Origin: Roseofilum acuticapitatum BLCC-M154
GTDB lineage: Bacteria > Cyanobacteriota > Cyanobacteriia > Cyanobacteriales > Desertifilaceae
Length of the DNA stretch: 64,000 nt
Assembly: GCF_030068475.1 (NCBI RefSeq)
Contig: NZ_JAQOSP010000006.1
Span: forward strand, 186,001 to 250,000
Direction of reading: 5' to 3'
Shown here: positions 1 through 64,000 of the stretch, one piece after another
Layout of the letters: each line of letters starts with the position of its first letter
Position numbering within the stretch: position 1 is the first letter of the stretch
The notes under the pieces: model-generated
The model's input: the letters and a program-made list of their open reading frames with translations, nothing else
Told to the model about the DNA's origin: nothing
Database searches by the model: none
Translations under genes and position numbers: made by a program

Positions 1-150
1 CGCGAGGTTAAGATCACTTTGATGAAGAAAAGTGTTATGGGATGGAAAGAAACCAGTGTGGAAGAAATAAATACCGATCGCGATCCCCAAGAGCGACTTC
101 GTTCTTTCGGTGCAGATGTGGTAGTTTTAGTGCAAACTATTATTCCATAG
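1..150 (+). CDS. C-terminal end of an unidentified protein (partial)
   Basis: The first frame is open from base 1 to a TAG at 148-150 and encodes about 49 residues ending in VVVLVQTIIP. The start lies off the left edge. I do not recognise the family. It runs in the same direction as the glycosyltransferase genes that follow, with only 19 bases between its stop and the next ATG, so it is probably part of the same surface-glycan transcription unit. The fragment is too short to assign a function. Confidence 0.55.
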   Translation, partial: REVKITLMKKSVMGWKETSVEEINTDRDPQERLRSFGADVVVLVQTIIP

Positions 151-169
151 ATATGAAAAAGTTGCAGAT

Positions 170-1282
170 ATGAAGGTACTTTATATTACTCCTACTTATT
201 TTAGCGATCGCTCTCTCATTGGTGGAGCAGAGCGATATGCTAGTGCCCTAGCTTCCCTGATGGCCGAGCAAGTCGATACAACCTTGGTCAGTTTCGGCCC
301 GGAGCGCCAAAGTTATCAAGAAGATAACCTGAACATTGAAATATTTCCGGTCAAAGCGCCCATCCACGGAAATATTATGAATGCCATTAACATTCGCTAT
401 ATCACTTGGTTACTCAGTCCAACTATTATCCATGTTCATAACATTTATACTCTAGCTTCTGACATAAGTTCTTTGATCGGGTATCTTTTTGGTAAAAGAG
501 TTTTTGTCACTGAACATGCTGGAGGAGGTTCTCTGATTATTAATCATAAGCTACCGGTGTTCCACTGCTATACCAACCTTGTCGCGCAATCTGAGTATGC
601 TCTTGGGTTTATTCCTGACCAACTCAGTCAAAAAGCAGTTGTAATTAAAGGTGGGGTTGATACTAACTTGTTTTATCCCACCTCTACAGTTGAGAAAGAA
701 AAAAAGATTTTATTTGTTGGCAGAATTCTTCCCCATAAAGGAATTAACTATTTAATTGATGGGTTCAAACTCTTGGGATTTTCAGATTATAAACTGACTA
801 TTGTTGGTCGAGTAAAGGGGGATTCTAGTCAAAGCTTTTATAATGACCTTAAAGAACTAGCGGAAGGTATGCCAGTAGAATTTATTGAGGATGCAGACGA
901 CCAACGCTTACTTCATGAATATCAAAGTGCGATTGCAACTGTATTGCCCTCAGTGCATAAAACCTGGTATGGTGAATACGGTCGATTTCCAGAATTGATG
1001 GGATTAACACTATTGGAATCTCAAGCCTGTGGTACACCGGTTATATGCACTGATGCGGGAGCTATGCATGAATTTGTTAATAATGGTAAGACAGGATTAA
1101 TCGTAGAGCAAAATTCTGGTCAGGCAATCGCTGATGCTATACAGGAGTTTATCCAATTATCCCCCCAGTGCTATCAAGAATATCAAGACAACTGTTTAGA
1201 ATGGATTGAAAATAACTTTAGTTGGTCAATAGTTGTGAAAAAACACTTAGCACTTTACGAAGGTATTACCAATTCACTATGA
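170..1282 (+). CDS. GT4-family glycosyltransferase
   Basis: A 370-residue protein with the two Rossmann-like halves of GT-B enzymes. The N-terminal half has the acceptor-side GGAERYA motif near residue 19. The C-terminal half has VGRILPHKGINYLIDGF near residue 182 and the donor-binding stretch LLESQACGTPVICTDAG near residue 280. It should transfer a sugar from a nucleotide-sugar donor onto a lipid-linked glycan at the cytoplasmic membrane face; the exact sugars cannot be read from sequence. Its TGA overlaps the ATG of the next gene in an ATGA at 1279-1282, which indicates translational coupling. No strong Shine-Dalgarno precedes the ATG. Confidence 0.88.
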   Translation: MKVLYITPTYFSDRSLIGGAERYASALASLMAEQVDTTLVSFGPERQSYQEDNLNIEIFPVKAPIHGNIMNAINIRYITWLLSPTIIHVHNIYTLASDISSLIGYLFGKRVFVTEHAGGGSLIINHKLPVFHCYTNLVAQSEYALGFIPDQLSQKAVVIKGGVDTNLFYPTSTVEKEKKILFVGRILPHKGINYLIDGFKLLGFSDYKLTIVGRVKGDSSQSFYNDLKELAEGMPVEFIEDADDQRLLHEYQSAIATVLPSVHKTWYGEYGRFPELMGLTLLESQACGTPVICTDAGAMHEFVNNGKTGLIVEQNSGQAIADAIQEFIQLSPQCYQEYQDNCLEWIENNFSWSIVVKKHLALYEGITNSL

Positions 1283-2448
1283 AGCCATCCTTGAGAATAT
1301 TAATGATACTTCATATGCCTTGGGATCGCAATTTGGGTGGATCTAGAGTCCAGTTGGAGTTGGCTGATGAGTTCCGTAAAATGGGGCATAGAGTTGAAAA
1401 ATTTGATATCGATGATGCTTTTCCTAATGATAAATCCTCGCGATTGTCTCAATTCACTCGTCCTAGTTTCTCAAGTAAAGCTAAGGGATTTGTTCTAGCT
1501 AATAGTCATCGTTTTGATATTATCGATGCACATCAAGGAAATTTACCCTTTACTAAAGAAGAATTAAACTTTAATGGATTACTGGTTGCGCGATCAGTAG
1601 GATTGTATGCCTTTTGTAAAGAATATTCTAGACTAGAACAAGAGAAGTGGCCCCAGACAAAAAAAGGAAATTTGATTGCCAATACTCTGCGCTCTTGGCG
1701 ACAAGTGAGAGAACATCCTCACTACCTTCGCAGCTTAGAAACTTGTGACTTAATCAATCTTCCCAATGAAGATGAAAAGATTTATATCCAAGAACATTGG
1801 GATCTCGGTGATAAATGTGCCGTCTTTCCCTTCGGATTATCAGAAAAACGACAACAGTTATTTAGTCAAGCTTTACAATCAACAAGCCTTCATCTAAATA
1901 ATAAACAAGTCGTGTTTATTGGGTATTGGGGAAAACGAAAAGGATCTAGAGATTGGTCGGAAATATTACACCTTACAAAAACGCAAATACCAGATGTAAA
2001 ATTTAAGTTTCTGGGAACAGGTTTAAGTGCTGAAGAAGTTTTTCAAGATCTGAATCTCCCCCCTTCTGATTGGATAGAAGTTATTCCTAAATATGATAGT
2101 GATGAACTGCCATCGCTTTTGTCTGGGGCTACAGTTGGTGCATTTCCTAGTTACATGGAAGGATTTGGATTTGCCGTGTTAGAAAAAATAGCTTGCGGTT
2201 TACCTACAGTCACTTATGATATTCCTGGGCCTCGCGAAATGCTTAAGCATGTAGAGTCTTCTCTCATGGTTCCAGTCGGTGATGTTAATGCTTTTGTGGA
2301 AAAGCTAGTTAGCATACTGACACTTGAGAGAGATAATTACGAGAAATTATCTCAACAATGCTTAAAAATCACCAAAATGTTTTCTTGGCCAAAAATTGCT
2401 GCCGATCAAATAAAACTTTATTCTGAATGCTATACTCATTTAAATTAG
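1279..2448 (+). CDS. GT4-family glycosyltransferase
   Basis: A 389-residue GT-B fold transferase. The N-terminus reads ILMILHMPWDRNLGGSRVQ. The C-terminal half has VFIGYWGKRKGSRDW and the donor-binding EGFGFAVLEKIACGLPTV. The start is placed at 1279 because that ATG overlaps the upstream TGA (ATGA). An in-frame codon at 1222 would add 19 residues deep inside the preceding gene. A glycan-assembly role is inferred from family and from flanking glycosyltransferases. Donor and acceptor are unknown. Confidence 0.87.
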   Translation: MKPSLRILMILHMPWDRNLGGSRVQLELADEFRKMGHRVEKFDIDDAFPNDKSSRLSQFTRPSFSSKAKGFVLANSHRFDIIDAHQGNLPFTKEELNFNGLLVARSVGLYAFCKEYSRLEQEKWPQTKKGNLIANTLRSWRQVREHPHYLRSLETCDLINLPNEDEKIYIQEHWDLGDKCAVFPFGLSEKRQQLFSQALQSTSLHLNNKQVVFIGYWGKRKGSRDWSEILHLTKTQIPDVKFKFLGTGLSAEEVFQDLNLPPSDWIEVIPKYDSDELPSLLSGATVGAFPSYMEGFGFAVLEKIACGLPTVTYDIPGPREMLKHVESSLMVPVGDVNAFVEKLVSILTLERDNYEKLSQQCLKITKMFSWPKIAADQIKLYSECYTHLN

Positions 2449-2457
2449 GAGGATACT

Positions 2458-3201
2458 ATGGGCGCTTCAATACTTCAAAGAGTCAAAACTGCCTATGCGG
2501 TTAATCGATTAACTAGACGTTACTATAGATCTAACCAAATACCTTATACTTGTGATTACTATGTTAATGGCTATAAAGTTAATATCTCTGGGCCAGACGC
2601 TTTAGTAATGCTCATCGGTATAGTTCTTAATGATACTTACGGATTGAGGCGATTTCAGAATCTAGAGAATATTGTAGATATCGGAGCGAATATTGGCATT
2701 TTTTCGATCCATGCTGCTACCTTATTTCCACAAGCTAAAATTCTAGCCTATGAACCTTGCAGTGAAACATTTGACAACTTGAAGAAGAATGTTAATCCGT
2801 TCAATGTTCAAGCCTATCCTTATGCTGTTGGTCAATATACGGATAAAGTGAATTTAAGTGTTCAAGGAGATTTAACAGCATGTTATGTTGCTAAAAATGA
2901 TAACAGTTCCCTCAGTTCATCTCAAGTATGTGATATGCTCTCTTTTCAGGAGATTGTTGACTACATGAATGGGAAGATACAATTACTAAAACTTGATTGT
3001 GAAGGCTCTGAATATGAAATCATTCAATCTCCTAGCTTTAACTCTGTTGAGTATGTTGTTGGAGAATTTCATACTTGCGAACAAGGCAATCCTGAGTATG
3101 GACTGGAGTTACTACAACAAAAGGGATTCACAGTAGAACAATGGTTGCCATTTCCAGATGGTAAAGCAGGCGAGTTTTGGGCAAAAAATGGTCAGAATTA
3201 A
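2458..3201 (+). CDS. FkbM-family SAM-dependent methyltransferase
   Basis: A 247-residue protein with the SAM-binding loop VDIGANIGIFS near residue 73, the acidic ribose-binding motif AYEP near residue 97 and the family motif LLKLDCEGSEYEII near residue 177. FkbM enzymes O-methylate hydroxyls, often on sugars, so it probably caps or decorates the glycan made by its neighbours. An AGGAGG Shine-Dalgarno lies a few bases before the ATG, within 10 bases of the previous stop. It is the first of three FkbM proteins in this locus; the three are not close copies of one another. Confidence 0.88.
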   Translation: MGASILQRVKTAYAVNRLTRRYYRSNQIPYTCDYYVNGYKVNISGPDALVMLIGIVLNDTYGLRRFQNLENIVDIGANIGIFSIHAATLFPQAKILAYEPCSETFDNLKKNVNPFNVQAYPYAVGQYTDKVNLSVQGDLTACYVAKNDNSSLSSSQVCDMLSFQEIVDYMNGKIQLLKLDCEGSEYEIIQSPSFNSVEYVVGEFHTCEQGNPEYGLELLQQKGFTVEQWLPFPDGKAGEFWAKNGQN

Positions 3202-3222
3202 TAAGGAGACTAATAACCATTC

Positions 3223-4113
3223 ATGAATAGCTCTCAAGAAGTTACTATTAGCGTTGCTCTCGTGACTTGCAATCTTCCAAATTATTTGAACCGATGCTTG
3301 GAAAGTATTCGCTCTCAAAGCGTTCAGCCGTATGAAATCATTGTTTCAGATGATTCAACTCCAGGAATTGCTCCCCAAAATGAACAGATAGCTCTCAAGT
3401 GGAGCTGCCGGTATATTAAAGGGCCACGTCGAGGTTTACAAGCTAATTTAAATAATGTGGCTTTAGCCTGTCAAGGAACTCATGTCCGGATCGTTAATGA
3501 CGATCATATCTTTCCAGAAGATCACTTTAAAGTTATTTATGATGCAGTTAAACAGGAACCAGAAAGTGTTTGGATTTTAGGTGAGTATTATGAATATCCC
3601 AATCCCCAATCTCATTTATATCTCCCAGGGGAAGTTCAACCGCGAGGGTTTCACAAAGCAATTACTAATTTTGATGATTGTTTTGCTATCAGTGGAGGTT
3701 CAGCTATTATACCTAGGAAAGTTTTTAATAAGCATCGTTTTTTAGAAGCCTTTGGATATGTTTGCGACTTAGAATTTGGCCCTAGATTAAATGCATTGGG
3801 ATATCGTATCCAATACTGTCCAGATACTTATGTGATTCACTTAAGTCATGGTACAGTTGAGGAACGAATAGAAAAGCGTAAAGCTGTTTCCCTAAAAGGG
3901 TCTTTTCTTCTATCTTATTTAGCCTATACTTGTTACCGGCCTCGGATTGCAGGCCAAATAGAATGCTTAAGCTATTTTTTCTATTTAGCTATGCTAACAT
4001 CACTACATATTAAAGATCGTAACTTTGGGTTATCAGATTTTTGGCAAACCTGGAAATTGGGGATTGAGTATGGTAGCTTATTTAAGCAAGGTGAGTACGA
4101 GAAGATAATTTAG
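3223..4113 (+). CDS. GT2-family glycosyltransferase (GT-A fold)
   Basis: A 296-residue inverting-type transferase. The N-terminal ISVALVTCNLPNYLNRCLESI and IIVSDDST motifs bind the nucleotide, and VNDDHIF near residue 90 is the DxD-like metal and donor site. The C-terminal 90 residues are hydrophobic and aromatic and may touch the membrane. AAGGAG lies about 15 bases upstream of the ATG. It sits between two FkbM genes and ends about 50 bases before a suspected insertion-sequence remnant, so it may mark the end of a transcriptional sub-block. The sugar specificity is unknown. Confidence 0.86.
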   Translation: MNSSQEVTISVALVTCNLPNYLNRCLESIRSQSVQPYEIIVSDDSTPGIAPQNEQIALKWSCRYIKGPRRGLQANLNNVALACQGTHVRIVNDDHIFPEDHFKVIYDAVKQEPESVWILGEYYEYPNPQSHLYLPGEVQPRGFHKAITNFDDCFAISGGSAIIPRKVFNKHRFLEAFGYVCDLEFGPRLNALGYRIQYCPDTYVIHLSHGTVEERIEKRKAVSLKGSFLLSYLAYTCYRPRIAGQIECLSYFFYLAMLTSLHIKDRNFGLSDFWQTWKLGIEYGSLFKQGEYEKII

Positions 4114-4160
4114 ATTGAAATTCCGTTATACTAGTTGTTGAATTTTTCAATCAGGTTAAC

Positions 4161-4300
4161 GGGACTCAGACAAATGTTTCAGCTCAAATCACCTGGAATC
4201 TAGTCAGGGAAAGGAAATCAGTTCAAAGACTAAAAAATCTGAAACCCTTGTCTTATATGGTTTTGAGTCATATATCAGGTCTTATTTTTGTCTGACTCCC
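4161..4300. mobile_element. Probable insertion-sequence or MITE remnant with terminal inverted repeats
   Basis: GGGACTCAGACAAA at 4161-4174 and TTTGTCTGACTCCC at 4287-4300 are inverted repeats matching at 13 of 14 positions, enclosing 140 bp. One frame is open across nearly the whole element, including residues LSYMVLSHISGLIFV, and stops at 4293 inside the right repeat. That layout suits the C-terminal tail of a transposase. No clear target duplication is visible. The family is not identified, and the element cannot move on its own. Confidence 0.5.
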
Positions 4301-4374
4301 GCGACTCGATCTCTATCACCCGCAAGGATTGCTTCAGTAAAGTTATATCACCTAAAACCGAGGAATTATATAAT

Positions 4375-5196
4375 ATGTCGTTTTTTGAACTACTGGATAG
4401 CTGTCACCGATTTATAGCCCGCTCGAATCCTTTATTTTATCTAGTAATTAAAGTAAGGAATCAGTGTAATCTCATTCTTCGGTATCATTTAAGTGATGGA
4501 ATAGATCCAGTTAAAAATGGAGAAAGTATTGTTGCTAACATCATAGCAAAAAACTCTTCAGCTTTTATTGATGTTGGAGCTAATATCGGAAATTGGTCTA
4601 GTGCTTTTTTGGAAGGATCATCAAATGATGTTCGCGGACTATTATTTGAGCCTTCAAATTATGCAATTGAAAAGCTTAATAGTCGTTTCTGTGAAAACAA
4701 AAATTTAAATATTGTTCAAGCCTGTGTAGCAGATGAACCTGGAAGTATGAAATTCTATGAGGAACCAGAAGCTGGTGAAACGTCCTCGTTAGTTAAAGGT
4801 GCTTCTAATTCAAATGCTATTGAAAAAACTATAGAAGTTACAACGATAGATATTGAATTAGAAAGATTAAATTGGGAATACGTGGATTTTTTGAAAATTG
4901 ATGCTGAAGGCTATGACTTAAAGGTTATTCGAGGTGCTTATAAGTTCTTACATGCTCAGAAAATAGGAGTAGTACAATTTGAATATAACTTACCATGGAA
5001 ACATGCTGAAAGTACATTATTTAGCGCGATTAGTCTATTAAATAGTTGTGGATACCAAGTCTTCTTATTGAAAGGAACAGGATTATACACAATGAGTTAT
5101 GATATTTATGGTGAGTATTTTAGTTATTCTAATTTCATTGCTGTTGCTCCTCAATGTATGCCGATGTTAAATTCTCTTATTCAAGGAGTTATTTGA
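4375..5196 (+). CDS. FkbM-family SAM-dependent methyltransferase
   Basis: A protein of about 273 residues with the SAM loop IDVGANIGNWSSAF, the acidic motif LLFEPSNYAIE and the family motif DFLKIDAEGYDLKVIRGA. It probably O-methylates a glycan component. The start is set at the ATG at 4375, preceded by GAGGAA about 11 bases upstream. The frame also stays open back to a TTG at 4288, but that codon lies inside the inverted repeat of the suspected mobile remnant, so the longer N-terminus is probably not native. An AT-rich gap of 116 bases follows before the next gene. Confidence 0.85.
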   Translation: MSFFELLDSCHRFIARSNPLFYLVIKVRNQCNLILRYHLSDGIDPVKNGESIVANIIAKNSSAFIDVGANIGNWSSAFLEGSSNDVRGLLFEPSNYAIEKLNSRFCENKNLNIVQACVADEPGSMKFYEEPEAGETSSLVKGASNSNAIEKTIEVTTIDIELERLNWEYVDFLKIDAEGYDLKVIRGAYKFLHAQKIGVVQFEYNLPWKHAESTLFSAISLLNSCGYQVFLLKGTGLYTMSYDIYGEYFSYSNFIAVAPQCMPMLNSLIQGVI

Positions 5197-5312
5197 TCTA
5201 ATTAAATTTCAAAAAGAAATCATGAATATTATTCACGTAATATTGAAATGAAAAGCAGATAAATAAACTTCTATAATTTCATTCTAAGATATAAATGTCA
5301 AAGTGAAAAAAA

Positions 5313-6311
5313 ATGAAAAAATCTTTATTAGTTAGTGTGGTTATTCCAACCTATAACTATGGACGGTTTATTACTGAAGCTATTGATAGTATTTTCTCAT
5401 CTAGCTTGTCTAAAGATGAGTTGGAAATCATTGTAGTTGATGATGGTTCAACTGATAATACAGCATATAAAATTAGAGCTTACGAAGATGATGTTATCTA
5501 TATTAAACAAGCTAATAGTGGCAAAGCGCAAGCAACGAAAGTAGGCATTGATCGGGCTAGAGGAAAATATTTATTTAATTTAGATGCTGATGATTTGTTT
5601 TTACCCAAAAAACTGGAAAAAGTAGTAGATTGCTTTGAATCTGATCCCGATCTGGTTCATGTATCCCATCCCGCTATTTACTGGGATGTCAATAATGATA
5701 CAAAAAAAAATGAGCCGATTCCAGATTGGATCAAGAATACTAAACTGAGAGGAAAAGAGTTACTCAGATATTTCTATCGTCATCAAATTTTGTTTGGTGG
5801 AGGATCGACATTTTCAACTCGTACTGAAATAGCGAAACAAATGTTAATTCCTCAAGCTGTAGATATGTACATTGATGAGCATTTGGTTTTGTTTGCTCTC
5901 CAGGATAAATATTGCTATTTCATTGATGAACCTCTATCTATTTGGCGGATTCATGGAAATAATTTTTCTGTGGGTGAATCTCAATCAAAAAAAGCGATCG
6001 CCAAGCTCAAACGCAGTCAATCTAGTATGGTAGCAGTGTTACAGACATTAGAAGCAGAAGCATTTGATCCAGAAATTCTTGCTCTGTATACCTTGAAAAC
6101 GAAAGTGTCTATCGCTTCTATTAAAGAGCAGCTTGGAGAAAAGACGGTTAATGATATTATAGATATTTGGAAATATTTATGGAAAAACTTTAGCCAAGAT
6201 CCCGATCTGTTGAAACTGATTCAGACTTATAATGTTCTGAATCGGACTTTACCCACTCCGATGATTAATACAATGAGAAGTCTGAAATCTAGATGTTTAC
6301 GTGATATATAA
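5313..6311 (+). CDS. GT2-family glycosyltransferase (GT-A fold)
   Basis: A 332-residue transferase with VSVVIPTYNYGRFI at the N-terminus, EIIVVDDGSTDNT near residue 38 and the DxD-type donor and metal site FNLDADDLF near residue 90. A conserved WRIHGNNFS segment near residue 210 is typical of cyanobacterial GT2 proteins. It likely adds a sugar in the cytoplasm during assembly of the surface polymer. Coding sequence here is noticeably AT-rich and poor in HIP1 octamers compared with the housekeeping part of the window, which suggests acquired DNA. Confidence 0.86.
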   Translation: MKKSLLVSVVIPTYNYGRFITEAIDSIFSSSLSKDELEIIVVDDGSTDNTAYKIRAYEDDVIYIKQANSGKAQATKVGIDRARGKYLFNLDADDLFLPKKLEKVVDCFESDPDLVHVSHPAIYWDVNNDTKKNEPIPDWIKNTKLRGKELLRYFYRHQILFGGGSTFSTRTEIAKQMLIPQAVDMYIDEHLVLFALQDKYCYFIDEPLSIWRIHGNNFSVGESQSKKAIAKLKRSQSSMVAVLQTLEAEAFDPEILALYTLKTKVSIASIKEQLGEKTVNDIIDIWKYLWKNFSQDPDLLKLIQTYNVLNRTLPTPMINTMRSLKSRCLRDI

Positions 6312-6390
6312 TTAATGTATGATTATAGAGATTGCCACAATCGTCAAGTTCGATTTGCAATTGAGTAGAAGATTGTAGTTTAGAGGTTTT

Positions 6391-7554
6391 ATGAAATTAG
6401 GATTTATCACAACTTTTGATGCCAATAATGAAGATGAATTTCGTCATGCGTTTTCCGGCATTTTTTGGCATATGTTGCAAGAGTTTGAGTCTCAAGGTGT
6501 AGAAATTGAATACTTTGGCCCTATTCAAGAGGATATCATTGACAAGAGTATCGCCAAAATCATTGGGTTAATCAATAAGGTTTTGAGACTGCAACCGCCA
6601 CTGATGTACTATTACTATCCTTTAATTCTAAACAGAATGGCACGTAAAGTAGAGAAATTAGTTAAGCATAAAAAGTTAGATGCGATTTTAACCCAAAGTA
6701 CAATGGTGATGTCCCATTTTGGGTTGGATTTTCCAGTTATATATTGGCGAGACGCAAATTTTGCCGATCTAAATGAGACCTATTCCGGGTATGCCAATAT
6801 GAATCCGATTAGTATTGAGTGGGCAAACAATCATGAAATAAGAGCTATGAATACAGCAGTTCTCAACATTTTTTCCTCCGAATGTTCCTATCGGACATCA
6901 ACCTCAATTTATGGAATCCCTGATTCTAAAGTTAAAGTCATCCCTTATGGTGCTAATCATGACTATATTTTTACCCAAGAGGACATTGAACAATTTATTG
7001 GTAAGCGTTCCCAAGAACAATTACGTTTGTTGTTTATTGGTGTTGATTGGGAACGTAAGGGTGGAGATATTGCAGTAGAGGTTTGTCGAATTTTAAATCA
7101 GCGAGGAATTGCCACTCATCTGGATATTGTTGGTAGTCGATTTGAAATCAACACTGGCGATCGCAGCTATGTCACGATGCATGGATTTGTTAGTAAAGGT
7201 ACTCCAGAAGGACGGCAAATCATTCGTCATCTCTTACAGCAAGCTCACTTTTTAATTCATCCTGCTAAAGCTGAAGCCTACGGTTGTGTTTTAAGTGAAG
7301 CCTGTTCTTTTGGAGTACCTTGTATCTCTACAACAGTGGGAGGGATACCGACAATTATCAAACCAGAAAAAAATGGCTACTTACTCTCGACCAACGATCC
7401 AGCTTCTGATTATGCTGATATTTTAGCTAGAGTCTTTTCTAACTATGATGATTATATTAAACTAGCAAAGTCTTCTTTTGCGGAATATCAAGCAAGATTG
7501 AATTGGAAAGTTTCGGTAAGTAGAGCGATTAATCTAATTCAAAAAGCTATCTAA
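6391..7554 (+). CDS. GT4-family glycosyltransferase
   Basis: A 387-residue GT-B protein. The C-terminal half carries LLFIGVDWERKGGDIAVEV and the donor-binding EAYGCVLSEACSFGVPCIS with TTVGGIPTII. The N-terminal half has no strong family motif beyond its Rossmann start. AGAGG lies about 5 bases before the ATG. An 80-base gap separates it from the previous gene and about 100 bases from the next, so it may be transcribed separately. The substrate is not predictable. Confidence 0.85.
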   Translation: MKLGFITTFDANNEDEFRHAFSGIFWHMLQEFESQGVEIEYFGPIQEDIIDKSIAKIIGLINKVLRLQPPLMYYYYPLILNRMARKVEKLVKHKKLDAILTQSTMVMSHFGLDFPVIYWRDANFADLNETYSGYANMNPISIEWANNHEIRAMNTAVLNIFSSECSYRTSTSIYGIPDSKVKVIPYGANHDYIFTQEDIEQFIGKRSQEQLRLLFIGVDWERKGGDIAVEVCRILNQRGIATHLDIVGSRFEINTGDRSYVTMHGFVSKGTPEGRQIIRHLLQQAHFLIHPAKAEAYGCVLSEACSFGVPCISTTVGGIPTIIKPEKNGYLLSTNDPASDYADILARVFSNYDDYIKLAKSSFAEYQARLNWKVSVSRAINLIQKAI

Positions 7555-7652
7555 AAATCTTTGTATCATTTACTTATTTATGCTGCAATATACGTGGTTA
7601 TACTGATAGTGTATTGATCGGACGGAACCCACACGAGAGAATCAGAGCAGAA

Positions 7653-8768
7653 ATGGATCATTATAGCGATCGCCGCAATAGCCAAATTATTACACTACTT
7701 GGCCAGCAACAAGCCTTTGCTGATGGCGTGTTTGACTATACGGAAAAGCTAGAGCAAAGTTTAGCTCAGAAAGGGGTTGAGTGCGATCGCCTCTCCATGC
7801 AGTGGCGAGAATGGGGATGGTTAAAAGCACTCCAATGGCTGTGGGTAGAAAGTGGACAATGGCGCGATCGCTGGGTGATTGCCCAATTTACAGCATCCGC
7901 TTGGTCAAAGTTAGCGTTACCCGTGATGTTTGTTGTCGTGGTGGGATTGCTCAAAATCAGAGGAGTCAAAACCGCCATCATGTTCCATGAAGTTCAAGGG
8001 TATTCAGGAGAACGGCTAAAATACAAAATCCGGCGCTGGATACAACTGTGGACAATTCGCACAGCCATGAAATTAGCCGATCGCTCAGTTTTTAATGTCG
8101 ATCTAGAGCAATTAACCTGGCTCCCCATTGCCTCATGTCAGGCAACATTTATCCCTGTGGGTTCCAATATGCCGGAACCGGACTTAATGGCAGTGAAGTC
8201 TAAGGGAGACTATTCTCAGAGCAAGACAAAGACCGTGGTAGTATTTGGGATGACCAGTGTAGACATTACAAGAGACGAAGTAGAGGCGCTCTCGGCTACG
8301 ATTGGCCAAACTGCTAAAAACATTGATTTCTTACATCTGGTGACTTTAGGGCGAGGCTCAAAGGAAGCTGAACCCGAACTGAGAAAAGCACTAAAGGAGG
8401 CTAATGTGGAGATTTCAGTGCTAGGATTACTGGAGCCAGAGCAAGTTTCTCAAACTTTAGCTGCATCAGACGTACAACTCTATGTTAGAGGAGATATATC
8501 GACTCGCCGAGGAACAGCGATCGCCGGACTAGCTTGTGGACTGCCAATCGTTGCTTATGCAGGGACAGAAACAGGACATCCCATCCCAGAAGCAGGAGTT
8601 TTGCTCGTACCTGAAGGCGATAAAGAGGCTTTAGCCAGTGCTTTAATACAAGTTCTTAAAGATGAAAAACTGCGCTTAGAACTTCAGCAACGGAGTTTAG
8701 AGGTCTATAAAAAACACTTTGCTTGGGATGCTATTGCCAAACGTTTTATAGAAGAATTAAACCTATGA
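7653..8768 (+). CDS. GT4-like glycosyltransferase, more divergent
   Basis: About 371 residues. The C-terminal half retains a GT-B donor-site pattern (RRGTAIAGLACGLPIVAY and PEAGVLLVPEGD), but the usual VGR-K-KG segment is replaced by TVVVFGMTSVD. A hydrophobic stretch (LALPVMFVVVVGLL, near residue 90) in the N-terminal half may bind the membrane. The ATG at 7653 is preferred over an in-frame TTG at 7614. The last four bases overlap the next start (ATGA at 8765-8768). HIP1 octamers become frequent from this gene onward, unlike the genes to its left. Confidence 0.75.
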   Translation: MDHYSDRRNSQIITLLGQQQAFADGVFDYTEKLEQSLAQKGVECDRLSMQWREWGWLKALQWLWVESGQWRDRWVIAQFTASAWSKLALPVMFVVVVGLLKIRGVKTAIMFHEVQGYSGERLKYKIRRWIQLWTIRTAMKLADRSVFNVDLEQLTWLPIASCQATFIPVGSNMPEPDLMAVKSKGDYSQSKTKTVVVFGMTSVDITRDEVEALSATIGQTAKNIDFLHLVTLGRGSKEAEPELRKALKEANVEISVLGLLEPEQVSQTLAASDVQLYVRGDISTRRGTAIAGLACGLPIVAYAGTETGHPIPEAGVLLVPEGDKEALASALIQVLKDEKLRLELQQRSLEVYKKHFAWDAIAKRFIEELNL

Positions 8769-9967
8769 CTCCATCCAAATACCGCGTCCTGCTTGTATCT
8801 TCACAACCCATCCAAAATCCAGCATCCCTGCGATTGATGGCCGTACATCCCCAGTTAGAAATTCTAGTCGCCTACTGTAGTTTACCAGAAGACAAATTAC
8901 ACGCGAGTTCTCTGGCTCAAAATCCTGAATACCTGACCAAAGATGTTTTTGATCTTCCCTTGTTAGAAGGCTATCCCTGGGTGTACGTGCCGAACAAGTC
9001 TCCTCGACCTAATTTAAATAATCCTTTTGGTCTCATTAACCCAGGATTAACTCAATTGGTGAGGGAATTTGACTGTTGTGTGGTTTACGGTCATAATTAC
9101 GTGAGCTTTTGGATGGCAATCCTAGCGGCTAAAACCGCTCGCAAGCCACTGCTGTTAACCACTGATGCCACTTATCTGGAAACTCCAGAAGGGGGAAATT
9201 GGAAACACCCGTTTAAAAAAAGAGTTCTTCCTTACTTATACAATAAAATAGCTGATCAGGTATTAGTCCCCTCTACGGCATCAAAACGGTTTCTTCATTC
9301 CCTAGGTGTTCCAGAAGAACAGATTACGATCACACCGTATGTGGTCGATAATCATTATATTGCCGAAATCGCGCAAAAGAGCGATCGCCTGAAACTCCGA
9401 GAAACGTGGAAAATTCCCCCAGAAGCACTTGTTGCCGTCTTTTGTGCCAAATTTCTACCTCGCAAACGTCCCCAAGACGCTATTCAAGCCTTTGCTGCTG
9501 CCAATGTTCCCAACAGTTACTTAGTCATGGTCGGGGACGGGCCTCTAAGCGAATCCTTAAGAAACCAAGTTAAACAGTTAGGAATCGATGAAAAAGTCCG
9601 ATTTATTGGCATGGTTAAATATTCCTACTTACCAGAAGTGTATGCAGCTAGTGACTTGCTAGTATTTCCCTCAGAACACGAACCCTATGGTTTACCCGTC
9701 AACGAAGCCATGATTTGTGGTATACCCGTTGTAGTCAGCGATCGTATCGGCGCTCGTTACGATCTGGTAGAATCTAACGTAACAGGCTTAGTTTACCCCT
9801 GTGGCAATGTAGATGCCTTAGCAGCTATTCTAAAAGATGCACTAAACAACCGAGACACTCTCAAGCAAATGGGGGAAGCTGCGCGAGAGCGAATGGAAAC
9901 ATGGTCTCCGCATAAGAATGTAGAAGGATTAGTGCAAGCCCTTGAAAAACTCTCAAATCTTCATTAA
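8765..9967 (+). CDS. GT4-family glycosyltransferase
   Basis: A 400-residue GT-B transferase. Near residue 225 it has VFCAKFLPRKRPQDAIQAF, and near residue 300 the donor-site run FPSEHEPYGLPVNEAMICG followed by IPVVVSDRIGARYDLV. The start at 8765 is chosen because its ATG overlaps the preceding stop. An in-frame codon at 8723 would extend 42 bases back into that gene. It forms a coupled pair with the gene before it, suggesting the two act on consecutive residues of the same glycan. Confidence 0.87.
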   Translation: MTPSKYRVLLVSSQPIQNPASLRLMAVHPQLEILVAYCSLPEDKLHASSLAQNPEYLTKDVFDLPLLEGYPWVYVPNKSPRPNLNNPFGLINPGLTQLVREFDCCVVYGHNYVSFWMAILAAKTARKPLLLTTDATYLETPEGGNWKHPFKKRVLPYLYNKIADQVLVPSTASKRFLHSLGVPEEQITITPYVVDNHYIAEIAQKSDRLKLRETWKIPPEALVAVFCAKFLPRKRPQDAIQAFAAANVPNSYLVMVGDGPLSESLRNQVKQLGIDEKVRFIGMVKYSYLPEVYAASDLLVFPSEHEPYGLPVNEAMICGIPVVVSDRIGARYDLVESNVTGLVYPCGNVDALAAILKDALNNRDTLKQMGEAARERMETWSPHKNVEGLVQALEKLSNLH

Positions 9968-9996
9968 ACTTATAGTATATAGGATGAAAATAACTT

Positions 9997-10932
9997 ATGA
10001 ATTTTTCCGAATCTGCACAGAGCAAATACCCTGAAGTTGAAGAACAATCACAAGGAAACATATCAAAAGCTTTAAATAAAATGGCTGAAGGAAAATTTGG
10101 CTACGAAGCATCTACTACCTGTGCTAGCCCTTCAGCAAACTACTTTTGGTATCGTAAGCGCCAAGAAGTAATAAAAATATGTACTCGCAATCTCTATGAT
10201 TTATTGAAATCAACAGATACATCAGAAAATCCTAGCCTATTTGTGGATATTGGATGTGGAGACGGTACTGATCTATTTTTAATCCATAACTTGTTTGTAA
10301 AGCACTCATCTGCCTGGAAGTTTATCGGTTTAGAAGCCAATACAGATTTAGTGCAAATCTGCAAGATGAAGCAGGAATACTACAAAGCAAGTGGGGTTGA
10401 CTTCATGTTTAGCAATGCTATTTCAAAACTTCCTTTTTCAGATGGCGAGGTAAATCTGGTCTATTGCTCCGAAGTGATTGAGCATATTTTGGAACCAGAA
10501 GCATTGTTTCAAGAAATAAAGCGAGTTTTAAAACCAGGGGGGTATCTGTTGCTCACGACCCCCAATCAACCTAATGTGTTTCAAAGGTCGTACTGGATTA
10601 ACAGTCGTCGTCAAAAGATGCAGGAAACAATGCAAGCGATGAAAGTACAACCAGAAAAGCTCCATCAACCCGGAGGAGAAGAAATTTGTATATATGGACA
10701 TATATCTCTGAAAAACAATCAGGAATGGGATGAAATCCTCAGCAAAATTGGTTTTCAGGTTGTGGATAATGGACGAGGGGCTTTAACTTATGGAGGAACA
10801 TATTTTTATGATAATGAATTTATTTTAGGAATTCACTTCCTGTTGCAATCATTACTAGATTTACTTCCCCGAAAGCTCGGGCGTAATTTTTCTGACCAGT
10901 TAATTTGTTTATACAAAGTCAAAGACTCTTAA
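9997..10932 (+). CDS. Class I SAM-dependent methyltransferase
   Basis: A 311-residue protein with the SAM loop FVDIGCGDGTDLFLI near residue 81, an acidic motif FIGLEANTDL near residue 109, and the post-motifs VYCSEVIEHI and EIKRVLKPGGYLLLTTPNQP. The last two are typical of Methyltransf_11/25 enzymes. A C-terminal hydrophobic stretch (FILGIHFLLQSLLDLLP) could associate with the membrane. AGGATG precedes the ATG by about 11 bases. The gene context points to modification of a sugar or lipid carrier, but the acceptor is unknown. Confidence 0.83.
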   Translation: MNFSESAQSKYPEVEEQSQGNISKALNKMAEGKFGYEASTTCASPSANYFWYRKRQEVIKICTRNLYDLLKSTDTSENPSLFVDIGCGDGTDLFLIHNLFVKHSSAWKFIGLEANTDLVQICKMKQEYYKASGVDFMFSNAISKLPFSDGEVNLVYCSEVIEHILEPEALFQEIKRVLKPGGYLLLTTPNQPNVFQRSYWINSRRQKMQETMQAMKVQPEKLHQPGGEEICIYGHISLKNNQEWDEILSKIGFQVVDNGRGALTYGGTYFYDNEFILGIHFLLQSLLDLLPRKLGRNFSDQLICLYKVKDS

Positions 10933-10962
10933 AAAGTTGATTATTGTGATAATTAATTAGCA

Positions 10963-11973
10963 ATGAAAATCTTGATGTATTCTCCATCATTTTACCCTAA
11001 AATTGGAGGACTAGAAACTGTTGTATTGATTCTCGCTCGAGAATTTGTCGAGTGTGGGTACAGCCTCAAAGTTATATCATCTACACCTGCTAACGACGAA
11101 AAAAAATTCCCATTTGAAGTAATTAGACGACCATCACTCTATCAATTATTACAGTTAACTCATTGGTGCGATGTATTTTTTCAAGGAAATATTAGCCTTA
11201 AGGGAATTTGGCCCTTGTTACTCGTACACAAACCTTTAGTGGTTACTCACCAAAGTTGGTATCAGCGTTTGAATGGAACCTTAAGCTGGCAAGATCATTT
11301 GAAAAACCTGGTAACTCGCTTTTCCACCAACATTTGTGCTAGTCATGCCTTAGCAGAGCGAATAACAAGCCCTTCAACCGTTATTCCCAATCCTTATCGC
11401 CAAGATATATTTTATGAAATACCAGAGATTAAACGAGATAAAGAACTTGTTTTTTTAGGACGCTTAGTCTCCGACAAAGGAGCAGATTTACTTCTGGATG
11501 CAATAGCCAACCTTAAAGCCTTGGGACTCACTCCTAAATTAACCCTCATTGGTAGCGGCCCTGAAGAAGCAAACTTACGTCAACAAGTCAAACGATTAGA
11601 TATTAACCATCAAGTCGAGTTTGCTGGGGTCAAATTCGATCAAGAACTCGCTCAAGCATTGAATGCCCATCAAATTCTTATTGTTCCCTCTCGTTGGGAG
11701 GAACCATTCGGGATTGTAGCACTAGAAGGTATTGCTTGCGGTTGTGTTGTTGTCGGGTCAGATGGAGGAGGATTAAAAGAGGCTATTGGTTCTTGCGGTT
11801 TGACTTTCCCCAATGGAAATGTACAAGCCTTAACCGAAATATTGATAGAACTCTTGACAGGTAAAACTCTACTCTCAAAATATCGGGAAAATGCTATATC
11901 CCATTTATCTCGTCATACTAGCACCGCCGTAGCACAAGGATACTTAGAAATACTAGAGAGGGTAGTAACGTGA
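10963..11973 (+). CDS. GT4-family glycosyltransferase
   Basis: A 336-residue GT-B transferase with a textbook N-terminus (YSPSFYPKIGGLETVV), VFLGRLVSDKGADLLLDAI near residue 162 and the donor site SRWEEPFGIVALEGIACG with VVVGSDGGGLKEAIG. Its TGA overlaps the GTG start of the following polymerase-like gene (GTGA at 11970-11973). The two products are therefore probably made together. Confidence 0.88.
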   Translation: MKILMYSPSFYPKIGGLETVVLILAREFVECGYSLKVISSTPANDEKKFPFEVIRRPSLYQLLQLTHWCDVFFQGNISLKGIWPLLLVHKPLVVTHQSWYQRLNGTLSWQDHLKNLVTRFSTNICASHALAERITSPSTVIPNPYRQDIFYEIPEIKRDKELVFLGRLVSDKGADLLLDAIANLKALGLTPKLTLIGSGPEEANLRQQVKRLDINHQVEFAGVKFDQELAQALNAHQILIVPSRWEEPFGIVALEGIACGCVVVGSDGGGLKEAIGSCGLTFPNGNVQALTEILIELLTGKTLLSKYRENAISHLSRHTSTAVAQGYLEILERVVT

Positions 11974-13391
11974 CACTCATTATTGCTCCAATTGCTGTTT
12001 TAGTTATTGTATATCTATCCTGTCTTGACTGGCGGCGTTCTGTCAAAACCGTATTGCTCTTAGTCGTAATTGAAGGAGCATTACGAAAATGGGTATTGCC
12101 CCAAGCCAGCGAACTTATTTACTTTCTCAAAGACATTGTATTATTTGGAGCTTACATTCAATACTACGCCTTATCCAAATCAAGTAATAAATTTCCGACC
12201 ATTAAACAACCCTTTGTTCATATACTTCTTTTTCTGATATTTAGTTGGTGTCTGTTTCATACGTTTAATCCTAGTTTAGGGTCTCCTATAATAGGACTGT
12301 GGGGCTTGAGAAACTATTTTTATTATCTTCCATTGATATGGATGATGCCCAATTTGTTCCCATCTGAAGAAGAACTATACAATTTTCTGCGATCTCATCT
12401 GCTTCTAGTTATTCCAGTTGGACTTTTAGGAATTGCACAATTTTTTAGTCCAGCTTCCAGCCCAATCAATGTATACGCTCCTGGACAAGAAGCATCAACA
12501 GGTATTGCTACATTTGGGGTTTCTTCTACTGCCAGAATTACTGGAACATTTTCCTATATCAATAACTATGTGCCCTATTTATTAGTATGTTTTTCTTTAT
12601 TAATTTCTTTACTCTCGCAAAAACTAGAAAAAAAACAGTACAAAATATTAATAATTGAGATGCTTCTGGTAGTTATAAATTCCTTCATGACCGGCTCTCG
12701 TACCATAATTTTTGGTTCAGTTTTATTTGTTATTGGTTATGTGTTTATAAAAGGAATCAATCAGTTTTCAAGTATCCTACGACTTCTGAAATGGATTGCA
12801 CCTCCAGGTTTGATTTTCTTGGTAATTGTATCCATAATATTTTATGAAAGAATCAATCAAATATTGGACAGGATATTATTAACTAATGATGTAGTGCTTA
12901 GGTTATCCCTACTTTTTCAAGAACCCATTCATAATACAGGAATTAAACTATTAGATGGTTTTGGCCCAGGTTCCACTCACCAAGCCACTGGGATTTTACG
13001 ATCTGTTCTGCGATTACCAACTGGTGAAGTGATTCCGGTAGGCTATGAGTCAGAAATGGGCAGAATTATTCTAGAAATCGGGCCCATAGGATTTATTTTT
13101 TGGTATGGATTGAGAATTGGAATTATGATCGCCTTGTTAGCCCTAGTATGGAAATTAAAACGCCCATTGCTGCGGGATTTAGCTCTATCAGCTTTCTTGA
13201 TTCACTTAATTTGGCTACCTGGGCAATTAGTTTTTCACAACACCTTCTCAGTTTACTATTGGTTCCTTAGTAGTTTTATCTTTTTATTGCCTTATTTAGA
13301 ACAGGTTGAAAACTGGCGAAAACAACACCATTTATTACATCAGTATGACCAATTTTCGTATTTCTCTGATTCATCCTACGGGGAATCCTAA
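11970..13391 (+). CDS. O-antigen polymerase or ligase-like membrane protein (Wzy/WaaL type)
   Basis: A 473-residue protein with about ten to twelve hydrophobic segments. It has the EGALRKWVLP motif after the second segment and a large extracytoplasmic loop at about residues 285-360 containing GFGPGSTHQATG and GYESEMGRI. This layout fits Wzy polymerases and O-antigen ligases, which join undecaprenyl-linked repeat units or transfer the glycan outside the membrane. The start is the GTG at 11970, overlapping the upstream stop. It is the only polymerase or ligase candidate in the locus. Sequence alone cannot decide between polymerase and ligase. Confidence 0.75.
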   Translation: MTLIIAPIAVLVIVYLSCLDWRRSVKTVLLLVVIEGALRKWVLPQASELIYFLKDIVLFGAYIQYYALSKSSNKFPTIKQPFVHILLFLIFSWCLFHTFNPSLGSPIIGLWGLRNYFYYLPLIWMMPNLFPSEEELYNFLRSHLLLVIPVGLLGIAQFFSPASSPINVYAPGQEASTGIATFGVSSTARITGTFSYINNYVPYLLVCFSLLISLLSQKLEKKQYKILIIEMLLVVINSFMTGSRTIIFGSVLFVIGYVFIKGINQFSSILRLLKWIAPPGLIFLVIVSIIFYERINQILDRILLTNDVVLRLSLLFQEPIHNTGIKLLDGFGPGSTHQATGILRSVLRLPTGEVIPVGYESEMGRIILEIGPIGFIFWYGLRIGIMIALLALVWKLKRPLLRDLALSAFLIHLIWLPGQLVFHNTFSVYYWFLSSFIFLLPYLEQVENWRKQHHLLHQYDQFSYFSDSSYGES

Positions 13392-14622
13392 TTCTCGTCA
13401 ATCGGCATTAGCATTAGAAGAGGCTGAATTTTTGTATGAAGTCATAACGACTATAGCCTATAACCCAGAATCCGAAAATTGGAAGTTATTAAATGGACTG
13501 CCTACAGGTATTAAAAACCGAATTACTGATGAATTGAAGAGACGCAGTTGGGTAATGCCAGGGGGAACTCCAATTCGGACTCATTTGTGGCAGGAAATTC
13601 TCCGAGTTGCTCTGGTTCGCAGTGGTTTACCGCGTCGTCTAGGGATTAACAATCAACGATTAACGGATTGGATTTACACCTCCATCGATCGCCACGTTGC
13701 CCAATCTCACCTTAATAGACTTGATGGAGTTTATGCTTATGAAGACGGAGCAGCTACCACATTTCAAGCCGCTAAATCACAAGGAATTCTCTGTTTATAC
13801 GATCTGCCGATCCTCTTCTATCAGATGAGTCGCCAGATTCAATCAGAAGAAGCCGAACTCTTTCCCGATCTGGCTCCCTCCTTACAAGCAGCTAAAGAAC
13901 CGGAATGGAAACTCAGACGTAAAGAACAAGAAATTGAACTAGCTGACCATATTTTTGTGGCTTCTTCTATTACCCGTAAATCCCTCCTCAATTTTGGTGT
14001 CAATCCAGAAAAAATTACTGTCATCCCCTATGGCGCTCCCCTAGATTATTTTCATCCCCAACCCAAAAAAGATACTTGTTTCCGCGCCCTCTATGTTGGT
14101 CGTGTCGAACCGCGAAAAGGAATTCACTATCTTTTACAAGCTTGGAAAAACTTAAATTTCTCCGATGCAGAACTATGCTTGATTGGTATCAATGAATTTC
14201 CCTCTGGCTGGCTGGATCAATATCAAGACCTGTTTCGATATATTCCCCCCGTTCCCCACTATTCTCTGAATCAATATTACAGTTCTGCTAGTGTTTTTGT
14301 CTTTCCCTCGTTAGTTGAGGGATTTGGCTTAGTCCTACTCGAAGCCATGGCCTGTGGTATACCTGTGATTACAACACCTAATACGGCAGGGCCTGATATA
14401 ATTACTGATGGCGTGGAAGGATTTATCATTCCTATTCGGGATGTTGCAGCTATTCAAGAAAAACTTGATTGGTGTTACCATCATCCTCTTGAATTAGCTC
14501 AAATGGGAAAAGCAGCCAGGAAAAAAGCAGAACAACTCACTTGGTCTCAATATCGGCAACGATTAACATCTTCCATGTCTGATATCATGAGCCAAAAGTG
14601 CTTGAATTCAAGCAACAGTTAA
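13345..14622 (+). CDS. GT4-family glycosyltransferase
   Basis: About 425 residues. An unusual N-terminal block of some 210 residues (starting ISLIHPTGNPNSRQSALALE) leads into a standard GT-B C-terminal half: ALYVGRVEPRKGIHYLLQAW and the donor site VEGFGLVLLEAMACGIPVIT. The start at 13345 overlaps the upstream gene by 47 bases. An in-frame codon at 13306 would overlap further. The length and N-terminus match a cyanobacterial subgroup that begins with HPTGN. Confidence 0.84.
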   Translation: MTNFRISLIHPTGNPNSRQSALALEEAEFLYEVITTIAYNPESENWKLLNGLPTGIKNRITDELKRRSWVMPGGTPIRTHLWQEILRVALVRSGLPRRLGINNQRLTDWIYTSIDRHVAQSHLNRLDGVYAYEDGAATTFQAAKSQGILCLYDLPILFYQMSRQIQSEEAELFPDLAPSLQAAKEPEWKLRRKEQEIELADHIFVASSITRKSLLNFGVNPEKITVIPYGAPLDYFHPQPKKDTCFRALYVGRVEPRKGIHYLLQAWKNLNFSDAELCLIGINEFPSGWLDQYQDLFRYIPPVPHYSLNQYYSSASVFVFPSLVEGFGLVLLEAMACGIPVITTPNTAGPDIITDGVEGFIIPIRDVAAIQEKLDWCYHHPLELAQMGKAARKKAEQLTWSQYRQRLTSSMSDIMSQKCLNSSNS

Positions 14623-14687
14623 GATGCTCACGAGTGTTTTAGAAAAATTAGTAATACTGAACTCATTTATATTTAAAAATCATATTG

Positions 14688-15851
14688 ATGTCCAACTCTA
14701 AAACAATCAATTATTATCACTTGTGGTTTCCCAATATGTTTGGGTTTAAGGGCGGGATTCAGGTTTATTCTGCCTTTTTACTACAAGCGCTACAAAATTT
14801 GTATCGAGATCGCCACTATCAGGTATACCTTAAGCACGATACTCAATCTTCCCCCGATCTAGGTTATTGGCCTCAAACGGATTTCCATTTTACAGGTCAA
14901 ATTCCTCTCTCCTGGCGCACACCGGCTTTTGCGGCTCAGATTTTACTATCAGGATTATGGCGTTCTCCAGAGTTAGTGATAACCAGTCATTTAAACTTTA
15001 CACCGGTCGCCTACTGGCTGAAACGCTTCAGAGGTATTCCTTATTGGACGATCGCCCATGGAGTAGAAGCGTGGAACATTGAGAGTCCCATCCTTAAAAC
15101 TGCACTACGTCATGCCGATCGCATTCTCGCCGTCAGTAAGTACACTCGCGATCGCCTCCTCAAAGAACAAGACTTGAATCCAGAACGGGTTTTACTCCTT
15201 CCCAATACCTTTGATAGCGATCGCTTTACCATTGCCCCCAAACCGCCTTACCTACTGCAACGCTATGGTTTTTCTCCAGAAACGAAAATCCTATTAACCG
15301 TTTGCCGCTTAGATAGCCAAGAACAATATAAAGGCTACGATCGCATTCTAGAAGCCCTGCCCACCATCCTCCCACAGGTTCCCAACCTTCATTATCTGAT
15401 TGTCGGCAAAGGGGATGACCGTCCCCGCGTGGAAACCCTAATTCAACAACTGAATCTACAAAAGTACGTCACCCTAGCCGGTTTTATTCCCGATGAAGAA
15501 TTGTGCGACCACTACAATCTCTGCGATCTCTTTGCCATGCCCAGTAAAGGAGAAGGATTTGGCATCGTCTATTTAGAAGCCTTAGCCTGCGGTAAACCCA
15601 CATTAGGAGGGAACCAAGACGGGGCACTAGATGCCCTCTGTAACGGTAAACTAGGAGCATTAGTCAATCCCGATCGCGTCGAAGAAATTGCCCAAACTCT
15701 CATCCAGATTTTACAACGACAATATCCCAATCCACTGATGTATGAACCGGAAGCCTTACGACAACAAGTCATTGAAACCTTTGGATTTGAACAGTTTCAG
15801 CAAACCCTAGAAGCGCTAATGGAAACGTCTCCCCTAGGAGGTCATCCGTGA
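14688..15851 (+). CDS. GT4-family glycosyltransferase
   Basis: A 387-residue GT-B transferase with GFKGGIQVYSAFLLQAL near residue 19, VCRLDSQEQYKGYDRILEAL near residue 207 and the donor motif KGEGFGIVYLEALACGKPTL near residue 287. The ATG at 14688 is preferred over the adjacent TTG at 14685. Its TGA overlaps the GTG of the next gene (GTGA at 15848-15851). HIP1 octamers are dense here, as in the core genome, in contrast to the first 7.5 kb. Confidence 0.88.
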   Translation: MSNSKTINYYHLWFPNMFGFKGGIQVYSAFLLQALQNLYRDRHYQVYLKHDTQSSPDLGYWPQTDFHFTGQIPLSWRTPAFAAQILLSGLWRSPELVITSHLNFTPVAYWLKRFRGIPYWTIAHGVEAWNIESPILKTALRHADRILAVSKYTRDRLLKEQDLNPERVLLLPNTFDSDRFTIAPKPPYLLQRYGFSPETKILLTVCRLDSQEQYKGYDRILEALPTILPQVPNLHYLIVGKGDDRPRVETLIQQLNLQKYVTLAGFIPDEELCDHYNLCDLFAMPSKGEGFGIVYLEALACGKPTLGGNQDGALDALCNGKLGALVNPDRVEEIAQTLIQILQRQYPNPLMYEPEALRQQVIETFGFEQFQQTLEALMETSPLGGHP

Positions 15852-17050
15852 AAGTTCTCCATGTGATTCCTTCTTTATCCCCCAGTCGAGGGGGGCCCAC
15901 CGAAGTCGCTCTCAACTTAGTTAAGTACCTCAGACAATCTGGAGTGGATGCCGAGATTGCCACGACTAATGACAATGGAGCAGAAAACGCCCAACTCCTT
16001 GATGTTCCCCTCAACCAAAGAGTTGACTATCGTGGGGTTCCGGTCTGGTTTTTGTCTCTAGCTTCTCCACCCAATCAAGGTGTTTCTTTAGGGCGCGATC
16101 GCGGATTTCTCTTCTCTCCTGCCCTCACTCGATGGCTGTGGCAAAATGTCCCTAACTATGACATTCTCGATAACCATTATCTTTTTTCCTACGCTTCTAC
16201 CTGTGCTGGGGCGATCGCCCGTTGGCATAAAGTCCCTTACACCGTCCGTACCATGGGCCAACTCTCCCCCTGGGCCCTAGCCCAAAGTCGTCGCAAAAAA
16301 CAACTCTATAGCCTTCTTATCGAACGCCGTACCCTCAATCAAGCCGCCGCCATCCACTGTACCTCCAACGGAGAAGCTCTAGATGTCCGCAATTATGGCA
16401 TTACTGCCCCTACTGTAACCATTCCCCTAGGTGTAGATCTTCCAGAAATACAACCCGATGCTAAAGCTAAACTTCGGGCAAAATATGATATTCCTTTAGA
16501 CGCGACAATTATCTTATTTCTCTCGCGCCTGCATTATAAAAAGCGCCCAGATCTGTTAATCGAAGCACTCCATCAAGTTCAATCTAAACGTCCTAATCTT
16601 TATCTCCTCCTTGCCGGTTCTGGAGATCCTGAATATATCGAACAATTAAAACAATTACTCCATCAGTTAGACTTACACCATTGCACCCGATTTACCGGCT
16701 TTGTCACAGGACAAGACAAAGATTTAGTCCTTCAAGGCTCAGATCTGTTTGTCCTTCCTTCCTTTTCTGAAAACTTCGGTATTGCCGTCGTCGAAGCCAT
16801 GGCTGCGGGTTTACCCGTAATTATTACCCCAGAAGTACAAATTGCTCCAGAAATTGAGCAGGCAAACGCTGGGTTAATTGTAGAGGGTAATAGAGAATTT
16901 GTAGCCAGTGCAATTGCTCAGTTACTGGCATCAGATAGCAAACTACTCGGTCAGAATGCTCAAACTTTAGTTAAAAAATGCTATTCTTGGCCAGCCATTG
17001 CAGAACAGCTGGCTGGCGTTGATCATTCTCTAATTCAAAAATATACTTAA
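15848..17050 (+). CDS. GT4-family glycosyltransferase
   Basis: A 400-residue GT-B transferase with SPSRGGPTEVALNLVKYL at the N-terminus, LFLSRLHYKKRPDLLIEAL near residue 215 and the donor-binding ENFGIAVVEAMAAGLPVIIT near residue 308. It starts at a GTG coupled to the previous stop. It converges with the minus-strand FkbM gene, sharing four bases at their stop codons (17047-17050). No room remains there for a conventional terminator. It is the last plus-strand gene of the glycan locus. Confidence 0.88.
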   Translation: MKVLHVIPSLSPSRGGPTEVALNLVKYLRQSGVDAEIATTNDNGAENAQLLDVPLNQRVDYRGVPVWFLSLASPPNQGVSLGRDRGFLFSPALTRWLWQNVPNYDILDNHYLFSYASTCAGAIARWHKVPYTVRTMGQLSPWALAQSRRKKQLYSLLIERRTLNQAAAIHCTSNGEALDVRNYGITAPTVTIPLGVDLPEIQPDAKAKLRAKYDIPLDATIILFLSRLHYKKRPDLLIEALHQVQSKRPNLYLLLAGSGDPEYIEQLKQLLHQLDLHHCTRFTGFVTGQDKDLVLQGSDLFVLPSFSENFGIAVVEAMAAGLPVIITPEVQIAPEIEQANAGLIVEGNREFVASAIAQLLASDSKLLGQNAQTLVKKCYSWPAIAEQLAGVDHSLIQKYT

Positions 17051-17913
17051 TGACTAAGTTCAGCAAGGATATTAGACCAACCTTTGATTTTATATTCATT
17101 AAAAGGTTCTAAATATCCTGGTTTATTAATTAAACTAATTGAATACCCAAAATTCTTCAAAACTGATATAGCTTCATGCCATTGGCCATGACCTACTTCC
17201 ATAAATATATTATGAATGAGTTTACCAGCTAATAAATTTTCTGCACCTTTCAGAACAGAGAGTTCATGACCTTCCACATCAACTTTAAGTAAATGAATAT
17301 TCTCAACATCATTTATACTACACCAAGTATCCAAGTCAACAGTCTCCACTTCAATGGCGTTCTCTAATTTTTTTTTCGGTGAACCTCGATTTAATAAATG
17401 ACTAAACATCCCCTTTCCTCTAGGAGGAAGAACCATAGACTTAATACCTTGATTATTGCTGGCAGCTAGTGGTACAACTGAAATTTCCGAATAATTATTA
17501 ATGTCTCTATTGTGTTTTAGTTTACTACATTCTATCGGATTAGGTTCAAAAGCAAAAATTTCCACTCCTGACAATTCGTTTTGACGAGAGTAAGCAGCAC
17601 TTAAGAGACTATATAACCCCATATTTGCTCCAACATCCAAAATCACTATATTATCCCTATTAAGTAGCTTTTTCCACCACTTTAACTCAGCCCATTCATA
17701 TTGCCCTCTATAGAACAGTGAGCCGACACTTATATCTTCGGGTAGAGCTTCTATCTCAAATCCATATTCGGTTTCAAATCTCAACCAAGGCTGACGTTCA
17801 GCATAGAGTTTCCAAACTAACCTTCGCCACAATGCCATGATAGGATTTCTATAAAACTGTGGATGCTTAAGTAAGCCTAGTCTCATTTTGAGTAACTCAT
17901 AGTTTCTATTCAT
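17047..17913 (-). CDS. FkbM-family SAM-dependent methyltransferase
   Basis: A 288-residue protein with SAM loop LDVGANMGLYSLLSA near residue 93, acidic motif IFAFEPNPIECSKL and family motif LLKVDVEGHELSVLKGAENL. It likely O-methylates a glycan hydroxyl. It is the last gene of a minus-strand trio (GT61, class I methyltransferase, FkbM) that faces the main plus-strand array. The 27-base gap to the gene upstream makes co-transcription likely. The basic N-terminal 60 residues may mediate membrane association. Confidence 0.87.
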   Translation of the reverse strand: MNRNYELLKMRLGLLKHPQFYRNPIMALWRRLVWKLYAERQPWLRFETEYGFEIEALPEDISVGSLFYRGQYEWAELKWWKKLLNRDNIVILDVGANMGLYSLLSAAYSRQNELSGVEIFAFEPNPIECSKLKHNRDINNYSEISVVPLAASNNQGIKSMVLPPRGKGMFSHLLNRGSPKKKLENAIEVETVDLDTWCSINDVENIHLLKVDVEGHELSVLKGAENLLAGKLIHNIFMEVGHGQWHEAISVLKNFGYSISLINKPGYLEPFNEYKIKGWSNILAELSH

Positions 17914-17940
17914 AAGTTTTAGATCATCTTTGTTGGCTAG

Positions 17941-18528
17941 TTATTTACGGGCGATCGCCCAAACTGTAATTGGAAAATTTTCCTCGTTATGGAGTTTACT
18001 AAATATGCCCCATCCTCGTGCTGACCATTTTCTGAAATTGGCATTAATGCAAGCACGATTGCCCCACGATCCTGTTTTAATTTTATCGAGTTCAAAACCA
18101 CATTCTGCTAATAGATACTTCAAACCCGTTTCTGTCCATCTAGAACAATCAATGGGGTCGTTATGAATACGAACTAAAAATGGGGTGCTAATAATAAAAT
18201 ATCCTCCTTCATTGAGCATTTTATAGACATTTTGACCTGCTCTGTAAGGCCACAGTAAATGTTCAAATACTTGATCGGCCATAATTAAATCGAAGCGTTG
18301 GTCTAAACAATCTTTACAAATGTCATATTCTGGATAGTCAAATTTTGTATAAGATTTGAATGTTATATTTTCTAAGGTGTTTCCTGATATTTCTAAAGCA
18401 TTTAATGTAGAAGGATCAAGCGATTCAATGAAGTTAAAGCATTCTTTCAACATGACCACTTTAGACCATAAAGTTAAGTCATACTTTGCAATTCTTTTTA
18501 ATTTATCTTTGGAATCTTTAGATATCAT
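17941..18528 (-). CDS. Class I methyltransferase-domain protein, shortened SAM loop
   Basis: A 195-residue protein. The region where the glycine-rich SAM loop is expected reads ALEISGNTLEN instead of the usual GxGxG. Later motifs are clear: FDLIMADQVFEHLLWP and MLNEGGYFIISTPF. A C-terminal segment with SRWTETGLKYLLAECGF resembles sugar or lipid-carrier methyltransferases. SAM binding is plausible but should not be assumed. It is 17 bases downstream of the GT61 gene and probably shares its transcript. Confidence 0.7.
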   Translation of the reverse strand: MISKDSKDKLKRIAKYDLTLWSKVVMLKECFNFIESLDPSTLNALEISGNTLENITFKSYTKFDYPEYDICKDCLDQRFDLIMADQVFEHLLWPYRAGQNVYKMLNEGGYFIISTPFLVRIHNDPIDCSRWTETGLKYLLAECGFELDKIKTGSWGNRACINANFRKWSARGWGIFSKLHNEENFPITVWAIARK

Positions 18529-18545
18529 AATTTATAGAACTCTAG

Positions 18546-19778
18546 TTACAACTTCTGAGGTAGATTTATCAACTGAAAAAACTGTTCAATATTAACATCT
18601 ACATTATCCCATATCCAGTGCGGATCTTGATATTCCTTGGGTTGTTTCCCTTCTCCCATCAAGTAATAATAATCTAGATCCAATTCCTGACTCAGAACCC
18701 AGTAATGAGTCTCTACATAGTTGGGAGAAAATAACTCAATCACTTGTGTTCCTGGGGAACAGAAGACTAAATTACTGAGTCCGGCTCCGTGGGGAGCAAC
18801 AATTTGATGAGCCGAAGCAAAAAGCTGGGCTTGTTCTTCCATTGACTTTGTTTCTAGTATAACTGATTGAAAGCCAATGGGTTCTAATTTCTCTACTAAT
18901 TGATCTTCGTTAATTACTTTTCGGTGTCTGGATTTTGCGCGACTAATATAGAGCTTTGGGGGAGCATCTGATGGCTGAGAATTATTTGTTGGTAGAAAAG
19001 TGTTTCTTAGAAATTGACAAACCCATTTAGGCATTTCTCCGGGCTGACTTGCCCAGGAGGGAACAATGAGGTTGTCTGCCATAAGATGGGTGAATTCACG
19101 ATTGGTGATAATTTTATGTTTAGGGATGCCTAATTGGGATAGGGTTTGAATCTGAAAGGGTAAATGATAGCTGGAAAAAATAAAATAATCAATATCTTCA
19201 AAATTAATCCCGCTAAGTCGGAGCAGTTCAAGACGAGGGAGGACATCAAACATCCAATGGAAATAAACATCGCTGCCTTGGGTGGATAAAACGGCTGCGG
19301 TTCCTTTCAGGTGGTGGACTGGAGGGAATTTCCAGAGGGTAAAAAGGGTATTTTTTTCAATGGTGCTGCGATGTTCTAGGGAAACATCCCCTAAGAGGCG
19401 ATCGCACGGTGTTATGATCGCTCCATTCTCCCCAAACACCCGTCCTCCAGGAATTTGAGCCACAAATGTCGGTTCAGCATGGTGTGTGACTCGTTGTCTG
19501 AACTTCCAATGAACCTCTCCAGATAGGGTTTTGGGTAGTTTCCTGTGACTGGTATGGGCCGGATGAATTTCTTGGTAAGAAGATTTTTCCTTCTCCTCTA
19601 GACTCAATCGATCGTACCACTCGTGAGTGGTGCGATAAAATCCTTGAGGGGGGCCTAGCTCTAGAGAGGACGAAGAAATCCAGGTTAGGGGTTTGACTCT
19701 CCACTGCTTCAGAGGGATCAGAGCGCGATTATAGGCGTACCAATAGGGTCTTAATCGATCTTTGAGAGTTGGGTTCAT
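18546..19778 (-). CDS. Glycosyltransferase family 61 (DUF563) protein
   Basis: A 410-residue protein. The GT61 signature is seen as VYFHWMFDVLPRLELL near residue 178 and, near the C-terminus, QIVAPHGAGLSNLVFCSPG followed by VIELFSPNY. Bacterial GT61 proteins transfer pentoses or other sugars in capsule and exopolysaccharide synthesis. The ATG is at 19776-19778 on the reverse strand, and about 180 bases without a gene separate it from the next locus. It leads the three-gene minus-strand group of the glycan region. Confidence 0.83.
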   Translation of the reverse strand: MNPTLKDRLRPYWYAYNRALIPLKQWRVKPLTWISSSSLELGPPQGFYRTTHEWYDRLSLEEKEKSSYQEIHPAHTSHRKLPKTLSGEVHWKFRQRVTHHAEPTFVAQIPGGRVFGENGAIITPCDRLLGDVSLEHRSTIEKNTLFTLWKFPPVHHLKGTAAVLSTQGSDVYFHWMFDVLPRLELLRLSGINFEDIDYFIFSSYHLPFQIQTLSQLGIPKHKIITNREFTHLMADNLIVPSWASQPGEMPKWVCQFLRNTFLPTNNSQPSDAPPKLYISRAKSRHRKVINEDQLVEKLEPIGFQSVILETKSMEEQAQLFASAHQIVAPHGAGLSNLVFCSPGTQVIELFSPNYVETHYWVLSQELDLDYYYLMGEGKQPKEYQDPHWIWDNVDVNIEQFFQLINLPQKL

Positions 19779-19962
19779 TCAGCTCAGGCTTAGGTATTGA
19801 TAACAGTATGGATGAATTGTGAATGAAGATCAGCCACAGGAAAACTATATATCTCTACACTGGGATAAACAACGGTTCCATATAGAAGTATATCTAAAAT
19901 TATGTGAGTTCTTGCTAACAGCTCTGAAGATCATTAGATCCTATGGAGCCATATGGCTGACA

Positions 19963-21204
19963 TCACCGAGAAACTAGACGATCGGCGATCGCCCTAGCAA
20001 TTCCCTCTTTACCCATCATCTTCACCGGGACTTGATTCTCTGATACCCAATAAGCCACTTGCTCCCCTTGCGCTCCCGTCTCTTCTCCACGATTGGCAAC
20101 CACAGCATCATACCCTTGTTTGAGTCGTGCTTGGGCAATTTCAATTAAGTCTTCATGGCTGACATTTTCCTGATACTTAAACGTCACCATATACAGGTCG
20201 GGAAACTCTGTCCTCACCCGTTCAATTACTTTACCTGTAGGCACTAATTTCAGAGACTGTAAAGCATTACCACTGGGAATTTTTCCCGGTAATACCCGCT
20301 CCGGTTGATAATCAGCAACGGCAGCAGAAAAAATCCCAACAATATAAGGATTTTCCTGCAATTGTCCTAAAACCAATTGGGCATAATCTTCATAGGTTTG
20401 GGCGATTTCACAGGGTAAATAGGGGGGTGGGGTATCGCCACCTGTTCCTAAAATTAACTGTACTTCTGCACCCCGTAAATAGAGTTCTTCAGTAATTTTG
20501 ATGCTTAAAGTACCGCGAAAGCGGTTGGTGATTCGGCGAATATTATCAATAGGAACGGGAGTGGGGCCGCCGGTGACTAGAATAGGAATACCTTTTAAGG
20601 GCGAAGAACTGATTAAGCGACAAACTGCCACTACAATTGAGCGTAAATCGGGTAAATTATCTTTGCCATAGGCTTGTTTAGGGGGCATGATTTCTACGCC
20701 CCATTGGTGTAATTGTTGGAGGGATTCGGTTAAAATTTGATTGTGCAAACTGCCGTGCATGGTGGGCACAATCAAGATTTGGGTTTGTCCTTGTTCGAGT
20801 TTTCCGAGTGCAGAAGCGAGGGTAGAGGTAATTACGCCATCGGCGATGCCATAGCGCATTTTATTGATCGTATTGTAGGTAGCGGGCGCGACAACATAGG
20901 CATCAAAAGGGTTTTCATCGCTGAGATGTTCAGCCGCAGCCGTTAGCTTTGTAATCACCGGATGGGTGGTACTCCATTCTAGGCTGTCGAGGGTGGTATA
21001 GCGTAGGGCTTCAGGGGAGGTAAAAGCGACTACTTCTGCCCCTTCCCGTCGGAGTTCCCGCGCTAGTAAGGGGGCTTTGAGGGCGGCAATACTGCCGGTA
21101 ATGAGTAGAGCAATGCGTTTTCCTTGTAGATGTGTTCCCTGGAGGGGGACTTGGCGATCGCCTAATTCAGAGGGGGGAGGTGGGGTAAAATTCCAAGGTT
21201 CCAT
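19963..21204 (-). CDS. coaBC: CoaBC/Dfp-like flavoprotein (phosphopantothenoylcysteine synthase/decarboxylase type), divergent
   Basis: A 413-residue two-domain protein. The N-terminal flavoprotein half has IALLITGSIAALKAPLLARE and the PATYNTINKMRYGIADGVIT substrate loop. The C-terminal half has the ligase signature ILVTGGPTPVPIDNIRRITN. Canonical CoaBC adds cysteine to 4'-phosphopantothenate and decarboxylates the product on the way to coenzyme A. This copy departs from the usual pattern: PTMHGSLHNQ replaces the common PAMN-type motif. It may be a variant CoaBC or a related flavoprotein. It is divergent from hemB, with 165 bases between them. Confidence 0.72.
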   Translation of the reverse strand: MEPWNFTPPPPSELGDRQVPLQGTHLQGKRIALLITGSIAALKAPLLARELRREGAEVVAFTSPEALRYTTLDSLEWSTTHPVITKLTAAAEHLSDENPFDAYVVAPATYNTINKMRYGIADGVITSTLASALGKLEQGQTQILIVPTMHGSLHNQILTESLQQLHQWGVEIMPPKQAYGKDNLPDLRSIVVAVCRLISSSPLKGIPILVTGGPTPVPIDNIRRITNRFRGTLSIKITEELYLRGAEVQLILGTGGDTPPPYLPCEIAQTYEDYAQLVLGQLQENPYIVGIFSAAVADYQPERVLPGKIPSGNALQSLKLVPTGKVIERVRTEFPDLYMVTFKYQENVSHEDLIEIAQARLKQGYDAVVANRGEETGAQGEQVAYWVSENQVPVKMMGKEGIARAIADRLVSR

Positions 21205-21369
21205 ATCAGAAGGGTAATGGCTAATGGGTCATATTTTGCGTGAGGTTGGCTCTGGCTAACGTTACAAAACATTGAGAAAAATGACTCGGATGTAAAGGGG
21301 GATCGGCGATCGCATACAATGCTCAAATACACTCTATTGATTTAGACTACTGTTTGTAAATCCCTAACT

Positions 21370-22353
21370 ATGTTTCCCATTCATCGCCCTCGCCGCCTCC
21401 GTAACTCTGCCAGTTTGCGCCGGATGGTGCAAGAGAATGTTTTAACCACCAATGATTTAATTTATCCCTTGTTTGCTGTACCGGGTGAAAGTGTAGCGAA
21501 GGAAGTACGCTCTATGCCGGGCGTATATCAGCTCTCGGTGGATAAAATTGTAGACGAAGCTAAAGAAGTCTATGATTTGGGCATTCCAGCGATTATCTTA
21601 TTTGGAATTCCCGAAACCAAGGATATTGAAGCAACGGGCGCTTGGCATGATTGTGGGATGATCCAAAAAGCGGCTACTGCGGTTAAAGAAGCGGTTCCGG
21701 ATCTAGTGGTGATTGCCGATACTTGTCTGTGCGAGTATACCAGCCATGGCCATTGTGGTTATTTGGAAGTGGGAGATCTGACGGGACGGGTATTGAACGA
21801 TCCCACCCTGGAATTATTGAAGAAAACCGCCGTTTCCCAAGCGAAAGCGGGAGCTGATATTATTGCTCCATCGGGGATGATGGATGGATTTGTACAGGCG
21901 ATTCGTGGGGCGTTAGATGAAGCGGGGTTTGAAGATATCCCGATTTTGTCCTATGCGGCTAAGTATGCTTCTGCCTATTATGGGCCATTCCGAGATGCGG
22001 CGGAGTCTTCTCCCCAATTTGGCGATCGCCGCACCTATCAGATGGACCCTGCCAATAGTCGCGAAGCGATCAAGGAAATTGATTTAGATGTGGCTGAAGG
22101 TGCAGATATGCTGATGGTGAAACCTGCTTTAGCTTATATGGATGTGATTTGGCAAGTGAAGCAAGCCTCTAATTTGCCCGTCGCTGCTTACAATGTTTCC
22201 GGCGAATATTCCATGGTTAAGGCGGCTGCTCTCAATGATTGGATTGATGAACGCCGGGTGGTGATGGAAACCTTAACTAGCTTTAAGCGGGCAGGGGCAG
22301 ATCTGATTCTCACCTATCATGCTAAAGATGCGGCTCGATGGCTGCAAGCTTAA
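21370..22353 (+). CDS. hemB: Delta-aminolevulinic acid dehydratase (porphobilinogen synthase)
   Basis: A 327-residue enzyme that condenses two 5-aminolevulinate molecules into porphobilinogen, the first common step to heme, chlorophyll and bilins, in the cytosol. The cysteine-rich metal site [18 protein letters not shown], near residue 118, marks a zinc-type enzyme. The two active-site lysines lie in [17 protein letters not shown] and [12 protein letters not shown]. Length is normal for the family. It stands alone, followed by a strong palindromic element that may serve as its terminator. A second tetrapyrrole gene (hemH-like) occurs at 27.9 kb. Confidence 0.97.
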
Positions 22354-22363
22354 TAGAGCAAAC

Positions 22364-22478
22364 CTAAATGAGTTATGTAACGGTTGCCCCTCATCCCCCT
22401 ACCCCCTTCTCCCGTGGGAGAAGGGGGAAAGTCCCTCTCCCACAGGAGAGGGGATGTCCAGTTGCACAACTCATTTAG
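22364..22478. repeat. 115-bp palindromic element downstream of hemB
   Basis: The outer arms are 22364-22381 and 22461-22478, inverted repeats matching at 16 of 18 positions. Inside is a perfect 12-bp stem (CCCCCTTCTCCC at 22402-22413, GGGAGAAGGGGG at 22416-22427) and a second stem around 22432-22453. The whole could fold as a cruciform or branched RNA. It starts 11 bases after the hemB stop, so it could end that transcript. Its form also fits a small dispersed, MITE-like repeat. Confidence 0.7.
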
Positions 22479-22540
22479 ACTAGCAATGCACAGTGAATCT
22501 ATCCCAGTAGGGGCGAAAAGTTGCTTGCCCCTATTTCCCC

Positions 22541-22546
22541 TATAAT
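22541..22546 (+). promoter_or_regulatory. Candidate -10 element for the CBS-domain gene
   Basis: A consensus TATAAT lies 38 bases before the preferred ATG at 22584. A TTG at 22521 is too close to act as a normal -35, and the hexamer at the usual spacing (AAGTTG) is weak. This is therefore only a candidate promoter. Confidence 0.35.
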
Positions 22547-22583
22547 AGTTACACTCAATACCAAATTGTTGGAAGAGGCCCCT

Positions 22584-23045
22584 ATGCCGAAAACCGTTGC
22601 TGATGTCATGACTAAAGATCCGTTGGTGGTTCGCCCGGATACATCCTTGAAAGAGGCGATTCACTTGTTGGTGGAACACCGTATTAGTGGTTTGCCTGTT
22701 GTTGATGCAGAGGGTAAGCTGATCGGGGTAATCTCGGAGGCGGATTTGATGTGGCAAGAGACAGGGGTAGAGCCGCCGCCCTATATTATGTTGTTGGATA
22801 GTGTGATTTATTTGGAAAATCCGTCAACCTATGAGAAGGATTTGCGGAAGGCGATGGGGTTGACGGTGGGTGAGGTGATGAGCAATCATCCGATTTCGGT
22901 GACGGGCGATCGCTCTTTGCGGGATGCAGCGAAGTTGATGCAAAAACATAATATCCGCCGGTTGCCGGTTTTGGATGGGGCGCAGAAGTTGGTGGGCATC
23001 CTCACTAGAGGGGATATTTTGCGCGATCTTGATGCTCAGGCTTAA
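22584..23045 (+). CDS. CBS-pair domain protein
   Basis: A 153-residue protein made almost wholly of two CBS motifs. The first is at about residues 5-60 (VADVMTKDPLVVRPDTSLKE, then RISGLPVVDAEGKLIGVISE). The second is at about residues 92-150 (VGEVMSNHPISVTGDRSLRD, then RRLPVLDGAQKLVGILTRGD). CBS pairs bind adenosyl ligands and usually regulate a partner protein. As a free-standing pair its partner is unknown. The start is the ATG at 22584, downstream of a TATAAT; an in-frame TTG at 22521 precedes that element and is unlikely to be used. Confidence 0.88.
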   Translation: MPKTVADVMTKDPLVVRPDTSLKEAIHLLVEHRISGLPVVDAEGKLIGVISEADLMWQETGVEPPPYIMLLDSVIYLENPSTYEKDLRKAMGLTVGEVMSNHPISVTGDRSLRDAAKLMQKHNIRRLPVLDGAQKLVGILTRGDILRDLDAQA

Positions 23046-23086
23046 CTTTTTTTCCTGATAACCTTATTAAGAGTGTTTTATAAAGT

Positions 23087-23755
23087 ATGAGTGTAACCCC
23101 GGAATCAGTTCAGCAATTATTGAATTCGGAAAATTATGGCGATCGCCTGCGAGGGGTGAATATGTTGCGTTTGCTCGATCCGGTGGTGGCGTTTCCGAAA
23201 ATTCAAGCCTTAGCTACCGATAGTAATGTACGGGTACGCTATGCGGCAGTGAGTCAGTTATCGACGGTGGGAGAGGCAAACCGAGAGGAAAGTTTAAAGA
23301 TTTTACGCGATCGCCTGGAAAATGATCCAGAAATTGATGTGAAAGCGGCGGCGGCGGATGGCATTGGAGCGTTGCACTTAAGAGAAGCTTACCCCGATTT
23401 AGAACAGGCTTATCACAGCACTCAGGAATGGTTGTTGCAGATGAGTATTGTGGCAACTTTGGGAGAATTGGGCGATCCTCGCGCCCTCAATTTACTTCAA
23501 CAGGCTCTCAACTCCTCTACAGATTTAGTCCGTGCCTCCGCCGTCAGCGCTTTGGGAGAGTTGGGTAATGTAGAAGCGGCGGAGTATTTATTTGCCTTAG
23601 TTGACGATCCCGACTGGCAAGTGCGCCACCGCGTTGCTCAAGCGCTACACCGTTTGGGGGCACAAGGGGAAGGGGTAGAGTCGGCTCTGAAAAGACTGGG
23701 GGAAGATCCAGTAGAGCAAGTGGCGATCGCCGCTAAAAATACCTATAGCGCGTAG
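23087..23755 (+). CDS. HEAT-repeat protein, NblB/bilin-lyase-like
   Basis: A 222-residue all-helical protein with about six HEAT repeats. Examples are VRVRYAAVSQLSTVGE, IDVKAAAADGIGALHL, WLLQMSIVATLGELGD, LVRASAVSALGELGN and WQVRHRVAQALHRLGA. Length and pattern resemble cyanobacterial NblB, involved in phycobilisome breakdown, and relatives of the CpcE/F lyases. The role is inferred from fold only. It follows the CBS gene by 41 bases, and a perfect inverted repeat overlaps its stop codon. Confidence 0.75.
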   Translation: MSVTPESVQQLLNSENYGDRLRGVNMLRLLDPVVAFPKIQALATDSNVRVRYAAVSQLSTVGEANREESLKILRDRLENDPEIDVKAAAADGIGALHLREAYPDLEQAYHSTQEWLLQMSIVATLGELGDPRALNLLQQALNSSTDLVRASAVSALGELGNVEAAEYLFALVDDPDWQVRHRVAQALHRLGAQGEGVESALKRLGEDPVEQVAIAAKNTYSA

Positions 23756-23767
23756 GGCTACGCGCTA
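23746..23767 (+). terminator. Perfect inverted repeat over the stop codon of the HEAT gene
   Basis: TAGCGCGTAG (23746-23755) and CTACGCGCTA (23758-23767) form a perfect 10-bp stem with a two-base spacer. The left arm contains the TAG stop codon. No T-run follows, so it is at best a weak terminator or an mRNA-stabilising hairpin. Confidence 0.4.
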
Positions 23768-23773
23768 GTCATG

Positions 23774-23794
23774 GGTAATTGGTAATAGGTAATA
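23774..23794. repeat. Heptanucleotide tandem repeat (GGTAATA)3
   Basis: Three units GGTAATT, GGTAATA, GGTAATA. A complementary tract (TTACCTA/TTACCCA units) occurs at 24002-24029, so the two tracts face each other across the dispersed repeat at 23803-23933. Confidence 0.75.
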
Positions 23795-23802
23795 GTGATA
23801 TC

Positions 23803-23933
23803 ATATCAAGTCCGGATAAAGGGTGAAGAAGCGGGCAAGATGCCCGCACTCCTCCAATCCCTTGATATTACTGGAGTGGGAGCGTCTCGCTCCCTATATT
23901 TTTAATTATGGTGTTTCCGCTTCGCGGACATGA
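23803..23933. repeat. Dispersed repeat family A, copy 1
   Basis: A 131-bp intergenic element beginning ATATCAAGTCCGG and ending TTCGCGGACATGA. It contains two hairpins, GCGGGCAAGATGCCCGC and GGGAGCGTCTCGCTCCC. Most of it recurs at 59238-59388, and its start recurs at 29175-29210. No coding potential is seen. Confidence 0.85.
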
Positions 23934-24001
23934 ATAGCCAGACATGAAGTGTCTTCCTAATAAAAAGCCTGGAAAATCGGCATTATAGCGTAAAAAATGG
24001 T

Positions 24002-24029
24002 TTACCTATTACCCATTACCTATTACCCT
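24002..24029. repeat. Heptanucleotide tandem repeat (TTACCNA)4
   Basis: Units TTACCTA, TTACCCA, TTACCTA, TTACCCT. It is the reverse complement in kind of the GGTAATA tract at 23774-23794. Confidence 0.75.
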
Positions 24030-24048
24030 TCTGCTGTGCGAAGCGCCA

Positions 24049-24405
24049 TTAAGAGATCATCAGGGGGCTTTTTCTCGCAGTTCGCTCTAACCATAATTCC
24101 AGATCATCAGAATCAGAAAACTTCAGCAATGCAATGGATAGATCCTCTAGGGCACTCAGAGAAAGCGCCTCAATTTCTTCTTGTAAATAGGGCTTAACCG
24201 CACCAATTTTCCAAGGCAGTTGCCGCAGAATCATCGTCACTGCCTGCTCATGCTTGCCCTTTTCTCTGCCTTCTTCCATCCAATGCATCATGCTTGCCAT
24301 GATTCGATCTCCCTTATGGTATTGAATATTAAGTAATTTGGCTTGAGGAAGTACATCATCAACTGTATAATCTATTCCTGATTTAACTCCCAGTTCATTC
24401 TGGAA
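24049..24405 (-). pseudogene. Fragment of an Rpn-type/DUF4351 nuclease family protein
   Basis: The 83 residues from the ATG at 24300 show a C-terminal DUF4351-like domain. They start with HWMEEGREKGKHEQAVTMIL, continue with a helical ALSLSALEDLSIALLKFSDS segment and end with LELWLERTA. In cyanobacteria this domain normally closes a protein of about 250-300 residues with an N-terminal PD-(D/E)XK nuclease (Rpn/YhgA family). Here the frame stays open upstream only to a stop at 24406-24408, so the nuclease core is missing. It is a decayed remnant, lying between repeats and polA. Confidence 0.65.
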
Positions 24406-24511
24406 TCATGTACAGTTGAGGAACTAAATTCTTCCTGGTATCAGCATCCTGAACTAAGTCGCGTATTATCCATCTTTCAAGATAACCTCTTTTGCTCCAA
24501 AAGGCAATCCC

Positions 24512-24538
24512 TTACTCATTACTCATTACTCATTACTT
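24512..24538. repeat. Heptanucleotide tandem repeat (TTACTCA)3 at the polA stop
   Basis: Three TTACTCA units at 24512-24532 run into the polA stop codon (TTA at 24533-24535 read on the plus strand). A similar TTACTCA tract lies near 59450. Confidence 0.7.
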
Positions 24539-27358
24539 CGCCTCCATCCAACTCTTCCCTTGATGAATTTCTACCACCAAAGGAATTTTTAAAGAAACTA
24601 CATTCTCCATCGTCTCCTTGATTTTCCCCGCCAACTCCTCCCATTCCTCCGGCGGCATTTCCAACACTAACTCATCATGAACTTGTAGCAGCATCCGCGC
24701 CTGATAGGGACGCAAAACTTCATCCAATTTCACCATCGCCATCTTAATCAAATCAGCACTCGAACCTTGAATCGGTGCATTCGCCGCCGCTCGTAATAAT
24801 TCATCCTCCCTTTTCCCACTTTGTCCAAAATCAAAATAGCGCCGTCTGCCCCAAATTGTTTCCACAAATCCTTCCTTCCTTGCCCCTTGTTTCGTCTTTT
24901 CCAAATACTCAAACACTTTGGGATATTGGTCATAAAAACGGTCAATAAATGCCTTCCCTTCTGCCGTACTTACCCCCATTTCCCTCGCGAATCGTTGCGC
25001 CCCCATGCCATAAACAACCCCAAAATTGATCACTTTCCCTAGCCGACGCTCTTCCGGGGTGATTTCCTGGCGATTAAATAGCAATTGAGCCGTCACTTTA
25101 TGGATATCATGGTAATTATTATAAGCCTCAACCAGGGTGGGATCTTCACTTAAATGGGCTAAAATTCTTAACTCAATTTGTGAATAATCAGCCGAAACTA
25201 ATGTCCATCCCGAATGAGGAATAAATGCTTTTCTGATTTGGCGTGAAAATTCCGTGCGAATGGGAATATTTTGTAAATTCGGGTGAGAAGAAGATAAGCG
25301 TCCCGTACTGGTAACGGCTTGGTTAAAATCCGTATGTACTCGTTGGGTTTGCGGATGGACTAATTTGGGTAGAGCATCCACATAAGTAGAGTTTAATTTA
25401 TCTAAGGTACGATAGTCTAAAATCGCCTCAACCACTTTCGTTGGATGATTGGCTTGCAGTTTTTCTAAAGTCGCTGCATCCGTAGAATATCCGGTTTTAG
25501 TTTTACGGACTGTGGGCAGTTTCAGTGTATCAAACAATAGGTCGCTGACTTGCTTGGGGGAACGCAAATTAAATTCTTTCCCGGCAGCTTCATAGGCTTC
25601 TTTTTCAATAATTTTGAGTTTATCGGTTAATTCCTCAGAGAGATTTTTTAGATAATCGGTATCGATACAAATACCTGTCCATTCCATTTGGGCTAAAATC
25701 GGCTCTAAGGGCAGTTCAATTTCATTGAGGAGCTTCTGAAGTTGGGGAATTTGGCTCAATTTTTTGGCAAAGATTGGGACAAGCTGAAATGTCACATAAA
25801 CATCCATGCCGCAATATTCAGAAACTAGGGAAATATCGATATCAGCAATGGTTTTGCCCTTGGGAACTAAGTCCTCATAATTTTTAGCAATGATCCCTAA
25901 TTCTTGTAGCGCTAAGGCACTTAAACTATGATTACTGTCGGGATTTAAAACATAACTGGCAAGCAGGGTATCGAGAACAACGCCTTGAAGGTTAATGCCT
26001 TGATTTTTGAGGATTAAGCGGTCAAATTTGGCATTTTGTAAGACTTTTGGATAGGCAGAATTTTCGAGCAGGGGGCGCAGCAGTTCTAGGGTATTGTTTT
26101 TGTCTAAATTCTGTCCCCGTTTGTGGTTGAGGGGAATATAGGCAACGGTGAGGGTTTGATCTTGCTGAAAACAGCATCCTAAACCGACTAATTCGGCATC
26201 CCTGGGTTCTAGTGCGGTGGTTTCTGTATCCCAAGCGACGGGAAGTTGGGGATCTTGGCAGGTTTTGAGCTTTTCGATTAAATCGGTTAGTTTTTGCTTG
26301 GTGTCGATGATAATCGGAGTGAAGGGTAACTGCTTTTTGGCTTGTGCAGCTTCAGTGTCTGCGGCTGTCCAAAAATCAAGTTCTGGATCGGTACTTTCAG
26401 GCTCAATTTCTCGAACTTCTTCTACTTTTCCTCCTAACAGTGTTTGAAAATGATCGAGTTTTTGGCTGAATTTTTCTAATTCTAAGGCTTGGAATAATTC
26501 TGCTAGGGGTTGGGAGGCAAAGCCTTTTAGATGACAGTCTTCTAGGCTGAGATGATTAAGGGGAACTTGAGCGGTAATTTGGGCGAGAAACTGGGAATGG
26601 TAGGCATTGTCTTTGCCTTCTTTGAGTTTCTTTTGGATTGCGCCTTTGATTTGATCCAGGGATGCATAAATTCCATCTAATGTGCCATATTCTTGCAACA
26701 ATTTGACGGCGGTTTTATCGCCAATGCCTTTAACTCCAGGAATGTTATCGGACGGATCGCCGCACAGGGCTTTATAGTCTACAATTTGGTGGGGATGAAC
26801 GCCCATTTTGGCTTTGACTTGTGCTGGATCGAATTCAGAGGTTGCGGTATCTCGTTTTTGGCTTCCTCCGGCAAGATACAGGACGCTGATGGCTTTTTGG
26901 GTATCGACGAGTTGAAATAAGTCGCGATCGCCGGTTAAGATCTTCACCTGATACCCTGCTTCACTTCCCCGCTCGGCTAACGTCGCCAAAACATCATCGG
27001 CTTCATACCCCGCACAAGTAGCAATACACACCTGGAGAGCGGCTAAAATCTGCTGTAGGTTATGCAGATCCGGGATAAAGTCCTCTGGGGTTTCCTGACG
27101 ATGGGCTTTATAGTTTACATCTGCATCATGGCGAAATGTGGGTTCAGCGCGATCGAATGCTATGGCTAAGGCTTGAGGCTGTTCTTTTTCCAGGACTTCA
27201 AACAGGGAATTGAGAAAGCCAAAGCAGATACTGGTGGGGATACCGCTACGGGTTTTCAGTCCTCCATCCCGCCCTTTAGCAAAGGCATAATAGGCACGAA
27301 AAGCGAGGGAATGTCCGTCAATGAGCAGTAGGAGGGGGCGAGAGGAAGTTGAAGCCAC
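24533..27358 (-). CDS. polA: DNA polymerase I
   Basis: A 941-residue enzyme for Okazaki-fragment processing and repair synthesis. The N-terminal 5'-3' exonuclease (to about residue 300) has LLLIDGHSLAFRAYYAF and YEADDVLATLAE. A 3'-5' exonuclease domain (about 350-530) keeps WDTETTALEP, LQNAKFDRLIL and YCGMDVYVTF, so proofreading residues look intact. The polymerase domain carries LVSADYSQIELRILAHLSED, a KVINFGVVYGMG motif and LLQVHDELVLEMP. Length is normal for cyanobacteria. It is a single gene bounded by tandem heptamer repeats at both ends. Confidence 0.97.
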   Translation of the reverse strand: MASTSSRPLLLLIDGHSLAFRAYYAFAKGRDGGLKTRSGIPTSICFGFLNSLFEVLEKEQPQALAIAFDRAEPTFRHDADVNYKAHRQETPEDFIPDLHNLQQILAALQVCIATCAGYEADDVLATLAERGSEAGYQVKILTGDRDLFQLVDTQKAISVLYLAGGSQKRDTATSEFDPAQVKAKMGVHPHQIVDYKALCGDPSDNIPGVKGIGDKTAVKLLQEYGTLDGIYASLDQIKGAIQKKLKEGKDNAYHSQFLAQITAQVPLNHLSLEDCHLKGFASQPLAELFQALELEKFSQKLDHFQTLLGGKVEEVREIEPESTDPELDFWTAADTEAAQAKKQLPFTPIIIDTKQKLTDLIEKLKTCQDPQLPVAWDTETTALEPRDAELVGLGCCFQQDQTLTVAYIPLNHKRGQNLDKNNTLELLRPLLENSAYPKVLQNAKFDRLILKNQGINLQGVVLDTLLASYVLNPDSNHSLSALALQELGIIAKNYEDLVPKGKTIADIDISLVSEYCGMDVYVTFQLVPIFAKKLSQIPQLQKLLNEIELPLEPILAQMEWTGICIDTDYLKNLSEELTDKLKIIEKEAYEAAGKEFNLRSPKQVSDLLFDTLKLPTVRKTKTGYSTDAATLEKLQANHPTKVVEAILDYRTLDKLNSTYVDALPKLVHPQTQRVHTDFNQAVTSTGRLSSSHPNLQNIPIRTEFSRQIRKAFIPHSGWTLVSADYSQIELRILAHLSEDPTLVEAYNNYHDIHKVTAQLLFNRQEITPEERRLGKVINFGVVYGMGAQRFAREMGVSTAEGKAFIDRFYDQYPKVFEYLEKTKQGARKEGFVETIWGRRRYFDFGQSGKREDELLRAAANAPIQGSSADLIKMAMVKLDEVLRPYQARMLLQVHDELVLEMPPEEWEELAGKIKETMENVVSLKIPLVVEIHQGKSWMEAK

Positions 27359-27364
27359 AATTAC

Positions 27365-27397
27365 AATTAAAAATTAAAAATTAAAAATTAAAAATTA
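27365..27397. repeat. Heptanucleotide tandem repeat (TTAAAAA)4
   Basis: Period-7 tract AATTAAAAATTAAAAATT lying a few bases upstream of the polA start codon, between polA and a small reverse-strand ORF. Confidence 0.75.
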
Positions 27398-27441
27398 TTT
27401 TGATTATAACATTGTGGCTTGTGGGGTGCGGGGGGAACCGG

Positions 27442-27588
27442 CTAGGAGATCTGACTGACAACCACGACGCGATCGCCCTCAAGGGATAACTGCCCGCTTT
27501 TAACTTCCGAGAATGAGCTTTGACAGATGGCGATCGCCAGCGTAACGAGGATCGCTTCAATTACCATAGATATCGTTTTAGATTTCAT
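27442..27588 (-). CDS. Possible small single-span membrane protein
   Basis: A 48-residue reading frame starting MKSKTISMVIEAILVTLAIA, with one hydrophobic span followed by a short hydrophilic tail (SEVKSGQLSLEGDRVVVVSQ). The basic N-terminus and hydrophobic core could be a signal anchor. The frame can be extended upstream to 27636, but the ATG at 27588 gives a more natural protein. No family is recognised, and coding status is uncertain. Confidence 0.35.
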   Translation of the reverse strand: MKSKTISMVIEAILVTLAIAICQSSFSEVKSGQLSLEGDRVVVVSQIS

Positions 27589-27938
27589 TGCCCTTACCTC
27601 ACACTTTTTCCAATTACATCTGCATAGATCACCCAATCAATAGCTGGATTGTTCACCCTCATTATTACTGTATCCAAGATTGCTCCCAGGTACATCGAGG
27701 AAACCACCCCATTTTTAGGATTTATTCACACTTCATGTTTGGTTTTCCAGATTATTTGATGAGTAAAGTTAATTGAACTTCATTGATAGTGTCCGTATTT
27801 CTGCCACAACCCACTAATCTTTATAAAATATTTAGCTTTCGATCTCGTTATAGTTGTTTACTTCCCCATTCTCCCAATCCCCCCTAGGGGGATGCTACCC
27901 TAGAAAAAACCGATCGTAAACTTACTGAGGAAACACCC
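27589..27938. other. Intergenic leader upstream of the hemH-like gene
   Basis: 350 bases with no supported gene. The only structured site I see is the CCCCCTAGGGGG palindrome near the right end. The rest is AT-rich without clear promoter boxes. Confidence 0.5.
27880..27891. promoter_or_regulatory. Perfect palindrome CCCCCTAGGGGG in the hemH-like leader
   Basis: A 12-bp perfect palindrome ending 47 bases before the GTG start of the ferrochelatase-family gene. It is a candidate operator, but it matches no regulator I can name. Confidence 0.35.
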
Positions 27939-29099
27939 GTGGTTGCAACTCCAGAAAAATACTCAGAACACACCCCAATTGGCGATCGCCAACCGTCTCG
28001 CGTCGCCGTTCTGTTGATGGGCTATGGTGAAGTAGAAAGTTATGAAGACTTTGCCAACTACAACGAACAAGCCCTAAATCTGCTCACCGCTAAGTTTGCA
28101 CCGGTTCCCACTTGGATCTATCCCCCCCTAGCCAAACTCCTAGCGATGTTCGATCTCCATGAATGGAGTCATCAGCATGGTAATTTCATCTCCCCTCATA
28201 ATGCCATCTTCGAGCGTCAGCGAGCCGGAATTGAGCAGCACTTACAGGAAAGATGGGGCGATCGCATTAAAGTCTTTAAAGCCTTCAACTTTTGCGCTCC
28301 CTTCCTTCCTACGCAAGTCCTAGAGCAAATTAAAGCAGAAGGCTTTGACAAACTGCTCATCTATCCCCTGCTCGTCGTTGATTCCATTTTTACCAGTGGT
28401 ATCGCCGTTGAACAAGTCAACCAAGCTCTAGCCAAAGAAGAGGGTAGCCAACATTGGGTAACCGGAGAGCGCTATATTCCCTCCTTCTACAACAAACCCG
28501 ACTATATCAACCTTATGGCGCAATTAGTCGAGGAAAAAATAGCCCAGAAATTGCGCGATCGCATTTTACCCTCCCAAATTGGCATCGTCCTCATGAACCA
28601 TGGCTGTCCCCATAAAGCCAAAGGATTCACCTCCGGGATTACCGAAAGCCAAACCCTCTATGAATTAGTGCGCGAAAAACTGATTTACAAATATCCCCTC
28701 ATTTCCGTAGGTTGGCTCAACCACGATACCCCCCTGATTGAATGGACGCAACCGGACGCTAAACTAGCAGCAGAAAACCTGATTCAGCTTGGTGCAAAGG
28801 CGATCGTTTTCATGCCCATTGGTTTCGTCACCGAAAACCACGAAACCCTACTCGATGTCGAGCATATCATCGAAGCCTTGCAGCGCCAATACTCCGACAT
28901 CAACTATATTCAAATGGAGTGCGCCAACGATCATCCCGAATTCCTGCATATGGCAGCCCATTGGGCAGATCCCCACATTGAAGATTTACTCTCAGAAGAA
29001 GCCTTAGCCGTGAATACCCAACTCGGTGTTGAGCATCATCATCACCATCATCACGATCATGACCCCGATCGCAGCCATCATCACCACCACCATCATTAA
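27939..29099 (+). CDS. Ferrochelatase-family protein with histidine-rich C-terminal tail
   Basis: A 386-residue protein of the chelatase fold. VAVLLMGYGEVESYEDF opens the first domain. The metal-site histidine is in LMNHGCPHKAKGF, and the ENHETLLDVEHIIEAL segment matches the conserved HxETL glutamate region of ferrochelatases. Ferrochelatases insert Fe2+ into protoporphyrin IX. The last 22 residues are E, seven His, DHDPDRS and seven His. The usual cyanobacterial C-terminal chlorophyll-binding-like helix is absent, so this may be a second chelatase handling another metal or tetrapyrrole. It starts at GTG, with GAGG nine bases upstream. Confidence 0.82.
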   Translation: MVATPEKYSEHTPIGDRQPSRVAVLLMGYGEVESYEDFANYNEQALNLLTAKFAPVPTWIYPPLAKLLAMFDLHEWSHQHGNFISPHNAIFERQRAGIEQHLQERWGDRIKVFKAFNFCAPFLPTQVLEQIKAEGFDKLLIYPLLVVDSIFTSGIAVEQVNQALAKEEGSQHWVTGERYIPSFYNKPDYINLMAQLVEEKIAQKLRDRILPSQIGIVLMNHGCPHKAKGFTSGITESQTLYELVREKLIYKYPLISVGWLNHDTPLIEWTQPDAKLAAENLIQLGAKAIVFMPIGFVTENHETLLDVEHIIEALQRQYSDINYIQMECANDHPEFLHMAAHWADPHIEDLLSEEALAVNTQLGVEHHHHHHHDHDPDRSHHHHHHH

Positions 29100-29112
29100 T
29101 TAAACCCAAAGG

Positions 29113-29144
29113 TAGGGTGTGTTAGCGACAGCGTAACGCACCCT
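29113..29144. repeat. Short palindromic repeat
   Basis: The sequence runs GTAGGGTGTGTTAGCGACAG then CGTAACGCACCC. GGTGTGTTA and TAACGCACC are imperfect inverted arms. This type of element is widespread in cyanobacterial intergenic DNA. It is just after the hemH-like stop and might fold at the transcript end. Confidence 0.55.
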
Positions 29145-29174
29145 AGTGCCGTGACAACTCTAAAATGGTGGGTT

Positions 29175-29210
29175 ATATCAAGTCCGGTTTCCGCAAGCGG
29201 ACATGAAAAT
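29175..29210. repeat. Dispersed repeat family A, partial copy
   Basis: 36 bases from ATATCAAGTCCGG to GCGGACATGAAAAT, identical to the first 36 bases of the copy at 59238. It is followed directly by the TTGTTAA tract. Confidence 0.8.
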
Positions 29211-29300
29211 TTGTTAATTGTTAATTGTTAATTGTTAATTGTTAATTGTTAATTGTTAATTGTTAATTGTTAATTGTTAATTGTTAATTGTTAATTGTTA
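29211..29300. repeat. Heptanucleotide tandem repeat (TTGTTAA)12
   Basis: Twelve perfect TTGTTAA units and a partial thirteenth, ending just before the GNAT stop codon. This is the longest of several heptamer tracts in the window and resembles the STRR class known from cyanobacteria. Confidence 0.95.
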
Positions 29301-29304
29301 ATTG

Positions 29305-29766
29305 TTATAACTTCAACTCAACCAAATCTCGCTCAAACTTTACCCCTTGACGTTCCACAATCTCAGTATCATAAACCTGAAAACCAAACTTCTTAAACAG
29401 ACCCAAACTAAAGCGGCTCGCCTCAGCATAAAATCGGGTTATCTCCTGAGTCTGACCATACTCTAAAACCCTCTTCATCAGAGCAGTACCAACCCCTTGA
29501 TGCAGACAATCATGGCGCACATAGAGTGAAGCAATATGACCATCCTTATCAATACCCGCAAACCCTAAAATTCCCATTTCATCCACAGCTACAAACGTGG
29601 TGACATCGAGAATAAATTTACGAAAATGCCGTTTATTCAAGGCAAAAGCAGCCCAGGTTTGGGTCTGCTCTAGGGTATAATATTCTAGTCCATGTACCCG
29701 AACCGTTTGAGCATAAATCTCCGCCAGTTCAGGCACATCAGATTCTTGAGCGACTCGAATCTTCAT
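29305..29766 (-). CDS. GNAT-family N-acetyltransferase
   Basis: A 153-residue single-domain acetyltransferase. The acetyl-CoA pyrophosphate loop is visible as VRHDCLHQGVGTALMKRVL near residue 92, after the beta-strand IASLYV, and the C-terminal LFKKFGFQVYDTE segment is typical of the fold. It transfers an acetyl group to an unknown amine. Its ATG overlaps the stop of the upstream gene (29763-29766), so it is probably the third gene of a MEKHLA - Rpn remnant - GNAT transcript. Confidence 0.88.
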   Translation of the reverse strand: MKIRVAQESDVPELAEIYAQTVRVHGLEYYTLEQTQTWAAFALNKRHFRKFILDVTTFVAVDEMGILGFAGIDKDGHIASLYVRHDCLHQGVGTALMKRVLEYGQTQEITRFYAEASRFSLGLFKKFGFQVYDTEIVERQGVKFERDLVELKL

Positions 29767-30146
29767 CGGCGATCGCCGAATTGCTCTAGCAATTCTTGCC
29801 GAGACTTTTGCATAATCGTGGAAATCACCTCTTCAGTTGACAGAGCTACCAGTTTTGGGGCGATCGCCTCCAACTCAGGATCGATCGTCTCAAAACGCAA
29901 TTTCATCAAGTTCTCCACCGTTTTTCGGCGTTCTTGCTCGATACCTTGCTGTAAAACCGTTTTTCTCGCCTGTTCGAGCAATTCTCGATATAAAGGTGAT
30001 GCTTCTAGTACCCCCATATCCCACCTCAGAATTTGTTTAACTAAGCCGATATACTGGAGATCGGGCAATTCTGTTACCCATTCTACCCAGCGATCGGGAT
30101 TTAAGCCAATCAAACGCTTGCTACCAATATCTGCCGGTTTCGACAT
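29763..30146 (-). pseudogene. Internally deleted Rpn-family nuclease/transposase-like protein
   Basis: 127 residues. The first part, MSKPADIGSKRLIGLNPDRW then VEWVTELP, matches the N-terminus of cyanobacterial Rpn-family proteins. The rest, from LVKQILRWDMGVLEASPLY through a glutamine- and arginine-rich helix, matches their C-terminus. The nuclease core of roughly 150-200 residues that should lie between is absent, yet the frame is kept. It is unlikely to cut DNA. It could be a relic or a short regulator. It overlaps the GNAT start by four bases and follows the MEKHLA gene by 15. Confidence 0.6.
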
Positions 30147-30161
30147 TCTCTTATCTATCTC

Positions 30162-30626
30162 CTAAAGAAAGTGATACTCCGAAAACATCGCCGCTTGTCC
30201 TTTATAATTCTGGTATTGATCAATGAGATTCCAGAGCATGAAATCTTCGATCAAAATTCGCTTACCCGTACTCGATATTCGCACTCCAGAATACCCTTTA
30301 GCATAGCCTTTTTTAGAAGTATCCGCCAGGAGTTTATTTCGATCTTCCTGACCCATCGGTTCAGTTGTACTACGGGAAGGAGTTTGGATTAAATCCTCCC
30401 AACTTAATTCCCATAACATTAAACCTTGATGGTTACCATAATTGTACAGGGGATCGGATTGAGTTCCATGGGAAAAGATAACAAACGGAGCTTCAAACAA
30501 CTCTTGTGCCAGTTCTATGGGTGCTTGTTCTGGATTCAACAAAGGCGAACCGAACCAGTGTTGATAACTCGTCAGAATTAATTGAGTTTGATCGATAACG
30601 GTTTGTTCTTGCCAAGGAAAGTCCAT
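30162..30626 (-). CDS. MEKHLA-domain protein
   Basis: A 154-residue PAS-like protein. The MEKHLA family is recognised from LLTSYQHWFG-type spacing near residue 20, APFVIFSHGTQSDPLYNYGN near residue 46, LMLWELSWEDLIQTPSR, and GYSGVRISSTGKRILIEDFM near the C-terminus. The domain is known from plants and bacteria and is thought to sense small molecules, but the ligand is unknown. It is the first gene of a three-gene minus-strand group and divergent from the K+ channel gene, with 70 bases between. Confidence 0.83.
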   Translation of the reverse strand: MDFPWQEQTVIDQTQLILTSYQHWFGSPLLNPEQAPIELAQELFEAPFVIFSHGTQSDPLYNYGNHQGLMLWELSWEDLIQTPSRSTTEPMGQEDRNKLLADTSKKGYAKGYSGVRISSTGKRILIEDFMLWNLIDQYQNYKGQAAMFSEYHFL

Positions 30627-30696
30627 AAAAGTTTTATGTTTATTTGATGTTTACTTTTATAATAGATACCATATACTTTACCACCGAACTTCCACC

Positions 30697-31605
30697 ATGA
30701 TCAATAAATCTCGCAAAAAACGGAGCTTAAAGCAATTTCAGAAACAATTTGGTAAAGTGAACTTCATTCAGTTGGTCGAAGGCTATCCCCATTGGAGTGA
30801 TTTATATCATGCTTTACTCGCCATGGAGTGGTGGCAGTTTTTTTGCTTAATCCTAGTCTTATATCTAATCACCAATATCCTCTTTGCTCTCGCTTATTTA
30901 GTCGGAGGGAATGGCATTGCTAATGCTCAACCGGGTTCCTTTGCTGATGCCTTTTTCTTTAGCGTGCAAACCATGTCCACTATTGGTTATGGATCATTTT
31001 ATCCGACCAGCCTATATACTCATATTATCGTCACCTTTGAAGCCTTATTGGGGTTATTAGGATTTGCCGTAGCAACCGGCTTATTATTTGCCAGATTTTC
31101 TAAACCAACGGCACGGGTTTTATTTAGTCAAGTGGCAATTATTGCTCCTTATCAGGGAAAACCAACTTTGATGTTTAGACTAGCCAATCAACGCAATAAC
31201 TGGATTGTGGAAGCCCAGGTTAGAGTCAGTGTTTTATTACCCCAAGAAACCACTCTAGAAGGTCATAGCTTACGGCGGATTGTTGATATTAATTTAGTGA
31301 GATCGCAGAATCCTTTTTTAGTGCTTAGTTGGATGATTATGCATCCGATTGATGAACAGAGTCCATTTTACCATTATGGCTTTACTCCAGAGAATATAGA
31401 CCAGTGGCAACCGGAAATTATTATCACCCTAACAGGATTAGATGAAACCGTTTCCCAAACTATCCATTCTCGGTATTTGTATCATCCAGAAGATCTGAGA
31501 TGTGATGTGACTTTTGTGAATGTGGTTTCGACGAACAAAAAAGGAACGCGCTGTATTGATTATACCCATTTCCATGATGTCCAACCCTTGCAGGATGGAG
31601 AATAA
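30697..31605 (+). CDS. Inward-rectifier-type potassium channel (KirBac-like)
   Basis: A 302-residue channel subunit. Two membrane helices (about residues 47-72 and 108-134) flank the pore loop with the selectivity filter TMSTIGYGSFYPTS. A cytosolic immunoglobulin-like IRK domain follows, including LMFRLANQRNNWIVEAQVRV and the later FLVLSWMIMHPID. Tetramers in the plasma membrane would conduct K+. It is a single gene, convergent with pxcA with 12 bases between stops. Confidence 0.92.
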   Translation: MINKSRKKRSLKQFQKQFGKVNFIQLVEGYPHWSDLYHALLAMEWWQFFCLILVLYLITNILFALAYLVGGNGIANAQPGSFADAFFFSVQTMSTIGYGSFYPTSLYTHIIVTFEALLGLLGFAVATGLLFARFSKPTARVLFSQVAIIAPYQGKPTLMFRLANQRNNWIVEAQVRVSVLLPQETTLEGHSLRRIVDINLVRSQNPFLVLSWMIMHPIDEQSPFYHYGFTPENIDQWQPEIIITLTGLDETVSQTIHSRYLYHPEDLRCDVTFVNVVSTNKKGTRCIDYTHFHDVQPLQDGE

Positions 31606-31617
31606 GAAGATAAGTCC

Positions 31618-32961
31618 TTACTCATTCATTTCCTTATAAGTAGCAACTGCGGAAGGAGAAATACGGTTGAGGTAGCGGAAAATCCAATACTTAAAGACCG
31701 TATCTAGGATAACCGGAAAAGTAGCGATAAAGAGGAAGATAAATTCTCGACTTTCAGGGAGTCCAAAATGTCGGGATAAGCCTTCGAGAATCACTTCCCA
31801 ACCATGGGGAGAGTGGAACCCAACGAACATATCAGTAAACAGGATAATAATGAAGGCTTTGGCACTATCACTTAAGCCATATACTAGGTCATCCATGAAA
31901 GATTTAAGAACGGTAATTTCTCGCTTACTGGTATAGATAACCCAGCCAAAAGCAACAAAGGCAAAAAAGTCAGAGAAGATGTTTTTTACTGCATCTGAAC
32001 TTTCGGTTCTAAACTCTTCTTTGATTTCTTCTGCTTTATGCTGAAGCTCTTCTTGGATTTCCTTGGGACTGAGTTCGGGAAGATCGCCAATGAGCATTTC
32101 AAATTTAAGCTGGCTTTCAAATTTTTCTAACTCCATGAAAGCTTCGGCTTCCATGTCTTCATTGAGAAAAACAGAAATTTGATCTTTTTCCTTAAATTTA
32201 TCGACAATGGGGCCGACAATGAAGTTGTTGGCAATTTGTTGGGTTAATAGGGGAATCAGAAATGCGAGTAAGATGAATCTGAGGGAAATAATGGTTTTGA
32301 ATTTAGAGATCCGAAACCGATTCATTAATTCTTCTTCGGTTTTGGGATCGAGTTCTTTTTGAACTCGTTTGAAGGTTCCTAAGATCGTGCGAGGCAGAAA
32401 GCTGGATTGATCGGAAATGGTTTCTGCATTGGTAATTTCTTCGACGGTGGGTGGTGGTAGAGGTTTGGATTTGGGTATGCTTAGAGATTGGGATTGCTCG
32501 AAGGGAATAACGGCTTTAGAGTTGGAGGATGCTGGGGTATTTTCGGGTCGAGCGTTGTATCGACTGAGGACTTGATCGATTGTGGTGAGTTTTTCTACAA
32601 TTTGGGAGTCTTCAATGGCATCTTTGTCTAGGTTGATGTTGGTGGATTCCCAGAGACTATTGGCTAATTTGCGAGAGGAAGAGTTGACCAATAAACGGCT
32701 GGTGCTGAATTCGGATAAACGAATGCGAGCGGTGTTTAAGTTGTTGGCTAGTTCCCGTTTAAAATAGGACTGAACTGTGGTATTATATTGGGGAGAATTA
32801 GGAACGATCTTTTCTCCCCCAAAGTATTCATCTTCGATCGCCTGAATTTTGAGTACAGCTTCATAGGCATCATCTAAGGCGCGATCGGGGGTTTGCCAAA
32901 ACCAACGGTTGAGGAAGCGAAAAGAAGATTGAAGCTTTTGCCAGGGAGAGCCTTTAGCCAT
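31618..32961 (-). CDS. pxcA: Proton extrusion protein PxcA (CemA/Ycf10 family)
   Basis: A 447-residue protein. The N-terminal region (SFRFLNRWFWQTPDRALDDA and IQAIEDEYFGGEKI) and the C-terminal membrane domain with four hydrophobic segments (starting SLRFILLAFLIPLLTQQIAN, ending FPVILDTVFKYWIFRYLNRI) match cyanobacterial PcxA, homologous to chloroplast CemA. It supports light-induced proton release and pH homeostasis at the plasma membrane. The stretch between about residues 150 and 200 is low in conservation. It is divergent from the AddB-like gene. Confidence 0.9.
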   Translation of the reverse strand: MAKGSPWQKLQSSFRFLNRWFWQTPDRALDDAYEAVLKIQAIEDEYFGGEKIVPNSPQYNTTVQSYFKRELANNLNTARIRLSEFSTSRLLVNSSSRKLANSLWESTNINLDKDAIEDSQIVEKLTTIDQVLSRYNARPENTPASSNSKAVIPFEQSQSLSIPKSKPLPPPTVEEITNAETISDQSSFLPRTILGTFKRVQKELDPKTEEELMNRFRISKFKTIISLRFILLAFLIPLLTQQIANNFIVGPIVDKFKEKDQISVFLNEDMEAEAFMELEKFESQLKFEMLIGDLPELSPKEIQEELQHKAEEIKEEFRTESSDAVKNIFSDFFAFVAFGWVIYTSKREITVLKSFMDDLVYGLSDSAKAFIIILFTDMFVGFHSPHGWEVILEGLSRHFGLPESREFIFLFIATFPVILDTVFKYWIFRYLNRISPSAVATYKEMNE

Positions 32962-33021
32962 AGGATTTTAGGAAGTTCAGAGACAAAGGGAGCAGGGTGA
33001 AATCTTTCCGGGGAGGGGATT

Positions 33022-35193
33022 GTGAGTTCTAAGGCTCGATCGCCATGGACTGTATCTTATCAAATGTGTTCTAACTCGTGTAGCGTGTCTTTAGATTCTC
33101 TTTGGATAGTGGGGCCGTCCCGCAGTGGTAAAACCCGCCGTTTGGTGGAGTACATTGGCGAGCAAGTTGGGCTACAATCAGATGCCGGTGCGATCGCGAA
33201 CCCGATGATTTTGGTGTTTGCCGCAACGGGAGATAATCGCCTAGATTTAGACGATCGCCTCACCACATTAGACCCCCCTAAAGGCGGACTATTCAGCCAA
33301 ACAACCACCCCCCTAGGCTTCTGCATCAATCAAGTCAGTTTATTTTGGCCCCAACTCATGCAGCAACTGGAGATAGAATCCCAGTTTCCCCTACATCTGC
33401 GGCCAGAAACCGAACAAGAATTAGCCCAAGCTCTATGGCAAGACGATCTAGACCGGGAAGCCCTCAGTTTAGAAGGGGTTTCCCCCCTGCGCTTGGTGCG
33501 GCAACTCCTCGATACCTGGGCCCTAGCGGCTGCCAGTGGGGTGGCGATCGCCGATATCCCCACCCTTCTCGAACAAGGACAACTCGGAAGCCTAAGCAAA
33601 ACCCCCGATCTCTGGGAAAATATCGGCGCGGCACTCAACCAGTGGCGCAGTTGGTGCTTAACCCATGGCTGGCTCACCTATGGACTAGCCCTAGACCTCT
33701 ATGGACAGCATCTCATTGGCGATCGCCCCTACCAAACCTATCTCCTACAGCGCTATCAGAGCCTCTGCGCCGATGACGTAGACGAATATCCCGCCCTCAT
33801 GCGGCCTCTATTTGAACTCTTTCTAGAGCATCAGCGCCCCTGTCTATTCACCTACAACCCCAAGGGCGGTATTCGCCTCGGCCTCAGCGCCGACCCCCAG
33901 TATCTAGCCCAAATTGCCCAACGCTGCCAAATTGAAGATCTGGGAAATCAGCCTAACTCAGGACTAGCCAGAACTCTCGACCTCGAACAAATCGAACAAA
34001 TCATTAACCCCCTCTTCGCCCAACCCATTCTCCTACCCCCAGCACAGATCCAATCCCTGCAAACCATTTCGCGATCGCAACTTCTGCGAGAAACCGCCGA
34101 AACCCTCATCGACGCTATTCACCATCAACACATCCCCCCCCAAGACATCGCCATCATCGCCCCAGGACTAGACGACATCGCCCGCTATACCCTCCTCCAT
34201 CTCCTCGATCGAGCCAACATTCCCCTACGTCCCCTCAACGAACAGCGGCCCCTGATCGCCTCCCCCCTGATTCGCGCTCTCCTCACCCTGCTCGCCCTCG
34301 TCTATCCCGGTTTAGGGCGACTCATCAACCGAGAAGCGATCGCCGAAATGCTCATCATCCTCAGCCATCCCCTCCTGGGAACCCCCCAACCCAACCAACC
34401 CCCTCCCTACTGGATCGACCCCGTACGAGCCGGACTAATCGGCGATCGCTGCTACGTCCCCGATCCCGACCATCCCCACCTCCTCCCCCTAGAAGTCTTC
34501 GATCGACGCGATCGGCTAGGCTATCGTCCCAGCACCGCCTACAACCAAATCCGCACCTGGATCGAAAGCCAAAAAAAAGAACACTCAGAACGCCTCCTCA
34601 GCACCCCCCTCATCTTCCTCGACCGCGCCATTACCCGCTTTTACCTCTGCCATACCCTCCCCTACGACCAACTCGCCGCCATCCGCGAACTCATGGAAAC
34701 CGCCCATCACTACTGGCAAACCCATCATCGCCTCCATCCCCACCACTCCCCCCTACCCCAATTTATCCAACTCCTGCGCCAAGGCACAATCACCGCCAAC
34801 CCCTACCCCGTGCGACCCACCGGCCCCAAAGCCAACGCCGTCACCCTCGCCACCATCTTCCAATACCGTTCCAGTCGCCTCTCCCACCGATGTCACTTTT
34901 GGCTCGATGCCAGTTCCCCCCTATGGCTCAAAGGAGGAGCCGCGAACCTCTGGGCTGCTCCCCTATTTTTACAGCACCGTTTAGGAAAACCCTGGACAGT
35001 CGAACACATGCAAGAATCCGACGAAGAACGACTCAGACGCATCTTACTAGACTTACTCAGTCGTGTAGAAGAGCGCCTCTATCTGTGCCACAGCGATCTA
35101 GCCGTCAATGGTACAGAACAAACCGGCCCCTTATTGGCTTTAGTGAGCGCCAGTCAGGAACTGATAGGTCAAAGCAACCTTTCCATCGATTAA
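33022..35193 (+). CDS. AddB-like P-loop protein (helicase/recombination family)
   Basis: A 723-residue protein with one clear Walker A motif, GPSRSGKTRR at residue 31. A central part with IPPQDIAIIAPGLDDIARYT, ANIPLRPLNEQRPL and ASPLIRALLTLLALVYPGLG follows the layout of the second RecA-like half of UvrD/AddB proteins. The C-terminus has ERLRRILLDLLSRVEERLYL. I see no DExx Walker B, iron-sulfur cysteines or nuclease motif. It may be a non-catalytic structural partner in DNA repair. It starts at GTG, with GGAGG six bases upstream. Base composition is GC-rich and HIP1-dense. Confidence 0.65.
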   Translation: MSSKARSPWTVSYQMCSNSCSVSLDSLWIVGPSRSGKTRRLVEYIGEQVGLQSDAGAIANPMILVFAATGDNRLDLDDRLTTLDPPKGGLFSQTTTPLGFCINQVSLFWPQLMQQLEIESQFPLHLRPETEQELAQALWQDDLDREALSLEGVSPLRLVRQLLDTWALAAASGVAIADIPTLLEQGQLGSLSKTPDLWENIGAALNQWRSWCLTHGWLTYGLALDLYGQHLIGDRPYQTYLLQRYQSLCADDVDEYPALMRPLFELFLEHQRPCLFTYNPKGGIRLGLSADPQYLAQIAQRCQIEDLGNQPNSGLARTLDLEQIEQIINPLFAQPILLPPAQIQSLQTISRSQLLRETAETLIDAIHHQHIPPQDIAIIAPGLDDIARYTLLHLLDRANIPLRPLNEQRPLIASPLIRALLTLLALVYPGLGRLINREAIAEMLIILSHPLLGTPQPNQPPPYWIDPVRAGLIGDRCYVPDPDHPHLLPLEVFDRRDRLGYRPSTAYNQIRTWIESQKKEHSERLLSTPLIFLDRAITRFYLCHTLPYDQLAAIRELMETAHHYWQTHHRLHPHHSPLPQFIQLLRQGTITANPYPVRPTGPKANAVTLATIFQYRSSRLSHRCHFWLDASSPLWLKGGAANLWAAPLFLQHRLGKPWTVEHMQESDEERLRRILLDLLSRVEERLYLCHSDLAVNGTEQTGPLLALVSASQELIGQSNLSID

Positions 35194-35331
35194 AATCCTG
35201 CTTTTCCAAGCGATCGCCTGGAGCAAATACGCTTCAGATTTCAGTAGCTATGTTACTATCTTGGTGGTTCGATTAAGCTAAAAAAATGGCGATCGCCGTC
35301 AGTGGTGGAGTAGACAGGAGTGCAAAGTACC

Positions 35332-36414
35332 ATGTCATCGGGAAATGAGGATGTGAGAACAGAAGACCGAGAACCCCGTAATCCCCTTAAACCTATCCGC
35401 ATCGGAGTCATTGGTGTCGGTCACATGGGCCAACATCATACCCGCGTCTTAAGTTTGCTCAAAGATGTACACCTAATTGGCATCTCTGACGTAGACATCG
35501 AACGGGGACTCGACACTGCTGGAAAATATCGCATCCGCTTCTTCGAGAACTATCATGACCTTCTCCCCCACATCGATGCCGTCTGCATCGCCGTTCCCAC
35601 CCGTCTCCACCACGAAGTCGGCAGAGCCTGTTTAGAAGCCGGAGTCCATGTCCTCATCGAAAAACCCATCGCTGCTAGTATCGAAGAAGCGGAAAACCTA
35701 GTCAATCTAGCAGCCGAATGTAACTGCATTCTCCAAGTCGGCCATATCGAGCGCTTTAACCCCGCCTTTCAAGAACTGAGCAAAGTCCTCAAAACCGAAG
35801 AAATTCTCGCCCTAGAAGCCCATCGCATGAGTCCCTACTCTAACCGCGCCAATGATGTCTCCGTGGTTTTAGACTTAATGATTCATGATATTGACCTACT
35901 CCTAGAATTAGCCGCCGCTCCCGTCAAAAAGCTCACTGCTAGTGGAAATCGAGCTTCCAATTCTGGATATTTAGATTATGTCACCGCCACTCTCGGCTTT
36001 GAAAATGGCATCATTGCCACTCTCACCGCCAGTAAAGTCACCCATTGCAAAATTCGCCGCATCGCTGCCCATTGCAAGAATTCCCTCACCGAAGCTGATT
36101 TTCTCAACAACGAAATTTTAATCCATCGCCAAACCACCGCCAACTATCGCACCGAATACGGTCAAGTCCTCTATCGTCAGGATGGATTAATTGAAAAAGT
36201 TTATACCAGTAATATCGAACCCCTTCATGCTGAATTAGAGCATTTTGTCACTTGTGTACGGGGAGGTGACCAACCCTCGGTTGGGGGTGAGCAAGCCCTG
36301 AGAGCGCTGCGGTTAGCCAGTTCTATTGAACACATGGCCCTAGAGGGTCAATCTTGGCATGGCTTAGACAGCCCATCTTCCCATAACCTCCATTCTTCCA
36401 TTGTTACGGTTTAG
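35332..36414 (+). CDS. Gfo/Idh/MocA-family oxidoreductase
   Basis: A 360-residue NAD(P)-dependent dehydrogenase. The Rossmann start is IRIGVIGVGHMGQHHTRVL. The family motif VLIEKPIAASIEEAE is near residue 114, and HIERFNPAF and MIHDIDLLLELA mark the substrate-binding domain. The MIHDIDL histidine is typical of UDP-sugar or inositol-type dehydrogenases. The ATG at 35332 has AGGAG 12 bases upstream. A GTG at 35320 directly abuts that site and is less likely. Substrate is unknown; a nucleotide sugar is possible given the glycan locus, but they are 15 kb apart. Confidence 0.87.
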   Translation: MSSGNEDVRTEDREPRNPLKPIRIGVIGVGHMGQHHTRVLSLLKDVHLIGISDVDIERGLDTAGKYRIRFFENYHDLLPHIDAVCIAVPTRLHHEVGRACLEAGVHVLIEKPIAASIEEAENLVNLAAECNCILQVGHIERFNPAFQELSKVLKTEEILALEAHRMSPYSNRANDVSVVLDLMIHDIDLLLELAAAPVKKLTASGNRASNSGYLDYVTATLGFENGIIATLTASKVTHCKIRRIAAHCKNSLTEADFLNNEILIHRQTTANYRTEYGQVLYRQDGLIEKVYTSNIEPLHAELEHFVTCVRGGDQPSVGGEQALRALRLASSIEHMALEGQSWHGLDSPSSHNLHSSIVTV

Positions 36415-36434
36415 CATCCTGAAAAGTAATGAGA

Positions 36435-36911
36435 TTAACCCTGTCTCTTTCTCCTTATTTCCGGATAAACCGTAGCGATTAACAAGCAAATAATACCGAT
36501 ATTAATGGCCACATCTGCTAAATTAAAGACCGGAAAGTTAATCAAGCGAAAATCGAGAAAATCAACCACATACCCAGCCACAAAGCGGTCTATTCCATTG
36601 CCCAAAGCACCGCCTAATATAAAGCCATAACCGGCTTGTTCCCAGCGTGTCATTTTTGGCCCATATAGAGCCAAACCCATGAGTGCCAAACTCACTCCTA
36701 ACGAGAGCCAACGCAACCATTCCCCGTTTTCGCTAAATAAGCTAAAGGCTGCGCCATAATTGCGGACATAGGTAAAATGGAAAACACCGGATATGAGGGG
36801 CAAACTCTCATGTAATGCGAAGTTTTGGATCACCCAAAATTTGGCCAGGTGATCCAAGATTAAACTGATGAACGCCAGTATCCAAAATAGGGAATTTTTG
36901 TTCAATTTCAT
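36435..36911 (-). CDS. lspA: Lipoprotein signal peptidase (signal peptidase II)
   Basis: A 158-residue inner-membrane aspartyl protease that removes signal peptides from diacylated prolipoproteins. Four hydrophobic helices are visible. The catalytic aspartates are in GNGIDRFVAGYVVDF and FNLADVAINIG. Length is typical. It is the last gene of bioB-bioY-lspA, with a 29-base gap after bioY, so co-transcription is likely. It converges with the oxidoreductase gene. Confidence 0.95.
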   Translation of the reverse strand: MKLNKNSLFWILAFISLILDHLAKFWVIQNFALHESLPLISGVFHFTYVRNYGAAFSLFSENGEWLRWLSLGVSLALMGLALYGPKMTRWEQAGYGFILGGALGNGIDRFVAGYVVDFLDFRLINFPVFNLADVAINIGIICLLIATVYPEIRRKRQG

Positions 36912-36940
36912 CTTCTCTTATGGACTTTTCCCTGATTTAT

Positions 36941-37540
36941 TTAATAGAACATCAGATGGCGCAATAAATAAGCAATAACTGTGGCGGCACAAGCAACAAC
37001 TAGGTGTCCGGGAAGGGCAAGCAGGGAATATTTGGTAATTTCCTCTAAAAGCTGTTGGCCGCTTTCTGAACTCCAGGACAAGAGTTGAGTCAAACTTATA
37101 TATAAGATTCCGGTGAGATGAATGCCGACTAATCCACCGAGACAACTGAGGGCTAAATATTCTAAGCGCGGGGCAAAGCGAAAGGCTAATACCCCACAAA
37201 TCCAGGCTCCTGGGATAAATCCGAGTAAATAGCCAAAGGAGGGTTGTGTAAGATAGCCTAATCCTCCTCCGTCGAAAAAGACGGGAAACCAGGTTAATCC
37301 CATGATTAAATAGCCAATTTGGGATAAAACTCCGGCTTTTTTGCCACCCATGCACCCGACTAATAAAACGGCTCCAATCTGATAGTTTACCCCTAGGGAA
37401 TGGAGGGATAAAAGATAGTCTTGAAAAGAGAATTTGGGGGAAGCGATAAAGGCTTCTAAAAAGGTTCCCCCAATGGTGAGCAGTAGGCCAATAAAGGCCC
37501 ACAAGAGTTCATTTAAACGAATCACACTGCTGGATTTCAA
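36941..37540 (-). CDS. bioY: Biotin transporter BioY (ECF-type substrate-binding subunit)
   Basis: A 199-residue membrane protein with about six hydrophobic segments. It includes the BioY-like AVLLVGCMGGKKAGVLSQIG segment near residue 57 and GFIPGAWICGVLAFRFAP near residue 108. BioY captures biotin and works alone or with an ECF module, which is not present here. The ATG overlaps the bioB stop by four bases. A long reading frame at 36918-37502 on the same strand overlaps it but is a frame shadow. Confidence 0.88.
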   Translation of the reverse strand: MKSSSVIRLNELLWAFIGLLLTIGGTFLEAFIASPKFSFQDYLLSLHSLGVNYQIGAVLLVGCMGGKKAGVLSQIGYLIMGLTWFPVFFDGGGLGYLTQPSFGYLLGFIPGAWICGVLAFRFAPRLEYLALSCLGGLVGIHLTGILYISLTQLLSWSSESGQQLLEEITKYSLLALPGHLVVACAATVIAYLLRHLMFY

Positions 37541-38637
37541 TGTTGTCCAGGAATGGGGGCTTCTCCCCCTTCGAGTCCTAAAGAAGTGAGCATTTGATGG
37601 TCGGCTTCTGGAGGTTGTCCTAGGGTGGTGAGATAGTGACCAATGAGCATGGCGTTAATGCCAGCTTGTAGCCCTAGGGCTTGGAGTTCTCCCATGACGA
37701 CTTCCCGCCCACCGGCATAGCGGATGATTTGTTCGGGTAGGATGAGGCGGAAAATGGCGATCGCCTTTAGCGCTTCATAGGGATCGAGTCGGGGGCGCTC
37801 CCCTAACGGTGTTCCTTCGCGGGGATTGAGCAGATTTAAGGGTACAGATTCGACTTCTAACTCCCGCAAGGAGAGGGCTAAATCAACCCGGTCTTCCCAG
37901 CTTTCTCCCATGCCTAAAATGCCGCCCGCACAGGCTTGAATGCCCACGGCTTTGAGGTTTTTGATGGTTTCCACGCGATCGCCCCATTGGTGGGTGCTGA
38001 CAATGGACGGGAAAAAGCCCTCAGAGGCTTCTAGGTTATGGTTATAGCGGGTTACACCAGCCTCTTTAAGGGCCTGGGCTTGTTCGGGGGTGACTTCACC
38101 GAGGGCGCAACAGGGCTTAATGTCGGTTTGGTCAATAATTTGACGAACCGTTTCTAAAACCTGGGCAAATTCTTGGGATTTAGAGCTGCTATATTTTGGC
38201 CCCCGTCCCTGACTCACCAAACAGAACCGTTTTGCACCTGCGGCTGCGGCAGCTTTAGCTTGGGCTAAAATCTCTTCTGTGGATTTGAGTCCGTAAATGG
38301 GGGAGTCTTTGCCGGGATGGTGGGCAGACTGGGCACAAAAGCCGCAGTTTTCGGAACAACTGCCGGATTTAACGTTGCCGATACTGCACAGATCGACGAC
38401 GTTACCACAGCATTCTTGACGCACGCGATCGGCGGCGGCACAGAGTAGGAGAATGTTATCCTGGCCTTCAATTTGGGTGAGTGCCAGGGCTTCTGCTCTG
38501 GTGAGCCGTTTTCCGGCAATAATCCGATCGCTGAGGCGATCGAGTTGTACGGCTAATGAAGATTCATTAGGGAGGGTTGCGGGGTTAGGCGATCGGCCTA
38601 ACCCCTGAGATGAATTGGATAATGGTGCTTGAACCAC
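37537..38637 (-). CDS. bioB: Biotin synthase
   Basis: A 366-residue radical-SAM enzyme that inserts sulfur into dethiobiotin. The radical-SAM cluster motif CSENCGFC sits near residue 94 and is followed by AQSAHHPG. KRFCLVSQGR and the downstream YNHNLEASEGFF and INAMLIGHYLTTLG are family hallmarks. An N-terminal extension of about 30 residues precedes the conserved part; the start is read as the GTG at 38637. It forms an operon with bioY and lspA. An inverted repeat with a TACAAT-like box lies upstream. Confidence 0.95.
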   Translation of the reverse strand: MVQAPLSNSSQGLGRSPNPATLPNESSLAVQLDRLSDRIIAGKRLTRAEALALTQIEGQDNILLLCAAADRVRQECCGNVVDLCSIGNVKSGSCSENCGFCAQSAHHPGKDSPIYGLKSTEEILAQAKAAAAAGAKRFCLVSQGRGPKYSSSKSQEFAQVLETVRQIIDQTDIKPCCALGEVTPEQAQALKEAGVTRYNHNLEASEGFFPSIVSTHQWGDRVETIKNLKAVGIQACAGGILGMGESWEDRVDLALSLRELEVESVPLNLLNPREGTPLGERPRLDPYEALKAIAIFRLILPEQIIRYAGGREVVMGELQALGLQAGINAMLIGHYLTTLGQPPEADHQMLTSLGLEGGEAPIPGQH

Positions 38638-38664
38638 GTCCAGCCCCTGTTCTTAAGTAACATT

Positions 38665-38678
38665 AATGCAAATGCATT
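38665..38678. promoter_or_regulatory. Inverted repeat upstream of bioB
   Basis: AATGCA-AA-TGCATT, a perfect 6-bp inverted repeat with a two-base centre, 28 bases upstream of the bioB start. On the minus strand it overlaps a TACAAT hexamer. It does not match the BirA or BioR operators I know, so operator function is speculative. Confidence 0.3.
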
Positions 38679-38700
38679 GTATCACCCCATTTAGGCCCAG

Positions 38701-39210
38701 CTAAAATCTCAAGCCAATTCCCCCTTGTAGGGAAACTGCTGTTTCTCCGGTGTTGCGATAGGCATCAAAGGCGATCACCGCATTACCAAAAATCACGGCA
38801 TTACTCGACGGAATCATATAATCAATTCCCGGTTGTAGGGCAAAGCCGTTTTGATTGCCTAAAGGGGAAGCTTCATCTCCATTGGCAAAGGAATAGCCTG
38901 CACCGATATAGGCATCGGTTTGCCAGTTGAGGGGAAAATCGTAGGATAGGGTCGGAACCACTGCGGCTGAACCCCCCAAGACAAACCCTTGTACGCGCAT
39001 GGAGAGGGGGACTTCTAGGAATTTGTAGCGCACGGCAATGACTCCGGCTATTTGTCGGCTCCCTCCTTGTCCTTCAACTAAACCAAAGGCGGGGCCAACG
39101 CCGATGTAGCTGCCATAGGCGGCTTGGGCTTGGGCGGGTTGGGGATTTAAGCTGAGAGTTCCGAGGGCGATCGCCCCTAAACCTAGAATTTTTTGTAAAT
39201 AATGCTTCAT
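38701..39210 (-). CDS. Secreted beta-barrel-like (outer membrane) protein
   Basis: A 169-residue protein with a clear signal peptide (MKHYLQKILGLGAIALGTLS, cleavage likely after AQA near residue 29). The mature part has alternating polar and aliphatic strands rich in Gly and Ala, with GYSFANGDEASP and YDFPLNWQTDAYIGAGYSF. It ends in phenylalanine (GGIGLRF), as outer-membrane barrels do. An eight-stranded porin-like or adhesin-type barrel is plausible. No specific family is recognised. Confidence 0.7.
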   Translation of the reverse strand: MKHYLQKILGLGAIALGTLSLNPQPAQAQAAYGSYIGVGPAFGLVEGQGGSRQIAGVIAVRYKFLEVPLSMRVQGFVLGGSAAVVPTLSYDFPLNWQTDAYIGAGYSFANGDEASPLGNQNGFALQPGIDYMIPSSNAVIFGNAVIAFDAYRNTGETAVSLQGGIGLRF

Positions 39211-39291
39211 AATCTACACTCCTCAATTCAACGGCAGGTGAACCCCTTGATGATTTCCGAGTTTAACGTAATTTTTATGCAATTGAGATCC

Positions 39292-39711
39292 TTATCCCCC
39301 TGTTACCAGCCAGTCTTCTACCGTCAGTTCCGGAACTCGCAGCATATCCGAGTCATGAGAAACCAAGACTAATTCTCTAATTATGGCGATCGCCGCGATA
39401 AAAATATCCGCATCTTCGAGCCTCATCCCCCTCTTCTTTAAATAAGCATGGATTTCTGCGGCTTTCTCCAGAATGGCGATATCGTTCCAGAATAGTATTG
39501 GAGTTCGCCTACAAATTCTCTCAAACTCAGCTAGTTTCCTGGTAGCATTGCTCGCCATCAAACCCCGTTTGACTTCGTAGTAAGTTATGCCACTGATATA
39601 GGCTCTTTTCTTTTGTACGGATAGCTGGACTAGCTTCTGCTTTACTGTCAAATTTTTCCTCAGAATGGCTGAAACCACATTGGTATCCAGTAGGTAATCT
39701 TTTCTTACCAT
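39292..39711 (-). CDS. PIN-domain toxin, VapC-like
   Basis: 139 residues. PIN-domain acidic residues are visible: the first Asp in YLLDTNVVSAIL at the N-terminus, Glu in YEVKRGLM near residue 50, DADIFIAAIA near residue 103 and the last acidic residue in VSHDSDML. VapC toxins are RNases, usually cutting tRNA or rRNA, held in check by a cognate antitoxin. The ATG at 39711 overlaps the end of the upstream antitoxin-like gene by seven bases, the usual coupled layout. An in-frame extension upstream to 39789 is unlikely to be used. Confidence 0.85.
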   Translation of the reverse strand: MVRKDYLLDTNVVSAILRKNLTVKQKLVQLSVQKKRAYISGITYYEVKRGLMASNATRKLAEFERICRRTPILFWNDIAILEKAAEIHAYLKKRGMRLEDADIFIAAIAIIRELVLVSHDSDMLRVPELTVEDWLVTGG

Positions 39712-40004
39712 CTTCCCTCTACAGCAGCATCGAATAGTTCCATTTGCTCCGGCGTGAAGTCGTCTAACATTCCAGAGGCTGCCTCCCACGCTAAGACTTT
39801 ATCGATGCGATCGCTCAGATCTTCATCGTCAATCTCTTGGAGTTCATCGGGACTCAGGTGTTCTTCTATCAAGCCGGATATATAGTTGACCATTTCCTCT
39901 AGGTCTAGTTTTTCACGAAACCAGCTTTCCTTCTCCATCAGCTCCTCGACTATCCGGGATATTCTGGCCGTGAGTGCATCTTTCTCTATAGTGCTTTGAT
40001 TCAT
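39705..40004 (-). CDS. Putative antitoxin of the PIN-toxin pair
   Basis: A 99-residue acidic, mainly helical protein (LTARISRIVEELMEKESWF, YISGLIEEHLSPDELQEIDD). No DNA-binding motif of known VapB families is obvious, so its role rests on position: it directly precedes and overlaps a PIN toxin. A second copy, differing at about a dozen positions, lies at 40219-40518. The C-terminal end (FTPEQMELFDAAVEGRW) is where VapB-type proteins usually contact the toxin. Confidence 0.7.
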   Translation of the reverse strand: MNQSTIEKDALTARISRIVEELMEKESWFREKLDLEEMVNYISGLIEEHLSPDELQEIDDEDLSDRIDKVLAWEAASGMLDDFTPEQMELFDAAVEGRW

Positions 40005-40087
40005 AACGCCTCCTTATGTTTAATCCCTTGTCATTCTCAAGCTTCTCTATTTATTTTAGCGATCGCCACGGCAAAAAGCGGATCGCC

Positions 40088-40222
40088 TTATGTGGTCGTT
40101 ACCAGCCAGTCTTCTACCGTCAGTTCCGGAACTCGCAGCATATCCGAGTCGTGAGAAACCAAGACTAATTCTCTAACTCTGGCGATCGCAGCGATAAAAA
40201 TATCGGCATCTTCGAGTCTCAT
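40088..40222 (-). pseudogene. Truncated second copy of the PIN toxin
   Basis: A 44-residue frame starting MRLEDADIFIAAIARVRELV and ending DWLVTTT, nearly identical to the C-terminal end of the toxin at 39292. About 280 bases holding the toxin N-terminus are missing, including the first catalytic Asp. The deletion joins the second antitoxin gene directly to this remnant, with an ATGA overlap at 40219-40222. It cannot form an active PIN domain alone. Confidence 0.75.
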
Positions 40223-40518
40223 CCCCCTCTTTTTACAGCAGCGTCGAATATTTCCATTTGCTCTGGCGTGAAGTCGTCTAACATTCCAGAGGCTGCCTCT
40301 AGGGTTAGGACTTTATGGATGCGATCGCTCAGATCTTCATCGTCAATCTCTTGGAGTTCATCGGTACTCAAATATTCTTCTATCAAGCCGGATACATAGT
40401 TGACCATTTCCTCTAGGTCTAGTTTTTCTCGAAACCAGCTTTCCTTCTCCATCAGCTCCTCGACTATCCGGGATATCCTGGCGGTGAGTGCATCTTTGTC
40501 TATAGTGCTTTGAGTCAT
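40219..40518 (-). CDS. Second antitoxin copy, without a complete partner toxin
   Basis: A 99-residue paralogue of the protein at 39705, identical over most of its length. It diverges mainly at the C-terminus (DAAVKRGG), where the reading frame runs into deleted toxin sequence. The upstream leader, with AAGCTTCTCTA and TTATTTTAGCGATCGC, is also duplicated (compare 40035-40066 and 40550-40582). It could still neutralise the intact toxin next door or act as an orphan antitoxin. Confidence 0.7.
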   Translation of the reverse strand: MTQSTIDKDALTARISRIVEELMEKESWFREKLDLEEMVNYVSGLIEEYLSTDELQEIDDEDLSDRIHKVLTLEAASGMLDDFTPEQMEIFDAAVKRGG

Positions 40519-40606
40519 AAGTCTTCCTTGGAGTTAATGGGCCATGCTCAAGAATAAAGCTTCTCTAGTTATTTTAGCGATCGCATCCGTTAGATCGCTC
40601 TTTAAC

Positions 40607-43600
40607 CTAATTCAAGCAAGCTCCCAGCTTTTGGGCGAGAATCTGGACATGGGGTGGCAGCATTATTTCATAATGGTCGCCGGGAATCATATAAGTTTCC
40701 AATGCTCCTGTTACCCAAGCCTTCCACCCTCGGTCTTCTTTTGACTCACTGGCTGAAAACAGAGCCACTCGACCCGAATAAGGCTGAGGTTGATAATCGT
40801 ATATTGCCTTCAGGTTAGCTTTGAAAACCTCAAACAATCGACCCATCTGTTCCAGGGATATTTCTGGGGGCAAAATATTCAGGCGTTTGGCTTCATTCAG
40901 GATGGAACTTAATTGTTCTGCTGGTTGAAGTGGCTGGATTTCCTGAGCGGAAATCGAGAACTCTTTGCCAAATATCCCGCCAAGATCCTCCAATAGAGCA
41001 TTAATCAAAAAAGTATCATCGATAGGTTTTTTATTCTGGCTGGGTGCATAACTGTCAATTAACGCCAATAGCTCAACATTTTGTCCCAAGGCTTGCAACT
41101 GTCGCGCCATTTCCCAAGCCACGACTCCACCCATCGACCAACCGCCTAAATAATAAGGGCCTTGGGGTTGAATTTGTTGTAAGGCTTCTATATAAATCGC
41201 CGCCATCTCCTCTATTTTTGTTAATGGTTCCTGTTCGCCAGATAACCCCAGAGACTGCAAGCCATAAAAGGGTTGGTTGTTGCCCAGATGTCGCGCTAAC
41301 TCGGCATAACAGAGAACATTACCGCCAACAGGATGCACGCAGAAAAATGGGGGTAAGTCTCCTGTGGTTTGAATGGGAACTAAGGGAGCATGGGAGCGAA
41401 CATTGCTTTGGGAAGAAAGCAAATGAGCTTGGCTTTCAATCGTCGGTTCGGTAAATAGCGTTGTCAAAGGTAGATGAATGCCCAACTGCTGTTCGATGCG
41501 AGCCATCAACCGCACCGCTAATAGGGAATGACCGCCCAAGTCAAAGAAATTGTCTCGGACTCCCACGGTGGGAATATTGAGAACTTCCGACCAAATTTGA
41601 GAAAGTTGCAGTTCGGTGGTACTGCGGGGGGCGATCGCATTTACTTGTTGATGTTCTGTATCCGGTGCAGGAAGGGCGCGGCGATATTGCATCCGCAACG
41701 CTTCGCGATCGCATTTTCCGTTGGGAGTTAGAGGAATTGCCTCTAAAAAGACATAAGCACTCGGTATCATGTAGTCAGGTAGCTTGGTTTTCAGGAAACC
41801 GCGCCAGTCAGAGGATGCCACTTCTTCTTTGGCAACGATATAAGCAACGAGACGCTTGTCCCCTGGAGAGTCTTCGCGAACAATAACCACAGCCGAGCTA
41901 ATTTCTGGGTGTTGAGTTAACGTAGCTTCGATTTCCCCAAGTTCGATGCGGAAGCCTCGAATTTTTACTTGGTTGTCAATGCGTCCAATGAATTCGATGT
42001 TGCCATCCGGGAGATAGCGGGCTAAATCGCCTGTTTTGTATAGGCGCGAACCGGGTTCGTCGCTAAAGGGATTGGGGATAAATTTTTGGGTGGTTAATTC
42101 GGGACGGTTGAGATAGCCTCGCGCTAATCCCGCACCGCCAATATGGAGTTCTCCTGGTATGCCAATGGGAACTGGTTGAAGATGGCTGTCTAGGATATAA
42201 ACCTGTAAATCGGAAATCGGCAAACCGATTGGGCTACTATTACGGTTTAGATCCGAGATCGTTAATGGACGATAGGTGACGTGGACTGTCGTTTCCGTAA
42301 TGCCATACATATTAATCAGTTGAGGAGAGCGATCGCCATGTCGATCGAACCACGGTTCTAGACTCTTGATTTCCAAAGCTTCTCCCCCAAAAATTACCAA
42401 ACGCAGGTTCAGAGGTTCTTGGGTTTCGCTTAACTCCTCGATTTGAATTAACTGCCGAAAGGCTGAAGGAGTTTGATTGAGAACCGTGACTTTATGTTGA
42501 CAAAGGAGTTGATAAAAGTCTTGGGGCGATCGCGAAATCCAATAAGGAACCACCACCAAACATCCTCCGTAAAGCAATGCTCCCCATATTTCCCACACGG
42601 AAAAATCAAAAGCGTAGGAATGAAATAGAGTCCAAACATCATTGTTATTGAAGCCAAACCAGGACTCAGTTGTGGCAAACAAGCGCACTACATTATCGTG
42701 TTGAATTAATACGCCCTTCGGTTGTCCCGTGGAACCGGAAGTATAGATGATGTAGGCGAGAGAGTTAAATGTGACGGGGGTTGTCAGATTGGTTGTAGCC
42801 TGCTGTGCAATCTGATGCCAGTCGGTATCTAAACAAATTGCCACATCAGGCAGGGAAGGAATTGTAGATTTGAGTTTTTCTTGTGTCAGCAGAATTGAAA
42901 TTCCAGCATCGGTGAGCATAAAGGTTGAGCGCTCTGCTGGAGAATTGGGATCGATCGGAACATAAGCCCCGCCTGCTTTGAGAATCCCTAAGATTCCTAC
43001 TACCATAGAGAGCGATCGCTCTACACATATCCCCACTAATACTTCCGGTTCGACTCCTAAAGAGCGTAAATAATGTGCCAGTTGATTCGCCCGACAATTT
43101 AACTCCCGATAGGTTAGCCGTTCTTCCTCAAAAACTACGGCTACAGCATCGGGATTCTGTTCCACCTGTTCTTCAAACAACTGATGAATGCACTTATCCT
43201 GGGGATATTCGACTTTGGTATCGTTCCACTCTACTAATAATTGATGACGTTCCGGTTCTGTTAATAACGGCAGTTCGCTAACTGGCGCTTTTGGATTAGC
43301 CAGAATTCCTTCTAGCAAAGTCTGAAAATGCCCCATCATCCGACGAATCGTTGCCGCATCAAACAAATCGCGATTATATTCCCAATAGCCAATTAATCCC
43401 GCTTCAGCTTCTTCCATCGACAGCGTTAGATCGAACTTGGCCTTGGCACTTTCCATCTGCAACCAATTAAAACTAATCTCCGGTAACTCCAGAGGTTTCA
43501 TCGGTGCATTTTGCAAGGCAAATATGACCTGAAAAATGGGCGAGTGGCTGAGGCTGCGTTCCGGTTGCAACGCCTCCACCAACTGCTCAAACGGCACATC

Positions 43601-46600
43601 CTGATGGGCATAAGCATCCAAACAAGTTTGCCGCACCTGTTGCAAGAGTTCGGAGAAACTCAAGTCGCCGTCCAATTGACTTCGCAACACCAGAGTATTC
43701 ACAAAAAAGCCGATTAGTCCTTCGATTTCGCTGCGGTTGCGGTTAGCAATGGGCGTACCGACTACAATATCTTCTTGACCGCTATAGCGATAAAGTAACG
43801 TGCTAAATGTAGCAAATAGCGTCATAAACAGAGTCACTCCCAACTCTTGACTCAGACGTTTGAGCCGTTCCGTAAATTCGACCCCAAGTTCAAAAAACTC
43901 TTTGCCTCCGTTAGCCGTCTGCACCGTTTTACGAGGATAGTCCGTGGGCAATTCTAATAAAGGAGGTACTCCAGCTAACTGTTGTTTCCAGTAATCCAGT
44001 TGTGGGGCTAGGATTTCAGCCGTAGTGGGTTGTCGCTGCCAACCGGCAAAATCAGCATATTGAATTGGCAGTGGCGGTAAGGGTGAGGGTTTTCCTTGAA
44101 CATAAGCCCCGTAAAGAACTTCTAACTCGTGGCTCAATACTCCCGTTGACCAACCATCGGTAATAATGTGGTGCATTGTCAACAACAGTACATAGTCATC
44201 GGCTGCTAACTGTAATAAAGTGACTCGCAGTAAAGGAGCGTTGGCTAGGTTAAAAGGTTTCTGAATTTCTTGCTCACCCAAATGCTGCACTTCTTTGAGC
44301 CGTTCTTCTACGGGCAAATTCTGTAAATCAACAACGGGCATTTTGAGTTCTTGTTCCGGGTGAATTACTCGGACTGGAGAACCATCCACGGCTTGATAAT
44401 TAGTTCGCAAGCTCTCGTGACGGCGGACTATTTCTTGCAAGGCTTGCTTTAGCCCGTTGACTTGTAGCGAACCTCTCAAACGTAGCCCTTCTTGCTCGTT
44501 ATAGGCAACACTTCCTTCCTGTAATTGGTCGAGAAACCAGAGGCGTTGTTCGGCAAAAGATAGGGGCAATTCTCCATCTCTTGGTACAGGTTGGATGGGA
44601 GCGAATTGTTGCCGAGAAGCCCCTAAGAGGGTTTCGCTCAATTCTGCCACAGTCGGCGATTCAAATAAACGATGCAGAGATAGTTCTATGCCAAAGGTAT
44701 CTCGAACTCGCGAAATCAGTTGCGTGGCTTGGATGGAGTCACCTCCTAACATAAAGAAGTTGTCTAAGACTCCAATTTCATTGAGATTTAGCACGTCTGC
44801 CCAAAGTCCGGCCAGAATTTCTTCGGTGGGAGTTCGCGGGGCTACTAATTCTACATCGAGAACTGGGCGAGACTTATCTGGGGCAGGTAGGGCGCGGCGA
44901 TCGACTTTTCCACTCGGACTTAGGGGCAGTTTGTCGAGAACAACAAATGCCGATGGCATCATATAATCGGGCAGTTTTTCTTGGAGAAACTCGCGCAACT
45001 GAGGAATGAGTTGATGGTGTTTCTTTCCTGTGTAGGGCTGATTGGCATAAGCGCTCCAGGGTTTGAGTTCGTTTTCTGGAGGTGAAATTATGCTGCAATC
45101 TGGAATGATGTTAGTGTCAGAACGCAGGAATACTACATCATAGTAAGCTTCGCCACTATTGCCTGACCCAGTAATGTTAATCCGATAATCTATTTCGGAT
45201 TCCAATTGCCACCAATTTTCGGGTTCAATTCCTCCTGGAGAAATGTGTTGCCGTAATTCCCCTGCGGTGTCGGGACATTCTGGACTAGCTAATCGTTCTA
45301 TTGCCTGTAAGTCTTGCCAAATTCTGGCGTTGGGAACGCTGCTGACAACGAGTATTTCTGGGGATGACGTTTGTAGTAAACGCTTTAGCGTTTTAAATCG
45401 GGCAGTTAAATTATCTTGCCCTGCCTCCCTTGCCCCCCAATCTTGGGAATCTTGTTGCCAGTTTAGAACAACGGGTGGATTTGTGGGAGTCGGTGTTTTT
45501 TTGCCGATATGAAGAACCACATCGTAGCGAAAGCGAGTGAGTTCGTTTTGATAATGCCCGCGCTTGAGTTGAATTTCTACATGGCTAATTTGGGGCAAAT
45601 GTTGTTTGAGAGCGATGAAGAAATCAGGGTTGATGATGAGTCGTTGTTCTCGCGAGAGCCGATCTTGAATGCGATGTCGTAATTGTGTTACTGATAGGGA
45701 ATCGGACGCTTGATATAACTGCACCGAAGTATGAAACGCTTCCAACAGGGGCAAACTCAGGATGTCTCCTAGGAAAATTTGACCTCCTGGTTCGACTAAC
45801 GATACCGCCGTTTCGATAACTTGTACTAAATAATCGATACTGGGGAAAAACTGAATCACCGAATTCGAGATAGCAGTATCAAAGTTTTCTTTGACAATTT
45901 CCGCTAATCCATCCGCAGGAGACTGACGTAGCATGACGGACTTGGCTAACTCTTGATTGCCGATTTGTCCTTCTAGGTAACGAATGGCTTCCCCAGATAG
46001 ATCGGTAGCGTAGTAATACTGGCATTGGGGCGCTATCCGAAACAACAGCAACCCTGTCCCGCAGCCAATTTCTAATAATCGATTGGGCTGCAAACCAAGA
46101 ATCCGCTCTACGGTATGCTCTACCCATTCTCGGACTTGTTCGGGGTCGAGGTCTTTCCCCGTATAAGAGTCGTTCCAGCCGCCAATATGAAAGCTTCCGT
46201 CTTGAGCTTCGTCAGGCTGGATATAAGCCTCATCCCAGATTTTCTGCCATTTTTGGGTCTGTTCGCTGACCTCTTCTGGATTTTGCTCGTCAGTGGTAGA
46301 ACTGGGAACAATGTACGCCACTAAGCGTTTTGCGTTGGGGACATCTTCCCGTGCTTCAACGATCGCTTGTTTGACTTCTGGGTTTTGGCTGAGGGTGGTT
46401 TCAATTTCTCCGAGTTCGATGCGATAGCCCCGGACTTTTACTTGGTGGTCGATGCGTCCGAGATATTCAATATTGCCGTCGGGAAGATAGCGAGCTAAAT
46501 CTCCGGTTTTGTAGAGACGGGAGTTGGGGTCTTGGCTAAAGGGATTAGGAATAAATTTTTCGGCGGTGAGTTCTGGTCTGTTCAAATATCCCCGTGCTAA

Positions 46601-47704
46601 ACCTAAACCTCCGATATGCAGTTCTCCGGGTTCGCCAATGGGAACGGGTTCTCGATCAGAATCTAAAATATAAGTCTGAGTGTTGGCAATGGGTCGCCCG
46701 ATCGCCACATTTCCTTCTCCCGGTTCCACTCGATACAGGGTTGCCCAAACGGTAATCTCTGTCGGGCCGTACAAGTTCCACAGAGAGGCAGATTTTTCTA
46801 ATAATGGGTTAGCTAATTTCCTCGGTAAGCGCTCTCCGGTGGAAATAACTTTCAGTTGTTGGCTGCCAGTCCAACCTGCATCCAACAACATTCGCCAAGT
46901 GGCTGGAGTGGCTGACATCACCGTAGCGTTTTGTTGCTTGAGCGACTCCATTAATTTTGCGGGGTCTTTGGCCACTTCGCGACTGACAATAATGATTTTT
47001 CCGCCGACGGTTAACGGCCCATAGAGTTCTGGGACTGAAACATCAAAAGAAATGGTGGTGACGGCAACCATCGTATCCGAGGCACTCAATCCGGGTTCGG
47101 CAGCAATTGAATTTAATAAATTAACCACCGAACGATGGGTAGTTTGCACTCCTTTGGGTTTGCCGGTAGAGCCGGAAGTGTAGATAATGTAGGCTAAATT
47201 TTCAGGATTAACATCACTCTCTGGATTGTCCTGACTCTGCTGCGATATCTTTTCCCAGTCATTATCTAAGTTAACTAACTTCAGAGAAGGTGCTGTCAAA
47301 CCCGATATGAGTTTCTCTTGGGTGACGACAATTGACAAAGCCGCATCTTCTACCATGAAGTCAAGACGTTCTTTGGGATAAGCGGGGTCTAAGGGAACGT
47401 AAGCGCCACCGGCTTTGAGGATTCCCACCATGGCCACTACCATATCCAAGGAGCGATCGACGCACAGACCGACCAAGACCTCTGGCCCAACTCCCAACCC
47501 TTGCAAGTACCCAGCCAATTGGTTAGCCCGTTGGTTCAGTTCCCGATAGGTGAGTTGTTCATCCTCGAATACAACTGCCACCGAGTCGGGGGTTCGCTCG
47601 ACTTGGGCGGCAAATAACTGATGGATACACTTGTCGTGGGGATAGTCTGCTTGTGTATGGTTCCAGGAGGTTAATGGGCGATCGCCTTCTGATGCTGTGG
47701 CCAT
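40607..47704 (-). CDS. Bimodular non-ribosomal peptide synthetase, A-MT-T-C-A-T-TE
   Basis: About 2365 residues. Module 1 has no condensation domain. It consists of adenylation (about 30-480; YTSGSTGKPKGV, NLYGPTE), an inserted SAM N-methyltransferase (about 505-870; LLEIGCGTGLLLF) before the last adenylation motif, and a carrier domain (LGGDSIQATQ). Module 2 has condensation (MHHIITDGWS), adenylation (NMYGITETTVHV), a carrier (LGGHSLLAVR) and a type I thioesterase (GGWSMGG, GDHYEIM). The second adenylation code reads DFWNIGMVHK, the threonine signature. The first reads roughly DVPSITLVWK, unassigned. The expected product is an N-methylated aminoacyl-threonine or a cyclised or oligomerised form. 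The ATG at 47704 is preferred over a TTG at 47725. No tailoring or transport genes adjoin. Confidence 0.9.
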   Translation of the reverse strand: MATASEGDRPLTSWNHTQADYPHDKCIHQLFAAQVERTPDSVAVVFEDEQLTYRELNQRANQLAGYLQGLGVGPEVLVGLCVDRSLDMVVAMVGILKAGGAYVPLDPAYPKERLDFMVEDAALSIVVTQEKLISGLTAPSLKLVNLDNDWEKISQQSQDNPESDVNPENLAYIIYTSGSTGKPKGVQTTHRSVVNLLNSIAAEPGLSASDTMVAVTTISFDVSVPELYGPLTVGGKIIIVSREVAKDPAKLMESLKQQNATVMSATPATWRMLLDAGWTGSQQLKVISTGERLPRKLANPLLEKSASLWNLYGPTEITVWATLYRVEPGEGNVAIGRPIANTQTYILDSDREPVPIGEPGELHIGGLGLARGYLNRPELTAEKFIPNPFSQDPNSRLYKTGDLARYLPDGNIEYLGRIDHQVKVRGYRIELGEIETTLSQNPEVKQAIVEAREDVPNAKRLVAYIVPSSTTDEQNPEEVSEQTQKWQKIWDEAYIQPDEAQDGSFHIGGWNDSYTGKDLDPEQVREWVEHTVERILGLQPNRLLEIGCGTGLLLFRIAPQCQYYYATDLSGEAIRYLEGQIGNQELAKSVMLRQSPADGLAEIVKENFDTAISNSVIQFFPSIDYLVQVIETAVSLVEPGGQIFLGDILSLPLLEAFHTSVQLYQASDSLSVTQLRHRIQDRLSREQRLIINPDFFIALKQHLPQISHVEIQLKRGHYQNELTRFRYDVVLHIGKKTPTPTNPPVVLNWQQDSQDWGAREAGQDNLTARFKTLKRLLQTSSPEILVVSSVPNARIWQDLQAIERLASPECPDTAGELRQHISPGGIEPENWWQLESEIDYRINITGSGNSGEAYYDVVFLRSDTNIIPDCSIISPPENELKPWSAYANQPYTGKKHHQLIPQLREFLQEKLPDYMMPSAFVVLDKLPLSPSGKVDRRALPAPDKSRPVLDVELVAPRTPTEEILAGLWADVLNLNEIGVLDNFFMLGGDSIQATQLISRVRDTFGIELSLHRLFESPTVAELSETLLGASRQQFAPIQPVPRDGELPLSFAEQRLWFLDQLQEGSVAYNEQEGLRLRGSLQVNGLKQALQEIVRRHESLRTNYQAVDGSPVRVIHPEQELKMPVVDLQNLPVEERLKEVQHLGEQEIQKPFNLANAPLLRVTLLQLAADDYVLLLTMHHIITDGWSTGVLSHELEVLYGAYVQGKPSPLPPLPIQYADFAGWQRQPTTAEILAPQLDYWKQQLAGVPPLLELPTDYPRKTVQTANGGKEFFELGVEFTERLKRLSQELGVTLFMTLFATFSTLLYRYSGQEDIVVGTPIANRNRSEIEGLIGFFVNTLVLRSQLDGDLSFSELLQQVRQTCLDAYAHQDVPFEQLVEALQPERSLSHSPIFQVIFALQNAPMKPLELPEISFNWLQMESAKAKFDLTLSMEEAEAGLIGYWEYNRDLFDAATIRRMMGHFQTLLEGILANPKAPVSELPLLTEPERHQLLVEWNDTKVEYPQDKCIHQLFEEQVEQNPDAVAVVFEEERLTYRELNCRANQLAHYLRSLGVEPEVLVGICVERSLSMVVGILGILKAGGAYVPIDPNSPAERSTFMLTDAGISILLTQEKLKSTIPSLPDVAICLDTDWHQIAQQATTNLTTPVTFNSLAYIIYTSGSTGQPKGVLIQHDNVVRLFATTESWFGFNNNDVWTLFHSYAFDFSVWEIWGALLYGGCLVVVPYWISRSPQDFYQLLCQHKVTVLNQTPSAFRQLIQIEELSETQEPLNLRLVIFGGEALEIKSLEPWFDRHGDRSPQLINMYGITETTVHVTYRPLTISDLNRNSSPIGLPISDLQVYILDSHLQPVPIGIPGELHIGGAGLARGYLNRPELTTQKFIPNPFSDEPGSRLYKTGDLARYLPDGNIEFIGRIDNQVKIRGFRIELGEIEATLTQHPEISSAVVIVREDSPGDKRLVAYIVAKEEVASSDWRGFLKTKLPDYMIPSAYVFLEAIPLTPNGKCDREALRMQYRRALPAPDTEHQQVNAIAPRSTTELQLSQIWSEVLNIPTVGVRDNFFDLGGHSLLAVRLMARIEQQLGIHLPLTTLFTEPTIESQAHLLSSQSNVRSHAPLVPIQTTGDLPPFFCVHPVGGNVLCYAELARHLGNNQPFYGLQSLGLSGEQEPLTKIEEMAAIYIEALQQIQPQGPYYLGGWSMGGVVAWEMARQLQALGQNVELLALIDSYAPSQNKKPIDDTFLINALLEDLGGIFGKEFSISAQEIQPLQPAEQLSSILNEAKRLNILPPEISLEQMGRLFEVFKANLKAIYDYQPQPYSGRVALFSASESKEDRGWKAWVTGALETYMIPGDHYEIMLPPHVQILAQKLGACLN

Positions 47705-47839
47705 AGACTGATTTTTCCAGTTCAACTTGGCAACTAGGGTAAGTTCCAGGTTTATTTTATCAGATGGCGAGGGATTGTCGAGATAGAAATTGAGGCAGAA
47801 GAAAGATGGAGAGGATGAGTTTTAGATCGCCATTAACCC

Positions 47840-48226
47840 TTAGCCTAAAGCACCAAATAATCCTAAAACCACACCCAAGCCAAAGACTACAGCTAGAGCC
47901 ACAAGGGTAAGGATCAAAACCCAATACTGTAAGGTATAGAGTTTTCGCAATTCTCCTAACGCTCCCATTAAGTTCTCAATATCCTGACCTTGAGTATCCA
48001 CAATGCGCTTAAAGGCAGTAGAAGCTTGATATGTCCAAATGCCGATTAAAAAATCGGCTACTCCTGAAATCATTTCTCCGATACCTTCTGCTGCTCAAAA
48101 CAGTCCCAAGACTGCCGTCAGAACTCCACCAATTATTAAAAAAATACTAACAAATTTCATGCGATTGGCTAATTGCCCAATCAGCACATTTTGGGAATTA
48201 TCAAATTCATAATTAGAAGACCGCAT
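47840..48226 (-). pseudogene. Small membrane protein gene split by an in-frame TGA
   Basis: From the ATG at 48226 the frame encodes MRSSNYEFDNSQNVLIGQLA and a hydrophobic helix ending LTAVLGLF, then meets TGA at 48095-48097. It stays in frame through AAEGIGEMISGVADFLIGIW and a second hydrophobic C-terminal segment to 47840. Together it would be a 128-residue membrane protein resembling the DUF5362 type. Either it is a recent nonsense pseudogene, a sequencing error, or the second part restarts at the ATG at 48073. It lies upstream of the NRPS on the same strand. Confidence 0.65.
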
Positions 48227-48295
48227 AATTGCCAACCTACCAGAAAGCGTTTATCCTACTGTCTAGAGTAAAACAGAAGAGGAAACCCGTAATCA

Positions 48296-48314
48296 TTTTT
48301 AATTTTTAATTTTT
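48296..48314. repeat. Short heptanucleotide repeat (TTTTTAA)
   Basis: Two full TTTTTAA units and a partial third just upstream of the P-type ATPase gene. It is the complement type of the TTAAAAA tract at 27365. Confidence 0.6.
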
Positions 48315-48360
48315 CATTAAACTAGACCAAAGATTGTCGTGGAGAGTTCTAAAGTTGTCT

Positions 48361-50703
48361 ATGCCAGTTGTTTCCCAAACCCCAGTCCCTGAAAATTCCG
48401 TATCCCTAGAAACCCTAACCTTAGATGTGACGGGGATGAAATGTGCCGGATGCGTCCAAGCTGTAGAACGACAACTAACGCAACAGCCAGGGGTTCGCTC
48501 TGCTTGTGTTAATTTAGTAACTGCGGTTGCGGCAGTAGAGTATGAAATTGGAGCGCTTAATGGGAATCAGTTAGCTGAGAAGCTGACGGAATCGGGATTT
48601 CCGAGCCAACTGCGATCGCCGGAAAGCCTCGGTAATTCCTCACTTTCTCCCCAAAAACGGTATCAAGAAGAACTAAAGGCACATCAAAAAGAGTTGGCGA
48701 TCGCCGCGACCCTATTGCTCCTCTCCTTTACTGGCCATGGATTCCATGATTTACCCCTGCTCAGTTCCATGGCATTTCACTGGGGTTTAGCCACCCTCGC
48801 CCTCTTGTTTCCGGGGCGAGCTATTATCCTGGAAGGAGCGCGGGGATTGTGGAAGAATAGCCCCAATATGAACAGTTTAGTGGGCTTGGGGGCGATCGCC
48901 GCCTACACCACCAGTACCATTGCCCTACTCTTTCCCCAAACCGGATGGGAATGCTTCTTTGATGAACCCGTCATGCTCCTCGGCTTCATTCTCCTGGGGC
49001 GTACCCTCGAAGCTAGAGCCAGAAGCCAAGCAGCCGCCGATCTCAGCGCCCTCTTAGGCCTCCAACCCAAACGAGCGCACCTGATTCCTGTGGGGTCAAG
49101 TGCCGATGAAACCCCAGTCGATATTGCCGCCGAAACCGTGAAAGTGGGGGAATGGTTGCGGGTGCTACCAGGAGAACTCTTTCCCGTGGATGGGCGCATT
49201 GTGGGGGGAGAAACCACGGTCAATGAAAGTATGATTACCGGCGAAGCCATCCCCGTAGCCAAACAAGGGGGAGATTTCGTGAGTGCGGGAACGGTGAATG
49301 AGTCGGGACTCGTCACCCTGGAAACCACCCGCGTAGGTTCAGACACCACCCTGGGGCAAATTATCCAATGGGTGGAAAGGGCCCAAACCCGTAAAGCGCC
49401 GATTCAAGAACTGGCGGATACAGTGGCAGGTTATTTTGTTTATGGCATCATGACCCTTTCCACCTTAACCTTCCTCTTCTGGCAACTGGTGGGGGTGCAA
49501 CTCTGGCCCCATGTCCTGGCAACCGGTGAAACCCCCTATTCTCCCCTGCTACTGAGCTTAAAATTGGCGATCGCCGTTTTAGTCATTGCTTGTCCCTGTG
49601 CCCTAGGTTTGGCTACCCCCACAGCCCTCTTAGTCGGCACAGGAATTGGCGCAAAACAAGGCATTCTCATCAAAGGGGGACAAGCCCTACAACAACTCAA
49701 TTCTATCGACTCGATCGTATTTGACAAAACCGGAACCCTCACCCAAGGTACACCCCAAGTTACCGATTGTATCCCCAATCCCGAATTAGGTTGGAGTAAG
49801 AATCGCCTCCTGAGCATTGCCGCAGCCGTGGAACAGGGAACCAACCATCCCCTCGCCCGTGCCATCCTCAACGCAGCCCAAGAGCAAGACCTTATTTTAC
49901 CCCCAGCCGAAAACTTCCAAACCATTGCCGGTTATGGGGTACAAGCCTGGGTGGAACAACAAAAGGTACTCTTAGGAACCCCAGAATGGTTGGCACAACA
50001 AAATGTAACTTTACCGGAAAATACGGAGAAGATCGATCAACTGGCCCAAGAAGGTAAAACCGTGGTGGCGATCGCCCTCAATGGGCAATGGGCCGGATGG
50101 TTAGCCATCATCGATCCCCTCCGTCCCCAAGCCAAAGAAACCCTAGAGAAACTGCGGCAGATGGGGTTAAAAGTAATGATGTTAACCGGCGATCGCCAAG
50201 CCACCGCCCAAGCCGTAGGCGAAAAACTGGGACTTAAAAGCGACGAAATCCAGGCAGAAGTGAAACCCGAAGCCAAAGCAGAGGCGATCGCTAAGTTACA
50301 AAAATCTGCCCACGTCGCCATGGTTGGAGACGGCATTAACGATGCTCCCGCCCTCGCCCAAGCCGATGTCGGTATTGCCCTCCAGAGCGCCACAGAAGTA
50401 GCCATGGATACCGCACAACTGGTTTTAATCGGCGATCGGCTCACCGACCTTCCCCAAGCCATCACCCTCGGTCGAGACACCTTCAGCAAAATTCGCCAAA
50501 ACCTCTTTTGGGCCTTTGCCTACAACATCCTCGCCATCCCCCTAGCCGCCGGTCTCCTGCTCCCCCAATTCGGAATTCTCCTCTCTCCAGCCACTGCTGC
50601 TGCATTCATGGCCTTCAGTTCCGTCAGTGTCGTCACCAACTCCCTCCTCCTGCGCCGACGTTACCCGACTTCACAATCTGGCGACAATCCATTAAAATTA
50701 TGA
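48361..50703 (+). CDS. Copper-type P1B ATPase (CtaA/PacS-like)
   Basis: About 780 residues. An N-terminal metal-binding domain has GMKCAGCVQAVE. Eight membrane helices include the ion-binding CPC motif in VIACPCALGLATPTALL. FDKTGTLTQGTP holds the phosphorylated Asp, GTNHPLARA is the HP motif and MVGDGINDAPALAQADVGIA closes the P domain. Cu+ is the likely substrate. Whether it imports copper at the plasma membrane (CtaA) or exports it into the thylakoid lumen (PacS) cannot be told from sequence. The ATG at 48361 is preferred over an in-frame TTG at 48334. Confidence 0.93.
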   Translation: MPVVSQTPVPENSVSLETLTLDVTGMKCAGCVQAVERQLTQQPGVRSACVNLVTAVAAVEYEIGALNGNQLAEKLTESGFPSQLRSPESLGNSSLSPQKRYQEELKAHQKELAIAATLLLLSFTGHGFHDLPLLSSMAFHWGLATLALLFPGRAIILEGARGLWKNSPNMNSLVGLGAIAAYTTSTIALLFPQTGWECFFDEPVMLLGFILLGRTLEARARSQAAADLSALLGLQPKRAHLIPVGSSADETPVDIAAETVKVGEWLRVLPGELFPVDGRIVGGETTVNESMITGEAIPVAKQGGDFVSAGTVNESGLVTLETTRVGSDTTLGQIIQWVERAQTRKAPIQELADTVAGYFVYGIMTLSTLTFLFWQLVGVQLWPHVLATGETPYSPLLLSLKLAIAVLVIACPCALGLATPTALLVGTGIGAKQGILIKGGQALQQLNSIDSIVFDKTGTLTQGTPQVTDCIPNPELGWSKNRLLSIAAAVEQGTNHPLARAILNAAQEQDLILPPAENFQTIAGYGVQAWVEQQKVLLGTPEWLAQQNVTLPENTEKIDQLAQEGKTVVAIALNGQWAGWLAIIDPLRPQAKETLEKLRQMGLKVMMLTGDRQATAQAVGEKLGLKSDEIQAEVKPEAKAEAIAKLQKSAHVAMVGDGINDAPALAQADVGIALQSATEVAMDTAQLVLIGDRLTDLPQAITLGRDTFSKIRQNLFWAFAYNILAIPLAAGLLLPQFGILLSPATAAAFMAFSSVSVVTNSLLLRRRYPTSQSGDNPLKL

Positions 50704-50934
50704 CTTTGTATTCAAAAATAGGGCCCCCAATTCCCCAGTTATTTCACTGATGTTTTGCCGACAACGAATCAAAATGAATAACCCTAATCTCCATCCAGAG
50801 CGTTTAAACTAGAAACAGTATCCCGAAATTTACGGTAAAATCGGCTTCTTGTCCTTTACCCCATCCCTAAATCCTCTTAAGTGAGGACGAGACCATAAAG
50901 TATTGATGTTATTCAATAGGTGTAAGCTAAAATA

Positions 50935-51369
50935 ATGACCGAAACTTCTGCCCAATCTAACCAAAACCATCTCCTCATTATTGAAGACGATAAGGGACGG
51001 CGAGAATTTACCCTCGAAGCCCCCGTCTACTCCATCGGTCGCCATGAACAGAGCGATATTCGTCTTTACTCCCAGTTTGTCTCTCGTCGCCATGCAACCT
51101 TAGTCCGCTTACCCAAAGAAGACGGAAATTACTATTACCGCATCGTTGATGGCAACCTTAAAGGCAAAGGCAGTGCCAATGGGATTATGGTCAACGGCAA
51201 AAAAGTCCCCACCCATGACCTCAAGAATGAAGATGAAATTGTTTTTGGCCCCCAAGTCCGAGCCAGCTACTATCTATTAGTCCGTGAAAATGTAGTCACC
51301 ACTCCAGCCTCAGACGAATTTGATATTACCTTGATTAGCCCCGGCATGATGGGTGAAGACGATATATAG
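50935..51369 (+). CDS. FHA-domain protein
   Basis: A 144-residue protein. The forkhead-associated domain spans about residues 13-110, with YSIGRHEQSDIRLYSQFVSR and RHATLVR in front and SANGIMVNGKKV behind. The Arg, Ser/Arg-His and Asn-Gly residues that bind phosphothreonine are all present. It probably acts as a phospho-dependent adaptor for a Ser/Thr kinase not encoded here. The acidic C-terminal tail (ISPGMMGEDDI) is unstructured. About 230 bases without a recognised gene precede it. Confidence 0.9.
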   Translation: MTETSAQSNQNHLLIIEDDKGRREFTLEAPVYSIGRHEQSDIRLYSQFVSRRHATLVRLPKEDGNYYYRIVDGNLKGKGSANGIMVNGKKVPTHDLKNEDEIVFGPQVRASYYLLVRENVVTTPASDEFDITLISPGMMGEDDI

Positions 51370-51488
51370 CGCTATGCACTAACAATAGGTAATCAGCATT
51401 GCTGACCCGTTAAAGCAGTAAGCCACTTGTCAAGGAACGGGAACAACTCAAACCAGAGTTTGCTCATCCCTCATTCCTTTCCATCGAC

Positions 51489-51836
51489 TTACCCTGGAAC
51501 CGTGTCAATCAACTTCAACTGACTACTCTCTTGAATTTGCTCGCTCACCTGTTGGAACAGTTGATGACAGTGATTGTTGAGTTGTAAAGGCAGTTCTTCG
51601 TTTTTAGCCACTAAGGTCATTTTAATTTCAGTTTCAGTAGCGGTTGTGTTATCAATTAGCACTTCCACAGTTACCAATTTGCCAAAAGGGACTTTACCGG
51701 GCTTTTCCCGTCCCATGAGGTACTCGGCTCTATCGTATTGAACCTCAATATTCAAAGATTTGAGAATCTCAATCAACGACTGCCGGAGATTTTTGTTGGG
51801 AAGCGCTACTGTAAATAAACAAGTGTACCGAGCCAT
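51489..51836 (-). CDS. Conserved cyanobacterial protein of unknown function
   Basis: About 115 residues starting MARYTCLFTVALPNKNLRQS, with ILKSLNIEVQYDRAEYLMGR in the middle and a helical C-terminal half (LNNHCHQLFQQVSEQI). The alternating beta and alpha pattern suggests a compact domain. I recognise no characterised family. The ATG at 51836 is preferred over one at 51902, which adds a 22-residue tail of unlike composition. It is divergent from tmk, with about 120 bases between. Confidence 0.65.
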   Translation of the reverse strand: MARYTCLFTVALPNKNLRQSLIEILKSLNIEVQYDRAEYLMGREKPGKVPFGKLVTVEVLIDNTTATETEIKMTLVAKNEELPLQLNNHCHQLFQQVSEQIQESSQLKLIDTVPG

Positions 51837-51958
51837 AAAACACTCCGGACGTAAAACACGGATAATTCTTACTATATTATCGAAACTCATCTTACCAGTC
51901 ATTACCCTCTATTGTTGATATGAGAGGATAACTAGGATAGATAGAATCGCATAAACTT

Positions 51959-52627
51959 ATGATTGTGGAAGCATTACAGCCTTTTTCTAATGGATTGGGC
52001 AAACTCATTGTGTTTGAGGGAATTGAAGGGGCAGGTAAAACAACCCAAATCCAGAAAACCTCCGACTGGCTTAAATCTTGGCTCTCTCAACAGGTACTCA
52101 TTACCAGAGAACCAGGGGGCACACCTTTAGGCGAACGTCTACGGGAGGTTTTATTGGCAGATGCATTGGTGTATGACACCTCAGAGCTATTACTCTATGC
52201 AGCCGATCGCGCCCAACATATTCAGGAGTTCATCCAACCCGCACTCAAGGCAGGCCACATCATTTTATGCGATCGCTTTACAGACTCCACCATAGCCTAT
52301 CAGGGTTATGGTCGCGGTTTAAGTCTCGATTTAATCGATCAACTCAATCAAATTGCCACACAAGGCATCAAAAGCGATTTAACCCTATGGTTAGATGTAG
52401 ACGTAGAAACCGGACTAGAGCGAATGCGCCAAAGGGCATCAGCCGATCGCATAGAACAAGCCGATTTTGCCTTTCATCATCGCGTCCAACAAGGCTTTGA
52501 AACCCTAGCGAAAACCTATCCAGAGCGGATTATTCGGATTGATGCCAATTTAGCAGCAAACCAGGTACAAGCTCAGATTCGTGCCGCTCTCAACCCCCGA
52601 TTACAGGATGGGAAAAACTCGATTTAG
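51959..52627 (+). CDS. tmk: Thymidylate kinase
   Basis: A 222-residue dTMP kinase, feeding dTTP synthesis in the cytosol. The P-loop is FEGIEGAGKTTQ near residue 20, the DR(Y/F) motif is ILCDRFTDSTIAYQGYGRGL near residue 102, and TREPGGTPLGERLRE is the substrate loop. Length is slightly above the E. coli enzyme. It converges with the phytochrome gene, their ends overlapping by four bases. Confidence 0.96.
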   Translation: MIVEALQPFSNGLGKLIVFEGIEGAGKTTQIQKTSDWLKSWLSQQVLITREPGGTPLGERLREVLLADALVYDTSELLLYAADRAQHIQEFIQPALKAGHIILCDRFTDSTIAYQGYGRGLSLDLIDQLNQIATQGIKSDLTLWLDVDVETGLERMRQRASADRIEQADFAFHHRVQQGFETLAKTYPERIIRIDANLAANQVQAQIRAALNPRLQDGKNSI

Positions 52628-55113
52628 ACCGGAATTTCAATCCAGAACGTTGTCCCCTCACCCAGCTTAGAAGTACAAGTTAATTTTCCTTTATGTTTCT
52701 CCACAATAATTTGATAACTAATTGCTAATCCCATCCCTGTCCCCTCACCCATCGGTTTAGTCGTGAAAAATGGATCAAAAAGTCGAGACTGTATTGATTC
52801 AGGAATCCCCAATCCATTATCCCCAATCTCAATCACCGCCCAATTTCTGCCCGAATCCCCTGGAGAATAGACAGAAGTAGAAATCCTAATTTCATTGGGA
52901 GCGCTCTCCAACGCCTGATAACTCAAATTTTGTTTTATATTCCCTTCCTCCAAGGCATCAAGAGCATTAGCAATCAAATTCATAAAAACCTGATTTAACT
53001 GACTCGGATAGCATTCAATCAGAGGCAGATCCCCATAATTTTTGACCACTTGAATTTCTGGACGATGGGATTTCGACTTCAGCCGATTATTTAAGATCAG
53101 CAAGGTACTCTCAATCCCTTCATGAATATTCACCGGCTTGACTTCACTTTCATCTAGACGAGAGAAATTCCGTAAGGATCGCACAATACCTCGAATGCGA
53201 TCGGCTCCAATTTGCATCGACTGGAGTAATTTAGGTAAATCCTCCACGATAAACTCCAAATCAACCTCTTCACATTCTTGCTGCACCTCTTCAGGAGGTA
53301 TGGGATAAAACTTTTGATAAAGTTCAAGAATAGACAGTAGATCGTGGGCATAATTCTCAGCATGGGATAGATTGCCATAAATGAAATTAACGGGATTATT
53401 AATTTCATGGGCAATCCCAGCTACTAATTGCCCTAAACTAGACATTTTTTCACTTTGAATCAAGTGAGTTTGAGTTTGTTTAAGTTCCAGAAGTGTTTGC
53501 TCAAGTTGTAGGGATTTTTCTTTTTCTTTCGCTTCAGAAATTCTCAAGGACTCATTGACTTTTGCCAACTCATCTGCTTTCTTCAAAACAATTTTAATAA
53601 TGGACTTTTGCAGACTTAACGCTGCATCAATCTCACATTTTTTCCAAGAAGTAGATTGTAAAACAACGGTTTCTTTCCACAACTCAAAAGATTGTCTAGG
53701 ACAAAGTAAATCAGAATTGTAATAATTCCGCAAACTCTCTTCTGGGTTCCCTGCCCAATGAACAGTCTGCAATACTTCTGGGCGAAACCAAATCAGATAT
53801 TTATCTTGAGTGGCTGCAATTTTTATGGCTAATATCCCACTAGCTACATTTTTATAAACGGCAGCTTTCGGGTCTATATCAGTCAAACAAGTTGTGGAAA
53901 AAAAACGAGATTCACCCATATAGCGATCGAGATCCTCTATGAATTCTTTGATATAGTTACTATCGGGCGTTTTACCAATTAAAGTCAGGCGATCGCCAAA
54001 ACAAATCGCTGCCCCTGTTGCGCCTACCAAATCCAATAAATTATTTTTATTTTCAACCAAGCCATCGACATAGTTTTCGGTATTCGACATCGACTCCAAT
54101 AACCGGGACTGAATATCTTTCAGCTCCAACTTATATTCATAGTCTTCATTATGTTCCTTATAAACCAACTCCAACGATAAAGACTGAGCTAAAAATTCAC
54201 AGGCAGATCGTCGATCGAAAGAAATAGACAGGGGAGTATAATGGTGGCAGGCAATTAATCCCCAAAGTTGTTGATTTTTAATCAAGGAAAGGGTCATTGA
54301 AGCCTGGACACCCATATTTCTCAAATATTCCAGATGACAGCTTGATGTGCCTCTTAATCCGGACTGTTTCAAATCTGTGGGCTTCTGAGTCAGGGGATTA
54401 ATCCTAGGCACTATTTCTATCCCATCTGCATTGACATCAACAATCGACCTCGACCAGTGTTTGAGAAACAAATTTCTGGATTCTTCAGGAATATCAATGT
54501 CGGGATAATGTAATCCTAAATAGGACTCTAAATCCTCTCGTTTAGATTCAGCGATCACACTGCCATGGTTATCTTCATAAAACTTATAAAGCATGACTCG
54601 ATCGAATCGAGTGATTTTGCGGATTTTTTTGACTGCAATCTTACATACTTCTTCCAGAGTTTGAGCAGCCGTCAGTTGCCTGGCACATTCTTGGGTGAGA
54701 TGATAAAACCTGAGTGATTGATTCAAATCTCGATCCGTATTTGTTTCTAACTCTAGAATCAGACCATTATCTTGACGGTACATCCTTGCCCTAAACTCCA
54801 TCTCCTCCCTGTTCTTAAATTGGATATTCAGGGGATTGTTTTTCTCAAAATCCAGATGTGTTAAATAATTTTGAACCTGTTGCAGTTGTGAGGATTCTAA
54901 CAATATAGATAGAGGTTGATTCAGGAGAGACTCCGGAGCATAGCCCAGAAAGGATTGGACATTTTCACTGACTTGGATAATGTTTAAGTCCGGTTCGGTT
55001 AAAACCAATAAAGCCCCATGGGGCTGAATGACTGTGGGGAAATAAACGGCTTCTTGTTGGGCCATCGTCCAGTTGCGAGAGCGGCGCAAGCTAATATTGA
55101 ATTGAGTGTTCAT
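52624..55113 (-). CDS. Cph1-type phytochrome histidine kinase
   Basis: 829 residues in the order PAS (about 20-120), GAF (about 140-315), PHY (about 330-510), a coiled-coil linker, HisKA and HATPase. The GAF domain has the DIP motif in [13 protein letters not shown] and the bilin-attaching Cys in [13 protein letters not shown], so it should bind phycocyanobilin and sense red/far-red light. The phosphoacceptor His is in [17 protein letters not shown] and G boxes appear as [11 protein letters not shown] and [10 protein letters not shown]. No receiver domain is attached and none lies nearby, so the partner regulator is elsewhere. Confidence 0.94.
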
Positions 55114-55433
55114 GGTTAAAAGAGTCGATTAGATTGAGATTTTTGTACGGAGTGTAAAAAAAAGTTAAGAGGTGTGGAGTTCAGGGTAACATCCCAAAAA
55201 CTGTCACCGTAGATCTTGGTACAAGGTAGAATCGCCATCCTGGAAGATGAGCATCTGGCTCAAATGATGCTTAACACCACTAGAAATCTATTGTAGCGCA
55301 AGACTTAAACAGAACTTCTAAAGTCGTAAAAGCACGGTAGATTCAACTCGAATGTGCCGATCGCCGGTTTCAGAGCCGGATTAGAGGTTAAAGTAAGGTA
55401 GGCAAATCTAAGAAATTCTGACGTGGGATTCAA
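55114..55433. other. Intergenic region between the phytochrome and galT genes
   Basis: 320 bases with no supported gene and no strong repeat. Both flanking genes start here divergently, so their promoters must lie within it, but no convincing boxes could be assigned. Confidence 0.5.
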
Positions 55434-56432
55434 GTGCAAGATATCGAAGGTAACCACATCCGACTGAATAAGGTGACCAGGGAATGGGTCATTTATGCTC
55501 CCAAAAGAAAGCACCGTCCCCAGGATTTGCGACAATTATCTACTATTGAGCATCCGATCGCCCTTCCTTGCCCTTTTTGTCCAGGTGGCAGCCATGAAGA
55601 GGAAGATATTTTACTAGAATTGCCTAAAGCGAACGGTTCTGGGTGGCAAACCCGTGTTGTTGCCAATCGCTATCCAGCACTTTCGACTCAAGGTAATACC
55701 ATGCGCTCTTCCCATGGTATATATCTCATGATGCCAGGTTATGGTCGCCATGAGGTGATCATTGAAAGTCCAGATCATGAGAAGGATATTCCCACCATGG
55801 ATCTCTCGGAAGTAGAGTTGATCGTGGAAACCTATCATCACCGCTACATCGATTTGATGCAGGAGCATGAAAGCATGATGGGGATTATCTTTCGCAACCA
55901 CGGACAACGGGCAGGGGCTTCCCAGTCCCATCCCCATTCCCAAATTATCATTACCAGTATTGTGCCTCAACAGCGTCGCTGGCGAGAGGAGGAAGCCCAA
56001 CGCTATTATGATGACTGGGGTAGATGCTTGTACTGCGATATTCTCAAGTTTGAGTACAAGGAAGAAACGCGGATACTGGAAGAGAATAATTCATTTTTGG
56101 CATTCGTACCGTTTGCGGCGGAAGTACCGTTTGAAATATCGATCGCCCCAAAACATCATGAAGCGGATTTTGGCAGTATGACCGATACGGAAAAAGCGGA
56201 TTTTGCTTCCATGCTCCAAAGTGTTCTCACCCGGTTATCAGACAAACTTAATGACCCAGACTATAACTACATTATCAATACGGCCGCTCGCTATAAGGCG
56301 GAAGAACCCCAAGTTCACTGGTATTGCCAAATTCGACCCCGGTTAACCACTCCTGCGGGGTTTGAAATTGCCTCAAGTGTGAGTATTAATCCTTCTTTGC
56401 CGGAATGGGATGCTCAGTTTTTGCGCGAATAG
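55434..56432 (+). CDS. galT: Galactose-1-phosphate uridylyltransferase
   Basis: A 332-residue Leloir-pathway enzyme exchanging UMP between UDP-glucose and galactose-1-phosphate. The catalytic HPH triad is seen in QSHPHSQIIIT near residue 166, after GIIFRNHGQRAGAS. The zinc-site motif CPFCPGG is near residue 45 and a second CLYCDIL near residue 198. The start is a GTG at 55434. No other galactose genes adjoin. The product UDP-galactose could supply the surface-glycan locus. Confidence 0.9.
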   Translation: MQDIEGNHIRLNKVTREWVIYAPKRKHRPQDLRQLSTIEHPIALPCPFCPGGSHEEEDILLELPKANGSGWQTRVVANRYPALSTQGNTMRSSHGIYLMMPGYGRHEVIIESPDHEKDIPTMDLSEVELIVETYHHRYIDLMQEHESMMGIIFRNHGQRAGASQSHPHSQIIITSIVPQQRRWREEEAQRYYDDWGRCLYCDILKFEYKEETRILEENNSFLAFVPFAAEVPFEISIAPKHHEADFGSMTDTEKADFASMLQSVLTRLSDKLNDPDYNYIINTAARYKAEEPQVHWYCQIRPRLTTPAGFEIASSVSINPSLPEWDAQFLRE

Positions 56433-56476
56433 GGAGATGGGGTGAAACCGGTTTAGGTAGCTACTTGGGTTCCTGA

Positions 56477-56698
56477 TTACTGGAGTATTGAAAAGTGCAA
56501 CACCATCAGTTGCTGGGGACGTAAGCCCAAAGATTCATAGGTTTTTCCGGTATGCTGGTCGGTAAACTCAACCTCAAAAGCTACTCCATTAGCTAAGATT
56601 TCGACTACAGTTCCCACTTGTCCCTGGGATAAACCATATTCAGGTAGGTCAACCGTCAGAGCAACCACATCTAATAACTCGATAGTTTTAGTATTCAT
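56477..56698 (-). CDS. DUF4926-domain protein
   Basis: A 73-residue protein starting MNTKTIELLDVVALTVDLPE, with YGLSQGQVGTVVEIL and a C-terminal LGLRPQQLMVLH, matching the DUF4926 pattern of a small beta barrel. Such proteins often sit next to DUF6883 proteins, as here, and the pair is suspected to be a toxin-antitoxin or immunity module. Function is not established. An ATG at 56713 in frame is possible but less likely. Twenty-one bases separate it from the DUF6883 gene upstream. Confidence 0.75.
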   Translation of the reverse strand: MNTKTIELLDVVALTVDLPEYGLSQGQVGTVVEILANGVAFEVEFTDQHTGKTYESLGLRPQQLMVLHFSILQ

Positions 56699-56719
56699 CT
56701 TGAGATCCTCCATGTTAAG

Positions 56720-57055
56720 TTACGTGAGAGGGTAACAGGTGGTTAATTTAGGGATTTTTGAACTGTGTTCGAGAATCCAACCACTACGGACTCTGGCAGA
56801 TCGACGCTCCCATTCTAGGGTAAAGTCCACCGTGTAACGTTGTCCAAATTCATCTCGCCTGCCCAGTTGTGCTTCTTCCGTGCCAACCCTCTCTAATAAA
56901 ATTTCCCGTAACCCTTCTGCGTCATTGGCACTCATCCCTAGAAGAGACAAAAACAACCGAGCTTTGTGCTTACCATCATTATGGTCTAAGTTAAGGCAGT
57001 AGTCCCGAAGTTTGCGGATATCCACAACTGCATTCTCAGCATAGGGAAGGATCAT
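56720..57055 (-). CDS. DUF6883-domain protein
   Basis: A 111-residue protein. The segment VDIRKLRDYCLNLDHNDGKH followed by KARLFLSLLGMSANDAEGL, then FGQRYTVDFTL and ARVRSGWILE, is the DUF6883 pattern. The ATG at 57055 gives the family's usual start; an upstream ATG at 57118 adds 21 poorly matching residues. It is paired with DUF4926 on the same strand. It is divergent from aroC, with about 120 bases between. Confidence 0.75.
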   Translation of the reverse strand: MILPYAENAVVDIRKLRDYCLNLDHNDGKHKARLFLSLLGMSANDAEGLREILLERVGTEEAQLGRRDEFGQRYTVDFTLEWERRSARVRSGWILEHSSKIPKLTTCYPLT

Positions 57056-57175
57056 GGGGAGAGAATTTGAATCAGGATTTTTGCAGTTTATACCAATTCT
57101 CAGAGCTTTTGGGAGCAACCCGGTTTCTAGGAAAATCTGGGATAGGATAGATCTAAGCTGGGTTAACTAACTATT

Positions 57176-58273
57176 ATGGGTAATACCTTCGGGCATTTAT
57201 TTCGGATTACAACATTTGGGGAATCCCATGGCGGTGGGGTTGGGGTGATTATTGATGGTTGTCCACCGCTTCTAGAGATTTCAGCAGAGGAGATCCAGGT
57301 AGAGTTGGATCGCCGCCGGCCGGGACAAAGTAAAATTACGACACCGCGTAAGGAAACGGATACCTGTGAGATTCTTTCGGGAGTCTTTGAGGGCAAAACC
57401 CTGGGGACTCCGATTATGATTTTGGTTCCGAATAAGGATACCCGGCCCCAGGATTATGATGAGATGGCACAAAAATACCGGCCGTCCCATGCGGATGCTA
57501 CCTATGATGCTAAATATGGGATTCGCAATTGGCAAGGTGGAGGACGCTCTTCGGCACGGGAAACCATTGGTCGGGTGGCTGCGGGGGCGATCGCCAAAAA
57601 AATCCTTAAACAGGCGGCTGGCGTGGAAATTATCGGCTATGTGAAGCGTATTCAGGATTTAGAGGCGATCGTCGATCCGGCAACTGTGACTCTCGAACAA
57701 GTGGAAAGTAATATCGTTCGCTGTCCCGATCCCGAAGCCTACGAACGGATGATTGAACGCATTGAAGCGATTAAACGGGAAGGAGACTCCCTAGGTGGGG
57801 TGGTTGAATGTGTGGCTCGTCATGTGCCCAAAGGTCTAGGAATGCCGGTGTTTGATAAACTAGAGGCAGATTTGGCCAAAGGTGTGATGTCTCTACCGGC
57901 CAGTAAAGGATTTGAGATCGGTTCGGGGTTTGCTGGAACTCTGCTGACTGGGAGCGAACACAATGATGAATTTATTTTAGGCGATCGCGCAGAAGTCCGC
58001 ACCGCCACCAACCGCTCTGGGGGCATTCAAGGGGGAATCTCCAATGGCGAATCGATTATTCTCCGAGTCGCTTTTAAACCCACCGCCACCATTCGTAAAG
58101 AACAGCGCACGGTTACTAGAGAGGGTGAAGAAACCCTGTTAGCGGCTAAAGGTCGTCACGATCCTTGCGTTTTACCGAGAGCCGTGCCTATGGTAGAAGC
58201 AATGGTGGCTCTGGTTTTATGCGACCACCTCCTACGTCACCAAGGTCAATGCGGAACACTCAATCATGATTAG
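57176..58273 (+). CDS. aroC: Chorismate synthase
   Basis: A 365-residue enzyme that converts EPSP to chorismate with reduced FMN, the last shikimate step. The N-terminus ([20 protein letters not shown]) and the [16 protein letters not shown] and [10 protein letters not shown] motifs are diagnostic. [14 protein letters not shown] is the FMN-site signature near residue 280. Length is typical. Its end overlaps the next gene by eight bases, so the two are translationally linked. Confidence 0.97.
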
Positions 58274-59126
58274 TCAACAACCTTCTTCACTCTTTGAGGT
58301 TCAATTTTGGGGTGTGCGGGGGAGTATCCCCGCTCCTGGCCCGGAAACCGTCCGCTATGGTGGCAATACTTCCTGTCTGGAAATGCGTATTGGAGAGAAA
58401 CACTTTATTTTCGATGGCGGAACCGGTTTACGCGCTCTCGGCGATCGCCTCTCCACGGAATTTCCCCTAGATGTGAACCTCTTTTTTACCCATTACCATT
58501 GGGATCATATCCAAGGTGTACCCTTTTTCATCCCCCTCTTTACCCCAGGGAATCAGATCCATGTTTGGGGGGATGTCCCCGACTCTAGCGAGTCTCTAGA
58601 AGACCATTTTCATCATGCGATTCTCCATATTAATTCCCCCGTCCCCTCACCCATACCCAAGGCGGATCTGAAGTTTTCTAAGCTTTCTCCTGGAGAACAA
58701 GTCAACCTAGATGGGATTGAGATTGAAACCGGTCATCTTAATCATCCGAATGGGGCTATGGGTTATCGGATTACTTGGCAAGGACACACGGCGGTTTATT
58801 GTACGGATACGGAGCATTATAGCGATCGCCTCGATCCAGATGTCCTCAAGTTAGCTCGGAATGCCGACATCTTGATCTACGATGCCATGTACACTGACAA
58901 CGAATACAGCAACCCTAAATCCTCTAAAGTCGGTTGGGGTCATTCTACCTGGGAAGAAGGGGTCAAAGTAGCCGAAGCCGCAGGGGTGAAAAAGCTGATC
59001 GTTTTCCATCATGAACCCAATCATGATGATGATACCCTCGACCACATTCAAGAGGAGGTTCAAAAGCGCTTTCCCAACACGGTTTTAGCCCGCGAAGGGA
59101 TGATTTTAAGCCTGATTGACACTTAG
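58266..59126 (+). CDS. MBL-fold metallo-hydrolase
   Basis: A 286-residue metallo-beta-lactamase-fold protein. The metal motif HYHWDH (near residue 77) is followed by a second histidine in ETGHLNHPN, an Asp in LIYDAMYTD and a final HHEPNHDDD. It resembles the phosphodiesterase-like group often annotated as PhnP- or ribonuclease Z-like. Substrate is unknown. The ATG lies inside the aroC end. A shikimate link is positional only. Confidence 0.85.
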
Positions 59127-59237
59127 GCTTGGGAAGGGTCTTCAGGAGGGTGGTCTAAGCCCAATTGTTGCTTGCTTTTGTCCATAAAATTACGGCCACT
59201 ATAACAACTCCTTTGGCATTTATATGAGTCATCAGTA
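59127..59237. other. Start of the intergenic region between the MBL hydrolase and cryptochrome genes
   Basis: The 485-base gap 59127-59611 holds no gene. This first part shows no feature. The remainder is dispersed repeat A, a short TTACTCA tract near 59450 and the MITE-like repeat B. Confidence 0.5.
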
Positions 59238-59388
59238 ATATCAAGTCCGGTTTCCGCAAGCGGACATGAAAATTGGAAAAGAGAAGCGGGCAAGATGCCC
59301 GCACTCCTCGAATTCTTTGATATGACTGGAGTGGGAGCATCTTGCTCCCTGGATTTTTAATTAGGGTATTTCCGCTTCGCGGACATGA
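59238..59388. repeat. Dispersed repeat family A, copy 2
   Basis: 151 bp, same orientation as the copy at 23803. It shares the hairpin GCGGGCAAGATGCCCGC, the GGGAGCATCTTGCTCCC stem (the corresponding stem in copy 1 reads GGGAGCGTCTCGCTCCC) and the TCCGCTTCGCGGACATGA end. It contains an extra TTCCGCAAGCGGACATGA block near its start that copy 1 lacks. Confidence 0.85.
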
Positions 59389-59466
59389 AAAGCTGCTATT
59401 GGCAAGCCTTGAAAATTAAGACGTTAAGACAGAATAGTTTAAATTCTTACTCATTACTCATTACTT

Positions 59467-59608
59467 ACAGCAGTTTACTCTGCTATGAGGTACATTAATG
59501 ACTGTTTTTAACGATAGCTAAAATAGCTCAAAGCGCCACCCAGTCTGTTGTTTGTTCCCCCTATCCCCCTATCTCCCCATCCCCCCATCACAGCGCTTTG
59601 CGCTGTAT
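59467..59608. repeat. MITE-like repeat family B, copy 1
   Basis: About 142 bp from ACAGCAGTTTACTCTGCTATG to CAGCGCTTTGCGCTGTAT, ending four bases before the cryptochrome stop. It has a small palindrome at each end and a C-rich stretch inside. A second copy lies at 62017-62160 in the same orientation. Confidence 0.85.
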
Positions 59609-59611
59609 GAC

Positions 59612-61078
59612 TTACGAATTACCCCCTGAAGCACTATAAATATGACGATTCATTTGCACAGATTCAGTCAAATCTACCATCGGCAAAGGGTAATCTACAC
59701 CCATCTGAACACCAAAGCGTTTTTGCTCCACAGCTAACAACTTCCAAGGTTGATGAATTTTAGTCGGTGGAACTTTAGCTAATTCCGGTAACCAATGCTT
59801 GACATATTGCCCTTTCGGGTCATAATCTTGGGATTGTTTAGCAATATTAAAGTAGCGAAAACCACGGCGATCGTTTCCTACTCCCGCCACATAATTCCAG
59901 TTTCCCCAATTACTACAGGGATCGTAATCAATTAAACAGGATTCAAACCATTCTGCCCCCATGCGCCAGTCCATACCTAGATTTTTAGTCAGAAAACTAG
60001 CCACATTTTGCCGACCTCGATTCGACATAAATCCAGTAGCCGCTAATTCCCTCATATTGGCATCGACTAAAGGAAATCCAGTATTTCCCTGTTGCCAGCG
60101 TTCAAACTGTTGCCAATCTTGTTTCCAAGGAAAAGACAATCCTTGCAGTCCAGAAGCATAAAATATTTTATTCCCATGTTTGGCACAGATGAAACGAAAA
60201 TAATCCCGCCATAGGAGTTCAAAAATGAGCCAATACGTGGATTCATTTTTGACCCGTTCTGATTCATATTTTTGGACTTCTTGATAAATAAAACGAGGAG
60301 AGAGACAACCAAACGTTAACCAGGGAGATAATTTAGATGAACCATCTGCCCCTAACATTTGATTGCGAGTTTGTTTATAATGTTGTAAATGATTGCCCTG
60401 CCAAATATAATCTTCTATCCGTTGTAGTCCCGCTTTTTCTCCACCCCTGAAAAATAAGACGGCTCGCGGATCGGATCGGGGGGGTTCGAGTCCCCATTCT
60501 GTGAGGGTAGGCAAATCTCCTAGATCGAGACTGGGTAAGGCTGGAAGAGTATTGGGAGTGGGAAAAGTAGCGCGAATCTGGGAGCGTTTTTCGACTTCTT
60601 TCCGATAGGGGGTAAACACTTCGGGAAGGTCGGCGATCGCCCAAGGTAAATCTTCAATATGATATAAAGTAGACCCCCAAAAGCCTTGGGTAGAAATCTG
60701 ATGTTGGCTTAAGGTTTGGTGAAGTTTGGTTTCTACTAACTTCTCTTCTGCGGTCACTTCCTGATGATAATACACCGCACTGGCGTTTAGAGTTAGGGCT
60801 AACTCAGCAATCACTTTTTCGGGTAACCCCTGACGGATCATCAGATCGCTGCCTAGATTTCTTAAGGTTTGACGCAGGGTATTGACACTTTCCAGAAGAA
60901 ATTGAGCGCGAAAAACACCCATCTTGGGAAAGCCAAAATGGGTGTGATTTAGCCAGCGAGAGTCAAAACAATATACTGGAATGACTACAGCGCCAGTCTT
61001 CAGGGCTTGGTTTAGGGGTTCATGATCGTGCGATCGCAGATCGTTACGATACCAAAGAAGGATCGGTTTTTGGCTCAT
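59612..61078 (-). CDS. DASH-type cryptochrome / ssDNA photolyase
   Basis: 488 residues. The N-terminal antenna domain starts PILLWYRNDLRSHDHEPL. The FAD domain has WLTFGCLSPRFIYQEV, LLWRDYFRFICAKHGN and GFPLVDANMRELAATGFMSN with RGRQNVASFL. The DASH-type end is FRYFNIAKQSQDYDPKGQYV. Cry-DASH proteins repair cyclobutane dimers in single-stranded DNA and may signal blue light. Length matches the Synechocystis homologue. It is bracketed by repeat-B copies together with grx and tadA. Confidence 0.92.
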   Translation of the reverse strand: MSQKPILLWYRNDLRSHDHEPLNQALKTGAVVIPVYCFDSRWLNHTHFGFPKMGVFRAQFLLESVNTLRQTLRNLGSDLMIRQGLPEKVIAELALTLNASAVYYHQEVTAEEKLVETKLHQTLSQHQISTQGFWGSTLYHIEDLPWAIADLPEVFTPYRKEVEKRSQIRATFPTPNTLPALPSLDLGDLPTLTEWGLEPPRSDPRAVLFFRGGEKAGLQRIEDYIWQGNHLQHYKQTRNQMLGADGSSKLSPWLTFGCLSPRFIYQEVQKYESERVKNESTYWLIFELLWRDYFRFICAKHGNKIFYASGLQGLSFPWKQDWQQFERWQQGNTGFPLVDANMRELAATGFMSNRGRQNVASFLTKNLGMDWRMGAEWFESCLIDYDPCSNWGNWNYVAGVGNDRRGFRYFNIAKQSQDYDPKGQYVKHWLPELAKVPPTKIHQPWKLLAVEQKRFGVQMGVDYPLPMVDLTESVQMNRHIYSASGGNS

Positions 61079-61178
61079 CAGTCTACTACCTAGGGGATGG
61101 ATCGGTTGATTGAGCAGGCTTTTCTTCAGTTTGCCATAAAAGGAGCAAGGCTTGATTAAAATAAAAGGCAGTATCGTG

Positions 61179-61502
61179 ATGAAATCTTTCTACTCTATGC
61201 TCGATTTTCTCAATTCCTGGTTGGGTCGTCCCTCAGAAAAAATTAAAGCGAAAGTTGAAATTTACACTTGGCAAACTTGCCCCTTCTGTATCCGAGCCAA
61301 ATTATTACTATGGCGCAAAGGGGTTTCTTATACCGAGTACAAAATTGATGGTGATGAAGCCGCCCGAAGCCAGATGGCAGAACGGGCTAAAGGACGGCGA
61401 TCGGTTCCCCAAATTTTTATTAACGATCGCCACATCGGAGGCTGTGATGATTTATATGCCCTAGATCAACAAGGAGAACTCAATCCCCTACTCACCCAAT
61501 AA
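61179..61502 (+). CDS. grxC: Glutaredoxin
   Basis: About 107 residues. The dithiol active site is YTWQTCPFCIRAKLLL near residue 33, and the glutathione-binding RRSVPQIFINDRHIGGCDDL follows near residue 67. It reduces disulfides with glutathione in the cytosol. An N-terminal extension (MKSFYSMLDFLNSWLGR) precedes the domain. The ATG at 61179 is preferred over an in-frame TTG at 61152. It lies 15 bases upstream of tadA, so the two are probably co-transcribed. Confidence 0.92.
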   Translation: MKSFYSMLDFLNSWLGRPSEKIKAKVEIYTWQTCPFCIRAKLLLWRKGVSYTEYKIDGDEAARSQMAERAKGRRSVPQIFINDRHIGGCDDLYALDQQGELNPLLTQ

Positions 61503-61517
61503 CCCCACTCCAACCCC

Positions 61518-61994
61518 GTGTCCTCCTTAACCCATCCCCTCTATCAACATCATCGCCATTGGATGACTCGCGCTCTTGAGCTGGCACAAACCGCAGGAGA
61601 AGCAGGAGAAATCCCTGTGGGGGCAATCATTACCGATCGCCAAGGACAATTCCTCGCAGAAGGCACAAATCATAAAGAACGCGATCGCGATCCCACTGCC
61701 CATGCTGAGATCGGGGCAATTCGTGCAGCCTGCGATCGCCTCAACTCCTGGCACTTAGAAGGCTGCACTCTCTATGTCACCCTCGAACCCTGCCCCATGT
61801 GTGCCGGAGCCATTATCCATGCTCGCTTACAACAGCTCATTTATGGAATCGACGATCCCAAAACCGGAGCCATTCGCACCGTCTTAAATCTGCCTGACAG
61901 CCCCGCCTCTAACCACCGTCTTCAAGTATTATCCGGAATTCTTGAATCCCCCTGTCGCCAGCAATTACAATCCTGGTTTGCCCAACGAAGATAG
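61518..61994 (+). CDS. tadA: tRNA-specific adenosine deaminase
   Basis: A 158-residue zinc deaminase that makes inosine at the wobble position of tRNA-Arg(ACG). The HAE motif is in DPTAHAEIGAIRAA and the second zinc site in TLEPCPMCAGAIIHARLQQL. The start is read as GTG at 61518; an ATG at 61563 in the HHRHWMTRALEL segment is a plausible alternative. One base after the stop begins a perfect 20-bp inverted-repeat arm of repeat B. Confidence 0.94.
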   Translation: MSSLTHPLYQHHRHWMTRALELAQTAGEAGEIPVGAIITDRQGQFLAEGTNHKERDRDPTAHAEIGAIRAACDRLNSWHLEGCTLYVTLEPCPMCAGAIIHARLQQLIYGIDDPKTGAIRTVLNLPDSPASNHRLQVLSGILESPCRQQLQSWFAQRR

Positions 61995-62160
61995 CTGTAG
62001 TGGGGGAATGGGGCTATACAGCAGTTTCCTCTGCTATGAGGTACATTAATGATGGTTTTTAACGATATCTAGAACAGCTCAGAGCTTCTACCAAGTCTAT
62101 TGTTTGCTCCCCCCATTCCCCCATTCCCCCATTCCCCCACTACAGCGCAAAGCGCTGTAT
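61995..62160. repeat. MITE-like repeat family B, copy 2
   Basis: The core (62017-62160) begins ATACAGCAGTTTCCTCTGCT and ends GCGCAAAGCGCTGTAT. It matches copy 1 closely, including GAGGTACATTAATGA and GTTTTTAACGATA. In addition, 61995-62014 and 62127-62146 are perfect 20-bp inverted repeats rich in G and C, so the RNA after tadA can form a long hairpin. Confidence 0.85.
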
Positions 62161-62173
62161 TCCCGACATTCGA

Positions 62174-64000
62174 TCAAGCCGAATTTTCCACCTTTTGGAA
62201 AAAATCTTCTAACAAAACCCTAATTTCTTCGATTGCAAACTCATCTAATAGCTGAGACGCATAACTCACAAAAGAATCATAATCTTCATCAAGTTGACCT
62301 AAGCGCTTCACCTCATTTTCCATATCCTCAATATCACCGATTCTTGCCGATCGATAGAGATTTTCTAGCTCTGCTTTTGGAGGAAACTGCATCGGTAATA
62401 CATGACTATTTGTTGATTGATCCAGGGGATAATCCAGATGATCTAAATCCCGATCATCTGCATAGATCCAAGTAAGATCCAAATGTTTTTTCAAACTAGC
62501 TAGTAAGACCTCTGTATCAATCGGTTTCGGAATAAACTCATTGCAATCAATTTGCAGTCTATATTCCGAATCTAAACCCGAAATACTAGCACTAGAGATA
62601 ATAATCGGAACTTGTTTTAAATGCTCTAAATGTCGGATAACCTGAGTCAACTCTAAGCCATCCATCACCGGCATAAAAATATCAGTAATAATTAAATCTG
62701 GGGTCACTTTTTCCGCTTCCTTAAGTCCTTCCTTACCATCCGTTGCTTCAATCACCCGAAATCCTAGAGAATTGAGTAAATTAACGATTAAAGACCGATG
62801 TTCCCAACGGTCATCAATCACTAAAATGGTCTGTTTTTCTCCTAAATACCCAGTAATGCTATTTTCTGAAACAGGCAAGGGTGAAGATAGTCCTTCTTCA
62901 GCTAATAAGCACTGAATTTCAAAAAAGAAGCAACTCCCTTGGTTAGGAATACTAGAAACCTTGAGATTACCCCCCATTAGTTGCACAATATTTTGACTAA
63001 TCGCTAATCCTAAACCTGTACCTTCAGACATCCGAGCTTTTTCCCCAACTTGCTCAAAGGGAGAAAAGATTTTCTCTAGCTGTTCTGGAGTGATTCCAAT
63101 CCCTGTATCTTTCACATCAAAACGAATTTTAGCATAGGTTTGATCGGATCTAGATATCCAATCCAAAAAATCAACCTTAAAAGTAATTTCTCCAGTATCT
63201 GTAAACTTAATTGCATTACCAATCAAATTGATTAAAACTTGTCGTAAGCGTTTTTGATCCACAATAATCGTTTTCGGTAACCGAGGATCGTAAATACTTC
63301 TAAAGCCTAATCCTTTTTGATGAGCTTTTATTTTACAAATTGAACTTACTCCATCCAAAAAATAACTCAAATCTAAAGGTTCTTCATACAACTCTACTTT
63401 TCTCGATTCAATTTTTGCCATATCGAGAATATCATTAATCAAAGTCAGTAAATGGGAACCACATTCATGAATGACTTCTACCCCTTTGCGGTCTTCGCCT
63501 TCTAAAGTTTTGGAGCGTTTTAGGATTTGAGTATAGCCTAAAATTCCATTCAAAGGAGTACGAAGTTCATGACTCATACTTGACAAAAACTCCGTTTTAG
63601 CTTGGTTGGCACTATCGGCCGCTTGTTTAGCTTTTTGCAGAGCCAGTTCAATTTCTTTGCGGTCAGTAATATTTTGTAAAGTACCTTTCAACTTAATTCT
63701 TTCATCTTCAACTGCCAAGGGTTGACCAATTAAACGAACCCAAATTAAATCCCGCGAATGACGCATTAAAGGGAGTTCTAAATCAAATTCAGTTAAGTTA
63801 TTTGTCGCCTCATTCATTGCTGCTTGTAAGTGTTCTCTATACTCCCCCTCAAAGAAGGATAACATCCCTTCCAAAGTCGGTACATAATCGGCTTCAACTT
63901 CATGGATATGATACACTTCTTGAGTCCAAACTAACTCTTGAGTCTGAGGATCGAATTCCCATCCTCCTAACTGGCCAATTTTTTGGGTTTCATTAAGCAG
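62174..64000 (-). CDS. Hybrid sensor histidine kinase (5' end off the window)
   Basis: At least 609 residues. The frame is open to the right edge, and an internal GTG at 63916 is not the true start, because upstream residues (QKIGQLGGWEFDPQTQELVW) belong to the same PAS domain. Order: PAS, short coil, HisKA with the phosphoacceptor in SMSHELRTPLNGILGYTQIL, HATPase (LIGNAIKFTDTGEI, GTGLGLAISQNIVQLMGG), then a receiver with the acceptor Asp in LIITDIFMPVMDG. A helical C-terminal tail follows. Signal and output are unknown. It converges on tadA with repeat B between. Confidence 0.9.
   Translation of the reverse strand: MLNETQKIGQLGGWEFDPQTQELVWTQEVYHIHEVEADYVPTLEGMLSFFEGEYREHLQAAMNEATNNLTEFDLELPLMRHSRDLIWVRLIGQPLAVEDERIKLKGTLQNITDRKEIELALQKAKQAADSANQAKTEFLSSMSHELRTPLNGILGYTQILKRSKTLEGEDRKGVEVIHECGSHLLTLINDILDMAKIESRKVELYEEPLDLSYFLDGVSSICKIKAHQKGLGFRSIYDPRLPKTIIVDQKRLRQVLINLIGNAIKFTDTGEITFKVDFLDWISRSDQTYAKIRFDVKDTGIGITPEQLEKIFSPFEQVGEKARMSEGTGLGLAISQNIVQLMGGNLKVSSIPNQGSCFFFEIQCLLAEEGLSSPLPVSENSITGYLGEKQTILVIDDRWEHRSLIVNLLNSLGFRVIEATDGKEGLKEAEKVTPDLIITDIFMPVMDGLELTQVIRHLEHLKQVPIIISSASISGLDSEYRLQIDCNEFIPKPIDTEVLLASLKKHLDLTWIYADDRDLDHLDYPLDQSTNSHVLPMQFPPKAELENLYRSARIGDIEDMENEVKRLGQLDEDYDSFVSYASQLLDEFAIEEIRVLLEDFFQKVENSA

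What the first reader, a model, noticed from the sequence alone, without database searches (positions are those of the whole stretch)
40607..47704. Orphan two-module NRPS with an N-methyltransferase in its initiation module and a threonine-specific second module
The domain order A-MT-T-C-A-T-TE is complete in one gene, with no partner synthetase, transporter or tailoring gene nearby. Reading the ten specificity residues gives DFWNIGMVHK for the second A domain, the established Thr code. With only two residues and a thioesterase, the product would be an N-methyl-X-Thr dipeptide, or a cyclised or oligomerised form made by the thioesterase. I know of no described cyanobacterial compound that fits.
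Basis: partly seen in the sequence, partly recalled or inferred. Interest (0 to 1): 0.65.

Follow-up and report, generated by a model that had tools for sequence, protein, structure and literature searches.

The report
Single-gene N-methyl-dipeptide synthetase, swapped specificities
One cyanobacterial gene encodes a complete two-step peptide-making enzyme, and related species carry nearly the same enzyme with its amino-acid-choosing parts exchanged, which makes it a compact natural experiment in how such enzymes change their product.

Summary
Window 40607-47704 (minus strand) encodes a complete A-NMT-T-C-A-T-TE synthetase with the catalytic motifs I checked present. Module 2 has the Thr code DFWNIGMVHK. 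Module 1 reads DVPSITLVWK, a code found in no paper searched and nested in a glycine-type clade; residue 1 is unknown, probably small. The likeliest product is N-methyl-X-Thr, released by the TE.

It is not a lone orphan. Relatives of similar build occur in four cyanobacterial families, partly by horizontal transfer, and three copies lie together in one genome. In a congener the gene is cleanly absent (7.2 kb against 180 bp), so it behaves as a single-gene cassette. Its striking property is exchange of specificity: in six relatives the C domain is 76-89% identical to the window's, while exchanged adenylation cores are 51-57% and carry other codes. Two relatives of one genus carry two adenylation cores in tandem in module 2, sharing one C-terminal subdomain.

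Adenylation-core exchange is already described for cyanobacterial NRPSs, and the domain order is that of LtxA (lyngbyatoxin) with TE in place of reductase. I file it as a new member of a known kind, valuable as a small, complete, natural swap series.

The parts
40607..47704 (-). synthetase gene from the ATG (2365 aa); TTG-started frame reaches 47725 (2372 aa, numbering used here)
46436..47638 (-). A1 core, code DVPSITLVWK
45416..46243 (-). SAM-dependent methyltransferase inserted in A1 between core and subdomain; taken as N-methyltransferase
   Evidence: Pfam; only solved relative 5wmm E 9.2e-47
44861..45088 (-). A1 C-terminal subdomain with A10 motif PSGKVDR
44621..44833 (-). carrier domain T1 (LGGDS)
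43241..44593 (-). condensation domain (HHIITDG)
41981..43198 (-). A2 core, Thr code DFWNIGMVHK
41696..41953 (-). A2 C-terminal subdomain (PNGKCDR)
41411..41638 (-). carrier domain T2 (LGGHS)
40610..41368 (-). type I thioesterase (GWSMG, GDH)
45656..47443 (-). approximate stretch exchanged relative to G005 (A1 core plus about the first two thirds of the MT, residues 95-690)
42176..42958 (-). approximate stretch of A2 exchanged relative to G002, G004, G001 and G258 (residues 1590-1850)
40590..47825 (.). stretch absent from congener G003, where 180 bp stand instead (single-gene cassette)
   Evidence: no match in G003

Best explanation
The gene is a self-contained, two-module peptide synthetase. 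Module 1 (no C domain) adenylates an amino acid X, loads it on T1 and N-methylates it with the inserted methyltransferase; module 2 adenylates threonine; the C domain joins them to N-methyl-X-Thr on T2; the TE releases the product. Domain presence, motifs and the Thr code are shown; N- rather than O- or C-methylation, activity and the mode of release are inferred. X is not known; its pocket is a changed glycine-type pocket. I think simple hydrolysis to a linear N-methyl dipeptide is the likeliest release. The gene is a dispensable cassette whose specificity-determining A-core stretches have been exchanged repeatedly by recombination while the C, T and mostly the TE domains stayed.
For: Domains and motifs. 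Thr code. MT: its only solved relative is 5wmm (E 9.2e-47), which I recall as the interrupted A domain of TioS, a backbone N-methylating enzyme. One phosphopantetheinyl-transferase locus in the genome. A1 core falls in a clade with glycine-code cores (99 SH-aLRT, quick tree); nearest cores outside the family read DISQITLIWK, DVSQITLIWK or DILQLG(M/L)(I/V)WK. Exchange: WIN against G005 has A2 97% and C 89% but A1 55%; against G002 A1 83%, C 86%, A2 54%; G004 against G109 A1 93, MT 97, C 94, TE 87 but A2 49%, with abrupt drops in nucleotide identity. G005's A1 core is closest to G004's A2 core (70%; 100 SH-aLRT), so a core type occurs in both module positions. Clade tests reject the vertical arrangement (p 5.8e-32, 1.5e-5, 1.8e-39). 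Empty site in G003. Transfer between families: G004-G109 C domain 94% against BioB 77%, grouped 100/99 in the C tree.
Against: No product, expression or biochemical data. X is not predicted. Codes other than Thr and Gly are named from recall. The clades tested were named after identities had been seen, on a quick tree. The exchanged unit is not uniform: WIN-G005 includes most of the MT, G004-G109 runs on into the subdomain, and G001's TE is of another type (43% to the window). The C tree leaves the order of most members unresolved (7 of 12 inner branches open).
Confidence: 0.75

Rival explanations
1. The TE cyclises or oligomerises: a diketopiperazine, or a lactone made through the threonine hydroxyl (for example a dimer), is released.
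For: The Thr hydroxyl is available, and TEs such as EntF's, which this TE matches more weakly (E 4.5e-18), oligomerise (recalled). The best solved match of the TE is 4zxh (E 3.1e-49), whose product I do not know.
Against: No sequence feature here separates cyclising from hydrolysing TEs. Relatives with the same domain order end module 2 in codes without a side-chain hydroxyl (glycine-like, Val-like), so a hydroxyl-dependent release cannot be general. Three relatives have a Pro-like first code (G223x, G170, G044); if their Pro is N-methylated no ring nitrogen would be free, though two of them lack the NSVxxFP motif.
Confidence: 0.3
2. It is one subunit of a larger assembly line whose partner is elsewhere or was lost.
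For: In G001 and G004 a second NRPS gene (3010 and 2052 aa) follows on the same strand 318 and 120 bp downstream.
Against: The window gene has its own initiating module and its own TE; the downstream genes also start with an A domain and end in their own TE. In WIN, G002 and G005 no NRPS lies beside it in the stretches read, and the window genome's only other strong C domain is in a PKS/NRPS cluster on another contig.
Confidence: 0.12
3. The low identity of the A cores is fast divergence under selection, not recombination.
For: A-core inner regions are the most variable part of NRPSs in general.
Against: Identity falls abruptly to 35-60% at nucleotide level between stretches of 90-100%, and the exchanged cores are closest to cores of other synthetases or of the other module position; clade tests reject the vertical tree.
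Confidence: 0.04
4. The gene is silent or decaying.
For: It is absent from one congener, split into two ORFs in G008 and truncated in G305.
Against: The window copy is an uninterrupted 2372-codon frame with its motifs intact, as are ten other full-length copies of 2344-2422 aa.
Confidence: 0.08

Closest known systems
LtxA, lyngbyatoxin synthetase (A-NM-T-C-A-T-R; PMC13413415 figure legend; PMC3252866 passage)
   Same: Cyanobacterial, one gene, two modules, starting A domain with inserted N-methyltransferase, one C domain, dipeptide product.
   Different: LtxA releases reductively; here a TE. No P450/MbtH or prenyltransferase beside the gene. Residues Val and Trp (recalled) against X and Thr.
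A-core exchange in cyanobacterial NRPSs: microcystin mcyB1/mcyC (PMC2174460, abstract seen) and the survey PMC8097286 (abstract, section 6 and passages)
   Same: Recombination replaces the A core, leaving C domains, and usually the subdomain, in place.
   Different: There, single positions in long assembly lines; here both positions of a minimal, complete, single-gene synthetase, in one case with most of the MT, with one core type found in both module positions, and a tandem-core state in two relatives.
McyA module 1 (Ser-NMT) and other cyanobacterial A-NMT modules (recalled)
   Same: A domain interrupted by NMT at the same place.
   Different: Part of a multi-gene assembly line.
Second-A Thr pocket of OciA (cyanopeptolin; PMC2533009 Table 1 seen)
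   Same: Identical ten-letter code.
   Different: Seven-residue peptide, other architecture.

Membership tests
Type I modular NRPS, bimodular with TE | A, T, C and TE domains with catalytic motifs | tested here: met
Type I modular NRPS, bimodular with TE | activity: adenylation, condensation, release | not testable with these tools
   no assay
LtxA-like N-methyl-dipeptide synthetase | order A-NMT-T-C-A-T | tested here: met
LtxA-like N-methyl-dipeptide synthetase | terminal reductase domain | tested here: not met
   Pfam Thioesterase 2126-2366, no reductase family listed
LtxA-like N-methyl-dipeptide synthetase | adjacent P450/MbtH and prenyltransferase genes | tested here: not met
   ten of the neighbouring ORFs scanned with Pfam; other ORFs of the window not scanned
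N-methylating interrupted A domain | MT inserted between A8 and A10 | tested here: met
   A8 at 423, MT motif I at 551, A10 at 937
N-methylating interrupted A domain | methyl group goes to the backbone nitrogen | tested here: inconclusive
   similarity to 5wmm over residues 10-273 of the queried stretch; its methylation site is recalled
Thr-activating A domain | code DFWNIGMVHK | tested here: met
   PMC12283262 also lists this code among Thr domains, in a sentence on modified Thr
Gly-activating A domain (module 1) | code DILQLG(M/L)(I/V)WK | tested here: not met
   DVPSITLVWK, although in the same clade

The most novel reading that the evidence does not exclude
This lineage is a naturally evolving specificity cassette system: a single-gene, transferable dipeptide synthetase in which A-core units are exchanged at recurring boundaries, between species and between the two module positions, and the tandem A-core genes (two cores, one shared subdomain; the first core lacking A7, A8 and A10) are retained intermediates or silent spare specificities that can be brought into use.
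Probability: 0.25. Interest if true: 0.7.

Novelty: new member of a known kind. Interest (0 to 1): 0.45.

Why it matters
How nature swaps NRPS specificity without breaking the enzyme, and whether C domains act as filters, are open practical questions. Here complete, roughly 260 kDa synthetases with closely related C domains carry different A cores: G004 and G109 differ almost only around the A2 core (C domain 94% identical), WIN and G005 almost only in the A1 core plus most of the MT. Each is small enough to express and its product can be read directly. The invariant but unassigned pocket DVPSITLVWK in eight family members may also point to an unassigned starter residue.

Tried and rejected
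Naming the organism: not achieved. A Roseofilum guess was looked at in PMC9967302 (passages) and not adopted.

Predicting X from the code: a paper search for DVPSITLVW and the DWWH.GMII codes gave only two unrelated physics papers; neighbour codes gave one paper, for the glycine code DILQLGMIWK. Codes were read for only 30 of the many loci. A first extraction failed on minus-strand loci and was replaced.

Structure prediction was not run: coordinates would not have been available for a pocket analysis.

Tandem cores as an assembly artefact: rejected, since two separate genomes share a 95% identical junction (2 of 388 genomes). G305's second core breaks off and no continuation was seen in the 1.6 kb read, so that copy is probably broken.

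Members left out of the family count: G009 (1296 aa, 672 bits) and G105 (1320 aa, 668 bits), which have other domain make-up. G258 (664 bits, partial match) and the Okeania contig (ends inside the gene) were added for their domain make-up.

(translation of 47838-48230) was in an uninformative frame and is not used.

Full report
Observation. Pfam gives A, MT, T, C, A, T, TE in that order, and the motifs of each are present. The A2 code DFWNIGMVHK is that of the Thr module of cyanopeptolin synthetase (PMC2533009 Table 1, passages seen). PMC12283262 lists the same code among Thr domains, in a sentence about modified Thr (passage). The A1 code is DVPSITLVWK. In these codes the tenth letter K was supplied by my script; in the window protein both A10 lysines are there.

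Module 1. The MT's only solved relative at E 0.001 is 5wmm (9.2e-47), which I recall as the N-methylating interrupted A domain of TioS. The A1 core lies in a 12-row clade with glycine-code cores (99 SH-aLRT, quick tree). Of the 30 best loci in the order whose code I read, 8 carry DVPSITLVWK and all 8 belong to this family; the nearest others read DVSQITLIWK, DISQITLIWK or glycine codes. Positions 322, 330 and 331 (L, V, W) are those shared by Gly- and Cys-type pockets (PMC12283262 section 10). I conclude that X is probably small and leave it open.

Family. An HMM of the MT region over 388 genomes of the order gives 15 places in 12 genomes at 716 bits or more, then a drop to 672. With G258 and the Okeania contig added for their domain make-up, members lie in four family codes (f1, f2, f8, f14; the Okeania contig placed in f2 by inference). 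Eleven copies are full-length at 2344-2422 aa, counting the window's. G044 begins with a partial C domain (2590 aa), G258 has 2777 aa, G305 and the Okeania copy are incomplete, G008 is split in two ORFs, and G109 also has a 1316-aa A-MT-T-TE gene about 6 kb upstream of its full copy. G223 carries three copies within about 25 kb. In the genus the gene is in G001, G002, G004 and G005 and not in G003.

Single-gene cassette. In G003 the flanks of the window gene adjoin: window 40590 to 47825 corresponds to about 180 bp. G001 and G002 share the ATPase flank and G005 the PIN/bioB flank. In G004 the gene is elsewhere. G004's copy groups with that of G109, from another family, with 100/99 support; C domains 94% and MT 97% identical against 77% for BioB, while G004 and its congener G001 share 85% in BioB. 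This fits horizontal transfer.

Exchange of specificity. Against the window, in six relatives C is 76-89%. A1 is 55% in G005 but 66-83% in the other five; A2 is 97% in G005 and 83% in G109 but 51-57% in G002, G004, G001 and G258. The drops are abrupt: residues about 95-690 for G005 (so most of the MT goes with the core) and about 1590-1850 for G002. In the pair G004-G109 the drop runs from about 1560 to 2040, into the subdomain, so the unit is not always the core alone. First-module codes: 8 of 18 read DVPSITLVWK, the rest glycine-, Val- or Pro-like codes, DTM(V)(I/L)GCIYK or DWWHCGMIIK. Second-module cores: 11 codes in 16 cores, among them Thr (3), Asp-like (3), Gln/Glu-like, Leu-like, Gly-like and unknown ones (names other than Thr and Gly recalled). 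G005's A1 core and G004's A2 core form a pair (70%; 100): one core type in both module positions. Four clade tests, on sets named after the identities were seen and on a quick tree, all rejected the vertical arrangement or common core (p 5.8e-32, 1.5e-5, 1.8e-39, and 0.0023 for the first cores of G258 and G305). G001's TE is also of another type (43%), while the TE of the NRPS gene next to it is 83% identical to the window's.

Tandem cores. In G258, module 2 holds two A cores (codes DLTKIGHVGK and DTEDTGGVMK) followed by one subdomain; the first core lacks the A7 TGD, A8 and A10. G305, same genus, has the same junction (95% over 91 residues) with a Leu-like first core and breaks off in its second core. 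Two of 388 genomes have the junction. That the first core differs while the junction is kept suggests that exchange went on after the duplication; by motif the first core should be inactive alone.

Mechanism. X is adenylated, loaded on T1 and N-methylated; Thr is loaded on T2; C makes the bond; TE releases. Shown: domains, motifs, Thr code. Inferred: methyl on N, activity, release. Relatives with the same order but with second-module codes lacking a hydroxyl (Gly-like, Val-like) argue against release through the Thr hydroxyl as a general rule.

Known or new. LtxA has the same order up to its reductase (PMC13413415 legend). A-core exchange without the C domain is described (PMC2174460 abstract; PMC8097286 abstract, section 6 and passages), and for hybrids in PMC12184294 (passages). 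'Tandem' and 'duplicat' do not occur in the main text of PMC8097286, and a search for tandem or inactive A domains listed nothing evidently of this kind (listing only). No compound was found for this family (open-licence PMC only; listings). Hence a new member of a known kind.

Noticed in passing
L175 4999-13332 (G258) and L168 8740-15051 (G305): Two adenylation cores in tandem in module 2 sharing one subdomain; first core lacks A7 TGD, A8 and A10; junction 95% identical while first cores differ; G305 copy breaks off.
   Followed up: partly
window 39292-40590: PIN gene with a 99-aa partner ORF, followed by a second nearly identical 99-aa ORF (40219-40518) and a piece (about 40098-40234) matching the 3' part of the PIN gene of G003: a partly deleted tandem copy of the pair.
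   Followed up: partly
window 47838-48230: DNA aligns with a 131-aa small membrane-like ORF of G003 (128 aa in G001 and G002), but no ORF of 80 aa or more is listed in the window there; probably broken.
   Followed up: no
G000 contig C148 (L035-L037): PKS/NRPS cluster with an ECH domain, a TubC-type docking domain, a C-A-T module fused to a PKS module and several carrier domains (four of its ORFs scanned); recalled resemblance to curacin/malyngamide-type pathways.
   Followed up: no
L169/L170 (G223 C178): Three A-MT-T-C-A-T-TE genes within about 25 kb with Pro/Gln-like, Gly/unknown and Val/Gly-like code pairs.
   Followed up: partly
L166 7834-11784 (G109): 1316-aa A(Gly code)-MT-T-TE gene about 6 kb upstream of the full synthetase: looks like a module-deleted copy.
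   Followed up: no
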